Below, in pieces: positions 1-64,000 of a stretch of DNA of 64,000 nucleotides (position 1 is its first letter; each line of letters starts with the position of its first letter). Location of the stretch: contig NZ_JACHNU010000009.1 of assembly GCF_014199525.1 (NCBI RefSeq), positions 89,350 through 153,349 of the forward strand, in the 5' to 3' direction. The notes under the pieces were generated by a model, which made no database searches, was not told the origin of the DNA, and worked only from the letters and a program-made list of their open reading frames with translations. Made by a program: the position numbers and the translations under genes. The DNA is from Conexibacter arvalis. GTDB lineage: Bacteria > Actinomycetota > Thermoleophilia > Solirubrobacterales > Solirubrobacteraceae.

Positions 1-370
1 TAACGCGGGCGGCGCGAACGCGGGCGGCGCGAACGCGGGCGGCGCGAACGCGGGCGGCGCGAACGCGGGCGGCGCGAACGCGGGCGGCGCGAACGCGGGC
101 GGCGCGAACGCGGGCGGCGCGAACGCCGACCGCACGAGCGCGGCGGGCGCGAACGTGGACGAGGCCGCGCTCGCGGCGCGCGTCGAGCGGGTGCGCGCGG
201 CGCTCGCGCCCTCCCCCTGCGTGCTGGTCTCCGGGCCGGCGTCGCTGCGGGCGGCGGTCGATCCGTGGGGGACGGTCGCGGCGCCGCAGCTGGAGCTGAT
301 GCGGCGGGTGAAGGAGCGGTTCGACCCCGAGCGGCGCTGCAACCCCGGCCTCTTCGTCGGCGGTCTGTGA
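1..370 (+). CDS. glcE: Glycolate oxidase FAD subunit GlcE, C-terminal part
   Basis: Only the 3' end lies in the window; the frame is open from base 2 and stops with TGA at 368-370. The last 70 residues, ending in the motif RFDPERRCNPGLFVGG, match the C-terminus of FAD-linked glycolate oxidase subunit GlcE. Its stop overlaps the ATG of the iron-sulfur subunit (TGATG), so the two are translationally coupled. GlcD/E/F together oxidise glycolate to glyoxylate at the membrane. The part before the conserved tail is unusual: eight identical 15-base units encode a run of Asn-Ala-Gly-Gly-Ala pentapeptides inside the protein. The family call is firm; the role of the repeat is unknown. Confidence 0.8.
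   Translation, partial: NAGGANAGGANAGGANAGGANAGGANAGGANAGGANAGGANADRTSAAGANVDEAALAARVERVRAALAPSPCVLVSGPASLRAAVDPWGTVAAPQLELMRRVKERFDPERRCNPGLFVGGL
2..121 (+). repeat. Eight perfect 15-base tandem repeats inside glcE
   Basis: The unit AACGCGGGCGGCGCG is repeated eight times without a single mismatch, in frame, encoding (NAGGA)8. A ninth unit starting at 122 has diverged. Perfect identity at synonymous positions indicates recent slippage or expansion. The array may extend left of the window. Confidence 0.95.
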
Positions 371-1914
371 TGGCCGGCTTCGATCTCGTCCGCCGCCCCG
401 AGCCCGAGCTGATCGAGGCGTGCGTCCACTGCGGCTTCTGTCTCCCGACCTGCCCGACGTACGTCCTGTGGGGCGAGGAGGTCGACTCGCCGCGCGGCCG
501 GATCCTGCTGATGCGCGCGGCCGAGGAGGAGGGCGGCGAGCTGACCGTCGCGCAGGTCGACGCCTGGGACAACTGCCTCGGCTGCATGGCCTGCGTGACT
601 GCCTGCCCCTCGGGCGTCCAGTACGACAACCTGATCGAGGACGCGCGCGCCCAGGTCGAGCGCAACTGGGAGCGCTCCCGCGCCGACCGCCTGTGGCGAC
701 AGGCGCTGTTCGCCCTCTTCCCCCACCCCGGCCGCCTCCGCGCGCTCGCGCCGTTCGCGGCCGTCGCCCGACTCCGCCCGCCCGCGGCAGTCGTCGCCCG
801 TCTGCGCGCCCTGCGGCCGCGCGCGGCCGCGGCCCGACTCCGCCAGCCGCCGCGGGTCGTCGCCCGTCTGCGCGCCCTGCGGCCGCCCGCCGCCGCCCGA
901 CTCCGCCCGCCGCCACAGCTCGTCGCCCGCCTGCGCGCCTTCCCGCCGCTCGCCGCCGCTGCCAGCGCCCGGCCGGTCGAGCGGTTCGCCGCCCGCCTCA
1001 CGGCACCAGTCAAGCGGCTCGCCGCCCGCCTCACGGCGCCGCTCGAGCGGCTCGCCGCCTGCCTCGCGGCGTCGCTCGCCCGACCGCGTGCGCTGTTGCG
1101 GCTGGCGCCGCGCACGCCGCTGCGCGCGACCATTCGCCGCCTGCCCGAGCGGACGGCGCCGCGCACTCCCCGCCGCGGCCGCGTCGGCTTCGTGCAGGGC
1201 TGCGTCCAGCGCGTCTTCTTCGGCGAGGTCAACGCCGCGACCGTCGCCGTCCTCGCCGCCGAGGGGTACGAGGTCTTCGCCCCGCGGCTGCCCCGCTGCT
1301 GCGGCGCGCTCCAGCTCCACAGCGGCGACGCCGACCCGGCCCGCCGGCTCGCGCGCGAGACGATCGCGACCTTCGAGGGCTGCGACGCGGTCGTCGCCAA
1401 CGCCGCCGGCTGCGGCTCGGCGATGAAGGAGTACGGCCACCTGCTGCGCGACGACCCGGCGTGGGCCGAGCGGGCGCGCGCCTTCTCGGCGAAGGTCCGC
1501 GACGCGACCGAGCTGCTCGCCGAGCAGGAGCCGCGCGCCGTCCGGCATCCGCTGGAGCTGACCGTCGCCTACCACGACGCCTGCCACCTCGCCCACGCTC
1601 AGGGCGTGCGCGAGGCGCCGCGCGCGCTGCTGCGCCAGATCCCGGGCCTCGAGCTGCGCGAGCCGGCCGGCTGGGAGATCTGCTGCGGCTCGGCCGGCCT
1701 CTACAACCTGCTCGAACCGGAGCCGGCCGCGGAGCTCGGCCGCCGCAAGGCCGAGCTGCTGCTGGCGACCGGCGCCGACGTCGTCGCCGCCGCCAACCCC
1801 GGCTGCGCGCTCCAGCTCGCCGCCCACGCGCGGTCGCTCGGCCGCGACCTGGAGGTCCGCCACCCGATCGAGCTGATCGCGGCCTCCATCTCCGGCACCC
1901 CGCTCCGCCCCTGA
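370..1914 (+). CDS. glcF: Glycolate oxidase iron-sulfur subunit GlcF
   Basis: This protein of 514 residues passes electrons from the flavin subunit of glycolate oxidase to the respiratory chain. Two ferredoxin-type 4Fe-4S motifs are visible: CVHCGFCLPTCP (Cys18, 21, 24, 28) and CLGCMACVTACP (Cys69, 72, 75, 79). Two CCG domains follow, with CCG at about residues 310 and 438. The ATG overlaps the stop of glcE. GlcF is usually near 400 residues; the excess is an Ala/Arg/Pro-rich stretch at about residues 128-245, built from loose repeats of VARLRALRP and then AARLTAP, between the ferredoxin and CCG parts. The catalytic parts look intact. A strong hairpin follows the gene. Confidence 0.93.
   Translation: MAGFDLVRRPEPELIEACVHCGFCLPTCPTYVLWGEEVDSPRGRILLMRAAEEEGGELTVAQVDAWDNCLGCMACVTACPSGVQYDNLIEDARAQVERNWERSRADRLWRQALFALFPHPGRLRALAPFAAVARLRPPAAVVARLRALRPRAAAARLRQPPRVVARLRALRPPAAARLRPPPQLVARLRAFPPLAAAASARPVERFAARLTAPVKRLAARLTAPLERLAACLAASLARPRALLRLAPRTPLRATIRRLPERTAPRTPRRGRVGFVQGCVQRVFFGEVNAATVAVLAAEGYEVFAPRLPRCCGALQLHSGDADPARRLARETIATFEGCDAVVANAAGCGSAMKEYGHLLRDDPAWAERARAFSAKVRDATELLAEQEPRAVRHPLELTVAYHDACHLAHAQGVREAPRALLRQIPGLELREPAGWEICCGSAGLYNLLEPEPAAELGRRKAELLLATGADVVAAANPGCALQLAAHARSLGRDLEVRHPIELIAASISGTPLRP
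756..1090 (+). repeat. Degenerate coding repeat in glcF
   Basis: Imperfect units around GTCGCCCGTCTGCGCGCC recur, followed by units around CGGCTCGCCGCCCGCCTCAC. They encode VARLRALRP-like and RLAARLTAP-like stretches. They sit between the two conserved halves of GlcF and explain its extra length. Confidence 0.75.
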
Positions 1915-1921
1915 GCGGACC

Positions 1922-1962
1922 AGTGGCGCTTTGGGGGCGATATGCACCCCCAAGACGCCACT
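1922..1962. terminator. Bidirectional hairpin between convergent genes
   Basis: A 16-base-pair inverted repeat (AGTGGCG..TTGGGGG paired with CCCCCAA..CGCCACT) has one mismatch, one G-T pair and a 9-base loop. It lies 7 bases after the glcF stop and before the convergent permease gene, so it probably terminates both. A GACCCG hexamer is repeated just downstream (about 1970-1994). Confidence 0.75.
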
Positions 1963-1998
1963 CCTCCCCGGACCCGGACCCGGACCCGAACCCGGGCG

Positions 1999-3606
1999 TC
2001 AGGCGACCGCGGTCCGCGCCTCGCCCCGCGCCGCGCGCTCGAAGGCGAGGTCGGTCGAGGCGCAGGCGGCGCAGATCGCTGCGTGGCCGGCCGCCGGGTC
2101 GCGGTCGATCTCGCGGGCGAGGTAGGAGCGCTCGCAGGCGTGGCAGGCGATCCGCTCCTCCCACGGGTCGTCGACCTCCTCGACCGGATCGAACGGCCGC
2201 TGCATGGCCAGCCAGCCGCTGCGGGCGAAGGTCGCGAACGCCGTGTAGGAGCCGAGCGCGATCGCGAAGGTCAGCGGCAGGCCCCACGCCTCCCAGAACT
2301 GCGACCCGGCCGAGTCGGTCAGCTTCAGGACCAGCCCGACCGCAGTCGCCAGCACCCACGCCGAGATGCCGCCGGGGTTGAACGCCGGCACGCGGCCGGG
2401 GCGGAACTCGACCGCGTCGAGCGCGCGGCGGGAGCGCGCCAGGTACCAGACGTGGGCGAGCGCGACGCCGACCCAGGCGACGATCGCGATCCCCTGGTAG
2501 GCGAGCGCGTCGACGACGTAGGAGAAGACGTTCGTCAGCATCAGCGCGTAGGCGATCGCGCAGCCGCCCAGCACCCAGAAGGTGCGCGGCAGCGACAGCC
2601 GCAGCACGCGCGCCGCGAACGACTGCAGGTTGGTCGAGGCGAGGTAGAGGTTGACCGTGTTGATCCGCATCTGCGTGATCACGATCAGCAGGAAGCCGAG
2701 CAGGCCGGTCAGCTGGACGATTCTCACCGGCAGCGCCGACTCCTGGCCGGCGAGCTGCTCGAAGGTGATGCCGAAGGTCGAGACGAGCAGGATCCCGAGC
2801 AGGCCGTTGAAGCCGAACGTCAGCGCGTAGAAGGCCCAGCCGAACGTGACCTTGCGGTGGTAGCCCTCGTCCTCGGGCTTGGCCAGCCGCGCGAAGTCCA
2901 TCGTGAACAGCATCAGCACCCAGACGCCCATGTAGGCGGTGAAGGCCTGCAGCCACGGCAGCGTCGTGCCGGGCGCCGCTCTCGCCTCCGGCAGGAAGCC
3001 GTGGTAGCCCTCACTGGCGAGCGCCCACACGACGACCGCGACCAGCGCGACGACGTAGAACGGCAGCAGCGCGCCGTTGACGCGGTCCAGCAGCGCCCGC
3101 ACGCCCTTCCACACCAGCGGCACCGTCGCGAAGACGACGATCGCGTACCACAGCTTGATCGGCCCGCCGATGTAGGTCTGGGCGGCGACGGCGACGACCG
3201 AGCCCTCGAAGACGACGTAGTAGATCGCCGTCGCGGCGAAGATCGCGGTCGCGACCGCCGCGCCGACGTTGCCGAACATCGAGCGCGAGAAGAGCGCGAC
3301 CGTCAGGCCGCTGCGCGACGCCGCGCGCAGGATCACCGCGTTGATCGCCGTGTAGGCGACGATCGACAGGCCGATGCCGATCAGCGCGTTGACCGTCCCG
3401 TACGCGAGCGCGATGAACGCGGCCAGATACGGATAGAAGAACGCCGTCATCACGCCGTACCAGGCGAGCGTCAGCTTGCCGCGCTGCATCCGCCACGAGC
3501 GCGGTACGACGTGAAGGGAGTAGTCCTCCGTCGCGGCCTCCTCGACCACGCGCGGGTCGTCCCGCCGAGAGGTCGCGAGCTTCGGCAGCTCGATCGTCGA
3601 CGCCAT
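1999..3606 (-). CDS. NCS1 nucleobase/hydantoin permease with C-terminal zinc-ribbon-like tail
   Basis: This 535-residue membrane protein belongs to the nucleobase:cation symporter-1 family (cytosine, purine, allantoin or hydantoin uptake). It has about twelve hydrophobic helices and an N-terminal cytoplasmic segment rich in charged residues. It lies downstream of hyuA-hyuB on the same strand, so a hydantoin or related cyclic ureide is the most likely substrate (Mhp1-like role, inferred). AAGGAGA precedes the ATG at the proper distance. The last 55 residues are unusual: ACHACERSYL followed by ICAACAST gives two CxxC pairs in a hydrophilic tail, which looks like a small zinc ribbon. Substrate is not proven. 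Confidence 0.88.
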   Translation of the reverse strand: MASTIELPKLATSRRDDPRVVEEAATEDYSLHVVPRSWRMQRGKLTLAWYGVMTAFFYPYLAAFIALAYGTVNALIGIGLSIVAYTAINAVILRAASRSGLTVALFSRSMFGNVGAAVATAIFAATAIYYVVFEGSVVAVAAQTYIGGPIKLWYAIVVFATVPLVWKGVRALLDRVNGALLPFYVVALVAVVVWALASEGYHGFLPEARAAPGTTLPWLQAFTAYMGVWVLMLFTMDFARLAKPEDEGYHRKVTFGWAFYALTFGFNGLLGILLVSTFGITFEQLAGQESALPVRIVQLTGLLGFLLIVITQMRINTVNLYLASTNLQSFAARVLRLSLPRTFWVLGGCAIAYALMLTNVFSYVVDALAYQGIAIVAWVGVALAHVWYLARSRRALDAVEFRPGRVPAFNPGGISAWVLATAVGLVLKLTDSAGSQFWEAWGLPLTFAIALGSYTAFATFARSGWLAMQRPFDPVEEVDDPWEERIACHACERSYLAREIDRDPAAGHAAICAACASTDLAFERAARGEARTAVA

Positions 3607-3609
3607 CTC

Positions 3610-3620
3610 TGTCTCCTTGT
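3610..3620 (-). promoter_or_regulatory. Shine-Dalgarno site of the permease
   Basis: On the minus strand AAGGAGA lies 6-7 bases before the ATG at 3606. It supports this start. The 123-base gap to hyuB holds GC-rich inverted repeats but no clear promoter. Confidence 0.6.
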
Positions 3621-3729
3621 CGTCAGTGGTCGCCGGCCCCGGGCAGGGGCCGGCGCGCGCCGCCCCACACGAGCGGCGCCCGGCACTGCGAGCGGCCGGC
3701 CGCGCGCTCCTCCACGCGCGGCGGCCGGT

Positions 3730-5715
3730 TCAGGCCGCGTCGGCCCAGTGCGCGGCGCTGCGGCGGCGCAGCAGCGCGCGGTACTGCTCGGTCGTGCGCG
3801 GCAGCAGCTCGCCCGTCCCCCAGTCGAGGATCACGCCGTGGTGGCGGACGAGGTCGAGCACGTCCAGCTCGCCGTTGCGGTAGCGGGCGGCAACCTGCTC
3901 GGGGTCCTCGTCGAGCCAGCCGGGCCGCTCGGCCCGCTGGCGCTCGCGCAGCGCCGCGGTCGCCTGCTCGTCGACGCGGAAGTCGCAGATCTCCGCGTCG
4001 ACCTCCTCGACGACGACGCCGTAGTCGCGCGCCGCGCGCGCGACCGTGACGTAGCCGTCGATCACGTCCTCCAGCACCTCGGCCGGGTCGCGCTCCAGCG
4101 GGTCGCCGTAGCCGCCGCCGCCCGCGGAGGGACGCTCGAAGCGATCGCCGGGGCCGACGGCGACGCCGGAGAAGTTCGCGCCGAGGAAGCGCTCTCTCGC
4201 CGTCCCCCGGTTGAGCCAGACGCCGTGCGGCAGCGACGGCAGGCCGCCGGCGATCCCCCACGCGACCGAGCGCGAGCGGTCGCAGCAGTACGACATCACG
4301 CTGCTCTCGACGGCCGTCAGCTCGCCGCCCTTGCGGACGCCGCAGCCGCCGCGGTGGAGGCCGGGGCCGCCGGAGTCGGGGATGATCTCGTGGACGGTCG
4401 TCAGCACCGGCGTCAGCCGCTCCTGACCCTCCAGCGGCTGGACGGCGAGCCCGACGCCGAAGACCGGCGAGGTCGCGTTCTGGCCGTCCTTGCCGTTGCG
4501 GCCGCCCCAGCCGCCGGCCATCCAGTCGTACCACATGAAGTACGGCCGCTCGTCGATCCGCCCGTCGCGGCCGCCGATCAGCAGGTACTCGAGGTTGAAG
4601 CAGCAGGCCATCGCCCGCTCGGGCAGCAGCTGCGACCACAGCTCGAAGCCGGCGTTCATGATCTTCTCGTAGGCGCCCGAGACGCAGCCGGTGACGGCGT
4701 TGGGCCAGCCGGCGTTGACGACCGTCCCCTCCGGACCGACGTCGACCTTGATCGCGCGGTAGAAGCCCGAGTTGAGCGGGATCTCCGGCAGGAACGTCTT
4801 CGCCGAGGCGATCGCGCCCGAGAAGGCGACGCCGGCGCCGGAGTTGAGGAACGAGGCGATCGCCGGGTCGCTGCCCGACAGGTCGTAGCGGATCTCGTCG
4901 CCGTCGATCGTCATCTTGACGCGGATCGCGACGAGCCCCTCCCCTCTCGCGGGGTCGGCGTCGACGTGGTCCTCGGTCTCCCAGACGCCGTCGGGCAGCT
5001 CGGCGATGCGGGCGCGCGTCAGCCGCTCGACGTAGTCCTGCACCTCCGCGAAGGCGGTCGTGACGGTCGCGGTGCCGTACTTGTCGATCAGGCGGAAGAC
5101 CTCCTGCTCGGCGATCCGCGTCGCCTCGACCTGGGCGTGGCAGTCGCCGACGATGTCGCCCGGCGCGCGGGTGTTGTGGGCGACGAGCCCGATCACGTCG
5201 TGGCGCACGACGCCTCTGTCGACGATCCGCACCGGCGGGATGCGGACGCCCTCGCCGAAGTGGTCGGTCGCGGAGACGTCGAAGGAGCCGGGCGTCCCGC
5301 CGCCCATGTCGGCCCAGTGGCCGTTGGCCTGCGCCATCGCGATCAGCTCGCCGTCGACGAAGATCGGGCGGACGATCGAGACGTCGGAGAAGTGGGTGCC
5401 GCCGCGGTAGGGGTCGTTGACGGCGAAGACGTCGCCCTCGTGGATGTCGCCGGCGAAGTCCTCCAGCACCGCCTTCGCCTTCAGGTGGAGCGTGCCGACG
5501 TGGACGGCGATGTCCTGCGACCCCTGCATGATCGTGTTGCCCTCGGCGTCGCACAGCGCGCACGAGAAGTCGCGGGCGTAGATGACGAACGAGTGACAGG
5601 TGCGGAGGATCTGCTCGGCCATCTCGTCGACGAGCGTCACGAACGAGTTCTTCAGCACCTCGAAGGTGACCGGGTCGAGCGTGCCGCCCGCGGGCGTCTG
5701 CGTCTGCGAGGCCAT
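3730..5715 (-). CDS. hyuB: Hydantoinase B / oxoprolinase family protein HyuB
   Basis: This 661-residue protein belongs to the HyuB family (N-methylhydantoinase B, 5-oxoprolinase C-terminal half, acetone carboxylase alpha). It starts LDPVTFEVLKNSF, typical of the family, and contains the segments DPYRGGTHFSDV and NPGGGG-like glycine loops near the C-terminus (SAGGGGYGDP). With HyuA it forms an ATP-dependent enzyme that opens a cyclic amide ring such as hydantoin or 5-oxoproline. The frame stays open upstream of this ATG, but the start chosen is 2 bases after the hyuA stop, as expected for coupled translation. Substrate specificity cannot be read from sequence. Confidence 0.9.
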   Translation of the reverse strand: MASQTQTPAGGTLDPVTFEVLKNSFVTLVDEMAEQILRTCHSFVIYARDFSCALCDAEGNTIMQGSQDIAVHVGTLHLKAKAVLEDFAGDIHEGDVFAVNDPYRGGTHFSDVSIVRPIFVDGELIAMAQANGHWADMGGGTPGSFDVSATDHFGEGVRIPPVRIVDRGVVRHDVIGLVAHNTRAPGDIVGDCHAQVEATRIAEQEVFRLIDKYGTATVTTAFAEVQDYVERLTRARIAELPDGVWETEDHVDADPARGEGLVAIRVKMTIDGDEIRYDLSGSDPAIASFLNSGAGVAFSGAIASAKTFLPEIPLNSGFYRAIKVDVGPEGTVVNAGWPNAVTGCVSGAYEKIMNAGFELWSQLLPERAMACCFNLEYLLIGGRDGRIDERPYFMWYDWMAGGWGGRNGKDGQNATSPVFGVGLAVQPLEGQERLTPVLTTVHEIIPDSGGPGLHRGGCGVRKGGELTAVESSVMSYCCDRSRSVAWGIAGGLPSLPHGVWLNRGTARERFLGANFSGVAVGPGDRFERPSAGGGGYGDPLERDPAEVLEDVIDGYVTVARAARDYGVVVEEVDAEICDFRVDEQATAALRERQRAERPGWLDEDPEQVAARYRNGELDVLDLVRHHGVILDWGTGELLPRTTEQYRALLRRRSAAHWADAA

Positions 5716-5717
5716 CG

Positions 5718-7766
5718 TCAGCTCCCCTCCGTGATGTGCATGCGGATGTTCAGCCACTCGTCGATCTCGACCAGCACCCCGGGCGGGACGAAGGTCGTCG
5801 TGTCGAGCTGGTCGATCACCGCCGGGCCGACGAACTGGACGCCGGCCGGCAGCGCCGCGCGGTCGTAGACCGGCGTCTCCTGCGGCTCCTCCTCGCCGTC
5901 GAACCAGACCGGGCGGACGGCGGCCGGCGCCGGCAGCGACGCGCCCGCCGCGGCGTCGTTGCGCGGCAGGCGGACCTCCTCGGTGCGGCCGATCGCCGTC
6001 AGCTGGAGGCGGTACAGCTCGACCGGCGCGTCGTCGCGGCGGTAGGAGAACTCGCGCTCGTGCTCGGCGTGGAACCGCTCGACGGCCGCGGCGAGGTCGC
6101 CGCCGGACTCGACCGGGACGTCCATCGAGCGCCACTGGCCGAGGTAGCGCATCGCGATCGAGCGCTCCAGCGCGATCCGCTCGTCGCCGACGCCCTCGTC
6201 CCTCAGCAGCCTGCGGCCCTCGGTCTCCAGCCGGCCGAACGCCTCCTCGAGCGCGTCGGGATCGGCGGCGTCGGCGGGCGTCAGGAACATCTCGGAGAGG
6301 TCGTGGCGGATGTCGACCATCAGGCAGCCGAGCGCCGACCATGCGCCGGGCCGCGGCGGCACGACGACCGTCGGGACCGACAGCTCCCTCGCCAGCGCCG
6401 CGCCGTGCAGCGCGCCGGCGCCGCCGAAGACGACGAGCGCGAACTCGCGCGGGTCGTAGCCCCGCTGGAGCGAGATCAGGCGGACGGCGTCGGCCATGTT
6501 GGCGTTGGCGACCTCGATGATCGCCTTCGCCGCCTGCTCGACGCCGAGCCCGAGCGGCTCCGCGATCCGGCTGCGGATCGCCTCGCGGGCCTTGTCGGCG
6601 TCGAGCGTCATGCCGCCGCCGACCAGCTCCGAGCCAAGGCGGCCGAGCACGAGGTTGGCGTCGGTGTTGGTCGGCTCCTCGCCGCCGGCGCCGTAGCAGG
6701 CGGGACCGGGGAGCGAGCCGGCCGACTGGGGGCCGTTGCGGAGCGAGCCGGCGCTGTCGATCGTCGCCAGCGAGCCGCCGCCTGCGCCGATCGTCAGCAC
6801 CTCGATCGACGGGAAGCAGATCGGGTAGCCGTACTCGACGAACCATTCGTTGGTGGTGCGCAGCTCGCCGTCGTGGACGAGCGAGATGTCGGTGCTCGTC
6901 CCGCCCATGTCGAGCCCGATCGCGTTCGGGTAGCCGCACAGCTCGGCGGTGTAGCGGCAGGCGACCGCGCCGGCGGCGATGCCCGACGCCGCGAGGCGGA
7001 CGGAGAGCTTGTCGACCGCCTCCGGGGTCATCACGCCGCCGCCGGAGTGGAGGATCAGCAGGTCGCCGTCGTAGCCGTCGTCCTGCAGGCGGTCCTCAAG
7101 CTCGTTGACGTAGCCGGAGACCAGCGGGGAGAGGACTGCGTTGGCGACGGTCGTCGAGAAGCGCTCGTGCTCGAACAGCTCGGGCAGGACGCCGGAGGAG
7201 GTCGAGATCGCCGCGTCGGGCAGCGCCTCGCGCAGGATCTCGGCCATCCGCTCCTCGTGCGCGGGGTTGGCGTAGGCGTTGACGAAGCAGACGGCGACCG
7301 CCTGGACGCCGCGGCGGGCGAGGATCCGGGCGACGTCGCGCGCCGCCTCCTCGTCGAGCGGCTCGACGACCCTGCCGGTCTGGTCGACGCGCTCGCCGAC
7401 CTCGAGCCGGTCGCGCCGCCTGATGTACGGCGCGGCGTTGTCCTTGTAGGCGTCCCACAGGTCGTCGCGCGTGCCGCGGCGGATCTCGATCACGTCGCGG
7501 AAGCCCTTCGTCGTGACCATCGCGGCCGGCGGCAGGCGCCGGGTGATGAGCGCGTTGGTCGCGACCGTCGTGCCGTGGCAGAAGAGCGCCACCTCGCTCA
7601 GCTCGACGCCCGCCTGCGCGACGCCTCTCAGCACGCCGTCGATCGGGTCGGGGGTCGAGGGCACCTTCGCGACGTCGAGCACCCCGCTGCCCTGGTCGAG
7701 CACGCAGACGTCGGTGAACGTCCCTCCGACGTCGACGGCGACGACCGTTCCGGTCACTCTCTCCAT
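5718..7766 (-). CDS. hyuA: Hydantoinase A / oxoprolinase family protein HyuA
   Basis: This 682-residue protein is the ATP-binding subunit partner of HyuB. The N-terminus carries the ASKHA-type phosphate loop VDVGGTFTDV (residues 9-18), and a second nucleotide-binding region reads GLDMGGTSTDISLV. The glycine-rich VFGGAGALHG segment is also typical. It is the first gene of the minus-strand operon hyuA-hyuB-permease. The divergent PucR-type regulator starts about 185 bases away and is the likely controller. The length is normal for bacterial HyuA. Whether the substrate is hydantoin, N-methylhydantoin, 5-oxoproline or another ureide is open. Confidence 0.92.
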   Translation of the reverse strand: MERVTGTVVAVDVGGTFTDVCVLDQGSGVLDVAKVPSTPDPIDGVLRGVAQAGVELSEVALFCHGTTVATNALITRRLPPAAMVTTKGFRDVIEIRRGTRDDLWDAYKDNAAPYIRRRDRLEVGERVDQTGRVVEPLDEEAARDVARILARRGVQAVAVCFVNAYANPAHEERMAEILREALPDAAISTSSGVLPELFEHERFSTTVANAVLSPLVSGYVNELEDRLQDDGYDGDLLILHSGGGVMTPEAVDKLSVRLAASGIAAGAVACRYTAELCGYPNAIGLDMGGTSTDISLVHDGELRTTNEWFVEYGYPICFPSIEVLTIGAGGGSLATIDSAGSLRNGPQSAGSLPGPACYGAGGEEPTNTDANLVLGRLGSELVGGGMTLDADKAREAIRSRIAEPLGLGVEQAAKAIIEVANANMADAVRLISLQRGYDPREFALVVFGGAGALHGAALARELSVPTVVVPPRPGAWSALGCLMVDIRHDLSEMFLTPADAADPDALEEAFGRLETEGRRLLRDEGVGDERIALERSIAMRYLGQWRSMDVPVESGGDLAAAVERFHAEHEREFSYRRDDAPVELYRLQLTAIGRTEEVRLPRNDAAAGASLPAPAAVRPVWFDGEEEPQETPVYDRAALPAGVQFVGPAVIDQLDTTTFVPPGVLVEIDEWLNIRMHITEGS

Positions 7767-7890
7767 GCGCTGCTCACACGTCCTCTCGGTCGTGGGCGGG
7801 CGCCACCTCCAGGCGCCCGCTCCGGCGGTGTCCGAGAGCGTGCCCGCAAACGCGGTCGTGCTTCACACGAACCTTTCGTTCACCCTCCAG

Positions 7891-7906
7891 TCACCGTCAG
7901 CGGTGA
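7891..7906. promoter_or_regulatory. Inverted repeat in hyuA-pucR divergent control region
   Basis: TCACCG-TCAG-CGGTGA is a perfect 6-4-6 inverted repeat. A second weaker one (ACGAA-CCT-TTCGT, about 7867-7879) lies just before it. Both are in the 184-base region between the divergent hyuA and PucR genes, which is less GC-rich than the flanks. A regulator-binding role is inferred from position only. Confidence 0.4.
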
Positions 7907-7950
7907 ACTGCGCGCCGGTGCGGCACACTTGTCCCGATGCGGAGCCGGCG

Positions 7951-9629
7951 GTGATCACGCTCGCGGAGCTGTTGGCGCGGCGGGAGCTGGGGCTGCGCGC
8001 GGTCGCGGCGGCCGGCGACGCCGACGGCGTGGTGCTGCGCGGCGCGGAGGTCTGCGAGCTGCCCGACCCGCGCCCGTGGCTCGACTCCGGCGAGCTGCTG
8101 CTGACGACCGGCGTCGCGCTCGGCCACGGCGCGCACGGGCAGCGGCTGCTGGTCGAGCGGGCGGTCGAGGCGCGCGCGGCCGGGATCGGCTTCTCGATCG
8201 GCCTCGTGCACGCCGAGGTCCCCGACCCGGTGCGCGAGTCGTGCGAGCAGCTCGGGCTGCCGCTGATCGCGATCCCCGCGGCGACGCCGTTCCGGATGGT
8301 CGTCGAGGCCGTCAGCGGCCGCGCCGCGCCCGGCGAGCACCAGGCGGCGCAGCGGACGCTCGCGATGCAGACCTACCTGATGGAGGCGCTCTCGGCGCCC
8401 GAGCCGGAGGCCGAGCTGCTGCGGCGGCTCGGCTCGCTGCTGAGCGGGACGGCGCTGCTCGCCGACGAGGCCGGCGCGGTCGAGGGAGCGCCGAACGCGG
8501 CGCTCCCGCAGGAGCTGTGGGGGCCGCTGCGCGGCGGCAAGGGCGTGCGGCTCCACCACGTGCGCGGTGTCCGCTACGTGAGCGCGCCGGTCGCCGACCG
8601 GATGGGCGCCCGCCGCTGGCTGGTCGTCGCCGGCCCGGCCGACGCGCTGCCCGACCGGCTCGCGCGCGGCGCGCTGCAGAGCGCCGAGAAGCTGGCGCGG
8701 CTGATCGACCGCGCCCGCCCGCCGCGGCCGGCCGAGGCGCGCGCGGTGCGCGCCGAGCTGGCCGCCGCGCTGCTCGGCTGGCGCGACGCCGGCGACCGCC
8801 GCCAGCTCGCCCACCGGGCGGCCGCGCTCGGCCTCGGCGTCGACGAGCCGCTGCACGTCGCGGTGCTGCGGCTGCGGGGGGGGCGGGTGCCGGCGCGCGT
8901 GTCGCGGGCGGTTCCACGGGCGGCGACCGACCGCGCGGCGTGCCGGCGCCCTCGGGCGAGGCGCGCTCGCAGCTGCTGGCGCGCGTGCGCGACGAGGTCG
9001 AAGGGCGGATGACGACCGCGCCGCTCCCGTTCCTGGCCGCGATCCACGACGGCGACCTCGCCGTCGTGGCGCCGTCGGCGGCCGAGGCGGTGCTGCGCGG
9101 GGCGCTGGACGAGCTGGCGGCGGGCGGCGTCGTCGCCGACATGGGCGTCGGCCGCGCCGCGCCGAGCCTCGACGGCCTCCCCCGCTCCTGGCTCGACGCC
9201 CGCTTCGCCGTCGTCCAGCTCGCCGCCGTGCCCGACGACGACGCGACGCCGCCCGGCGGCGAAGGCGCCAGACGCGCCCGCCGCGCGGCCGGCCCCGCCC
9301 CGCGCACGCTCAGCTACGACGACTTCGACCTCGCGACGACCGTCGTCTGCGACGCCGCCCCGCCCGCGCTCGCCGCACGCCGCGCGACGCTCAGAGACGA
9401 CCAGCTCGACGGCGCCCTGCGCGAGACGCTCGACGCCTACCTGGCCCACCGCCTCGACGTCCCCCGCACCGCCGCGGCGCTCCACCTCCACCCCAACTCC
9501 GTCCGCTACCGCCTCCAGCGGATCGAGCGCGAGCTCGGCCGCTCGCTCGACGACCCCGTCACGATCGCCAACCTCTACCTGGCGACGCTCGTCGACCGCG
9601 CGGGCGGGGCGGGCGGCGGGGAGGGCTGA
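7951..9629 (+). pseudogene. PucR-family transcriptional regulator interrupted by a frameshift
   Basis: Two frames together make one PucR-family regulator of about 559 residues. The N-terminal purine-catabolism domain starts ITLAELLARRELG and contains LLLTTGVALG; it reads in one frame to about 8880. The central part and the C-terminal helix-turn-helix (TAAALHLHPNSVRYRLQRIE, near 9470-9530) read in another frame to TGA at 9627-9629. The switch falls at a run of eight G (8876-8883); one extra G would restore the frame. The gene faces away from the hyu operon and probably regulates it. It may be a real mutation, a phase-variable tract or a sequencing error. GTG 7951 is the chosen start; GTG 7918 is possible. 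Confidence 0.75.
8876..8883 (+). other. G8 homopolymer at the PucR frameshift
   Basis: Eight consecutive G bases lie exactly where the PucR reading frame changes. A run of nine would give one continuous protein. Homopolymer slippage in the cell or a base-calling error would each produce this. Confidence 0.8.
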
Positions 9630-11098
9630 GCCGGCGCCGCCGCCCGGTCGATCGTCGCCCAGCCGATCACGAGGTCGCCGTCCATCAGGCAGGCGGTCTG
9701 GCCGGGGGCGGCGCCGTCGACCGGCTCCTCGAGCGCGATCTCCAGGCGGCGGTGACTGCCGGGGGCGGGGTCGCCGAGGAGGCGCGCCGGGAGCGGCTTG
9801 GCGCGGTAGCGGAGCTTGACGCGGTCGACGCGGGCGCCGTCGCGGTGGAGGCGGGCGCCGCGGACGGGGACGGTGCGGGTCTGCAGCTCGGCGCGGGTGC
9901 CGGCGACGACGCGGTTGGCCGCCGCGTCGGTCCGCAGCACGTACAGCGGCTCGGCGGCGGCGACGCCGAGGCCTCTGCGCTGGCCGACCGTGTACGCCTG
10001 GTGGCCGGCGTGGCGGCCGATCACCGTGCCGTCGCTGTCGACGATCTCGCCGGGCATCTGCTCGATCCCGGCGTGGCGGGCGAGGAACGCCTGACGGCTC
10101 GTGCCGGCGAGGAAGCAGAGGTCCTGCGAGTCGGCCTTGCTCGCGACCGGCAGCTCGGCCTCCCGCGCCAACGCGCGCACCTGCGGCTTCGTCAGCTCGC
10201 CGAGCGGGAAGCGCATCCGCGCCAGCGACGCCGGCGCCAGCGCGGAGAGCATGTAGGTCTGGTCCTTCCACGCGTCGACGGCGGCGCGCAGCAGCGGGCC
10301 GCGCTCGGCATCGTGCTCGACCCGCGCGTAGTGGCCGGTCGCGAGCGTCGCGGCGCCGACCCGGTCGGCCAGCTCCAGCATCGCGTCGAGCCGCACGTGG
10401 CCGTTGCAGCGGACGCACGGGTTGGGCGTGAGGCCGGCCCGGTGGTCCTCCAGGAACGGCGTCACGACGCCGGCGCGGAACTCGGCGCGCAGGTCGAGCG
10501 TCAGGTGCGGCAGCCCCATCCGGTGCGCGAGCCCGCGCGCGTGACGGACCGCCTGCGCCGAGCAGCACGAGCGCTCGTCGTCGTTCTCCTCGTCGGCCCA
10601 CAGCTCGAGCGTGACGGCGACGGCGTCATGGGCGCTCGCGCACAGCAGCGCGGCGACGGCGCTGTCGACGCCGCCCGACATCGCGACGAGCGTCCGCTCC
10701 GAGCCGTCGGCCGGCGCAGGCAGCGCGCCGCGCTCGCGAACCGCGGCGCCGAGCGCCCGCGCGAGCGCGTCGGCGACCAGCTCGGCGGCGTGGAACTTGC
10801 CGGCAGACAGCCCGCCCAGCTCGGCCGCGACCTCGTGCGCGCCGATCCGCGCGGCGTCGAGCACGCCGATCCCCTCGACCAGCTCGGCGACGGCGCTCAG
10901 CGACGCGACCGTCGCGCCGCACGCCTCCGCCTCCCAGCCGATCGCGCCGACCCGCTCGCCGGCGTCGTCGAGCGCCAGCGTCAGCCGCACGACGTCGCCG
11001 CACAGCCTCGTCCCGGCGACGCCGAGCGCGCCGCCCTCAGGCGCCCGCCCGCGCCCGTGGCGGGAGGTCAGATGGTGCTCGAACAGCTCGGGATCCAC
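9575..11098 (-). CDS. mnmA: tRNA 2-thiouridylase MnmA fused to an N-terminal IscU/NifU-like domain
   Basis: The C-terminal 370 residues are MnmA, which thiolates U34 of Lys, Glu and Gln tRNAs. They show the PP-loop SGGVDSA (141-147), the catalytic Cys in NPCVRCNGHVR, and the second Cys in DSQDLCFLAG. Residues 1-125 resemble an iron-sulfur scaffold: CGDVVRLTL (Cys33), EACGATVAS (Cys60) and GKFHAAEL (His103). The third scaffold cysteine, normally right after that His, is Ala here. Total 507 residues against about 360 for ordinary MnmA. The GTG at 11098 starts the conserved region; the frame stays open further upstream. The 3' end overlaps the convergent PucR gene by 55 bases. Confidence 0.9.
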   Translation of the reverse strand: MDPELFEHHLTSRHGRGRAPEGGALGVAGTRLCGDVVRLTLALDDAGERVGAIGWEAEACGATVASLSAVAELVEGIGVLDAARIGAHEVAAELGGLSAGKFHAAELVADALARALGAAVRERGALPAPADGSERTLVAMSGGVDSAVAALLCASAHDAVAVTLELWADEENDDERSCCSAQAVRHARGLAHRMGLPHLTLDLRAEFRAGVVTPFLEDHRAGLTPNPCVRCNGHVRLDAMLELADRVGAATLATGHYARVEHDAERGPLLRAAVDAWKDQTYMLSALAPASLARMRFPLGELTKPQVRALAREAELPVASKADSQDLCFLAGTSRQAFLARHAGIEQMPGEIVDSDGTVIGRHAGHQAYTVGQRRGLGVAAAEPLYVLRTDAAANRVVAGTRAELQTRTVPVRGARLHRDGARVDRVKLRYRAKPLPARLLGDPAPGSHRRLEIALEEPVDGAAPGQTACLMDGDLVIGWATIDRAAAPAQPSPPPAPPARSTSVAR

Positions 11099-11169
11099 GG
11101 CAGCCGAGTGTAGAAGGCGAGGCCGCGGTCGCCGCGGCCCCGTCACGCACGGGCGCCCCGCTCGCGCCA

Positions 11170-11194
11170 AGCGGCCGCGACTCGCGCGGCCGCT
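11170..11194 (-). terminator. Hairpin downstream of the secreted protein gene
   Basis: AGCGGCCGCG and CGCGGCCGCT form a perfect 10-base-pair stem with a 5-base loop. It lies 9 bases beyond the stop of the minus-strand gene at 11204. There is no T tract. A second hairpin (GGCCGCGG-TCG-CCGCGGCC) lies near 11121-11139. Confidence 0.55.
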
Positions 11195-11203
11195 CGCCTC
11201 ACG

Positions 11204-12268
11204 TCAGCCCCGGACCTGGAGGTTGCGCCAGGTCTCGCGCGGCTTGACGCAGTAGACGTTGTCGCCGGTGTGCCACACGTCGCGGCCGTAGCGGACGCAG
11301 TAGTTCCAGTACTCCGCGTTCGAGTAGCCGCCGACGAGGGCGTAGATCCGCCGCGTCGGCGTATGGGAGGTGCGGACGACGAAGCGGCCCTTGCGGAGCG
11401 TGCGCCCGACCGCGACGCCGCCGGCGGTCAACCGTCCCTGCGCGATTCTGAAGCTGTACTGGGTGATGCCGGTGCGGGCCGGGGTCAGCGGGATGAAGTG
11501 AAGCGTCCCGTCGTCGGCGCGCAGGCGCAACCCGGCACCTCTGCCACCGCGCTTCCAGCCCTCGCAGGGATCGCTCGAGCTGACGGTCGTCCAGCGCGCG
11601 GTCCCCTGGCGCCGCACCGAGAAGACGAACGGCTGCGCGCTGTAGCGGCGCGCGCAGCCGGACGGCCGCCGCATCCGCACCTGCGCGTCGGCCTGCTCGC
11701 CCCACGCCTCCTTGAAGGTCCAGATCGTCGGCTTCGGCTGCCGCACGCCCTCGATCACCGGGACGGTGGCGGTCACCGTCCGCCGGCAGGTCGTCGTCAG
11801 CCCGCCGTAGAACTCGACCCACCCCTCCTCGATCAGCTCGCGGATCTCCTGCTCCGACATGTCCCACGGCTCGCCGTCCTCGCCCCAATCGGTCACCTGG
11901 TGCTCGAGGTAGCTCAGCTCGACGTCGACCGGTCCGCTCCCGTAGTCGGCGACCAGCCAGAACGAGTCGTACTGGCCGGTGTCGAGCGTGTCGTCCCACT
12001 CGACCGCGCCGCGCTTGAAGCGCAGCGTCGCCTTCTGTCTCGGCGCCGACAGCGCCGTGCTCGAGCGCTTGCGCACCGGCACGTCATACCAGCGGTATCT
12101 GACGATCTGATCGGGCAGCCGCATCGACAGGAGCGACGCGGGCTCCGGGGCGCACTGCGGCTCCTGCGCGGCCGCGGAGGCCGGGACGATGAGCGCGGCC
12201 GCGACGGCGGCGGCGAGCGCCGCGCGGAGCGCGGCGGCACGGGGGAACATACGTTCGGGATGGCGCAT
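11204..12268 (-). CDS. Secreted protein of unknown function
   Basis: This 354-residue protein begins with a clear signal peptide: basic residues, an Ala/Leu/Val-rich core, then an ASAAAQ cleavage site near residue 33. The mature part has several cysteines (for example TTTCRRT, SSDPCEGW, NYCVRYG, VYCVKP) that could form disulfides, and many Trp and Tyr residues, so an extracellular folded domain is likely. I do not recognise the family. It lies between aspS and mnmA on the minus strand, separated from both by hairpins, so it is probably a single-gene unit. ATG 12268 is the chosen start; ATG 12250 (MFPRAA) is equally possible, since neither has a good ribosome site. Confidence 0.75.
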   Translation of the reverse strand: MRHPERMFPRAAALRAALAAAVAAALIVPASAAAQEPQCAPEPASLLSMRLPDQIVRYRWYDVPVRKRSSTALSAPRQKATLRFKRGAVEWDDTLDTGQYDSFWLVADYGSGPVDVELSYLEHQVTDWGEDGEPWDMSEQEIRELIEEGWVEFYGGLTTTCRRTVTATVPVIEGVRQPKPTIWTFKEAWGEQADAQVRMRRPSGCARRYSAQPFVFSVRRQGTARWTTVSSSDPCEGWKRGGRGAGLRLRADDGTLHFIPLTPARTGITQYSFRIAQGRLTAGGVAVGRTLRKGRFVVRTSHTPTRRIYALVGGYSNAEYWNYCVRYGRDVWHTGDNVYCVKPRETWRNLQVRG

Positions 12269-12310
12269 GGGCGCTGGCACGCTACCACTCGGCCGACCGC
12301 GCCGCCATTA

Positions 12311-12335
12311 GTCGACCGGGACGTCGCCGGTCGAC
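12311..12335. terminator. First of two tandem hairpins after aspS
   Basis: GTCGACCGG and CCGGTCGAC form a perfect 9-base-pair stem with a 7-base loop. It lies in the gap between aspS and the secreted protein gene, both on the minus strand. Confidence 0.5.
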
Positions 12336-12341
12336 CGCCCC

Positions 12342-12372
12342 GCCGGCGGCGACGTCGGCCGTCGCCGCCGGC
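12342..12372 (-). terminator. Strong hairpin directly after aspS
   Basis: GCCGGCGGCGAC and GTCGCCGCCGGC form a perfect 12-base-pair stem with a 7-base loop, 8 bases beyond the aspS stop. It probably ends the membrane protein-MBL-hisS-aspS transcript. It lacks a T tract, which is common in GC-rich actinobacteria. Confidence 0.65.
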
Positions 12373-12380
12373 CGCTCCTG

Positions 12381-14198
12381 CTAGGAGGTGCTCGGCGCCG
12401 CGGCGCCGGCCGCCCGCGCCGCCTGCTGGGCCTTGACCTCGGGCGCGACGCCGAGGCCGACGTCGCGCAGCTGCGCCTCGTCGACCGGGGCCGGGGCGCC
12501 GGTCAGCGGGTCGGTGCCGCTGGCGGCCTTCGGGAAGGCCATCGCGTCGCGGATCGTCTCGCGGCCGGCGAGCAGCGCGACGATCCGGTCGATCCCCATC
12601 GCGATGCCGCCGTGCGGCGGGGCGCCGTACTTGAGCGCGTCGAGCAGGAAGCCGAAGCGGGCCTGCGCCTCGTCCGCGTCGATGCCGAGGATCGCCAGCA
12701 CCTGCTGCTGCACCTCCGGCGTGCTGATGCGGATCGAGCCGCCGCCGATCTCGGAGCCGTCGAGCACGAGGTCGTAGGCGCGCGAGCGCAGCGAGCCGGG
12801 GTCCGACAGGTCGCCGGTCGGCGCGGTGAAGGGATGGTGGAGCGCGTTCCAGGCGCCGTCGTCGCCCTGCTCGAACATCGGGAAGTCGACGACCCAGAGG
12901 ATGTCGTGGCGCCCTTCGGGCACCAGCCCGAAGCGGTCGGCGAGCTCGAGCCGCAGCGCCCCGAGCGCCTGGGCGGCGATCGCGGCCCGGTCGGCGACGA
13001 TCAGCAGCAGGTCGCCCGGCTTCCCCTCCAGCGCGCCGGTCACCGCCGCGATCTCCTCCGCCGAGAGCGCCTTGGCGACCGGCGAGCGCCACGTGCCGTC
13101 CTCCTGCACGAACGCCCACACGAGGCCCTTCGCGCCGTGCTGTCTGGCCAGCTCGGTGAGCGCGTCGAGCTCTCTGCGCGGCAGCTCGCGGGCGCCCGCG
13201 TTCAACCCGCGGATCACCCCGCCGGAGGCCAGCGCCCCGGCGAAGACCTTGAACGCCGTCCCCTCGAACAGCGGGCCCAGCTCGCTGATCTCCAGCCCGA
13301 AGCGGGTGTCGGGGCGGTCGGAGCCGAACCGCAACATCGCCTCGTCGTAGCTCATCCGCGGCCACGGCGCCGGCGCGGCCTCGAGGCCGCCGGCGGCGAA
13401 GACGGCGCTCATCACCGCCTCCATCGTCTCGATCACGTCGTCCTCGTCGACGAACGACATCTCGAGGTCGAGCTGCGTGAACTCCGGCTGGCGGTCGGCG
13501 CGCGAGTCCTCGTCGCGGAAGCAGCGGGCGATCTGGAAGTAGCGCTCGAAGCCGCCGATCATCAGCAGCTGCTTGAACAGCTGCGGCGACTGCGGCAGCG
13601 CATAGAAGCTCCCGGGCTCGATCCGCGCCGGCACGAGGTAGTCGCGCGCGCCCTCGGGCGTCGAGCGGGTCAGGCTCGGCGTCTCGATCTCGAGGAAGTC
13701 GCGCTCGGTCAGCACCGCGCGCATCGTCTGGGTGACGACGTGGCGCAGCTTGATCGCCTCCTGCATCCCGGCGCGGCGCAGGTCGAGCGCGCGGTGGCGC
13801 AGGCGCAGCTCCTCGTTGACCGGGCCGTCCTCGTCGATCGGGAAGGGCGGCGTCTCGGCGGAGGCATGGACGATCAGCTCGTCGACGGTGACCTCGATCT
13901 CGCCGGTCGGGATGTTCGGGTTGACGTTCTCCGCGTCGCGGCGGGTGACCGTCCCGACCGCCGTCAGCACGTGCTCGGAGCGGAGCGAATGGGCCAGCCT
14001 GTGGGCCTCGGGCGCGCGGTCGGGATGGAAGGTCAGCTGGACGATGCCGGAGCGGTCGCGCAGGTCGATGAAGATCAGGCCGCCGTGATCGCGGCGCCGG
14101 TGGACCCAGCCGGCGACGCGGACCTGCTCGTCGGCGCGGGCGGCGGTCAGGTCGCCCGACCAGGCGTCGCGGTAGCGGTTGGGCCGCGGTGTCCTCAT
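12381..14198 (-). CDS. aspS: Aspartyl-tRNA synthetase
   Basis: This 605-residue class II synthetase charges tRNA-Asp. The N-terminal OB-fold anticodon-binding domain reads VAGWVHRRRDHGGLIFIDLRDRSG. The bacterial-type signature GARDYLVPAR, motif 2 around RCFRDEDSRADRQPEFTQLD and motif 3 GIAMGIDRIVALL are all present. Length is normal for bacterial AspRS with the GAD insertion. The ATG overlaps the hisS stop (ATGA), so the two genes are coupled. It ends the cluster and is followed by two hairpins. Whether it also charges tRNA-Asn cannot be told here. Confidence 0.97.
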   Translation of the reverse strand: MRTPRPNRYRDAWSGDLTAARADEQVRVAGWVHRRRDHGGLIFIDLRDRSGIVQLTFHPDRAPEAHRLAHSLRSEHVLTAVGTVTRRDAENVNPNIPTGEIEVTVDELIVHASAETPPFPIDEDGPVNEELRLRHRALDLRRAGMQEAIKLRHVVTQTMRAVLTERDFLEIETPSLTRSTPEGARDYLVPARIEPGSFYALPQSPQLFKQLLMIGGFERYFQIARCFRDEDSRADRQPEFTQLDLEMSFVDEDDVIETMEAVMSAVFAAGGLEAAPAPWPRMSYDEAMLRFGSDRPDTRFGLEISELGPLFEGTAFKVFAGALASGGVIRGLNAGARELPRRELDALTELARQHGAKGLVWAFVQEDGTWRSPVAKALSAEEIAAVTGALEGKPGDLLLIVADRAAIAAQALGALRLELADRFGLVPEGRHDILWVVDFPMFEQGDDGAWNALHHPFTAPTGDLSDPGSLRSRAYDLVLDGSEIGGGSIRISTPEVQQQVLAILGIDADEAQARFGFLLDALKYGAPPHGGIAMGIDRIVALLAGRETIRDAMAFPKAASGTDPLTGAPAPVDEAQLRDVGLGVAPEVKAQQAARAAGAAAPSTS

Positions 14199-15448
14199 GC
14201 CAGCGTCTTCCCCTTCTTCAGCACGACCGGGATCACCCGGCCGGGTTCGAGCTCGTCCTGTTCTCCGGTCTCCATGTCCTTCAGCGTCGCGCCGTCGGGG
14301 CCGACGATCGCGACGAAGCGGGCGCCGCTGCGGTCGGCCTGCTTCAGCTGGCCCTTGAGCGAGCGGCCGGCCAGCTCGAACTGGGCCGAGAGACCGGCGC
14401 GCCGGGCCTCCCAGCAGAGCTCGAAGCCGGTCGCGCGCCCCTCCGGCGCCGCGTAGGCGACGTAGAGGTCGAGCAGCGGCGCCGGCACCGGCTCCTCGCC
14501 GGCCGCCAGCAGGATCCGCTCGATCCCGGCCGCCCAGCCGATGCCGGGCGTCGACGGGCCGCCGATCTGCTCGATCAGCCCGTCGTAGCGGCCGCCGCCG
14601 CCGACGCCCGACTGGGCGCCGAGCGCGTCGCTGGTGAACTCGAAGAGCGTGCGCGCGTAGTAGTCGAGGCCGCGCACGAGCGTCTTGTCTACCTCGTAGG
14701 CGAGGTCGGCGCCGTCGAGCAGCGCCCGCACCTCGGCGAAGTGGTCGAGGTCCTCGGCCGAGAGGTGGTCGAGCAGCCGCGGCGCCCCCTCCATCACGGC
14801 CTTCGTGCCGGGGTGGTCGGCGTCGAAGGCGCGCAGCGGGTTGAGGTCGATTCGCGCGCGGACCTCCTCGGAGAGCTGGTCCTCGTGGTCGCGCAGGTAG
14901 CGCTGCAGCAGCTCGCGGTAGGCGGCGCGCGTCTTGGGCGTGCCGAGCGAGCCGAGCCGCAGCCGCACGTCCCTCACGCCGAGCGACTCGAGCAGCTCGG
15001 CCAGCAGCAGGATCGACTCGGCGTCGACGGCCGGGTCGGCGGAGCCGATCGCCTCGGCGCCGACCTGCCAGAACTGGCGGTAGCGGCCGGCCTGCGCCCG
15101 CTCGTAGCGGTAGAAGCTCGACAGGTACCACAGCTTCACCGGCTGCGGCAGCTTCTGCATCCCGTGCTCGAGGTAGGCGCGCGCGACCGGCGCCGTCCCC
15201 TCCGGGCGCAGCGTCACGGAGCGGCCGCCGCCGTCCTCGAAGGTGTACATCTCCTTCTGGACGATGTCGGTCGAGGCGCCGACGCCGCGGGCGAACAGCT
15301 CGGTCGCCTCGAAGGTCGGGGTCTCGATCCGGCGGTAGCCGGCCGCGCCAAGGATCCGGCGGGCGGTCGCCTCGACGTGGTCGCGGCGGACCGCGTCGTC
15401 GGGCAGCACGTCGTAGGTGCCGCGCGGGGCTTGCAGCTTCTTGCCCAT
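14195..15448 (-). CDS. hisS: Histidyl-tRNA synthetase
   Basis: This 417-residue class II synthetase charges tRNA-His. It starts with LQAPRGTYDVLP, the usual HisRS beginning. Motif 2 is YRYERAQAGRYRQFWQVG; the HisA signature LVRGLDYYARTLFEF and motif 3 PGIGWAAGIERILLA follow. The C-terminal anticodon-binding domain ends normally. It sits 6 bases after the MBL gene and overlaps aspS by 4. The order glyoxalase-like MBL, hisS, aspS is a known conserved neighbourhood in actinobacteria and firmicutes. Confidence 0.97.
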   Translation of the reverse strand: MGKKLQAPRGTYDVLPDDAVRRDHVEATARRILGAAGYRRIETPTFEATELFARGVGASTDIVQKEMYTFEDGGGRSVTLRPEGTAPVARAYLEHGMQKLPQPVKLWYLSSFYRYERAQAGRYRQFWQVGAEAIGSADPAVDAESILLLAELLESLGVRDVRLRLGSLGTPKTRAAYRELLQRYLRDHEDQLSEEVRARIDLNPLRAFDADHPGTKAVMEGAPRLLDHLSAEDLDHFAEVRALLDGADLAYEVDKTLVRGLDYYARTLFEFTSDALGAQSGVGGGGRYDGLIEQIGGPSTPGIGWAAGIERILLAAGEEPVPAPLLDLYVAYAAPEGRATGFELCWEARRAGLSAQFELAGRSLKGQLKQADRSGARFVAIVGPDGATLKDMETGEQDELEPGRVIPVVLKKGKTLA

Positions 15449-15454
15449 CGTCCG

Positions 15455-16096
15455 CTACGCGACGAGGTCTTGGAGGAAGGGGTTGGTCGCCCGCTCGGCG
15501 CCGAGCGTCGTCGGACCCATGTGTCCGGGGAAGACCTGCGCCCTGTCGTCGTATCTCTCCAGCAGCTCGGCGATCGATCGCAGCAGCCGCCCGTGGTCGC
15601 CGAACGGCAGGTCGGTGCGGCCGATCGAGCCCTGGAAGAGCACGTCGCCGGAGAACAGCGCGCTGCCGTCGGCCAGCGCCCAGGTGACGTGGCCGGGACT
15701 GTGGCCGGGCGTGAAGACGACGTCGAAGTCGAGGCCGGCGACCGACACCCGCTCGCCGCCGGAGATCGTGTGCTCGGGGTCGTGGTTCTCGAACGGGCCG
15801 AAGCCGGGCCACGGCACGTATCTGTTGACGTCGAGCAGCACGTCGCGCTCGATCTGCGGGCACCAGACCGGCGCGCCGGTCGCGCGCGCGACCGGCGCGA
15901 CGGCGCCGACGTGGTCGAAGTGGGTGTGCGTGAGCAGGATCGCCTCCAGTCTCACGCCGAGCTCGTCGATCGCCCCCAGCAGCCGCTCGGCCTCGTCGCC
16001 CGGATCGAAGATGACGGCCGTCTCGGCGCCCTGCCGGCGGACCAGGTAGCTGTTCTCCTGGACCGGGCCGACGGTGAAGGGGACGACCTCGATCAC
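15455..16096 (-). CDS. MBL-fold hydrolase, glyoxalase II-like
   Basis: This 213-residue protein has the metallo-beta-lactamase fold metal site THTHFDHVGA (residues about 56-65), a further His in TPGHSPGHVTW, the Asp in FSGDVLF and a C-terminal His in PGHMGPTT. Such proteins hydrolyse thioesters or related bonds using two metal ions; the exact substrate is unknown. The GTG start overlaps the stop of the upstream membrane protein (GTGA). Its position before hisS-aspS is conserved in related actinobacteria, where it is annotated as a glyoxalase II homologue. The start could not be further upstream without overlapping the previous gene extensively. Confidence 0.88.
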   Translation of the reverse strand: MIEVVPFTVGPVQENSYLVRRQGAETAVIFDPGDEAERLLGAIDELGVRLEAILLTHTHFDHVGAVAPVARATGAPVWCPQIERDVLLDVNRYVPWPGFGPFENHDPEHTISGGERVSVAGLDFDVVFTPGHSPGHVTWALADGSALFSGDVLFQGSIGRTDLPFGDHGRLLRSIAELLERYDDRAQVFPGHMGPTTLGAERATNPFLQDLVA

Positions 16097-16488
16097 GCGT
16101 CGCCTCTCCTGCCGCCCGCTGCGGCGCGCTCCTTCAGTCTCTTCGCCTGCCGGCGGCGGTAGACGAAGAGGTCGGTGTAGTAGCCCATCGGGACGTAGAC
16201 GAGCAGCATGAAGAGCGCGATGAAGATCTTGCTCGCGAACGGCTGGTCTCTGAACAGCAGCACGAGCAGGACGAAGAAGAAGGCCGTCGCGATCGCGGCG
16301 CGGTTCAACGCGCCGCGCCACGTCGGCGGCTGGTCGAGCCGCTCCAAGCGCTTCGCGCGCGCCTCGTCGCGCGCAGACAGCTTGCGCTCTCTCTCGCTCG
16401 GCTTGCGTCCCGTGCGGCCGCGGGCCTCGATCTGACCGGCGGCGTTGCCACGGTGCTTCGTCTGGCGCTTCTTCTTCGTCTGTGCCAT
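16093..16488 (-). CDS. Small basic membrane protein, two helices
   Basis: This 131-residue protein has a very basic N-terminal half (MAQTKKKRQTKHRGN, then more Arg/Lys to residue 55), two hydrophobic helices (about 62-80 and 86-105) joined by a short charged loop, and a basic tail. I do not recognise the family. It is the first gene of the cluster leading to hisS and aspS and overlaps the MBL gene by 4 bases, so it is co-expressed with translation genes. A basic tail next to membrane helices could bind nucleic acid or phospholipid, but nothing more can be claimed. Confidence 0.8.
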   Translation of the reverse strand: MAQTKKKRQTKHRGNAAGQIEARGRTGRKPSERERKLSARDEARAKRLERLDQPPTWRGALNRAAIATAFFFVLLVLLFRDQPFASKIFIALFMLLVYVPMGYYTDLFVYRRRQAKRLKERAAAGGRRGDA

Positions 16489-16541
16489 GGCTCCTTAGGA
16501 GATTAGTGGCTGCCCGCACGCGGGGCCGCGCGGCACGTCGG

Positions 16542-17060
16542 TCAGCCGCGCGCCGGCGGGAGCTGGCGCTCGACCTGGGCGCGCGCCGCTCTGATCGCGG
16601 CGCTGTCGCTGACGAGCCGCTGCGTCGCCTCGCGCGCCGCCTGCGGGTCGTGCTGGCGCGCGGCGGTCGCGACCGCTCGGAGGTCCTCGGCGCCGTCCGA
16701 CAGCGCCTCGCGCAGGTCGTCGAACGCCGTGTCGAGGTCGGCCGGGACGTCGAGCGACTCCAGTCTCGCGACCGCCGACTCGGCGCGGACGGTCAGCGCC
16801 GAGAACTGGTCGGCCAGCTCCGCGTCGGCCGTCCCGGGCGCGTTCCTGACGGCCGTGCCGAGATCTCTGCCGATCGCGACGATCTCCGCTCTGATCGGCG
16901 CGTAGGCGGCCGCCGCCCCCGTGACCGAGAGCCGCGGTGCGGTCGTCGTCGTGACGGTCCCGCCGGTGTCGTCGTCGCCGCAGCCGGCGAGCGCCGCCGC
17001 GGCGAGCACGAGCGCCGTGCCTCCCACGGCCAGCGCTCGGGAGCTGCGTGCCATGAACAT
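16542..17060 (-). CDS. Predicted lipoprotein of unknown function
   Basis: This 172-residue protein has a type II signal peptide with lipobox ALAGC (Cys near residue 27), followed by a short Asp/Gly/Thr linker, so it should be lipid-anchored on the outer face of the membrane. The mature part is largely alpha-helical by composition, Ala/Arg/Asp-rich, without cysteine or obvious catalytic motifs. It stands alone between the hisS cluster and the formimidoyltransferase gene. A second ATG two codons downstream (17054) could be the true start. The family is not recognised. Confidence 0.75.
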   Translation of the reverse strand: MFMARSSRALAVGGTALVLAAAALAGCGDDDTGGTVTTTTAPRLSVTGAAAAYAPIRAEIVAIGRDLGTAVRNAPGTADAELADQFSALTVRAESAVARLESLDVPADLDTAFDDLREALSDGAEDLRAVATAARQHDPQAAREATQRLVSDSAAIRAARAQVERQLPPARG

Positions 17061-17168
17061 CGGCCTAGCCTACGCCGCGCGGCGGCGCGCTCGCGACGGG
17101 TTGTCATCCGGCTCTCGCGCCGCGGCGGCGCGCTGACCGCGCGCGTTTGGCCCGGCGGGGCGCGGCGG

Positions 17169-18125
17169 TCAGCCGCCGAGGCGCAGCAGCGCCCGCTCGA
17201 TCAGGTGGCGGTCGGGGTCGAAGCCGGGGATCGGCAGGTCGGCCGGGAAGCCGTCGAAGGCCCGCTCGGGGGCGAGCGCGACCAGCTCCGCCGAGGCGAT
17301 CGGCACATGGCGGGCGATCGCGGCGACGACGTCGCGCAGCGGCGTCCGCTCCGGAGCCTCGACGTTCATCGAGATCTGGATCGCGCCGGCGCGCTCGAGC
17401 CGAATGCCGATCGCGCGCAGCCCCGGCAGCCCCTCCTCGCCGCCCTCGCGCACCCGCGCCGCGACCTCGCGGGCCCGCTCCAGCGTCGCCGGCTCGGCCA
17501 GCACGACGTTGAAGGCGACCAGCGGCGGGCGCGCGGCGACGAGCGTCACGCCCGCGGTCGGGTGGGGCGCGCGCGGGCCGAAGTCGGTCGCCAGCTCGCC
17601 GGCCGCCAGCCGCTGCGCCAGCGCCGCCGGCCCGCCGCGGCGGATCTCCGCGCGCGTGCGCCCCCGCGCGAGCGCGCCGTAGGTCAGCACCGGCAGCTCC
17701 AGCCGCCGCGCGAGCAGGTCGGCGGCGAGCAGCGCCTCGGCGCAGGCGGCCCCGCGGTCGGCCTCGGTGCGGTGGACGACCGGCGCGACGTCGAGCGCGC
17801 CGACGTGCGGGTGGACGCCGTCGTTGCGGCGCAGGTCGATCCGCGCGACCGCCTCGCGCGCGCCGGCGACGAGCGCCGGCGCGAGCGCGCCGGGCGGGCC
17901 GGCGAGCGTCACGACGGTGCGGTTGTGGTCGGGGTCGCGGTGGACGTCGAGCAGCCGCACGCGGCTCGGCGCGCCGGGGCGCGGGCCGCCGTCCTCCGGC
18001 AGCCCGCCGCTCGCGAAGGCGGCGGCGATCGCGTCGACCGCCGCCGCGTCGCGCCCCTCCGAGACGTTCGGGACGGCGAGCAGCAGCGGACCGTCGGGGG
18101 GCCGGTGTGCGCTCAGAGCACCCAT
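17169..18125 (-). CDS. Glutamate formimidoyltransferase (FtcD N-terminal type)
   Basis: This 318-residue protein matches the formiminotransferase family, which moves the formimino group from formiminoglutamate to tetrahydrofolate in histidine breakdown. Seen motifs are LLAVPNVSEGRD at the N-terminus, LLDVHRDPDHNRTVVTLAG, and NDGVHPHVGALDVAPVV. The cyclodeaminase domain found in the fused enzyme is absent. The start overlaps the end of the upstream aminopeptidase gene by 13 bases, so the two are likely co-transcribed. No other histidine-utilisation genes are in the window, so the pathway role is inferred from the family alone. Confidence 0.88.
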   Translation of the reverse strand: MGALSAHRPPDGPLLLAVPNVSEGRDAAAVDAIAAAFASGGLPEDGGPRPGAPSRVRLLDVHRDPDHNRTVVTLAGPPGALAPALVAGAREAVARIDLRRNDGVHPHVGALDVAPVVHRTEADRGAACAEALLAADLLARRLELPVLTYGALARGRTRAEIRRGGPAALAQRLAAGELATDFGPRAPHPTAGVTLVAARPPLVAFNVVLAEPATLERAREVAARVREGGEEGLPGLRAIGIRLERAGAIQISMNVEAPERTPLRDVVAAIARHVPIASAELVALAPERAFDGFPADLPIPGFDPDRHLIERALLRLGG

Positions 18126-19057
18126 CTGCCGGCGTCGAGCACGCGCGTGCCGCCGATCTCCAGCGTCGGCTCCAGCACGACGACGTCGAGGTGGATCGGG
18201 ACCGAGACGGTGCCGCCGATCCCCATGCTCGCGCCGAAGGCGACGTGGATCGTGCCAAGGATCTTCTCGTCCTCGAGGATGTTGCCGGTCAGCGTCGCGG
18301 CGTCGTTGGTGCCGACGCCCAGCTCGGCGACGTTGGTGCCGTTCGGGCCGTGCGCGCTCAGCCGCTCCCAGAACTCGGGGCCGAGCGGGCCGTTGGCGGC
18401 GGTCAGGTGGCCGTCCTGCACCGTCAGCAGGACCGGCTCCGGCGAGATCCCCATCGGCGCCAGCGACGAGGCGGCCAGCTCGCCCTCGCCCGACAGCGGC
18501 GCGATGAAGCCCTCGCCGGCCGGCAGGTTGCCGAAGGTCCCGCTTCTCGTCATCTCGCCGATGTCGGCCATCCCCCGGCGGCCGGTCAGGTCGAAGCGCA
18601 TGTCCGAGCCGCGCGCGCACGTGACGCGCGCCTCCTCGGCGCCGGTGAGCAGCTCGGTGACGGCGAGCGTCTTCTCCTTCATCGCCGCGAAGTCGACCGA
18701 CATCACCCGCGCGATCATCTCGGCGGTCGCGCCCGGCAGCGTCGCGCCGCGCGAGCCGAGGTCGTTGGAGGCCTTGCGCGCTCTCGTGTGCGACAGCGAG
18801 CGCGAGGTCGGGGCGAGGTAGACGTCGCAGGCGGTCAGCGCCGCGGCGATCGGCGGCGGCGGCTCGGTGCCGTCGTTCTCGCGCTCGTCCATCAGCGCCA
18901 GCACGGCGTCGGCGCCGTAGCGGGCGGCCATGTCGCGCATCGCCTCCGCCAGCTCGCGCGATCTCGGGTCGCCGATCACGAGCACGTTCTCGCCGGCTCT
19001 CAGGTCGAGGCAGCGCTCCATGACGGTCTGGAGCGCGCGGTCGAGGTCTTCGGACAT
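18113..19057 (-). CDS. M29-type aminopeptidase / NicX-like metalloenzyme
   Basis: This 314-residue protein resembles the family that includes thermophilic aminopeptidase T (M29) and 2,5-dihydroxypyridine dioxygenase-like enzymes. Family features seen are [18 protein letters not shown] near the N-terminus, a central [11 protein letters not shown] and [11 protein letters not shown] region, [20 protein letters not shown], and [13 protein letters not shown] near the C-terminus, which carries the likely metal-binding His and Asp. It is the upstream partner of the formimidoyltransferase gene. Peptide hydrolysis and aromatic ring cleavage are both possible in this family, so the substrate is left open. 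Confidence 0.75.
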
Positions 19058-19166
19058 GGCGTGGACGCTACACCGGATCCGCTCCCCTCCCCTTGCCGGC
19101 GCGCCCGCTCGCGGGACCGGCGCAGCCGCCCGCTGCCGCGCCCCGCACGCGGGTAGGTTGGACGGC

Positions 19167-20024
19167 ATGACTGCGACTGCCACTGCTGCGGGGACGTTCA
19201 AGATCGGCGGCGACCTCGAGGTCACGCGCCTCGGCTTCGGCGCGATGCGGATCGTCGGCAAGGAGATCTGGGGCGAGCCCGAGGACCGTGACGAGGCGCT
19301 GCGCGTGCTGCGCCGGCTGCCGGAGCTCGGCGTCGACTTCATCGACACCGCCGACTCCTACGGGCCGTTCGTCTCCGAGGACCTGATCCGCGAGGCGCTC
19401 CACCCCTACGACGGGATCGTCGTCGCGACGAAGGCCGGGCTGACGCGGCAGGGCCCGGGCAGATGGGCGCCGCTCGGACGGCCCGAGTACCTGCGCATGT
19501 GCGTGCAGATGTCGCTGCGGCGGCTGGGCGTCGAGCGGATCGACCTCTACCAGCTGCACCGCATCGACGAGAAGGTCGACCGCGATGAGCAGTTCGCCGT
19601 CTTCAAGGCGTTCCAGGACGAGGGGCTCGTCCGCCACATCGGCCTCTCCGAGGTGACCGTCGAGGAGATCGAGGCGGCGCGCAGATGGTTCGAGGTGACG
19701 ACGGTCCAGAACCGCTACAACCTCGTCGACCGCGGCTCCGAGGAGGTGCTCGACTACTGCGAGCGCGAGGGGATCGGCTTCATCCCCTGGTTCCCGCTCG
19801 CCGCCGGCGACCTCGCCAAGCCGGGCGGCGCCGCCGCCGAGATCGCCGCAGCGCACGGCGCGAGCACGGGACAGGTCGCGCTGGCGTGGCTGCTGCAGCG
19901 CTCGCCGGTGATGCTGCCGATCCCCGGGACCGGCTCGGTCGCCCACCTGGAGGAGAACGTCGCCGCCGCGCAGCTGACGCTGACCGCGGACGAAGCGGCG
20001 CGGCTCGACGCGGCGGGGGCGTAG
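19167..20024 (+). CDS. Aldo/keto reductase
   Basis: This 285-residue NADPH-dependent oxidoreductase has the AKR TIM-barrel pattern: GFGAMRIVG at the N-terminus, [10 protein letters not shown] (catalytic Asp and Tyr), VVATKAGL with the catalytic Lys, and LYQLHRID with the catalytic His. The coenzyme-binding end reads [15 protein letters not shown]. The N-terminus is extended by about ten Ala/Thr residues. It is the first of two genes on this strand, with a 10-base gap to the next. The natural substrate is unknown, as is usual in this family. Confidence 0.92.
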
Positions 20025-20034
20025 TGTTGGCCGC

Positions 20035-21321
20035 ATGGCCAGTCGCCCCGAGCGCGAGCACGACGTCGTCCTGATCGGCGCCACCGGCTTCACCGGCGGC
20101 CTCACCGCGGAATACCTGGCGCGGGCCGTCGGCGGAGCCGGCGGCGGCGCGGCCGCGGGCGCGGACGCGGCCGGCAGCGCGGCCGCGGGCGTGGACGCGG
20201 AGGGCGGCGACGTCGGCGCGCCCGGCGGCGACGCGCCGACGCGCTGGGCGCTCGCCGGCCGCGACCGCGACAAGCTGCGCGCGCTCGCCGAGCGGCTCGG
20301 CGTCGACGTGCCGCTGCTGCACGCCGACGTCGACGACCCGGCGTCGCTGCGGGCGCTGGCCGAGTCGACGCGCGTCGTCGCGACGACCGTCGGCCCCTAC
20401 ATCCGCTACGGCGAGCCGCTCGTCGCCGCATGCGCGGCGGCCGGCACCGACTACGTCGACCTGACCGGCGAGCCGGAGTTCGTCGACCTGACGTACGTCC
20501 GCCACCACGCCGCGGCGGTCGCCAGCGGCGCGCGGCTGGTCCACAGCTGCGGCTTCGACTCGATCCCGCACGACCTCGGCGCGCTGTTCACCGTCCAGCA
20601 ACTGCCCGAGGACGTGCCGCTGAAGGTCGAGGGCTTCGTCCGCGCCGGCGCGAGATTCTCCGGCGGGACGCTCGACTCGGCGCTGACCGCCTTCTCGCGG
20701 ATGCGCTCGACGCAGCGCGCGGCGGCCGCGCGGCGGGAGTCGGAGGCGCGCCCCGACGGCCGCCGCGTCCGCGGCGAGAAGCCGCTGCCGCGCCATGTCG
20801 GCGGCGAGATCGGCTGGGCGTTGCCGCTGCCGACGATCGACCCGCAGATCGTGCTGCGCTCGGCCCGCGCGCTCGAGCGCTACGGCCCCGACTTCACCTA
20901 CGGCCACTATGCCTGGGTCAAGCGGCTGCCGACCGCCGTCTGCGCATCGATCGCCATGCCGGCGCTGGTCGCGGCGGCGCAGCTCGGCCCGGTCCGCAAG
21001 GCGCTGACGAGCCGCCTGGGCTCCGGCCAGGGCCCGAGCGAGGCGACGCGCGCGGCGTCGTGGTTCAAGGTCCGCTTCCACGGCCGCGAGGTCGCCGTGG
21101 GCGGCGAGCCGCTGCCCGGCGGCGCGCAGGTCGTCTGCGAGGTCTCCGGCGGCGATCCCGGCTACACCGAGACGGCGAAGATGCTCGCCGAGTCGGCGCT
21201 CTGCCTCGCCCACGACGAGCTGCCCGAGACGCGCGGCCAGACGACGACCGCCGCCGCGATGGGCGACGCCCTCCGCACCCGCCTCGAGCGCGCCGGCATG
21301 CGCTTCGCCGTCGTCGGCTAG
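20035..21321 (+). CDS. Saccharopine dehydrogenase-like / trans-acting enoyl reductase family protein
   Basis: This 428-residue protein has an N-terminal Rossmann motif VVLIGATGFTGGLTAEYLA and the family segments TTVGPYIRYGEPLVAAC, GTDYVDLTGEPEFV and HSCGFDSIPHDLG. Relatives include mycobacterial enoyl reductases that act in lipid assembly, and many uncharacterised oxidoreductases. Residues about 32-65 are an Ala/Gly/Asp-rich insertion right after the first helix of the Rossmann fold, where homologues have only a few residues. It follows an aldo/keto reductase by 10 bases. NAD(P) binding is well supported; a role in lipid reduction is inferred. Confidence 0.85.
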   Translation: MASRPEREHDVVLIGATGFTGGLTAEYLARAVGGAGGGAAAGADAAGSAAAGVDAEGGDVGAPGGDAPTRWALAGRDRDKLRALAERLGVDVPLLHADVDDPASLRALAESTRVVATTVGPYIRYGEPLVAACAAAGTDYVDLTGEPEFVDLTYVRHHAAAVASGARLVHSCGFDSIPHDLGALFTVQQLPEDVPLKVEGFVRAGARFSGGTLDSALTAFSRMRSTQRAAAARRESEARPDGRRVRGEKPLPRHVGGEIGWALPLPTIDPQIVLRSARALERYGPDFTYGHYAWVKRLPTAVCASIAMPALVAAAQLGPVRKALTSRLGSGQGPSEATRAASWFKVRFHGREVAVGGEPLPGGAQVVCEVSGGDPGYTETAKMLAESALCLAHDELPETRGQTTTAAAMGDALRTRLERAGMRFAVVG

Positions 21322-21398
21322 GACGCCGCCGCTCACGCGCCGCGACGCGACCGCGTCGAGCCGCCGCGGTCACGCGGCCGCGCCGGGCGGCGCGCCGC

Positions 21399-21992
21399 TC
21401 ACGCCGCCGCGCGGGCGGCGAGGACGGCCGCGCGGGCCGCCTCGACGCGGGCGCGCGAGGGGCAGGCGGCGAGGTGGTCGTTGACGACGCCGCAGGCCTG
21501 CATCGCCGCGTAGGCCGTCGTCGGGCCGACGAAGCGGAAGCCGAGCTGCTTGAGGCGCCTCGCGAGCGCTCTCGACTCGGCCGTCGTCGCCGGCAGGCCG
21601 CGCAGGTCGACCGCCGCCTCCCGCTCCGGCCCGTCGGGCGCGAACGACCACAGCAGCTCGCCGAGGTCGATCCCCTGCTCGCGCAGGCCCAGCACGGCGC
21701 GGGCGTTGGCGATCGTCGCCTCGATCTTCGCGCGGTTGCGGACGATCTCGGCGTCGGCCATCAGGCGCGCGACGTCGTCGTCGCCGAAGGCCGCGACCGC
21801 CTCCGGGTCGAAGCCGGCGAAGGCACGCCGGAAGCCCTCGCGCTTGCGCAGGATCGTGATCCACGCCAGGCCCGACTGGAACGCCTCCAGGCAGATCCGC
21901 TCGTAGACCTCCCGCTCGCCGGTGACCGGGACGCCCCACTCGTCGTCGTGGTAGGCCTCGTAGAGCGGGTCGCCGTCGCCGAAGCAGCGCAT
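21399..21992 (-). CDS. tag: DNA-3-methyladenine glycosylase I
   Basis: This 197-residue enzyme removes 3-methyladenine from alkylated DNA. It starts MRCFGDGDPLYEAYHDDEWG, with the zinc-binding Cys3 and His of the Tag family, and ends with the matching pair in VVNDHLAACPSR. The helix-hairpin-helix region and the conserved ICLEAFQSGLAWITILRKRE and FRFVGPTTAYAAMQACG are present. Length is normal. It lies alone on the minus strand, next to a tRNA gene, and faces the enoyl reductase gene. Confidence 0.95.
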   Translation of the reverse strand: MRCFGDGDPLYEAYHDDEWGVPVTGEREVYERICLEAFQSGLAWITILRKREGFRRAFAGFDPEAVAAFGDDDVARLMADAEIVRNRAKIEATIANARAVLGLREQGIDLGELLWSFAPDGPEREAAVDLRGLPATTAESRALARRLKQLGFRFVGPTTAYAAMQACGVVNDHLAACPSRARVEAARAAVLAARAAA

Positions 21993-22023
21993 CGAATCGG
22001 GTCCTCCCGGGTCGAGAACGAGG

Positions 22024-22053
22024 AAGCGCCGGCTCGCTCGCGGGCCGGCGCTT
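22024..22053 (-). terminator. Terminator of the tRNA gene
   Basis: AAGCGCCGGC and GCCGGCGCTT form a perfect 10-base-pair stem with a 10-base loop, 8 bases past the tRNA 3' end on the minus strand, before the tag gene. Confidence 0.7.
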
Positions 22054-22060
22054 CGGAAGG

Positions 22061-22134
<74 letters not shown>

Positions 22135-22355
22135 GCGGGGTCGCGAAGGATAGCGGAGCGGGCGGTGGCGCCGACGCGCGGGCGCGCGTGACGCGCAGGG
22201 CGCCTCGACCGGCCCGCCGTCGGCCGCCCGCGGAGCGGCGCGGCGCCAGCCGCATGCGCCCCGGCTCGATTGCGGACCGGAGCTGACCGCAAGCGGCCGT
22301 ACGGTCGCCGTCGAGTCGGGCATACCGCCCGCAGCGACCGCGAAAGGAACCCGCC

Positions 22356-22727
22356 ATGGACTTCAAGCTCGAGCTCGTCGCGATCCCGGTCTCCGACGTC
22401 GACCGCGCGAAGGAGTTCTACGTCCGCGCCGGCTTCAACGCCGACCACGACCACACCGTCTCCGACGAGCTGCGCTTCGTGCAGCTGACGCCGCCCGGCT
22501 CGGCCTGCTCGATCGCGCTCGGCAAGGGGATCACCGACGCCGCCCCGGGATCGGTCAGAGGGATGCAGGTCGTCGTCGCCGACGCCGACGCCGCCCGCGC
22601 CGAGCTGCTCGAGCGCGGGATCGAGGTGAGCGAGGTCTCCGAGTTCCCGTGGGGCCGCTTCGTCTTCTTCAGCGACCCGGACGGCAACGCCTGGGCGGTC
22701 CAGCAGCTCGTCCCGCAGGCGGCGTGA
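22356..22727 (+). CDS. VOC-family (glyoxalase/bleomycin resistance-like) protein
   Basis: This 123-residue protein is one vicinal-oxygen-chelate domain pair. It begins with LVAIPVSDVDRAKEFYVRAGF, the usual first beta-alpha unit, and ends with FFSDPDGNAWAVQQL, where the family keeps a metal-binding Glu or replaces it; here Gln stands near that place. AAAGGAA precedes the ATG. Such proteins range from glyoxalases and dioxygenases to drug-binding proteins. A second VOC gene follows 126 bases later. Function is not assignable. Confidence 0.85.
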   Translation: MDFKLELVAIPVSDVDRAKEFYVRAGFNADHDHTVSDELRFVQLTPPGSACSIALGKGITDAAPGSVRGMQVVVADADAARAELLERGIEVSEVSEFPWGRFVFFSDPDGNAWAVQQLVPQAA

Positions 22728-22853
22728 GCGTCGCCGCGCCGTGACGGTGTCGCGGCGCGCAGCCGACGGGCAGCACCTCGTTTGAAGAGGCGTATCCGGC
22801 AACGCGGCCGCACCCCGCGGCGCGGCCGCCCGCGACACACGAGGAGCGAGACC

Positions 22854-23225
22854 ATGGGTGCACCGGTCGTCCACTTCGAGGTCATCGGCAGAGACGACGA
22901 GATGCTGCGCGGCTTCTTCTCCGAGCTGTTCGGCTGGAGGATCGACGCCGACAATCCGATGAGATACGGGACCATCGACCGCGAGGGCAACACGACCGCC
23001 GACGGGACCGGGATCGGCGGCGGCATCGGCAGAGGGCCGGAGGGCTACGACGGCCACGTCACCTTCTACGTCGGCGTCCCCGACGTCGATGCCGCGCTGG
23101 CGCGCGCGGCCGAGCTCGGCGGCACGCGGATGTTCGGTCCCGACACCGTGATGGAGGGCGTCGAGATCGGGATGTTCTCCGACCCCGAGGGCCACCCGAT
23201 CGGGCTGTTCAAGCTGACGGGCTAG
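22854..23225 (+). CDS. VOC-family protein
   Basis: This 123-residue protein is a second VOC domain protein. It contains VVHFEVIGRDDEMLRGFFS, a glycine-rich central loop (GIGGGIGRG), the segment HVTFYVGVPDVDAALARAAE, and a C-terminal FSDPEGHPIGLFKL. A clear GAGGAG lies before the ATG. It is not closely similar to the VOC gene just upstream, so they are not a recent duplication. It uses AGA for several arginines. Its end overlaps the convergent small gene by 4 bases. Substrate unknown. Confidence 0.85.
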   Translation: MGAPVVHFEVIGRDDEMLRGFFSELFGWRIDADNPMRYGTIDREGNTTADGTGIGGGIGRGPEGYDGHVTFYVGVPDVDAALARAAELGGTRMFGPDTVMEGVEIGMFSDPEGHPIGLFKLTG

Positions 23226-23536
23226 CCGGAGTCGCGCACCTCGCCGCTGTCGACGTGCCAGCGCCGCCAGTGGCGCGGGACCTCCGGGTGGTCGATGAAC
23301 GCGACGTGGTCGTCGGCGCCGACGGCTGCGATCGCGTCGTAGACGACCCGGAGCGCATCGGCGCGGCTCGCGGCCGGCACTCTCGCGACGAAGACACCGA
23401 GCTGGTCGGGCTCGCCCGCCCGCGCGCCGCCGTCGGCGAGCAGCCGCCGCAGGTCGGCGAGGTGGTCGCGCGCCGCCGCGCCGCGGTCGACCGCCATCAG
23501 ACCGATCGTGTGGACCCGCTCCTGCTCGGCGCTCAT
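23222..23536 (-). CDS. Small conserved-looking protein coupled to a universal stress protein
   Basis: This 104-residue soluble protein has no signal peptide or membrane segment. It has an Ala/Asp/Arg-rich helical N-terminal half and a C-terminal half with DDHVAFIDHPEVPRHWRRWHVD, rich in His and Trp. I do not recognise the family. Its ATG overlaps the stop of the universal stress protein gene (ATGA), so the two proteins are made together, which supports it being real and stress related. The cluster of His residues could bind a metal, but this is only a suggestion. Confidence 0.7.
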   Translation of the reverse strand: MSAEQERVHTIGLMAVDRGAAARDHLADLRRLLADGGARAGEPDQLGVFVARVPAASRADALRVVYDAIAAVGADDHVAFIDHPEVPRHWRRWHVDSGEVRDSG

Positions 23537-24414
23537 GCCGCCTCCAGCGGTCGGGGAACCATCACCAGCGAACAGGGCGCGTCGTGCAGCAGGTCCTCGG
23601 CCGCGCTGCCGATCGCGATCCGCGCGTCCCGTCCCAGCCTGCGCGAGCCGATCACGAGCAGGTCGGCGCCGGCCTCGACCGCGGCGCGCGCCAGCTCCGC
23701 GCCCGGGTCGCCGATGCGGACCTCGCTCGCGTCGCAGTCGCCGCGCTCGCGCGCCGCCGCGATCGCCTGCTCGACGCGACGGCGGCGCCGCTGGACCGTG
23801 TCGTCCCACTGCATCAGCTCCGCGTCGGCACCGACCGGGTCGGACCCCAGCGGCACCTTCTCGTCGACGACCGCGACGGCGACGAGCTCGGCGCCGAGGC
23901 TGCGGGCGAGCGGCGCCGCCCACGCGAGCGCCGCGTCGGACTCCTCGAAGCCGTCGACGCCGACGACGATCCGTCTGACCGGATGGGGATGCTCGTGGAG
24001 GTCTCTCTCCGCGATCGCGACCGCGCACGGCGCGGCGTCGAGCGTCTGCCGCGCGTCGCGCCCGACGCGGACGTGACCCACGTGCGCCTTCGCGGAGGCG
24101 CCCAGCACGAGCACGTCGGCATGCTCGTCGACGACGACGCGCCGCAGCGTGCGGGCGATCGACATGCCGCTGAGCGGGCGGGTGCGCGCGCGCGGCACGC
24201 AGTCGTGCCGGACGGCGAGCAGCATCTCCTCGGTCTCCTCCAACGGGCGGGCGTTCGGCGTCAGCAGCAGCGAGGCCGGCAGCACGAGCGACTCCTGCCA
24301 GACGCCGGTCAGCAGGACGTCGGCGTCGTCGCCCGAGGCGAGCGCCTGCGCGAGCACCGCCGCGTCGCGGCCCGAATGCCATCCGTCGACCCCGGTCACG
24401 AGCCTCTTGAGCAT
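23533..24414 (-). CDS. Universal stress protein, two Usp domains
   Basis: This 293-residue protein contains two tandem UspA domains. The first begins LKRLVTGVDGWHSGRDAAVLA and ends DAAPCAVAIAER; the second begins VRRIVVGVDGFEESDAALAWA and ends ADLLVIGSRRLGRDARIAIG...PCSLVMVPR. The nucleotide-binding glycine pattern is partial in both. GGAGGGAG stands before the ATG. It follows the P-type ATPase gene by 65 bases and is coupled to the 104-residue protein gene. In other actinobacteria two-domain stress proteins accompany cation ATPases under hypoxia or dormancy control; a similar role here is inferred. Confidence 0.92.
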   Translation of the reverse strand: MLKRLVTGVDGWHSGRDAAVLAQALASGDDADVLLTGVWQESLVLPASLLLTPNARPLEETEEMLLAVRHDCVPRARTRPLSGMSIARTLRRVVVDEHADVLVLGASAKAHVGHVRVGRDARQTLDAAPCAVAIAERDLHEHPHPVRRIVVGVDGFEESDAALAWAAPLARSLGAELVAVAVVDEKVPLGSDPVGADAELMQWDDTVQRRRRRVEQAIAAARERGDCDASEVRIGDPGAELARAAVEAGADLLVIGSRRLGRDARIAIGSAAEDLLHDAPCSLVMVPRPLEAA

Positions 24415-24478
24415 CGCTCCCTCCGCATCGTCGCGGTTCGCCTTCCTCCCCTGGTGGTGCCCGGAATCGGCCCCGCCG

Positions 24479-26431
24479 TCACGGCCGCAGCGCGCGCAGC
24501 GCGTTGAGGATCACCGCCACGTCGATCGCCTCCTGCAGCAGCGCGCCGGCGACCGGCGGCAGGTGGCCAAGGGCGGCGACGACCATCGCGGCGACGCTCA
24601 TCGCCATCCCGGCGACGACGCTCTGGCGGGCGATCGCCATCGTCCGTCTGCCGATCCGCACCGCCGCGGCGACGCGGTCGACGCGATCGACGGTGATGAC
24701 GGCGTCGGCGGCGTCGCTGGTGACCGTTCGGCTCTCCCCCGCGAGCGCGATCCCGACGTCGGCGAGCGCGAGCGCCGGCGCGTCGTTGACGCCGTCGCCG
24801 ACCATCACGACCGGACGCAGCTCGGGCCGCTCGCGCGCGGCCCGCACGATCGCCAGCTTCCGCTCCGGCGACTGCTCGGCGAAGACGCGGTCGAGGCCGG
24901 CCTCCTCCGCGACGGCCTCGGCGACCTCGGCGCGGTCGCCGGTCACCATCGCGACGCGGCCGACGCCGGCGTCGTGGAGCGCCGCGACCAGTCTGGCGGC
25001 GTCGGGACGCAGTCTGTCGGCCATCACGAGCACGCCGGCGAGGCGGCCGTCGACGCCGACGTGGACGAGCGCCCGGCCCGGCGCGGCGCCGAGCTCGGCG
25101 ACGGTCGCGGCGCCGTCGCCGGTGAAGCCCTGCCGCTCCAGCCACGCCTCCCCGCCGACGCCGACGCGGTGGCCGCCGACGTCGGCGACGATCCCGTCGC
25201 CGGGCGCCTCGCGCGGCGCGGTCGCCTCCTCGAGCGTGAGCCCGCGGCGGCGCGCGTCGCCGACGAGGCCCTCCGCCAGCACGTGCGCCGACAGCTGGTC
25301 GACCGACGCCGCGAGCTGCAGCAGGCGCAGCTCCCCCGCGCCGTCGCCGCCGGCCTCGCCGCCGCCCGCGGCGGTCCTGCCGCCCGGGCCGTCGGCGCCG
25401 CTCTCACCGCCGTCGCCCGCCCGGCCGTCGAACAGCACGATCCGCTCGACCGCCGGGCGGCCGCGGGTCAGCGTGCCCGTCTTGTCGAGCAGCACCGTGC
25501 GCGTCGCGCCGAGCCGCTCCAGCGCCGTCCCGCCCTTCATCACGATCCCGGCGCTCGACGCCCGCGAGAGGCCGGCGACCAGCGCGATCGGCGCCGCCAG
25601 GATCAGCGGGCACGGGGTCGCGACGACGAGCACGGCGAGCGCGCGGATCGCCTCGCCGCTGATCGCCCACGCCGCGCCGGCGAGCGCGAGTGTGACCGGC
25701 AGGAAGATGCCGGCGTAGCGGTCGGCCATGCGCGTGAACGGCGGCTTCTCCGCCTGCGCCTGCTCGACCAGCCTGACGAGCGCGGCGTAGGAGCTGCGGG
25801 CGGCGTCGCGGGTCGCCTTCAGCTCGAACGGCTCGCCGGCGTTGGCGGTGCCGCTGCGCAGCGCGTCGCCGCGGCGCTGGGCGACCGGGAGCGACTCGCC
25901 GGTCACGGCCGAGGCGTCGATCGCCGCGCGCTCGCTCAGCAGCGTCCCGTCGACCGGGACCAGCTCGCCGGTTCGGACGAGCACCACGTCGCCGGGGACG
26001 ACGGCGTCGACCGCGACCTCCGCCCACCGGCCCGCGGCGTCGCGGCGGTGCGCGATCCGCGGCGCCCGCCGCAGCAGCGCGGTCAGCTCGCGGCGCGCGC
26101 GGCCGTCGGCGTACGCCTCCAGCGCGTTGCCGCCGGTCAGCATCACCGCGACGACCGAGCCGGCCAGCAGCTCGCCGCCGGCGAGCGCGCCGGCCATCGC
26201 CAGCAGCGCGATCACGTCGACGCCGAGGTCGCCGCGCGCGAGCGCGCGCACGACCGTCCAGGCGAGCGGGACGATCGTCGCGAGCAGCGTGACCGTCCAG
26301 ATCGCGTCGCCCGCACGCGGCGCCCCGAGCAGGTGGCAGGCGCCGCCGGCGAGCGTGCCGAGCAGCACCGCGATCGCGGCCAGCAGCGTCCGGTTCGGCG
26401 CGATCCGCCGTCGCAGCTCACGCGGGTCCAT
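24479..26431 (-). CDS. P1B-type heavy-metal cation ATPase with TPC motif
   Basis: This 650-residue pump has the P-type ATPase signatures VTGES (actuator), DKTGTLT (phosphorylation site Asp), MVTGDR and VGDGVNDAPAL. The membrane metal motif is VVATPCPLIL, so it is TPC rather than the CPC of copper pumps, and there is no N-terminal metal-binding domain. The exported ion is therefore uncertain. In the nucleotide domain SAHVLAEG replaces the usual SEHP-like motif, and an insertion rich in Gly, Ala and Asp lies just before it (about residues 335-362). ATG 26431 is the best start because the upstream frame overlaps the divergent antiporter gene. It heads a unit with the stress protein. Confidence 0.9.
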   Translation of the reverse strand: MDPRELRRRIAPNRTLLAAIAVLLGTLAGGACHLLGAPRAGDAIWTVTLLATIVPLAWTVVRALARGDLGVDVIALLAMAGALAGGELLAGSVVAVMLTGGNALEAYADGRARRELTALLRRAPRIAHRRDAAGRWAEVAVDAVVPGDVVLVRTGELVPVDGTLLSERAAIDASAVTGESLPVAQRRGDALRSGTANAGEPFELKATRDAARSSYAALVRLVEQAQAEKPPFTRMADRYAGIFLPVTLALAGAAWAISGEAIRALAVLVVATPCPLILAAPIALVAGLSRASSAGIVMKGGTALERLGATRTVLLDKTGTLTRGRPAVERIVLFDGRAGDGGESGADGPGGRTAAGGGEAGGDGAGELRLLQLAASVDQLSAHVLAEGLVGDARRRGLTLEEATAPREAPGDGIVADVGGHRVGVGGEAWLERQGFTGDGAATVAELGAAPGRALVHVGVDGRLAGVLVMADRLRPDAARLVAALHDAGVGRVAMVTGDRAEVAEAVAEEAGLDRVFAEQSPERKLAIVRAARERPELRPVVMVGDGVNDAPALALADVGIALAGESRTVTSDAADAVITVDRVDRVAAAVRIGRRTMAIARQSVVAGMAMSVAAMVVAALGHLPPVAGALLQEAIDVAVILNALRALRP

Positions 26432-26495
26432 GCTCCGGTTGTTCCCACCGCGCCCGCCGGCTCCAATACGATCGGCCGGCCGCACCGGGGCGCCC

Positions 26496-27683
26496 ATGGT
26501 CAACGTCGACACCGAGTCATTCCTCACGATCGTCGTCGTCGCGGCGCTGGCGGCCTTCCTCGCCGGGCTGCTCTCCACGCGCCTGGTCGTGCCGGTCGTC
26601 GTGCTCGAGCTGGTGCTCGGGATCGTCGTCGGGCCGGAGGTGCTCGGCCTCGCGGAGTCCGACGACTTCATCGCCTTCTTCTCCAACCTCGGCCTCGGGA
26701 TGCTGTTCTTCTTCGCCGGCTACGAGATCGACTTCGAGCGGATCAAGGGGCAGCCGCTGAAGCTGGCGCTGATCGGCTGGCTGCTGTCGCTCGCGCTCGC
26801 CTACGCGCTCGGCGGCCTGCTCGCGCTCGCCGGGGTGGTGCTGTCGCTCGTCTTCGTCGGCTCGGCGATGGCGACGACGGCGATCGGCACGCTGATGCCG
26901 ATCCTGCGCGACGCCGGCGAGCTGAAGACCCGCTTCGGCACCTACCTGCTCGGCGTCGGCGCGATCGGGGAGTTCGGGCCGATCCTGCTGATCACGCTCG
27001 TCTTCTCGACCAAGGGCGCCGTCGAGAACGCGGCGATCCTGCTCGCCTTCGTCGCGCTCGCCGTCGTCGCGGGGGTCTTCGCCGTGCGCTGGGTCGGCAG
27101 GGGCTGGGAGCTGTTCGAGCGGACGCTTGAGGCGAGCAGCCAGGTCGCGATCCGCTTCACGGTCGTCGTGGTGTTCGCGCTCGTCGCGCTCGCCGCGACG
27201 CTCGGGCTCGAGCTGCTGCTCGGCGGCTTCGTCGCCGGCATCATCCTGCGGCTGGCGCTGCGCGGCCGGGAGGTCGAGGTGCTCGAGTCGAAGCTGACGG
27301 CGATCGGCTACGGCTTCCTGATCCCCTTCTTCTTCATCGTCTCGGGGATCAACGTCGACCTCGGGGCGCTGATCGACGACCCGATCCGCTTCCTGGAGGT
27401 GCCGCTGTTCCTCGGGCTCTTCCTCGTCGTCCGCGGCGTGCCGGCGCTGCTGCTCTACCGCGCCGTCCTGGCCGCCCGCGACCGGGCCGCGCTCGCCTTC
27501 TTCTCGGCGACCGAGCTGCCGCTCGTCGTCGCCGTCACGACGATCGCGGTCGAAGGCGGCCACATGCGCGCGTCGACCGCGGCGAGCCTGATCGTCGCGG
27601 CGATCCTGTCGACGGCGATCTTCCCGATCCTCGGCCTGCGGCTGCGCGGCGACCGCGCCCAGAGCGCCGCGGCCGTCGCCTGA
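26496..27683 (+). CDS. CPA2-family cation:proton antiporter
   Basis: This 395-residue membrane protein of about eleven to twelve helices belongs to the KefB/CPA2 antiporter family. It shows LGIVVGPEVLG, GLGMLFFFAGYEID and GFVAGIILRLA, and lacks the C-terminal TrkA-N nucleotide domain of glutathione-gated Kef systems. The ATG at 26496 faces away from the P-type ATPase gene, with 64 bases between, so the two share a control region. It probably exchanges K+ or Na+ for protons. The paired, divergent placement suggests a shared response to ionic or membrane-potential stress. Confidence 0.9.
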   Translation: MVNVDTESFLTIVVVAALAAFLAGLLSTRLVVPVVVLELVLGIVVGPEVLGLAESDDFIAFFSNLGLGMLFFFAGYEIDFERIKGQPLKLALIGWLLSLALAYALGGLLALAGVVLSLVFVGSAMATTAIGTLMPILRDAGELKTRFGTYLLGVGAIGEFGPILLITLVFSTKGAVENAAILLAFVALAVVAGVFAVRWVGRGWELFERTLEASSQVAIRFTVVVVFALVALAATLGLELLLGGFVAGIILRLALRGREVEVLESKLTAIGYGFLIPFFFIVSGINVDLGALIDDPIRFLEVPLFLGLFLVVRGVPALLLYRAVLAARDRAALAFFSATELPLVVAVTTIAVEGGHMRASTAASLIVAAILSTAIFPILGLRLRGDRAQSAAAVA

Positions 27684-27729
27684 CGGCTGTCGCTTGCGCG
27701 GGCCGGTACGCCGGAGTACCGTTGGCGCC

Positions 27730-29079
27730 ATGGCGCTTCCTCCCGGCCCGCATCGACTGCCGACGCCGATCCAGACGGCGCTCTTCCTCGGCCTCCAGAC
27801 GCAGACGGCGCGGATCATGCGCCGCCGCTACGGCGAGGCCTTCACCGTCCGCATCAGCGGGATCGGCAACCTCGTCGTCGTCTCCGACCCGGTGCTGCTG
27901 AAGCAGGTCTTCACCGCCGACCCGAAGGTCCTCCACGCCGGCGACCGCAGCCCGCTCGGCGCCGTGCTGGGCCGCAACTCGCTGCTGGCGATCGACGAGC
28001 AGCGCCACCTCAGTCAGCGCAAGCTGCTGCTGCCGCCGTTCCACGGCGAGCGGATGCAGTCGTACGAGGCGATCATCGAGGAGGAGGCGCGGCGCGAGAT
28101 CGCGACGTGGCCCGAGGACCGGCCGTTCGCGACGCTCGAGCCGATGATGCGGATCACGCTGGGCGCGATCCTGCGGGCGGTCTTCGGCGCCCGCGGCAGC
28201 GAGCTGGAGCAGCTGCGCGGCCTGCTGCCGCCGATGGTGTCGCTCGGCTCGCGGCTGGCGCTGCTGCGGTTCCTCCAGCGCGACCTCGGCGCGTGGAGCC
28301 CGTGGGGCCGCTTCACGCGGATGCGGGCGGCGTTCGACCGCCACGTCGACGAGCTGATCGCGACCGCGCGACGCGACCCCGAGCTGGAGCAGCGCTCCGA
28401 CGTGCTGTCGCTGCTCGTCCGCGCCAGACACGAGGACGGCACGCCGATGTCGCGCGAGGAGATCGCCGACCAGCTGCTGACGCTGCTCGCGGCCGGCCAC
28501 GAGACGACCGCCGCGACGCTCGCGTGGGCGGTCGAGCGGCTCCGCCGCCACCCCGACGTGCTGCGGCGGCTGGTCGCCGAGGTCGACGCCGGCGGCCGCG
28601 ACTACCGCGACGCGACGATCCGCGAGGTGCAGCGGTCGCGCCCGGTGATCACCGCCGCCGGCCGCTTCGCGATGGTCGACTACCAGCTCGGCGAGTGGCT
28701 GCTCCCGGCCGGGACGCGGATCTTCGCCTCCGCCTACCTGACCCAGCGCGACGCGCGCCTCTACCCCGACCCGGAGCGGTTCGACCCCGACCGGTTCGTC
28801 GGCCGGATGCCGGAGACGTACAAGTGGGTCCCGTTCGGCGGCGGGATCCGGCGCTGCATCGGCGCCGCCTTCGCGCACATGGAGATGGACGTCGTGCTGC
28901 GGACGCTGCTCTCCGAGCTCGAGCTGGCGACGACAGGCGAGCCGGAGGAGCGCTGGAAGTCGCGCGGGATCGCCTTCGCCCCCAGCCGGGGCGGCCGCGC
29001 CGTCGTGCGGCGGCGGCGTGACCGGCCGGACGGGGCCGCGCCCGACGCGGTCGCGGCAGCGCTGGCCGGCGCCGCCTGA
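27730..29079 (+). CDS. Cytochrome P450
   Basis: This 449-residue monooxygenase has all P450 hallmarks: the oxygen-binding helix LLAAGHETTAATLAW, the helix K ExxR motif REVQRSRPV, the PERF-region DPERFDPDRF, and the haem loop FGGGIRRCIGAAFA with the Cys ligand. The soluble N-terminus with the proline-rich LPPGPHRLPTP is like CYP families of actinobacteria that act on fatty acids or sterol-like compounds. ATG 27730 is chosen because the conserved start follows directly. No ferredoxin or reductase gene is adjacent. The substrate is unknown. It faces the alpha/beta hydrolase gene. Confidence 0.95.
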   Translation: MALPPGPHRLPTPIQTALFLGLQTQTARIMRRRYGEAFTVRISGIGNLVVVSDPVLLKQVFTADPKVLHAGDRSPLGAVLGRNSLLAIDEQRHLSQRKLLLPPFHGERMQSYEAIIEEEARREIATWPEDRPFATLEPMMRITLGAILRAVFGARGSELEQLRGLLPPMVSLGSRLALLRFLQRDLGAWSPWGRFTRMRAAFDRHVDELIATARRDPELEQRSDVLSLLVRARHEDGTPMSREEIADQLLTLLAAGHETTAATLAWAVERLRRHPDVLRRLVAEVDAGGRDYRDATIREVQRSRPVITAAGRFAMVDYQLGEWLLPAGTRIFASAYLTQRDARLYPDPERFDPDRFVGRMPETYKWVPFGGGIRRCIGAAFAHMEMDVVLRTLLSELELATTGEPEERWKSRGIAFAPSRGGRAVVRRRRDRPDGAAPDAVAAALAGAA

Positions 29080-29116
29080 CGCTGCGGCGGCCGCGCCCTT
29101 GGCGCCGCGCCCGCGC

Positions 29117-30058
29117 TCAGGCGGCCGCGGACGCGGCGTCCTCGCGGGCGCCGCTCGCGGCCTCGACGTGGCCGGCGATCAGCTCGACCAGCCGCGGCCA
29201 CGCGCCGACGGGCAGGTCGTGGCCCATGCCGCGGATCGTCTCGTGGCGGGCGCCGGGGATCGCGTTCGCCGTCGCGCGGCCGCCGGAGGGGGCGACCATC
29301 ATGTCGCGGTCGCCGTGGATCACCAGCGTCGGCGCGGCGATCGTCGCGACCTCGCGCGTGCGGTCGCCCGACTTCATGATCGCCGCCAGCTGGCGGGCGA
29401 CGCCGGCCGGGTCGTGGCCGCGGTCGAAGGCGAGGCCGGCGTCGGCGCGGACCTGCTCCTCGTCGAACGGGAATCCGTGCGAGCCGATGTGGCGCCACAG
29501 CACGACCGCCTTCTCGATCGACTTCTCGCGCGTCTTCGCCGGCGGCGTCGTCATCAGCCGCCAGGTCGACAGCGCCGGCCGGCCGCTCCGCCGCGCGCCG
29601 GTCATCGACATGATCGACGTGAGGCTGCGGACGCGGTCGGGCTGGCGCGCGGCGAGCGTCTGCCCGATCATCCCGCCCATCGATCTGCCGGCGACGTGCG
29701 CCGATTCGAGGCCGAGCGCGTCGAGCAGGCCCGAGGTGTCGAGCGCCATCGCGCCGAGCGCGTACTGGCGGGCGGAGAAGCGGCGGGTCGCGAGCTGAAG
29801 CGGCGACGGCGGCTTCACGTCGCGCAGGTGGGTCGAGCGGCCGACGTCGCGGTTGTCGAAGCGGATCACGAACAGCCCGCGCGCGGCGAGCTGGCGGCAC
29901 AGCTCCAGCGGCCACGCGTGCATCTGCTGGCTGAGGCCGGAGACGAGCAGCAGCGGCTCGGCCGACGGGTCGCCGATCGTCTCGACGCACAGCTCGATGC
30001 CGCGGCCGACCGCGACGATCCGCTCCGGCTCGTGCGGCAGCTCCTGCTCGCTGGTCAT
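29117..30058 (-). CDS. Alpha/beta hydrolase
   Basis: This 313-residue enzyme has the hydrolase fold: PLLLVSGLSQQMHAW (oxyanion region), FDNRDVGRST, the nucleophile elbow AGRSMGGMIGQ with Ser, the acid Asp in VIHGDRDMMV and the His in RGMGHDLPVG. The GRSMGG elbow and RFDNRDVGRS pattern are typical of bacterial lipase/esterase or carboxylesterase relatives. GAGGAGG stands before the ATG. It follows the amidase gene on the same strand, but the 77-base gap holds two palindromes that look like an operator, so it may have its own promoter. Substrate unknown. Confidence 0.9.
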   Translation of the reverse strand: MTSEQELPHEPERIVAVGRGIELCVETIGDPSAEPLLLVSGLSQQMHAWPLELCRQLAARGLFVIRFDNRDVGRSTHLRDVKPPSPLQLATRRFSARQYALGAMALDTSGLLDALGLESAHVAGRSMGGMIGQTLAARQPDRVRSLTSIMSMTGARRSGRPALSTWRLMTTPPAKTREKSIEKAVVLWRHIGSHGFPFDEEQVRADAGLAFDRGHDPAGVARQLAAIMKSGDRTREVATIAAPTLVIHGDRDMMVAPSGGRATANAIPGARHETIRGMGHDLPVGAWPRLVELIAGHVEAASGAREDAASAAA

Positions 30059-30079
30059 GGCGCCCCTCCTCCTCGTCGC

Positions 30080-30114
30080 GGTACGTGGACGTACCACGGT
30101 ACCGAGCCGTACCG
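30080..30114. promoter_or_regulatory. Two adjacent GTAC palindromes upstream of the hydrolase gene
   Basis: GGTACGT-GG-ACGTACC (30080-30095) and CGGTAC-CGAGCC-GTACCG (30097-30114) are perfect inverted repeats one base apart, sharing the GTAC core. They lie 22-56 bases before the hydrolase start on the minus strand. The arrangement suggests a pair of repressor sites, possibly TetR-like; alternatively they could help terminate the amidase transcript. Confidence 0.5.
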
Positions 30115-30135
30115 AGGCTGTCCACCGGCGGCCGC

Positions 30136-31617
30136 TCACAGCAACGGCGGCCGGCGGTCCTTCCACGGCTTCGCTTCCTCCAGCTGGGCGGCGAGGCGCA
30201 GCAGGGTCGCCTCGCCGCCGAGCGGGGCGACGAACTGGACGCCGAGCGGCAGGCCCTCGGCGGTCCAGTGGAGCGGGACGCTCGCCGCCGGGCGCCCGGT
30301 CAGGTTGGCGAGCTGCGTGTACGGGACCCAGCCAAGGTTGTCGTCGATCATTCTCTCGACGATCCCGAGCCGTCTCAGGACCGGGGCGGTTCTCGTCCGC
30401 AGCAGCGTCTCGGCGAGCGGTCTGAGCGCCTTCGGCGTGTCGAACTGGCCGATCCGCGGCGGCGGCGTCGCGAGCGTCGGCGTCAGCAGCAGGTCGAACC
30501 GGTCGTGGAAGTCGGCGAGCGCGCGCACGTGCTCGTGGCGCCGCTCGACCGCCGCGACGAACTCGACCGCCGTCGTGCGGCTGCCGAGCGCGGCCATGAT
30601 CAGCGTGTCCTGCTCGAAGCCCTCGCGGCCGGCCCCGGTGAGCTGCCTGACGTGGCCGACCTCGTAGGCGACGTTCGCGAACCAGAGCGTGAGGAAGTCG
30701 CGCGCCAGCGCCGCGTCGTCGACCGGCGAGGCGACCGCCTCGACGTGATGGCCGAGCGACTCCAGCAGCGCCGCCGCCTCGGTGACGGCGGTGACGGCCT
30801 CGCGATCGACCGAGCTGTTGATCGCGGAGCTGGCGTGGAAGCCGATCCGCAGCCTCCCGGGATCCCTGCCGACCTCGTCGAGGTAGCTGCCGCCGTGCGT
30901 CGCGGGCGCGAACGGGACGGTCGGGTCGGGGCCGGCGAGCACGTCGAGCATCGCGGCGCTGTCGCGGACCGTGCGGGAGACGACGCCGTCGGTCGCGGCG
31001 CCGAGCAGCGGCTCGCCGGCGATCGGCCCGTGCGGGACGAGGCCGCGTCCGGCCTTCAGGCCGAAGAGGCCGCAGCAGGCCGACGGAATCCGGATCGAGC
31101 CGCCGCCGTCGCTGGCGCCGGCGACCGGGACGATCCCGGCGGCGACCGCCGCCGCCGAGCCGCCGGAGGAGCCGCCGGGCGTGCGGTCGGCGTCCCACGG
31201 GTTGCGGGCCGGGCCGAACAGCTCCGGTTCGGTGATCCCCTTGGCGCCGAACTCGGGCGTGTTGGTGCGGCCGAAGACGACGACGCCGGCGTCGAGCCAG
31301 CGCTGCACGACCGTCGCGTGCTCCATCGCCGGCAGCTGCGACAGCGCGCGGCAGCCGTAGCTCGACGGCACGCCGGCGTACTGCTGGCCGAGGTCCTTCA
31401 GCAGGAACGGCACGCCCGCGAACGGGCCGGTCAGCGGCTCGTCGAGCCGCGCCGCCGCCTGCGCCTCCAGCGGGCGCACGATCGCGTTGATCCGGCCGCC
31501 GACCGCCTGCGCCCGCCGCTGCGCCGCCTCCAGCGCCTCGGCCGCGGTCAGCTCGCCGCCGGCGATCGCCGCCGCCAGCCCGAGCCCGTCGAGCTCCGCG
31601 TAGTCTCTGTGCTCCAT
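30136..31617 (-). CDS. Amidase signature family enzyme
   Basis: This 493-residue amidase carries the Ser-cisSer-Lys triad: Lys in [10 protein letters not shown], cis-Ser in [14 protein letters not shown], and the nucleophile Ser in [13 protein letters not shown]. The C-terminal part is complete, ending [20 protein letters not shown]. It hydrolyses carboxamides; related enzymes act on aryl amides, nylon oligomers or glutaminyl-tRNA, but the GatA partners are missing here, so a catabolic amidase is likelier. ATG 31617 precedes the conserved start. It precedes the alpha/beta hydrolase gene on the same strand and faces away from rpsR. Confidence 0.92.
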
Positions 31618-31836
31618 CGGCCCATCCTCTCCGATCGCGGTGGTCGCGGCGCCGCACCGCGTCGGCGCGGTGGCGGCGATCGGCCGGCGCGGCGGCGTCA
31701 CACGACCCCGCGGAGCGCCGCGCGAGCGTCCGCGACGCTCCTGGATGGCGCTGCCGCGACGGGCCTCTGCGCGGGAGGGCGATCTCCTGCAAGCAGCTTC
31801 ACCGGACGGCAACCGTCCCGATGTCGGTATCTCGCT

Positions 31837-31849
31837 TACAATGGACGGA
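31837..31849 (+). promoter_or_regulatory. Possible -10 element giving a leaderless rpsR transcript
   Basis: TACAAT at 31837-31842 is a good -10 match in otherwise GC-rich DNA. A start point seven bases after it falls on the A of the rpsR ATG, so the mRNA may have no 5' leader. No Shine-Dalgarno sequence precedes the ATG. The -35 region is weak. Confidence 0.45.
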
Positions 31850-32139
31850 TGCCTGCACCCGACTCCCGCCGTCGTCGCAAGCCCGCGGCCGACGCCTCGC
31901 GCAAGCGTCGCACCGTCCACAAGGACGTCGCCGCCGCCATCGACTACCGCAACCCCGAGACGCTCCGCCCGTTCCTGACCGAGCGCGGGAAGATCAAGGC
32001 CCGCCGCACGACCGGCCTCAGCCGCGTCGACCAGGCGAAGCTCGCCAGACACGTCAAGCGCGCTCGCGAGCTTGCGCTCCTCCCCTACGTCGCCGCCTCC
32101 GGCAACGAGCGCCCCTCCCGCGGTCGCGGCCGCGGCTGA
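31849..32139 (+). CDS. rpsR: Ribosomal protein bS18, cysteine-free form
   Basis: This 96-residue protein is small-subunit protein S18. The core IDYRNPETLRPFLTERGKI, then RTTGLSRVDQAKLARHVKRAR and ALLPYVA, fits the family closely. The basic N-terminal extension and a short basic tail are longer than in the E. coli protein. It has no cysteines, so it lacks the zinc-binding motif of the C+ form. It also stands alone, not in the usual rpsF-ssb-rpsR-rplI cluster. In other actinobacteria such cysteine-free paralogs replace the zinc form under zinc limitation; that is likely but unproven here. Confidence 0.9.
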   Translation: MPAPDSRRRRKPAADASRKRRTVHKDVAAAIDYRNPETLRPFLTERGKIKARRTTGLSRVDQAKLARHVKRARELALLPYVAASGNERPSRGRGRG

Positions 32140-32173
32140 GGACGCCGACGCGACGACCCGTCGGCGGGAGCGG

Positions 32174-33064
32174 ATGACGCACCGCCGGCCTCCTGCGCCC
32201 GCCGTCGAGCGGGCGCTTCTCGTTGCGCTCGCGCGCGCCTTCGACGGCGCGCGCGACGACCCGTCGCGCGTCGTGCTCGAGGGCTTCCACGCGCTCAAGC
32301 ACGCGCTCCGCTTCGGCGCCGCGATCGACGCGGCGGCGGCGAGCGACCCCGATGGCCTCGCCGCGCTCGCGCGCGAGCTGGCGCCGGACGTCGCCGCGGA
32401 GCTGACCGCGCTCGCGGTCGCGGTGCCGCGCGAGGAGCTGCGACGGCTCGCGCCGCGCCTTCCCCACACCGAGGTCGTCGCCGTCGCGCGACGGCCCGCC
32501 TTCTCCCCCGCCGCCGCGCTCGCCGCGCGTCCCGAGCGGCCGGCCGTGCTGCTGGAGGATCCGCGCCACCTCGGCAACGTCGGCGCCGTCGTGCGCGTCG
32601 CCGCCGCCGCGGACGCCGCCGCCGTGGTGACCACCGGCCCGCGCGACCCGTGGGATCCCGCCGCCGTGCGCGGCGCCGCCGGCCTGCACTTCGCGCTGCC
32701 GGTCGGCTCGCTCGGCGCGGACGCGGCGGCCGCGCTGGCGGCGCTCGACGCGGCGAGCGGCGTCGCCGGTGCGGAGGCTGCGGGCGCCGGCGCGGCGGAC
32801 GCGGGTGCGGCGGAGCGTGCGGGTTCGCCGAGCGCGCGGCGCTCCCGCCCGCTCGTCGCGCTCGACCCCGCCGGCGAGCCGCTCGGCGCCGCGCCGCTGC
32901 CGGCCGGCGCGCTGCTCGCGTTCGGGACCGAGCGCCACGGGTTGTCGGAGGCGCTGCTGGCGCGGGCCGATCGGCGACTGGCGCTGCCGATGCGCGCGGG
33001 CGTCTCCAGCCTCAACCTCGCGACCGCCGTCGCGGCGGTGCTGTACGGCGCACGGATCGGCTGA
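32174..33064 (+). CDS. TrmH (SpoU) family RNA methyltransferase
   Basis: This 296-residue protein has the three knot motifs of SPOUT methyltransferases: LLEDPRHLGNVGAVVRVA (motif 1), AFGTERHGLS (motif 2) and GVSSLNLATAVAAVLYG (motif 3). The enzyme would methylate a 2'-OH on tRNA or rRNA with S-adenosylmethionine; the target is unknown. Between motifs 1 and 2 lies an Ala/Gly/Asp-rich run of about 35 residues (DNA about 32750-32855) without counterpart in ordinary relatives. The start at 32174 follows a GGGAG sequence and lies 34 bases after the S18 stop, so co-transcription with rpsR is likely. Confidence 0.85.
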   Translation: MTHRRPPAPAVERALLVALARAFDGARDDPSRVVLEGFHALKHALRFGAAIDAAAASDPDGLAALARELAPDVAAELTALAVAVPREELRRLAPRLPHTEVVAVARRPAFSPAAALAARPERPAVLLEDPRHLGNVGAVVRVAAAADAAAVVTTGPRDPWDPAAVRGAAGLHFALPVGSLGADAAAALAALDAASGVAGAEAAGAGAADAGAAERAGSPSARRSRPLVALDPAGEPLGAAPLPAGALLAFGTERHGLSEALLARADRRLALPMRAGVSSLNLATAVAAVLYGARIG

Positions 33065-33130
33065 GCCGGTCCGGCGGCGCGCCGCGAGCCGGTGCGTGGC
33101 GGTGCAGGCGCGCCGCGCGCGTCCCGCGCT

Positions 33131-33901
33131 TCAGCCCTGCAGCCGCTCGACCGCGGTCCAGATCGCGGCCTCGACCTCGGCGATCGCGCCGCTGCCGTCG
33201 ACCGTCGCCAGCGGGCCGCGGACGTGGCCCGCGTCGATCAGCTCGCGGTAGTTGCGATCGACCGCGACGAGCTGCTCGCGCGAGTGGAACAGCTCCTCGG
33301 CCGAGCTGCGGGCGCCGATGCGGCTGACGCAGACGTCGGGGTCGACGGCGACGAAGATCGTCAGGTCGGGCGCGATCGCGTGGCGGTTGAGCTCGGCGAG
33401 CCACTCGCGGCTCGTCGCGCCGCCGCGGTTGTACGCGAGCGAGGAGAGCACGTAGCGGTCCGAGACGACCCAGCGGCCGGCCTCCAGCGCCGCGACGACC
33501 CCGTTGACCGGGTTGAAGAGATGGTCGGCGCGGTCGGCGGCGAAGGCGAGCGCGAGCGACACCGGGTCGAGCGTCACGCGCCCCTCGATCGCCTGGCGCA
33601 GCACGGCGCCGACGGGGCCGTTGGTCGGCTCCTTCGTCAGCTCGACCGCCAGCCCCCGCCGCTCCCGCAGCGCTGCCGCGAGCCGCTCGGCCTGCGTCGT
33701 CGTGCCGGCGCCGTCGAGCCCCTCGATCACGACGAACCGCCCCCGCTCGGCGGCGCCGCCTGCCGCGCCGCGCTCGCGATGCGCCGCGTCGTCCGCGCCG
33801 CCGCCGGCCCCGCCGGCCGCTGCGCCGCCGCCCGCGCCGCGCTCGCGATGCGCCCCGTCTTTCGCGCCGCCGCCGGCCCCGCCGGCCGCCCGAGCGCTCA
33901 C
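33131..33901 (-). CDS. tmk: Thymidylate kinase with N-terminal repeat and altered P-loop
   Basis: This 256-residue kinase phosphorylates dTMP. The P-loop region reads RFVVIEGLDGAGTTTQAERL, so the Walker A lysine is Thr here. Other motifs are present: TKEPTNGPVGAVLRQ, the DRY-type motif VVSDRYVLSSLAYN, and a C-terminal lid region with RIGARSSAEE. The first 53 residues before the kinase domain are two 23-residue repeats (GGAGGGAKDGAHRERG-like). The GTG start overlaps the stop of the DUF1707 gene (GTGA). The family is clear; whether catalysis uses another lysine or arginine is not known. Confidence 0.88.
   Translation of the reverse strand: MSARAAGGAGGGAKDGAHRERGAGGGAAAGGAGGGADDAAHRERGAAGGAAERGRFVVIEGLDGAGTTTQAERLAAALRERRGLAVELTKEPTNGPVGAVLRQAIEGRVTLDPVSLALAFAADRADHLFNPVNGVVAALEAGRWVVSDRYVLSSLAYNRGGATSREWLAELNRHAIAPDLTIFVAVDPDVCVSRIGARSSAEELFHSREQLVAVDRNYRELIDAGHVRGPLATVDGSGAIAEVEAAIWTAVERLQG
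33766..33897 (-). repeat. Two 69-base coding repeats at the start of tmk
   Basis: Two copies of a 69-base unit, including CGCTCGCGATGCGCC and a GCCGCCGGCCCCGCCGGCC core, lie side by side with few differences. They encode a 23-residue Gly/Ala-rich unit twice before the kinase domain. Confidence 0.75.
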
Positions 33902-34548
33902 GCGGATGGCCCCAGCAGCCGCTCGACGAGCCGCTCGCGCAGCCGTCTCGCCTGCACGCGGACGTCGCCGAAGATCGTCCCGCCGGTCAGCACGATCCGC
34001 GGCGCGCCCGGCGGCGCGCTGCCGCCGGCGCGCTGCTTGACGTCGCCGAAGGTGGTGCGCGTGCGGATCTCGACGAGGACGCCCTCGGGGACGAGCAGCT
34101 CGACGTCGCCGAAGACGGTCGAGACGTCGACCTCGATCGCGCCGGCCGGCACGTGCGCCTCGCGCAGGTCGAGCTTCACGTCGCCGAAGACCGTCCGCCA
34201 GCGGCTGCGCTGCGGCAGCTGCCACAGCCCGCTGCGGCGGTGGTCGCCGAAGACGCTGGAGACGGCGACCGGCGCGACCGCGACGCCGGCGCCCGCCGGC
34301 AGCCCGCCGCCCGCCGCCGCGCCGGGGCCGAGCGCGCCCGCGGCGCCTCCGCCGGAGGGCGCCGCCTCGGGCGGCAGGTCGGCGGTCAGCCTCGTCAGCT
34401 CGCCGCGCGTCACTCTCGCGCCGGAGGCGCCCTCGATCCGGTCGGCCAGCTCCTCCAGCGTCAGCCGGCCCTCGCCGGCGGCGGCGCGCAAGCGCTCGAT
34501 CGTCGCGTCGCGCTCGGCGTCGGAGGCGCGGATCTGCGGGTCGGACAT
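33898..34548 (-). CDS. DUF1707 domain protein with LiaF-like C-terminus
   Basis: This 216-residue protein starts with the DUF1707 domain (IRASDAERDATIERLRAAA, then RLTLEELADRI), seen in many actinobacterial proteins. The C-terminal half has three repeats of a beta pattern, each with VFGDV or IFGDV (TVFGDVKLDL, TVFGDVELLV, TTFGDVKQRA, TIFGDVRVQA), like the ligand-binding fold of LiaF. A Gly/Ala/Pro linker joins the halves. There is no membrane helix, so it is probably cytoplasmic. It is coupled to tmk by a 4-base overlap. Relatives act in envelope stress or are uncharacterised. Confidence 0.82.
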   Translation of the reverse strand: MSDPQIRASDAERDATIERLRAAAGEGRLTLEELADRIEGASGARVTRGELTRLTADLPPEAAPSGGGAAGALGPGAAAGGGLPAGAGVAVAPVAVSSVFGDHRRSGLWQLPQRSRWRTVFGDVKLDLREAHVPAGAIEVDVSTVFGDVELLVPEGVLVEIRTRTTFGDVKQRAGGSAPPGAPRIVLTGGTIFGDVRVQARRLRERLVERLLGPSA

Positions 34549-34690
34549 GGCGGCCGATGCTAACCGGCGCGCCTGTCGGCCGTGGTGCGGGCAGCCAGCC
34601 GCCCCAGCGCCGGCGGGCGGCGGCGAGCGCGAGCGGCGACCGGGACGGCCGGCCGGCGCTCGACCGGCGCCGCCCACCGCGGCAACCCCG

Positions 34691-34708
34691 ACTGGCCGGA
34701 CGGCCAGT
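34691..34708. promoter_or_regulatory. Perfect 18-base palindrome upstream of the decarboxylase-like gene
   Basis: ACTGGCCG-GA-CGGCCAGT is a perfect inverted repeat ending 17 bases before the ATG at 34726. Size and placement fit a dimeric repressor such as a TetR or MarR type, covering the transcription start. No regulator gene of this kind is adjacent. Confidence 0.5.
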
Positions 34709-34725
34709 GTGCGAAGCTGGGCTGC

Positions 34726-35448
34726 ATGGCGACGACGGCCTCCCATCCGCTCCAGCGCGTCGACGGGGCGCCCGAGTGCGTGATGAGCGACGCGCTCGCC
34801 GCCCGGCTGCCCGATCGCTCGGCCGCCGCGCCGTGGCAGACGCGCGTGCAGGCGGTGCTGTGGATCCACCCCGCCGCGCCGGGCGCCGCCGAGCTGCTGC
34901 CGGAGCGGCTGCGCGGCGAGCGGATCGTCCCGCTGACCGTCGGCGCATTCATCCGCTACCTCGACACGCCGGTCGGCGCCTACGGCGAGGTGCTCGCCTC
35001 GCCGGTGCTGCTCGCGCGCACGCCGCTGCCGGCCTCGGTCGTCCCCTTCATCGCGGTCGACTCGCTCGCGTCGATCCACGGCGGCCGCGCCAACTGGGCG
35101 CTGCCGAAGACGCTCGCGGCGTTCGGGTGGAGCGCGCCGCCGGAGCGGTTCGGCCGCGACCCCTTCACGGTCCGCGGCGAGGGTGCCGACGGCGCCGCCC
35201 CCTGGTCGGTGTCGGCCTCCGTGACGCCGCGCCGCCGGCGGCTGCCGGCCCGCTTCCCGCTGCGCGACGTGCAGCTGACGCCGGACGGGCGCGAGCTCGA
35301 CATCCCGATCGCGGTCGCCGGCCGCGCGCAGCTGGCGGCCGTCACGGTCGAGAGCGACGGCCCGACGCTGCCGTCGTGGCTGGTCGCCGGACGCCATCGC
35401 GGCTTCGTGCTGCCGGAGGCGCGGATGACCTTCGGCGCGCCCCGCTGA
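34726..35448 (+). CDS. Acetoacetate decarboxylase-like protein
   Basis: This 240-residue protein resembles the acetoacetate decarboxylase family. It contains the conserved stretch GGRANWALPKTLAAF, where a Lys may form the Schiff base; PFIAVDS and the C-terminal VLPEARMTFGAP fit too. Family members decarboxylate beta-keto acids or act on other small molecules. It begins a pair with the MBL-fold gene 14 bases downstream. The palindrome just upstream suggests that expression is switched by a small ligand. The identification is less secure than for the enzymes around it. Confidence 0.7.
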   Translation: MATTASHPLQRVDGAPECVMSDALAARLPDRSAAAPWQTRVQAVLWIHPAAPGAAELLPERLRGERIVPLTVGAFIRYLDTPVGAYGEVLASPVLLARTPLPASVVPFIAVDSLASIHGGRANWALPKTLAAFGWSAPPERFGRDPFTVRGEGADGAAPWSVSASVTPRRRRLPARFPLRDVQLTPDGRELDIPIAVAGRAQLAAVTVESDGPTLPSWLVAGRHRGFVLPEARMTFGAPR

Positions 35449-35462
35449 GGGAGGGGCGGACG

Positions 35463-36380
35463 GTGGCCTCCTCACGTGCCGACGCCGACGCCGTCCGCGC
35501 GCTCGAGCACGTCCCGCTGGCGCTGCCGGAGGGGCTCGAGATCAGCTGGATCGGCGTCTCCGGTTACCGCATCTCCTACGCCGGCGTCGCGCTCTTCGTC
35601 GACCCCTACGTCTCGCGCGCACCGCTGCGCGACGTGCTGCTGCGGCGCCCGCTGCTGCCCGACCCGGTCATGGTCGACCGCTATCTCGACGCCGGCGGCG
35701 CCGAGGTCGCGGGCGTGCTCGTCGGCCACACCCACTTCGACCACGCGGTTGACGCGCCGGCGATCGCGCGCAGGCACCGCTGCGGCGCATACGGCTCGGC
35801 GTCGCTGAGACGGCTGATGGCGCTGCACGGCCTCGCCGAGCTCGCCGTCGAGGTCGAGCCGTACCGCCGCTACGAGCTGGGGCCGTTCGTCGTCTCCTTC
35901 ACCCCCAGCCGCCATTCGAGACTGATCCTCGGCCGCAAGGTGCCGATGGCCGGCGAGCTGTGCTGCGAGCAGCTCGACGGGCTGCGGATGGGCGCCTACC
36001 GCTGCGGCCAGGTGTGGGGCATCCGGATCGAGGTCGCCGGGATCGCCCTCTACCACCAGGGCAGCGCCGACCTGATCGACGACGCGCTCAGAGCCGAGCC
36101 GGTCGACCTCTTCCTCGCCGGCGTCGCCGGCCGCGGCGTCACGCCGCGCTACTGGGAGCGGGTGCTGCGGCGGCTCGATCCGCGCGTCGTCGTGGCGACC
36201 CACTACGACGACTTCTTCAAGCCGCTCGGCGGTCCCGAGGGCTTCACGGCGCGCGTCAAGCTCGACGAGCTGCCCGACGAGATCGCGGCCGTCAGCCGCG
36301 ACGCGACGGTCGCCGCGCTGCGACGGGTCGACCGGCTGCCGGCGCCGTCGGCTTCCGCGCCTCGACAGCCGCCGGCCTGA
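35463..36380 (+). CDS. MBL-fold metal-dependent hydrolase
   Basis: This 305-residue protein belongs to the UlaG-like branch of metallo-beta-lactamases. ISWIGVSGYRISYAGVALFVDPYV opens the fold, VGHTHFDHAVDAP gives the metal-binding His and Asp residues, and a further His stands in ATHYDDFF near the end. GTG 35463 follows a GAGGGAGGGG ribosome site. It is coupled to the decarboxylase-like gene. Its end overlaps the convergent MFS gene by 89 bases. The substrate is unknown. Confidence 0.85.
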   Translation: MASSRADADAVRALEHVPLALPEGLEISWIGVSGYRISYAGVALFVDPYVSRAPLRDVLLRRPLLPDPVMVDRYLDAGGAEVAGVLVGHTHFDHAVDAPAIARRHRCGAYGSASLRRLMALHGLAELAVEVEPYRRYELGPFVVSFTPSRHSRLILGRKVPMAGELCCEQLDGLRMGAYRCGQVWGIRIEVAGIALYHQGSADLIDDALRAEPVDLFLAGVAGRGVTPRYWERVLRRLDPRVVVATHYDDFFKPLGGPEGFTARVKLDELPDEIAAVSRDATVAALRRVDRLPAPSASAPRQPPA

Positions 36381-37554
36381 CCGCCGCCGGCGCCCGCCGC
36401 TCCCATGCCCACAGCGCGAGCGCGATCAGCGCGGTCGCGACCCCGACCGCGCTGATCGCGTCCCAGCCGCCGACGCCCCACAGCGCCGACGCGAGCGCCG
36501 AGCCGATCGCCGCGGCGCAGAAGTTGCCGGTCATGTAGGCGGTCGTCAGCCGGCTGCGCGCCTCCGGCCGCAGCGCGTAGATCGTCGACTGGTTGGTGAT
36601 GTGCTGGCCCTGCACGCCCGCGTCGAGGACGACCAGCCCGGCGATCAGCGCGGCGAGCGAGCCGGCGCCGAGGTCGCAGAGGATCCAGCCGACCAGCACG
36701 AGCGCCCAGAACGACGCGGTCGCGGCGCGGCCGAGGCCGCGATCCCACAGCCGGCCGGCGCCCTGCGCCGCGAGCGCGCCGACCAGTCCGGCGAGGCCGA
36801 AGAGGCCGATCGTCCCCTCCGAGTAGTCGTACGGCCGATCGCTGAGCAGGAAGGTCAGCGCCGTCCAGACGAGCGTGAACGACGTCATCCCCAGCATCCC
36901 GTACGCCATCCGCCGGCGCAGGACCGGCTCCTCGCGCACGAGCGTCCCGATCGAGCGCAGCAGCGCGCGGTACGGCGTCGTCGTGCGCGCGGCGATCACC
37001 GGCAGCGCCCGCCGCAGCGCGAGCGCGAGCGCGACCATCACCGCCGCGGCGAGCGCGTAGACGGCCCGCCAGCCGGCCAGCTCGGCGACGAAGCCGCTGA
37101 GCGTGCGGGCGGCGAGGATGCCGATCAGCAGCCCGCTCATGATCGTCCCGACGACGGTGCCGCGCTCGTCGTCGGCGGCGAGGTCGCCCGCGAACGGGAC
37201 CAGCACCTGCGCGACGACCGAGGTCACGCCGACGACCGCGATCCCGAGCGCGAGCACGCCGAAGGCCGGGGCCGCCGCGCACAGCGCCAGCGCGGCGGCG
37301 CAGACGAGCAGCATCCGCACGACCAGCGATCGCCGCTCGACCAGGTCGCCGAGCGGGACGAGCAGCAGCAGGCCGGCGGCGTAGCCGATCTGCGACGCGG
37401 TCACGACCAGCCCGGCGAGGCCGGTGCTGGTGCCGAGCGCGTCGGCGATCGTGTCGAGCAGCGGCTGGGCGAAGTAGAGGTTCGCGACCGCAGCGCCGCT
37501 GGCGAGCGCGAGCAGCAGCACGAGGCGGCGGTCGAGACGGCGGGGCGGCGGCAC
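36292..37554 (-). CDS. Major facilitator superfamily transporter
   Basis: This 420-residue protein has about twelve hydrophobic helices and the MFS loop motif GDLVERR after helix 2. It starts LVLLLALASGAAVANLYFAQPLLDTI, characteristic of a bacterial DHA-like drug or metabolite exporter branch. An Ala/Pro-rich tail of about 30 residues follows the last helix and overlaps the end of the facing MBL gene. GTG 37554 is the chosen start; the frame is open for about 30 basic residues upstream. Nothing nearby names the substrate. Confidence 0.87.
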   Translation of the reverse strand: MPPPRRLDRRLVLLLALASGAAVANLYFAQPLLDTIADALGTSTGLAGLVVTASQIGYAAGLLLLVPLGDLVERRSLVVRMLLVCAAALALCAAAPAFGVLALGIAVVGVTSVVAQVLVPFAGDLAADDERGTVVGTIMSGLLIGILAARTLSGFVAELAGWRAVYALAAAVMVALALALRRALPVIAARTTTPYRALLRSIGTLVREEPVLRRRMAYGMLGMTSFTLVWTALTFLLSDRPYDYSEGTIGLFGLAGLVGALAAQGAGRLWDRGLGRAATASFWALVLVGWILCDLGAGSLAALIAGLVVLDAGVQGQHITNQSTIYALRPEARSRLTTAYMTGNFCAAAIGSALASALWGVGGWDAISAVGVATALIALALWAWERRAPAAVRPAAVEARKPTAPAAGRPVAARRPSRRG

Positions 37555-37752
37555 CGGACCAACGTAGCGAGCGGCGCTCCGGCGGGCCGCGCGCGGGCGC
37601 GCCGTGCCGCGGCCGCCTTTCTCGCCCCGCGGCTGACGCACCGGTCGGCAGAATCGTGGCGAGGTTTAGCGTTTCTCCACGTCACCTAACCTGTGCGATT
37701 AAGAGATAATGCGCGATTAAGTGAGAGTCGGCGCACGAACGCTCCACTTCTC

Positions 37753-37782
37753 TTGAGTGAACTGCGATTCTCTGCGCATAGT
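37753..37782 (+). promoter_or_regulatory. Candidate promoter of the secreted repeat protein
   Basis: TTGAGT (37753-37758) and CATAGT (37777-37782) are separated by 18 bases in the only notably AT-richer stretch of this region. The direct repeat GCGATTAAG occurs twice just upstream (about 37693-37720). A GGAGGAAGAG ribosome site lies at 37831-37840. Confidence 0.4.
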
Positions 37783-37843
37783 TGTGGCGGGCGGCAGGAG
37801 GCCGCTCATGCAGGGGTACGGAACGATCACGGAGGAAGAGCCC

Positions 37844-40189
37844 ATGTCAGGCAGGCATGCGGTGCACGCGACGCTGGCCGCGCTCGCGCTCGTCGCCGCG
37901 CACGCCGGGACGGCGAGCGCCGCGCAGGTGACCTTGGAACCCTCGCCGGCGGAGGCGCGCACGTTCGCGACCGGCGCCGGCGGCTGGAGCAGCGGCGTCG
38001 ACTACGGCGGGCTGCTCTGCGTGCCGGGCGTGACCTGCCCGGCCGCGACGCCGACCCACGAGACGACGGGCGGAACGGCCGGCGGGGGCGACGGCCACCT
38101 GCGCAACGCCTTCGGGACGCTGCTCGGCGTGCTCTCCACGACGACGATCGGCTGGACCTCGCCGAGCTTCGTCGCGCCGGCGAACGTCGACGAGGCGACG
38201 CTCTCGGTCGCCGTGCGTCCGCAGATCGCCAGCCTGCTGACGATCGGCAGCCTGCGGCTCGGCATGCGCGTGATCGACGTCGCCGACGGTTCGAGATCGA
38301 CCGTCGTGGCGGAGCTGCCGCTGACCGCGGCCTCGGCCGAGTTCGCGCCGGTCAGCGCGCCGGTCCCGACGAGCGCGCTCGTCGCCGGCCGCAGCTATCG
38401 CGTCGCGCTCGACGTCGCGCTCACGACGACCGTCTCGGCGGTCGCGGGCGGCAGCGTCGACCTCGACGACGTCGAGCTGAGGCTGACCGACCTCGAGCCG
38501 CCGGCCGGCCTGACCGGCAGCTTCCAGACGAGCGGCCCGCCGCGGGTCGAAGGCGCCGTCGACCCGCTCGGGCAGGAGACGACGGTCACGGTCGAATACG
38601 GCCCGACCGCCGCGTACGGCAGCACGACCGCGCCGGTCGTCGTCGACGGCAGCGGCGCGCAGCCGTTCGCGATCCCGCTCGCCGACCTGACGCCCGGCGC
38701 GACCTACCACTACCGCGTGGTGGCGCGCAACGCCGACGGCACGACCGCGACCGCCGATCAGGTCTTCGTCGCACCAACCCCGCCGACGGCCGCCCCGCCG
38801 GTCGTCGAGGGGGCGGGCAACCGCCGCGAGCGGACCGTCGTCTTCGACCGCGGCGCCGACGTCGTCGCCGCGACCGTCGAGGTCGTCGACGGCTCGGGGC
38901 ATGTCGTCGCCGCCTTCCCCGACGACGACGGCGACGGTGTCGTCGCCGTCACGCTGCCCGACGGCGACGGCGTCTACGAGGTCCGCGTCGTGCGCGAGAA
39001 CGCGGCTGAGCAGCGCACGACGAGCGACCCCGTCACGGTGGCGCTCGACCGCGCTGCGCCGGTCGCCGGCCCCGCGCCGACGGTCAGCGGGCCGCCCGAC
39101 GCGCTGGTCGTCTCCTTCACCCGCGCCCCCGACGCGGAGCGCGCGGTCGTCGAGCTGCTCGACGCCGACGGCGCGGTGATCGCGACCGTCGCGGTCGCGG
39201 ACGGCGCGGCGGAGGCGACCGTCGCCCTTCCCGCCAGACCCGGCACGTACGGCATCCGTGTCGTGCAGACCGATGCCGCCGGCAACAGCGCCGCGACCCC
39301 CGTCACCCCCGTCGAGCGCTCCGCCGGCGGCGGCGACGGCTCTAGCGGCGATGGGAGCGGCGGCGACGGGAGCGGCGGCGGCGCCGGTGGCGACGGCTCT
39401 GGCGGTGACGGGAGCGGCGGGACCGGTGGCGACGGCTCCGGCGGGACCGGTGGCGGCGGGAGCGGCGGCCCGGACGGGGACGGCTCCGGGGGCGGCAGGA
39501 CCGGCGGTGCGCGCGGCGGCGTGGGCGGCGACGGCTCCGGCGCAGGCGGAACCGGCGGCGGCACGGGCGGCGACGGCTCGGGCGCCGGCGCGATCCCGCT
39601 CAGCGATCCGGGCCGCTTCGGGCTGCTGCTGCGGCAGTGCTTCGGCGGCGACCTCGTGCTGACCGACGTGACCGCCCGCGGCGCGCGGATCGCGGTGAGA
39701 GGCCTCTCCCGCCACGCGCCCGGGAGCACGGTGACGATCGTCGACCGCGGCGGCAGACGGGTCGGCCGCGCGCGGATCGGCACCAACGGCGCCTTCGCGA
39801 CCGTCGTGCGGGCGCCGGCCTCGAAGCGGGCTCGGCTCGGCGCCGGCTACCGCGCGGTCGTCGCCGGCATGCGCTCGCCGCTCGTGCGGCTGCGGCGCGC
39901 GAACGTGCTGACCGCCGTCACGGTGCGCGGCGCGACGATCGCGATCCGCGGTCGCGTCGACCGCGCGCGGCTCGGCACGCTGAAGCGACTCCGCGTATTC
40001 GGCGGCGCCGGGGCGACCGCCTGCGCGCGGACCGGCCGGCTGGCGATCGTCGGCAAGGTCGCGATCGACCGCCGCACCGGCGCCTACCGCCTGCGCGTGC
40101 GCGCGCCGAAGGGCGCCGGCCGCGTGGTCGTGCGGACGCAGGCGTTCGGCACGAAGCTGACCAGCCGCAGCTCCTTCGCGGTGAAGTAG
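37844..40189 (+). CDS. Large secreted protein with fibronectin-like region and Gly-rich linker
   Basis: This 781-residue protein begins with a signal peptide (MSGRHAVHATL... cleavage near ASAAQ, residue 27). An N-terminal domain of about 200 residues has two cysteines. It is followed by beta-sandwich repeats: one fibronectin type III-like (YGPTAAYGSTT ... LTPGATYHYRVVARNADGT) and two Ig-like segments ending ENAAEQRTTSDPVTV and TDAAGNSAATPVTPV. Residues about 497-582 are a Gly/Ser/Asp linker. The C-terminal 200 residues are basic and Ala/Val/Arg-rich beta repeats. It is probably attached to or released from the cell surface. GGAGGAAGAG supports this start. Confidence 0.82.
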   Translation: MSGRHAVHATLAALALVAAHAGTASAAQVTLEPSPAEARTFATGAGGWSSGVDYGGLLCVPGVTCPAATPTHETTGGTAGGGDGHLRNAFGTLLGVLSTTTIGWTSPSFVAPANVDEATLSVAVRPQIASLLTIGSLRLGMRVIDVADGSRSTVVAELPLTAASAEFAPVSAPVPTSALVAGRSYRVALDVALTTTVSAVAGGSVDLDDVELRLTDLEPPAGLTGSFQTSGPPRVEGAVDPLGQETTVTVEYGPTAAYGSTTAPVVVDGSGAQPFAIPLADLTPGATYHYRVVARNADGTTATADQVFVAPTPPTAAPPVVEGAGNRRERTVVFDRGADVVAATVEVVDGSGHVVAAFPDDDGDGVVAVTLPDGDGVYEVRVVRENAAEQRTTSDPVTVALDRAAPVAGPAPTVSGPPDALVVSFTRAPDAERAVVELLDADGAVIATVAVADGAAEATVALPARPGTYGIRVVQTDAAGNSAATPVTPVERSAGGGDGSSGDGSGGDGSGGGAGGDGSGGDGSGGTGGDGSGGTGGGGSGGPDGDGSGGGRTGGARGGVGGDGSGAGGTGGGTGGDGSGAGAIPLSDPGRFGLLLRQCFGGDLVLTDVTARGARIAVRGLSRHAPGSTVTIVDRGGRRVGRARIGTNGAFATVVRAPASKRARLGAGYRAVVAGMRSPLVRLRRANVLTAVTVRGATIAIRGRVDRARLGTLKRLRVFGGAGATACARTGRLAIVGKVAIDRRTGAYRLRVRAPKGAGRVVVRTQAFGTKLTSRSSFAVK
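39335..39590 (+). repeat. Gly/Ser/Asp-coding low-complexity repeat
   Basis: Irregular repeats of GGCGACGGCTCCGG and GGGAGCGGCGG encode runs of GGDGSGG units. They form the flexible linker between the Ig-like part and the C-terminal part of the secreted protein. Confidence 0.8.
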
Positions 40190-40338
40190 CCGGTCGCGCG
40201 CCCGGCGCCCCACCACGCCGGCCGCTCCGCCTCCCGCCCGGGAAGCGCGGAGCTGCCGGCCGGCGGGGCCTGCCGGTGCCGGCGGGCCGCTGCCGAGGCG
40301 GCCGGGCCGGAGCCGCCGCCGGCGGCACGGCCGGGCCG

Positions 40339-40373
40339 GAGCCCGCGGCCGGCTGGCGGTCGGCCGCGGGCTC
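40339..40373. terminator. Hairpin covering the cupin stop codon
   Basis: GAGCCCGCGGCCG and CGGCCGCGGGCTC form a perfect 13-base-pair stem with a 9-base loop. The right arm includes part of the cupin stop codon, and the hairpin lies between convergent genes. Probably terminates both. Confidence 0.6.
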
Positions 40374-40797
40374 AGCCGCCCAGCTCGGGCGGCAGCGCTC
40401 TCGGGCCGTCGGGATAGAGGTCGGCGAGCCGCTCGGGCGTCATCTCCTTCGTGTTCGCCGCCTCGGCCGGCGCGCCGGCGACCAGCCACAGCGCGTCGGC
40501 GTCGGTGTCGTTGAAGATCTGGCGCAGCGTGCGCGGCTCGACCAGCAGCGCCGACAGCGGCTCGAGCGTCAGCAGGTCGTCGCCGACGCGGATCCGGCCG
40601 GTCCCCTCCAGCACGACGTACAGCTCGTGCTGCTGGTCGTGGCGGTGGCGGGTCGACGCCTGGCCGGGCCGCAGCCGCCACAGGCGGGCGCCGAGCGTCG
40701 TCGCCCCGAGCTGGCCGGCGAGGTCGGTGTTGTCGACGCCCATCTGGTTCGACGGCCGCCAGAACGCGTCGGCCGCGGGCAGGACTCTGTAGCTCAT
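40372..40797 (-). CDS. Cupin-domain protein
   Basis: This 141-residue protein is one cupin barrel. Motif 1 is TRHRHDQQHELYVVLEGTG, with the metal-binding His and Glu residues, and motif 2 lies around VEPRTLRQIFNDTD, where the final His is missing. Single-domain cupins include isomerases, dioxygenases and sugar-binding proteins. It is divergent from the DtxR-like gene with a 167-base gap. I cannot assign a substrate. The frame is open further upstream, but ATG 40797 precedes the conserved part. Confidence 0.85.
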   Translation of the reverse strand: MSYRVLPAADAFWRPSNQMGVDNTDLAGQLGATTLGARLWRLRPGQASTRHRHDQQHELYVVLEGTGRIRVGDDLLTLEPLSALLVEPRTLRQIFNDTDADALWLVAGAPAEAANTKEMTPERLADLYPDGPRALPPELGG

Positions 40798-40950
40798 GGC
40801 CGCGCAGGGTAGTGGTCGCCGCCATCGGCGTGGCGCGCCCGCGCTCGGCGGGCGGCCCCCGCGCATCCGCCCGTTCGCGTACGCTCCGAGCCCCGGCGCA
40901 TCGGCGCCGCGAGCTGTGTTGAATGCCTGGCTATCTTTAGCTTTTTGCGT

Positions 40951-40956
40951 TATCAT
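40951..40956 (+). promoter_or_regulatory. Candidate -10 element before the DtxR-like gene
   Basis: TATCAT lies 8 bases before the ATG at 40965, in a stretch that is clearly AT-richer than its surroundings (40918-40960). The resulting transcript would be nearly leaderless. No convincing inverted repeat of the iron- or manganese-box type was seen. Confidence 0.35.
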
Positions 40957-40964
40957 CCTCGCTG

Positions 40965-41429
40965 ATGTCGGAGCAGCCCTCCCCCAGTCGCGCTGAGGCG
41001 CGGTACCTCGAGACGATCGCCCAGCTCGGCGGAGACCGCCATTCGGTCGCGGCCGCCGCGGTCGCGCGTGCGCTCGAGCTGTCGGCTCCGACCGTCCACG
41101 AGATGCTCCGCCGGCTCGCCCGCGACGGCTACATCGAGAGAGCGGAGCAGCGCGGCTGGAAGCTGACCGCCCAGGGCCGCCACGAGGCCGCCGCGATGCG
41201 CCGCCGCCGCAGCGTCGTCGAGCGCTTCCTGAGGACGCAGACGACGATCCCCGCCGAGGAGATCGCCGAGGAGGCCGACCATCTGCTGGCCGCGATCTCC
41301 CCGAAGCTCGAGCAGCACCTGCGGCTCGCCGGCTGGACCGGCGACTTCGCCTGCGACACCAGCCCGGTCGGCGACCGCATCAGGTCGACGCCGGCGCGCC
41401 CCGGCGCCGCCCGCCGCGGCGCCGCCTGA
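40965..41429 (+). CDS. DtxR/MntR-like regulator with altered metal site
   Basis: This 154-residue protein has the winged helix-turn-helix of metal-dependent repressors (ARYLETIAQL, then LELSAPTVHEMLRRLARDGYIE) and the start of the dimerisation domain (VVERFLRTQ, EEADHLLAAISPKLEQHL). In DtxR this last helix carries Cys102, Glu105 and His106; here the aligned residues appear to be Asp, Leu and Ala. The FeoA/SH3 domain is absent and the CPHG motif is replaced by CDTSPVGDR. It is therefore probably a DtxR-fold regulator that no longer senses iron in the usual way. Confidence 0.8.
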   Translation: MSEQPSPSRAEARYLETIAQLGGDRHSVAAAAVARALELSAPTVHEMLRRLARDGYIERAEQRGWKLTAQGRHEAAAMRRRRSVVERFLRTQTTIPAEEIAEEADHLLAAISPKLEQHLRLAGWTGDFACDTSPVGDRIRSTPARPGAARRGAA

Positions 41430-41508
41430 TCGGCGCGGCGGAACCGCCGCGGCAGCCAGCCGGGCGGCAGGAGGCATCGCGCCGGCCGGCCGGCTACCCT
41501 TCCGCGCC

Positions 41509-42033
41509 GTGCCCCAGCCCCGTCGCCGCGTCAGACGCGCCAAGCCAGTTGAGAGACCGCTCGAGCAGCTGCCCGGTGAGGCGCTGGTCTGGACCGACGG
41601 AGCCTGCAAGGGCAACCCCGGTCCCGGCGGCTGGGCGGCGATCGTCGTGCCGGCCGACGGCGGCGCGCCGCTGGAGATCTCCGGCGGCGAGCCGGCGACG
41701 ACCAACAACCGCATGGAGTACACGGCCGCGCTGGAGGGCCTGCGCGCCCTCCCGGCCGGCAGCCGCGCCTGCATCGTCACCGACTCGCAGCTGATGCTCA
41801 ATTCGATGACGAGATGGATCGCCGGGTGGAAGCGCAAGGGCTGGAAGACGGCGAGCGGCGACCCGGTCAAGAACCAGGACCTCGTGATGGCGCTGGAGGC
41901 CGAGATCGGCCGCCACGAGGCCGTCCGCTGGCACTGGGTCCGCGGGCACGAGACCGGCGACGCCCACGCCCACAAGGCGCTCAACGACCGCGCCGACAGG
42001 CTCGCCGTCGCCGCGGCCGCCGCGGCCGCCTGA
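41509..42033 (+). CDS. rnhA: Ribonuclease HI
   Basis: This 174-residue enzyme degrades RNA in RNA-DNA hybrids. The catalytic residues are all visible: Asp in LVWTDGACKGNPGPGGWA, Glu in NNRMEYTAALEGL, Asp in IVTDSQLM, His in VRGHETGDAHAH and Asp in LNDRADRLA. About 25 basic residues precede the domain and an Ala tail ends it. GTG 41509 is the start. It stands between the DtxR-like gene and the methyltransferase gene on the same strand. Confidence 0.95.
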   Translation: MPQPRRRVRRAKPVERPLEQLPGEALVWTDGACKGNPGPGGWAAIVVPADGGAPLEISGGEPATTNNRMEYTAALEGLRALPAGSRACIVTDSQLMLNSMTRWIAGWKRKGWKTASGDPVKNQDLVMALEAEIGRHEAVRWHWVRGHETGDAHAHKALNDRADRLAVAAAAAAA

Positions 42034-42075
42034 GCGACCTCCCGCCCGCGCCGGCGACCCGCCATCCTGTCAGCG

Positions 42076-43182
42076 ATGGCTTCCCGCTCGCGCTCCCGTT
42101 CCCGCACCGGTCGCGGCGGCCGCCGCGACGACGCGGTCCGCTGGGCGGCGGCGCGCGTCGAGCTGACGACGCCGTTCGCGCACGCGGAGGTCGTGCCCGA
42201 GGAGGGGCGGCCGTGGCGGCGGCTGCTGCGGCTCGACAGCGAGGACTGCTCGCACGTCGACCTGCGCGACCCGGCGCGGATCGACTTCGCCTACGTCCGC
42301 CGGATCGCCGACCTCGCCGACGCGCTCGCGCCGCCGCGCGCCCCGCTGCGCGTCCTCCATCTCGGCGGCGGCGGCTTCACGCTGCCGCGCTACCTGGAGG
42401 CGACCCGCCCCGGGTCGCGCAGCGAGGTCGCCGAGATCGACCGCGGCCTCGTCGAGCTGGCGCGCGAGCAGCTCGGCCTCAGAACCGGCCCGCGGCTGCG
42501 CGTCCGCGTCGCCGACGCCCGCGAGGTGCTGCGGCGGCGGACGCCGGGCAGCGCCGACCTCGTCGTGCTCGACGCCTTCCACGGCACGTCGGTCCCCGAG
42601 CATCTGACGACCGCGGAGTGCGTCGCGGAGGCCGCCCGCGCGCTGGCCCCGGGCGGTGCCTTCGCCGCCAACGTGATCGACGTCCCGCCGCTGCCCGCCG
42701 CACGAGCGCTCACCGCCGCCGCGCGCGCCGTCTTCGGCGACGTCGCGATCGTCGCGACGCGCAAGGTCGTGCGCGGCCGCCAGGGCGGCAACGTCGTCGT
42801 GCTCGGCGCGCCGGGGCGGCTGCCGCTGCGCGAGCTGTCGCGCCGCGCGCTCGCCGGACCGGTCCCCGAGCTGGTCGTCGGCGGCGACGAGCTGACCGCA
42901 TGGCTCGGAGGCGCGAAGCCCCTGCACGACCCGCCGGCGGACGCGATGGCTCCCGGCGGTCCCGCATCCGACCGTGTCGGCGACGACGCGACCGCCGCTC
43001 CCGCCGGTCCCGCGTCCGACCGTGTCGGCACCGCCCCGACCGTCGCTCCCGGCGGTCCCACATCCGACCGCGTCGGCGACGACGCGACCGCCGCATCCGG
43101 CGACCGGCCGCCCGACGATCCCGCGCCTGCGAAGCTGGGCCGATGCGGCGGATCACCTGGCTCGGGCACGCGACCGTCCTGA
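42076..43182 (+). CDS. Spermidine synthase-like SAM-dependent methyltransferase
   Basis: This 368-residue protein has a Rossmann fold of the spermidine synthase type: motif I VLHLGGGGFTLPRYLEATRP (about residues 92-111), an acidic residue in VAEIDRGLVELAREQLG, and DLVVLDAFHG. True spermidine synthases bind putrescine; that site is not clear here, so a generic aminopropyl- or methyltransferase-like protein is the safer call. The last 100 residues contain three 16-residue repeats (GGPASDRVGDDATA type) and no fold. It overlaps the next gene by 40 bases. Confidence 0.8.
   Translation: MASRSRSRSRTGRGGRRDDAVRWAAARVELTTPFAHAEVVPEEGRPWRRLLRLDSEDCSHVDLRDPARIDFAYVRRIADLADALAPPRAPLRVLHLGGGGFTLPRYLEATRPGSRSEVAEIDRGLVELAREQLGLRTGPRLRVRVADAREVLRRRTPGSADLVVLDAFHGTSVPEHLTTAECVAEAARALAPGGAFAANVIDVPPLPAARALTAAARAVFGDVAIVATRKVVRGRQGGNVVVLGAPGRLPLRELSRRALAGPVPELVVGGDELTAWLGGAKPLHDPPADAMAPGGPASDRVGDDATAAPAGPASDRVGTAPTVAPGGPTSDRVGDDATAASGDRPPDDPAPAKLGRCGGSPGSGTRPS
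42952..43095 (+). repeat. Three 48-base tandem coding repeats
   Basis: Three head-to-tail 48-base units (42952-42999, 43000-43047, 43048-43095) encode PGGPASDRVGDDATAA-type peptides at the C-terminus of the methyltransferase. Units one and three are nearly identical. Confidence 0.85.
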
Positions 43183-43880
43183 TCGAGACCGGCGACGGGA
43201 CGCGGCTGCTGACCGACCCGGTCCTGCGCGGCCGGGTCGCCCATCTGCGCCGCCACGCGCCGCCGGCCGCCCCGCCGGAGCCGGTCGACGCGGTGCTCGT
43301 CTCGCACGTCCACCACGACCATCTCGACCGCCCGACGCTGAAGCGGATCGCGGGCGCGCGGACGCGGGTCGTGCTGCCGCGCGGCGCCGCGGGGCTGGTG
43401 CGCGGGCTCGGCTTCGGCGCGGTCGCCGAGGTCGCCGCCGGCGATCGGCCGCGGATCGCGGGAGCCGAGGTCGCGGTCGTCCCCGCGTGGCATCCGGCGA
43501 GACGCTGGCCGCGCTCGCCCCAGCTCGACGCGCTCGGCTTCGTCGTCGACGGGATCTGGTTCGCCGGCGACACCGACCTCGACGAGCGGATGGCGCAGCT
43601 GCGCGGGACGGTCGAGGTCGCGCTCGTGCCGATCTGGGGCTGGGGGCCGTCGCTCGGGCCGGGACATCTCGACCCGGAGGGCGCGGCGCGCGCGCTCGCG
43701 CTCGTCGAGCCGGCCGTCGCCGTCCCGATCCACTGGGGGACCTACCTCCCCTACGGCCTCCACCGCCGGCACGGCGGCGTGCTGCGCGAGCCGGCCGACC
43801 GGTTCGCGCGCCATGCCGCCCGGCTCGCGCCCCGCACGCGGGTCGAGCTGCTGGAGCCGGGCGGGACGCTCGCGCTCTGA
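43143..43880 (+). CDS. MBL-fold (UlaG-like) hydrolase
   Basis: This 245-residue protein is a metallo-beta-lactamase fold enzyme like the UlaG/NAPE-PLD branch. It begins ITWLGHATVLIETGDGTRLLTDPVL, has the metal motif VSHVHHDHLDRPTL, a further His in VPAWHPARRWP, Asp in FAGDTDLDE and a final His in PIHWGTYLP. The ATG lies inside the end of the methyltransferase gene (40-base overlap), so the two are likely coupled. Substrate unknown; lipid or lactone hydrolysis is possible. Confidence 0.88.
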   Translation: MRRITWLGHATVLIETGDGTRLLTDPVLRGRVAHLRRHAPPAAPPEPVDAVLVSHVHHDHLDRPTLKRIAGARTRVVLPRGAAGLVRGLGFGAVAEVAAGDRPRIAGAEVAVVPAWHPARRWPRSPQLDALGFVVDGIWFAGDTDLDERMAQLRGTVEVALVPIWGWGPSLGPGHLDPEGAARALALVEPAVAVPIHWGTYLPYGLHRRHGGVLREPADRFARHAARLAPRTRVELLEPGGTLAL

Positions 43881-43926
43881 CGCCGGAGCCGGCCGCGCGC
43901 GACATCGCGCGCGAGTCGGGCAGGCC

Positions 43927-46077
43927 TCACTCCGGCGCCGCGCCGCCCGATGCCGCCGGCTTGCCCTGCCCGTGCGGCGCGCCGTCGCCGCTCGCGAGCG
44001 CCCCGTCCGCCGGCCCGGCCACCAGCCCGGCGAACGGGTCGTAGCCGTCGTGCCCGAGCCGGTGCAGCCAGCCGCAGAAGATGCGGTGGACGGTACCGGA
44101 GCCGACGACCTCCTCCTCAGGCCACGGCAGCCCGACCGGGTGGAGCACGAACGGCAGCGCCTGCGCGCCGCCGAGGCCGCCGTGGGAGCCGACCAGCTCC
44201 TCGAAGGCGGCGACCTCGTCGACGTCGGTCCAGTACGCGCTGTTGACGACGACGTCCGGGCAGCGCGGGAAGCGGTCGGTGCGGCGGACGTGGTCGGCGG
44301 CGCGCGTGCCGAACGGCGCCAGCGGATCCTCTCCTTCGACGACGCCCCGGTCGAGCAGGTGGCGGCCGCGCCCCCCGAGCGCGACCGCGCCGTCGGCCTC
44401 GCTCCTGACCAGCACGAACCCGATCCCGGGATGGCTTCGCAGCCCGTCGAGCAGCCCCGGCCGCGTCCGCTCCAGCTGCTCGAGCGTCACCCGCCCCGGC
44501 TCGCGCGGGAAGGAGATCAGGCCGAGGTTGCCGGATGCCATCACCGCGATCTCCGGCAGCTCGGCGGCGGGCAGCGCGGGCTGCTCGCCGGCCTCGATCT
44601 CGTCGCGTCTGTCCGCGATCGCCTTCGCCGCGCGGCCGGTGACGGTCGGCCGCGTGCCGAGCTCGGCGAGGCCGGCGGTCAGCTGGCCGCGGCCCTCGTC
44701 GGAGGCGGCCGTCTCGGCGACGATCGCGTCGCCGTCGCCGACCAGCCGTCTGACGAGCTGCTCCAGCGACTCGTCGTAGCGCTGCAGGAAGGTCGCCCCC
44801 TGGCTCTGGCCGTGGTCGGCGAGCACGACCAGCTCGTACGGCCGCGGCGCGTGCTCGACGGCGGCGGCGATCCGCGCGATCGCACGGTCGACGCGGCGCA
44901 GGACGGCGAGCGTGTCGGGCCGCTCGACGCCGGAGTGGTGGGCGACCTCGTCGTAGGCGAGGAAGGTCGTGTAGACGACCGGCCGCCCGGCGAGCACGTC
45001 GGCGGTGACGGCGGCGACCTGCAGGTCGAGCTGGATCACCGTCGCGAAGGCGCGCACGAGCGGGTAGGAGCCGCCCCGGTGGATCCGCGGCCGCACGTCG
45101 CGGCGGCGCTGCTCGATCGCCGCGAAGCGCTCGACGACGATCTCGCCGAGGCAGCGCAGGAAGGTCAGCGCGACCCCGTAGGGGCTGGCGAAGTAGGCGA
45201 AGTAGTCCTGGCCGAGCCTCCCCTGCCGGCGCCGGTCGAGCACCGTCGACATCGTCAGCATCGAGTGGGGCGCGTCGCCGGAGAGGATGTTCGCGCGGCT
45301 GGCGCCGTCGGCGTGCAGCAGGCCGCGCCCGTCCGAGCGGCGCCGCTCGAGCTCCTCGGCGTCGCGCGGATGGTTGGTGACGATCGCCTTGCCGCGGTCC
45401 TTCTCCCACCAGCGGAAGGCCGGCATGTCGTGGTTGTCGCCGTGGAGGATGCCGGCCTGGCAGGCGCCGGTCTGCGACGACCAGTCGGTCTCCCACCGCT
45501 CCAGCCGGTGACTGCCGTCGCGCACCCACCTGGCCAGCGCCGGCGCGTTGCCGTCGCGCAGCGCCCGCTGGAGCACCTCGTGCGCGAGGCCGTCGATCTC
45601 GAGGAAGAGGATCCCGGGCACGTCGCTCTCGACCGCCAGCCTCGTGCGCCTCAGCTGCCGTCGCACGACCGTTCGGTACCAGAGGTCGCCGGAGTCGAGC
45701 GCGAGCAGGGCGCTGGAGGCGGAGCTGAGCGCCGTCAGCGCGAGCACCACGACGACCGCGCTCCAGAAGCCTCTGACGTGGACGCCGCGGTCGACGCCCG
45801 CGATCGCCAGCAGCACGAGCCCGTTGAGCGCGAGCGCGCCGAGGCCGAGCGTCGCGACGGTGAACGGCAGCGCGACGCGGATCAGCAGCGGCCAGACGAG
45901 CGCGTTGGCGAGGCCGAGCAGGACCGCCAGGCCGAGCGCCGCCCAGAAGCTGTCGGCGGAGAAGCCGGGCAGGATCGCCGCGAGCAGCAGCAGGAGCAGC
46001 GCGTCGACGACGAGCACCGTCACGATCCGTCCGAGTCGCTGCACCGATCCGTTGCGCATCGCGCAAGCATCGCGCAT
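43927..46077 (-). CDS. Membrane phosphodiesterase: holin-like helices fused to a type I phosphodiesterase domain
   Basis: The first 130 residues of this 716-residue protein form about four hydrophobic helices like the phage-holin-4 family. The rest is a type I phosphodiesterase/alkaline-phosphatase-like domain: metal Asp in LFLEIDGLAHEVLQ, nucleophile Thr or Ser in SSQTGACQAGIL, DEVAHHSGVERPD and VVLADHGQSQG. The catalytic domain probably lies just beyond the membrane and cleaves a phosphodiester, perhaps in a lipid or nucleotide. ATG 46077 and 46059 are both possible starts. It is convergent to the MBL gene and stands alone on its strand. Confidence 0.82.
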   Translation of the reverse strand: MRDACAMRNGSVQRLGRIVTVLVVDALLLLLLAAILPGFSADSFWAALGLAVLLGLANALVWPLLIRVALPFTVATLGLGALALNGLVLLAIAGVDRGVHVRGFWSAVVVVLALTALSSASSALLALDSGDLWYRTVVRRQLRRTRLAVESDVPGILFLEIDGLAHEVLQRALRDGNAPALARWVRDGSHRLERWETDWSSQTGACQAGILHGDNHDMPAFRWWEKDRGKAIVTNHPRDAEELERRRSDGRGLLHADGASRANILSGDAPHSMLTMSTVLDRRRQGRLGQDYFAYFASPYGVALTFLRCLGEIVVERFAAIEQRRRDVRPRIHRGGSYPLVRAFATVIQLDLQVAAVTADVLAGRPVVYTTFLAYDEVAHHSGVERPDTLAVLRRVDRAIARIAAAVEHAPRPYELVVLADHGQSQGATFLQRYDESLEQLVRRLVGDGDAIVAETAASDEGRGQLTAGLAELGTRPTVTGRAAKAIADRRDEIEAGEQPALPAAELPEIAVMASGNLGLISFPREPGRVTLEQLERTRPGLLDGLRSHPGIGFVLVRSEADGAVALGGRGRHLLDRGVVEGEDPLAPFGTRAADHVRRTDRFPRCPDVVVNSAYWTDVDEVAAFEELVGSHGGLGGAQALPFVLHPVGLPWPEEEVVGSGTVHRIFCGWLHRLGHDGYDPFAGLVAGPADGALASGDGAPHGQGKPAASGGAAPE

Positions 46078-46150
46078 CGGGCGGCGGCCGTCACGCTCCG
46101 GCGCCTCTCGGGCGCGGCGCCGGCGCGGTCCCGGACGCGCGCCGACCGTG

Positions 46151-46813
46151 CTACGACCGCGGCATGCCCGGCGCGACGAGCCCGGTCTCGTAGGCGAAGA
46201 TCACGGCCTGCACGCGGTTGGCGAGGCCGAGCTTGGCGAGCATCCGGCCGACGTGGCTCTTGACGGTGCTCTCCTCCAGATGCAGGTGGGCGGCGATCTC
46301 GGCGTTGCTGCGCCCGGCCGCGATCCCCAGCAGCACGTCGCGCTCGCGCGGGGTCAGCGCGGCGAGCGCGGGGTCGCCGGCGCGGGCGGGCGCGGCGGAG
46401 ACGAACTGGTCGAGCAGGCGGCGCGTGACCTCGGGCGAGATCAGCGCGTCGCCGAGCGCGACGGCGCGGACGGCGTCGACGATGCGATCGGGCGGCGAGT
46501 CCTTGAGCAGGAAGCCGACGGCGCCTGCCCGCAGGGCCTCGAAGACGTACTCGTCGAGGTCGAAGGTCGTGATCGCGATCACCGCGACGCCGTCGACGTC
46601 GCGCAGCCGGCGCGCCGCCTCGAGCCCGTCCATGCGCGGCATCCGGATGTCGATCAGCAGGACGTCGGGCGCGCGCCGCTGGACCTGGCCGAGCGCGTCG
46701 AGGCCGTCCGCGGCCTCGCCCACGACCTCGATGTCGGGCTCGTTCTCGAGGATCATCCGCATCCCCTGGCGCGCGATCGGCTGGTCGTCGGCGACGACGA
46801 CGCGGATGCTCAC
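46151..46813 (-). CDS. NarL-type response regulator
   Basis: This 220-residue regulator has a receiver domain with Asp-Asp near the N-terminus (VVVADDQPIARQG), the phosphorylated Asp in LLIDIRMPRMDG and the Lys in GFLLKDSPPD. The C-terminal LuxR/NarL helix-turn-helix reads LTPRERDVLLGIAAGRSNAE. GTG 46813 overlaps the kinase stop (GTGA). With the kinase it forms a two-component system facing away from the MmpL gene, the probable target. Confidence 0.95.
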   Translation of the reverse strand: MSIRVVVADDQPIARQGMRMILENEPDIEVVGEAADGLDALGQVQRRAPDVLLIDIRMPRMDGLEAARRLRDVDGVAVIAITTFDLDEYVFEALRAGAVGFLLKDSPPDRIVDAVRAVALGDALISPEVTRRLLDQFVSAAPARAGDPALAALTPRERDVLLGIAAGRSNAEIAAHLHLEESTVKSHVGRMLAKLGLANRVQAVIFAYETGLVAPGMPRS

Positions 46814-47967
46814 CGCGCCACCTCCGGACGGCCGGCGACCGGCGGCGCCCCGCGCAGGCCCGCCTCCGCGTCGAGGGGGAGCCGCGCCCGCACCGACCAT
46901 CCGCGCGCTGCCGGCCCCGCCGCGAAGCTGCCGCCGACGATCGCGACGCGCTCGCGCATCCCCTCGATGCCGCCGCCGGGCCGCCCGGGGCCGCCGACGC
47001 CGTCGTCGTCGACCGCGACCTGCAGCTCCCGCTCGGCGTAGACGACACGCACCCGCACGGCGCTCGCTCCGGCGTGCCGGACGACGTTGGTGAGCGACTC
47101 CTGCACCACCCGGTAGGCGCACACCTCGACCTCGTCGCTGAGCGGGCGCTCGGCGCCCTCCACCCGCAGGTCGACGGCGAGGCCCGCCTCGCGCGCCGGC
47201 CGCAGCAGCCGGTCGACCTGCTCCAGCCGCGGCGTCGGCGTGCGGGCGGCCGGCCGGGCCGGTCCGGGCTCCCGCAGGACCCCGAGCGCCCGCCGCGTCT
47301 GCCCGAGCGCCTCGGAGGTGAGCCCGTGGATGCGTTCGAGCGCCGCGCGTGCGACCGGGTCCGACGTGGCGCGCCCCGCGCCCGCGGCATGGAGCGAGAT
47401 CGCGCTCAGGTGGTGTCCGGTGATGTCGTGGACGTCGCGGGCGATCCGCAGCCGCTCCTCGACGATCGCGCGCTGCGCGAGCTCGCGCGCCTCGCGGGCC
47501 CGCTCGCGCTCGCTGCGGATCGCGTCGCCGATCAGGACGGCCGTGACGCCGATCGCGCCGCCGCCGATGATCCGCACCAGCAGGGGGCTGGCGTCGCCGG
47601 TGACCGCCACCGCCGCCGCGATCGCCGTCCCCGCGTAGACGGCGAGCGGGACCGTGATCCGGTGCGCGCACTCGACCGTCGCGGCGCCGCAGAGCGTCAG
47701 CGCGACCAGCACCGGCACGATCACCATGTAGCCGAGCGCCAGCGCGGCGCACGCGAACGGCAGCGCGACGAGGGCCGCGGCCAGCGGACGGGCCCGCCGC
47801 ACGGCCACCGGCGCGCAGGCCGCGACCGCCAGCAGCGCGCCGAGCAGGTCGGGCGGGCGATCGACCTGCGCCGCGTCGGAGGCGTCGAACTGCAGCACCG
47901 CGAGCGCGACCGCGGTCGCCAGCGCGGCCAGGAGGACGTCGGCGCGTCGAGGCACGGCGGCCAGCAT
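46810..47967 (-). CDS. Sensor histidine kinase of the NarX/DesK type
   Basis: This 385-residue kinase has about six hydrophobic segments in its first 170 residues and no large extracellular domain, so it probably senses within the membrane. The HisKA_3 dimerisation helix contains the phospho-acceptor in RIARDVHDITGHHLSAISLH. The ATPase domain shows YRVVQESLTNVVRHAGA and VDDDGVGGPGRPGGGIEGMRERV. It is coupled to its response regulator by a 4-base overlap. Membrane-embedded kinases of this kind often detect envelope-active drugs or membrane state. Confidence 0.93.
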   Translation of the reverse strand: MLAAVPRRADVLLAALATAVALAVLQFDASDAAQVDRPPDLLGALLAVAACAPVAVRRARPLAAALVALPFACAALALGYMVIVPVLVALTLCGAATVECAHRITVPLAVYAGTAIAAAVAVTGDASPLLVRIIGGGAIGVTAVLIGDAIRSERERAREARELAQRAIVEERLRIARDVHDITGHHLSAISLHAAGAGRATSDPVARAALERIHGLTSEALGQTRRALGVLREPGPARPAARTPTPRLEQVDRLLRPAREAGLAVDLRVEGAERPLSDEVEVCAYRVVQESLTNVVRHAGASAVRVRVVYAERELQVAVDDDGVGGPGRPGGGIEGMRERVAIVGGSFAAGPAARGWSVRARLPLDAEAGLRGAPPVAGRPEVAR

Positions 47968-47979
47968 AGCCCGCGGTCG

Positions 47980-47997
47980 TTCCTCCGAAAGGCGGAA
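47980..47997. promoter_or_regulatory. Imperfect inverted repeat in kinase-MmpL intergenic region
   Basis: TTCCTCC-GAAA-GGCGGAA matches at six of seven pairs. It lies 13 bases upstream of the kinase start in the 133-base divergent region to the MmpL gene. Could be a response-regulator site; based on position only. Confidence 0.3.
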
Positions 47998-48100
47998 TCG
48001 AATCGGTCCCGGCGGGCGAGGCGGAACGGGTCCTGCGGCCGTCGTCGCGGGGCTCCGCAGCCCCGATGGTGAGAGCGACCTCCACTGCAAAGGACTTCCG

Positions 48101-50236
48101 ATGGCAACCGCACTCTTCAAACTGGGCCGCATCGCCTTTCGTCGCCGCAGGGCCGTCGTCGCCCTCTGGCTCGTCGTGCTCGCAGGCATGTTCGCGGCGG
48201 CGACGATCCTGAGCGGACCGACCACCGACGCCGCGACAATGCCCGGCACGGAGTCCCAGCAGGCGATCGACCTGCTCGAGGAGCGGCTGCCGCAGGCCAA
48301 CGGCGCGTCGGGACGAATCGTCTTCGCCGCGCCCGCGGGCGAGCGGCTGACGACCGGCGAGCGCGCGACGGCCGTCGCAGGCGCGGTCGCCAAGGCGGCG
48401 AAGGCGCCCGGCGTGCGCTCGGTCGGCGCGCCGTTGGCCTCTGAGGACGGGCGCGTCGCGCTCGCCCAGGTCACGTGGGCGACGCCCGCGGAGGAAATCC
48501 CCGCCGGGTCGGTCGAGGCAGTGCAGTCGGCCGCCGAGACCGCGCGCGCGGCCGGCGTGCAGGTCGAGTTCGGCGGCGACGCGGCCGCCTCCGAGCCATC
48601 GCTCGGCGGGCTCGGCGAGATCGTCGGCTTCGCGGTGGCGGCACTCGTGCTGGCGATCACGTTCGGCTCGCTCGCGGCCGCCGGGCTGCCGCTGCTGACC
48701 GCGCTGATCGGCGTGGCCGTCGGGATCCTTGGGGTCACCGCCGCCACCGGGTTCATCGCCATCGATTCGACGGTTCCGACGGTCGCGCTGATGCTCGGCC
48801 TCGCGGTCGGCATCGACTACGCGCTGTTCATCATCTCGCGCCACCGCACCCAGGTGTTCGAGGGGATGGAGCTGGAGGAGTCCGCCGCGCGCGCGGTCGG
48901 CACCGCCGGCAGCGCGGTCGTCTTCGCCGGCGCGACGGTCGTGATCGCGCTGGCGTCGCTGGCCGTCGTCGGGATCCCGTTCCTGACCGCGATGGGGCTC
49001 GCCGCGGCCGGGACGGTCGCGGTCGCCGTGGCGATCTCGCTCACGCTCGTTCCGGCGCTGCTCGGGTTCGCGGGCATGCGGATCGCGAAGGGCAAGAACT
49101 TCGACACCGGGCCGCGCGCGGCCAAGCCGACGCTCGGAGCCCGCTGGGCCGCGCTGCTGACGCGCCGCCGCCTGCCCGCGGTCGTGCTGTCGGTCGTCGC
49201 GCTCGGCGCGCTGTCGATCCCGGTGCTGGACATGCGCCTCGGGCAGCCCGACGACTCGACCGCCGCGCCCCACGAGACCAACCGCAAGGCCTACGACCTG
49301 CTCGTCGCCGGCTTCGGCCCCGGCTTCAACGGACCGCTCACGCTCGTGGTCGACGCCGGCCCGGGCGGCGACGCGAAGGCCGCCGCCGACGCCGTCGCGG
49401 CGGAGTTCGGGCAGCTCGACGACGTCGCCGACGTCGGCAGGCCGGCCCTCAACGAGGCGGGCGACACGGCGATCGTCTCGCTGACCCCGCGCAGCGGCCC
49501 GTCGACCGAGGCGACGAAGGAGCTGGTCAAGCAGATCCGGGCGCGCACCGACACGCTCGACCGCGAGCTCGATGCGACGGTCCTCGTGACCGGGCCGACC
49601 GCGGCCAACATCGACTTCGCCGACCGCCTGTCGAGCGCGCTGGTCCCGTATCTGGCGGTGATCGTCGGCCTGGCGTTCCTGCTGCTGACGATCGCGTTCC
49701 GGTCGATCCTCGTCCCGCTCACGGCCGTCGGCGGGTTCCTGCTGACCATCGGCGCCGCGCTCGGCGCGCTCGTCGCGGTCTTCCAGCAGGGAGCGCTCGC
49801 CGGCCTGTTCGGCGTCGAGCAGGCGCCGATCGTCGCGGTGCTGCCGATCTTCATCGTCGGCATCCTCTTCGGGCTCGCGATGGACTACCAGGTGTTCCTC
49901 GTCTCGCGGATGCGCGAGGAGCACGTCCACGGCGCTGGGCCGACGCGCGCGATCGCCGAGGGCTTCCGACACGGTGCGCGCGTGGTCACCGGCGCGGCGC
50001 TGATCATGGCCGCGGTCTTCGCCGGCTTCGTCGTCGAGGAGGCCGCGATCATCAAGTCGATCGGCTTCGCGCTCGCGTTCGGCATCCTCGTCGACGCCTT
50101 CGCCGTGCGCATGACGCTGGTCCCGGCGCTGCTGGCCCTGCTGGGCGAGCGCGCGTGGTGGCTGCCGGCCTGGCTCGAGCGGCTCCTGCCGCAGGTCGAG
50201 CTCGAGGGTGAGCGGCTCGAGCGGCAACCGGCATAG
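48101..50236 (+). CDS. MmpL/RND-family membrane transporter
   Basis: This 711-residue transporter has the MMPL duplication: two sets of helices, each after a large external loop. Family motifs are GLAVGIDYALFIISRHR in the first half and FGLAMDYQVFLVSRMREEHV in the second, each with the proton-relay Asp. MmpL proteins export lipids, drugs or pigments. AAAGGAC stands before the ATG. The kinase-regulator pair is transcribed divergently and is the likely controller, as in drug- or envelope-stress-induced exporters. The cargo is unknown. Confidence 0.93.
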   Translation: MATALFKLGRIAFRRRRAVVALWLVVLAGMFAAATILSGPTTDAATMPGTESQQAIDLLEERLPQANGASGRIVFAAPAGERLTTGERATAVAGAVAKAAKAPGVRSVGAPLASEDGRVALAQVTWATPAEEIPAGSVEAVQSAAETARAAGVQVEFGGDAAASEPSLGGLGEIVGFAVAALVLAITFGSLAAAGLPLLTALIGVAVGILGVTAATGFIAIDSTVPTVALMLGLAVGIDYALFIISRHRTQVFEGMELEESAARAVGTAGSAVVFAGATVVIALASLAVVGIPFLTAMGLAAAGTVAVAVAISLTLVPALLGFAGMRIAKGKNFDTGPRAAKPTLGARWAALLTRRRLPAVVLSVVALGALSIPVLDMRLGQPDDSTAAPHETNRKAYDLLVAGFGPGFNGPLTLVVDAGPGGDAKAAADAVAAEFGQLDDVADVGRPALNEAGDTAIVSLTPRSGPSTEATKELVKQIRARTDTLDRELDATVLVTGPTAANIDFADRLSSALVPYLAVIVGLAFLLLTIAFRSILVPLTAVGGFLLTIGAALGALVAVFQQGALAGLFGVEQAPIVAVLPIFIVGILFGLAMDYQVFLVSRMREEHVHGAGPTRAIAEGFRHGARVVTGAALIMAAVFAGFVVEEAAIIKSIGFALAFGILVDAFAVRMTLVPALLALLGERAWWLPAWLERLLPQVELEGERLERQPA

Positions 50237-50319
50237 CGGGACAGCTGCTCGATCCGCGGCGGGCCGCCGCAGGACGGTCAGCGCTAAAGCGCTCGCACCG
50301 ATCGGCCGATGGATCTCCC

Positions 50320-50535
50320 ATGTCGAACGATCGCGACATGCCCGCCAGCTGGCGCGAGAACGCCCGCAGGCACGAGACCGAGCTCGGCGCCGCCGTCGAG
50401 CGCGCCCGTGAGGCGCGTGCCGGCGCGCCGGCACGGCTCGACGAGCTGGCTCGCAAGCGCTCCGCGCGCCGCGCCGCCGAGGAGGCCCGCCGCAAGGCGA
50501 CCACCCCTCCGCCGCCCGGCCCGCAGGCCTGCTGA
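50320..50535 (+). CDS. Small charged protein of unknown function
   Basis: This 71-residue protein is rich in Arg, Glu and Ala, likely one long helix, with a short Pro tail ending in Cys. Third codon positions are almost all G or C, which argues that it is translated. It lies between the MmpL gene and the PQQ dehydrogenase gene on the same strand. There is no clear Shine-Dalgarno site. No family recognised. Confidence 0.5.
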   Translation: MSNDRDMPASWRENARRHETELGAAVERAREARAGAPARLDELARKRSARRAAEEARRKATTPPPPGPQAC

Positions 50536-50692
50536 GCCGGTCACGACGCAGCCCCGACCGCGCCCGCCCGCAGCGTGCGGGCGAGCGCCGGCGCGCCTAC
50601 TCCGCCGCGCGCGGTCTCCGCCTTCCGCGCGAGCGGGTAGGGAGAGGTTCGCGTGCGGTCGCCCGATCGCCGTCGACGGAACGGAGCGTGAG

Positions 50693-64000: not shown

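Follow-up and report, generated by a model that had tools for sequence, protein, structure and literature searches.

A NifU/IscU-type domain fused to MnmA in Thermoleophilia keeps four predicted metal ligands and lacks the persulfide-accepting cysteine

Introduction

How does sulfur reach the tRNA-thiolating enzyme MnmA in a bacterium that seems to have no NifS/IscS, and why would such an enzyme carry an IscU-type scaffold domain at its N-terminus? These questions are raised by a single gene in the window analysed here, a stretch of 64,000 nucleotides from Conexibacter arvalis (contig NZ_JACHNU010000009.1, positions 89,350 to 153,349). An earlier note, made from the letters of the window, described this gene as a fusion of an IscU/NifU-like domain with a complete MnmA, in which the last scaffold cysteine is replaced by alanine while the adjoining histidine is kept, and proposed that the domain could deliver sulfur or hold a cluster, replacing separate carriers. 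We have followed the fusion through its relatives, together with the desulfurases encoded in the same genomes.

Results

The fusion gene lies at 9575..11098 on the minus strand, as are all features given below, and the coordinates in the earlier note were correct. It starts with GTG at 11098 and encodes 507 amino acids followed by a stop codon; an upstream TTG at 11170 is unlikely to be the start, because relatives begin at the same VD(P/S)ELFEHHL. The IscU/NifU-type domain, assigned by Pfam, modelling and fold match, comprises residues 1-122 (10733..11098), with Pfam NifU_N on residues 17-117 (59.8 bits, cut-off 22). Three MnmA Pfam domains follow at residues 135-483, and the MnmA part as a whole (HUP, PRC-barrel and C-terminal barrel, by Pfam and fold match) spans residues 131-483 (9650..10708). 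The entire protein exceeds the NCBIfam cut-offs for MnmA (NF001138, 333.5 versus 284; TIGR00420, 283.1 versus 237); the domain assignment and the fusion given in the earlier note are correct. A second, unfused MnmA in the same genome was considered and rejected, as the sole other PF03054 match reaches 27 bits over 52 positions. Upstream of the fusion gene lie hisS and aspS (12381-15448), genes that in Clostridia also accompany the unfused nifS-nifU-mnmA operons. A 358-residue protein with a signal-peptide-like start is encoded at 11204-12280, in the interval that separates aspS from the fusion gene. Two large open reading frames at 3730-7766 resemble, by eye, the hydantoinase/oxoprolinase subunits HyuA and HyuB.

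A full-length model of the fusion (pLDDT 93.0, pTM 0.91) matched known MnmA structures over its C-terminal part (2hma, Z 40.9; E. coli MnmA-tRNA, Z 39.6). The PP-loop SGGVDS (residues 141-146; 10661..10678) and the catalytic cysteines C231 and C328 are all present and invariant in alignment A5. The pair C178-C179 (10562..10567), the CxxC formed by C228 and C231 (10406..10417) and Cys328 (10115..10117), which sequence comparison identifies as the third cysteine of CxxC-C and the equivalent of E. coli Cys199, make up the CC-CxxC-C motif of C-type MnmA. This motif, found in 149 of the 150 fused proteins, is shared with the C-type enzymes of Thermus thermophilus and Mycobacterium tuberculosis, which to our knowledge have no N-terminal IscU domain. 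By this motif the MnmA part is of the C-type (Fe-S), with a predicted [4Fe-4S] cluster of which C228 and C231 are putative ligands by homology. In T. thermophilus the enzyme of this type depends on Fe-S and needs a [4Fe-4S] cluster (reviewed in PMC8584467 and PMC11784392). The best MnmE match in the genome of the window (101 bits, to the GTPase domain) falls below the curated cut-off; the s2U at position 34 is therefore probably not accompanied by the side chain that MnmE/MnmG would add.

The N-terminal domain is predicted to have the fold of IscU. In a phmmer search against the PDB it matched Archaeoglobus fulgidus IscU (E 3.6e-13), and a model of the domain built from an alignment of 31 sequences (pLDDT 92.9, pTM 0.87) superposed on the same protein in the IscS-IscU complex (4eb5_C) with Z 20.8 and an rmsd of 2.0 over 126 residues, and on human ISCU2 with Z 19.7. 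Matches to SufU had Z of 15.9 and below, and those to SufE-type proteins Z of 7 to 8; the structural kinship with IscU on which the earlier note depended is thus borne out. The domain nevertheless scored well short of the NCBIfam equivalog cut-offs for IscU/NifU (TIGR01999, 42.3 versus 192.4; TIGR03419, 52.1 versus 187.9; TIGR02000, 47.3 versus 273.3) and for SufU (TIGR01994, 23.5 versus 92.5).

All three motifs singled out in the earlier note are present: CGDVV with C33 and D35, EACGATVAS with C60, and GKFHAAEL with H103, followed by A104 at the position of the IscU cysteine, just as had been noticed. The ligand positions were scored against Cys37, Asp39, Cys63, His105 and Cys106 of E. coli IscU, using as ruler a sequence that agrees with the PDB alignments. 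The corresponding codons in the window are Cys33 at 11000..11002 (IscU Cys37, SufU Cys41), Asp35 at 10994..10996 (IscU Asp39), Cys60 at 10919..10921 (IscU Cys63), His103 at 10790..10792 (IscU His105) and Ala104 at 10787..10789, which by comparison takes the place of IscU Cys106 and of human ISCU2 Cys138, the persulfide acceptor. The five-residue assembly site Cys-Asp-Cys-His-Cys is therefore incomplete, its fifth residue being Ala104, and for this reason we place the domain outside the strict IscU scaffold family. A SufU-like four-ligand site including the first-loop Cys and Asp is complete (C33, D35, C60, H103), with histidine as the fourth ligand where SufU has cysteine.

Compared with IscU and the N-terminal domain of NifU (A. 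fulgidus IscU 4eb5, human ISCU2 and the Clostridium-type NifU of TIGR03419), the fused domain is alike in fold and length, four of the five assembly-site residues agree in position and identity, and in unfused relatives the NifU gene likewise adjoins mnmA. It differs in having lost the acceptor cysteine (Cys106/Cys138), in an LPPxK motif reduced to LSAGK and in being joined to MnmA. With the zinc-binding SufU of Bacillus subtilis and M. tuberculosis it shares a site of four metal ligands (predicted here), again including the first-loop Cys and Asp, and Zn-SufU works with SufS, the desulfurase type of the genome of the window. However, the domain is closer to IscU (Z about 20) than to SufU (Z about 16), in sequence as well, and it is fused to MnmA in a genome that also has a SufU of its own.

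Across 95 different sequences from families f1-f5 (f1-f4 constitute the order to which the window belongs) invariance is confined to five of the 121 domain positions, namely Cys33, Asp35, Cys60, His103 and Ala111, the domain being otherwise variable. The chance of finding the four named positions among five random ones is 6e-7, so that strong selection must act on the four-residue site in this lineage. In f1-f5 and f23 together (101 sequences) position 104 is always Ala, Gly or Val and never Cys; chance or sequencing error was rejected as the cause of the missing cysteine, which is lacking in every examined relative of the order.

The final His-Cys pair is complete in none of the 150 fused domains (102 have the His only, 19 the Cys only and 29 neither), counts which represent related sequences and not independent events. 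In unfused NifUs encoded beside mnmA the five-residue IscU site is the rule, 19 of 20 having both His and Cys. The exception, L238 from f23, lacks the cysteine, overlaps mnmA in another frame and groups with the fused f23 domains in a domain tree based on few columns; it could represent a fusion that has become split. Among fused domains the ligands are Cys-Asp-Cys-His in f1-f5 and f23 and Cys-Asp-Cys-Cys in f10, f11, f55 and half of f8; they have decayed in f9, f12, f16, f34 and the other half of f8. In family f7 some 75 residues are left of the domain, with neither the cysteines nor the histidine, in front of an intact MnmA. This remnant (L229, L042-L054 and other f7 loci) still ends in a conserved DALxxAL helix. 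As the patterns sit in different clades of the MnmA tree, several separate losses of His or Cys are likely.

The fusion itself is no local oddity of one genome, an explanation we rejected after examining 299 genomes of the class Thermoleophilia: f1-f5 carry it in full nearly throughout, and the short matches resemble contig ends or frameshifts. Its presence in relatives, on which the earlier note had staked its reading, therefore holds through most of the class. The fusion extends to other deep actinobacterial families, being found also in f23, f16, f55, f73, f34 and f72 among 396 genomes of the phylum.

Separate nifS, nifU and mnmA genes stand in a row in Clostridia (Desulfosporosinus L135 and L201; Thermoanaerobacteraceae L136) and in f29, f51 and f6, often with hisS and aspS near. 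In f10, f11 and f23 nifS is followed by the fusion gene, and at the loci examined in f1, f3, f5, f7, f8 and f9 there is no nifS beside the fusion and mostly hisS-aspS near. Comparison of these gene orders shows that the fusion joined nifU to the mnmA next to it in an ancestral nifS-nifU-mnmA operon. In the MnmA tree the fused families form two well-separated clades, and unfused sequences of f6 and some of f8 are nested among the fused ones.

For the desulfurase partners, a NifS profile was built from the operon genes and run on the genomes by family. Most genomes from f6, f8-f11, f16, f23, f29 and f55 gave scores of 391 to 643 bits, and six of eight f5 genomes gave 268 to 360 bits; in these a divergent NifS-like gene lies elsewhere. 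NifS/IscS was missing from all 24 f1-f4 genomes tested, the best profile matches (134-191 bits) lying in the range of SufS-type proteins, and scores were similarly low in six of seven f7 genomes. The best desulfurase in the genome of the window is SufS (NCBIfam, 553 bits versus a cut-off of 475; NifS, 139 versus 531). It adjoins SufC and a SufU that has the ligands Cys-Asp-Cys-Cys and scores 87.6 bits, slightly short of the cut-off of 92.5. The HPHD motif of this SufS, read from the sequence, contains the histidine with which SufU-type SufS performs the zinc swap. With NifS/IscS absent and SufS present, it is SufS that would be expected to supply MnmA with sulfur.

A simple rule by which loss of NifS entailed loss of the third cysteine was tried and rejected, since f23 has an adjacent nifS and yet no Cys, and most f5 genomes have the divergent NifS-like gene. 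In G004, G006, G012 and G018 (f8, f9) nifS lies beside a stand-alone nifU-like gene elsewhere in the genome. Most ligands are gone from the fused domain of f9, a decay that redundancy may have permitted.

Discussion

What the fused domain might do is best considered against its two closest models. Free ISCU2 binds metal through Cys69, Asp71, Cys95 and His137, and persulfide from NFS1 goes only to Cys138, a transfer that needs Asp71, Cys95 and Cys138 and for which Cys69 and His137 are dispensable (PMC11021402). The fused domain keeps exactly the metal ligands of this free state, and the acceptor residue is gone. In SufU, persulfide is instead taken on the first-loop cysteine once a SufS histidine has replaced that cysteine on zinc (PMC10216065).

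The reading we favour, at about even odds, is that the domain acts as a metal-bound docking and sulfur-acceptor module which feeds MnmA in cis, closer to Zn-SufU than to an Fe-S scaffold. The domain, in which the five-residue scaffold site is no longer complete but Cys33, Asp35, Cys60 and His103 are retained, would bind metal through these conserved residues and, once loaded, would dock a cysteine desulfurase, SufS in the order of the window; it may meet the desulfurase in an IscU- or a SufU-like manner. Persulfide would be taken on Cys33, as on the first-loop cysteine of Zn-SufU, or else the domain may only position the desulfurase, with the persulfide staying on the latter until MnmA takes it. 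Sulfur would then pass in cis to the C-type MnmA site, either Cys328 or the [4Fe-4S] cluster, to yield 2-thiouridine at tRNA position 34. Such putative delivery in cis is consistent with the history of the operon, with the gene content of the genome and with the invariance of the four ligands. More tentatively, and with rather less confidence than an even chance, the IscU scaffold could have become a metal-gated sulfur acceptor or SufS docking module on MnmA by dropping its acceptor cysteine. Because one of the His-Cys pair was lost in several lineages, fusion to a sulfur user may itself reshape the five-ligand Fe-S site into a four-ligand site for sulfur transfer.

There is a partial precedent in the apicoplast MnmA of Plasmodium falciparum, which likewise has a domain of a sulfur-acceptor fold in front of MnmA, proposed to take sulfur from SufS (PMC10219651); that domain is, however, SufE-like and not IscU-like, belongs to a eukaryotic organelle and is of independent origin. 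Other observations weigh against a delivery module. B. subtilis YrvO, a dedicated desulfurase encoded next to mnmA without a Tus relay, feeds MnmA directly and with no carrier (PMC5372745), although there the two are separate proteins and no IscU-type domain is involved. The greater nearness to IscU than to SufU, in sequence and in structure, counts against a SufU-like reading. MnmA can also do without the site, as f7, mostly lacking NifS, combines a ligand-free remnant with an intact MnmA, and the site is not specific to SufS, given that f23 combines an adjacent NifS gene with a domain of the same four ligands. The claim that the fusion replaces separate carriers was accordingly too strong, both in view of the f7 proteins and because the genome of the window keeps its SufU.

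A different possibility is that the domain assembles Fe-S clusters in cis, building or holding a [2Fe-2S] or [4Fe-4S] precursor through Cys33, Cys60, His103 and Asp35 and inserting it into the MnmA site. This would suit a C-type enzyme, of the kind that needs [4Fe-4S] in T. thermophilus (PMC8584467), as well as a domain that is IscU by sequence and fold match, and f10, f11 and f55 do keep three cysteines and the Asp. We nevertheless regard it as improbable, as the residue corresponding to the ISCU2 persulfide acceptor is lost in 101 of 101 sequences of f1-f5 and f23, all five assembly-site residues are described as essential in ISCU2 (PMC11021402), and some C-type MnmAs are unfused and have no domain of this kind. 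The cluster-holding role put forward in the earlier note is likewise less likely, because the lost residue is the one which takes the persulfide during cluster assembly in ISCU2 (PMC11021402). It is just as doubtful that the four residues hold a structural zinc, stabilising a domain that serves only as spacer, tRNA contact or desulfurase grip and leaves the sulfur untouched. Four-ligand Cys-Asp-Cys-His/Cys sites do suit zinc, and zinc-bound IscU and SufU are known (PMC10216065, PMC11021402). However, f9, f12 and f16 keep the fused domain with the ligands lost, hence the site is not necessarily required for the fold, and the rest of the domain is variable, unlike what would be expected of a fixed tRNA contact. 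That the domain is a functionless leftover of the fusion is plausible for the f7 remnant and for f9, f12 and f34, whose ligands are gone. As a general account it is very improbable, and for f1-f5 it appears already hard to hold given the conservation, with four ligands invariant in 95 sequences and one other position of 121 equally so.

A literature search found no paper on the MnmA-NifU fusion, most subscription papers lying outside its reach; we make no claim to have seen the fusion first, because domain databases are expected to list the architecture. As far as searched, the contrast in ligand pattern between fused and unfused forms, and its link with NifS-less genomes, are undescribed.

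The finding bears on the route by which sulfur reaches MnmA in bacteria that have neither a Tus relay nor an IscS/NifS partner. A whole order seems to be without NifS/IscS, yet the IscU domain built into its MnmA has four invariant residues that form a predicted metal site. Retention of these residues together with loss of the acceptor cysteine suggests that a former scaffold has become an integral part of the sulfur supply. The fusion also constitutes a natural experiment in which the metal-holding residues of IscU are separated from the persulfide-accepting one, and may therefore be used to test which part of IscU serves sulfur delivery and which serves cluster building.
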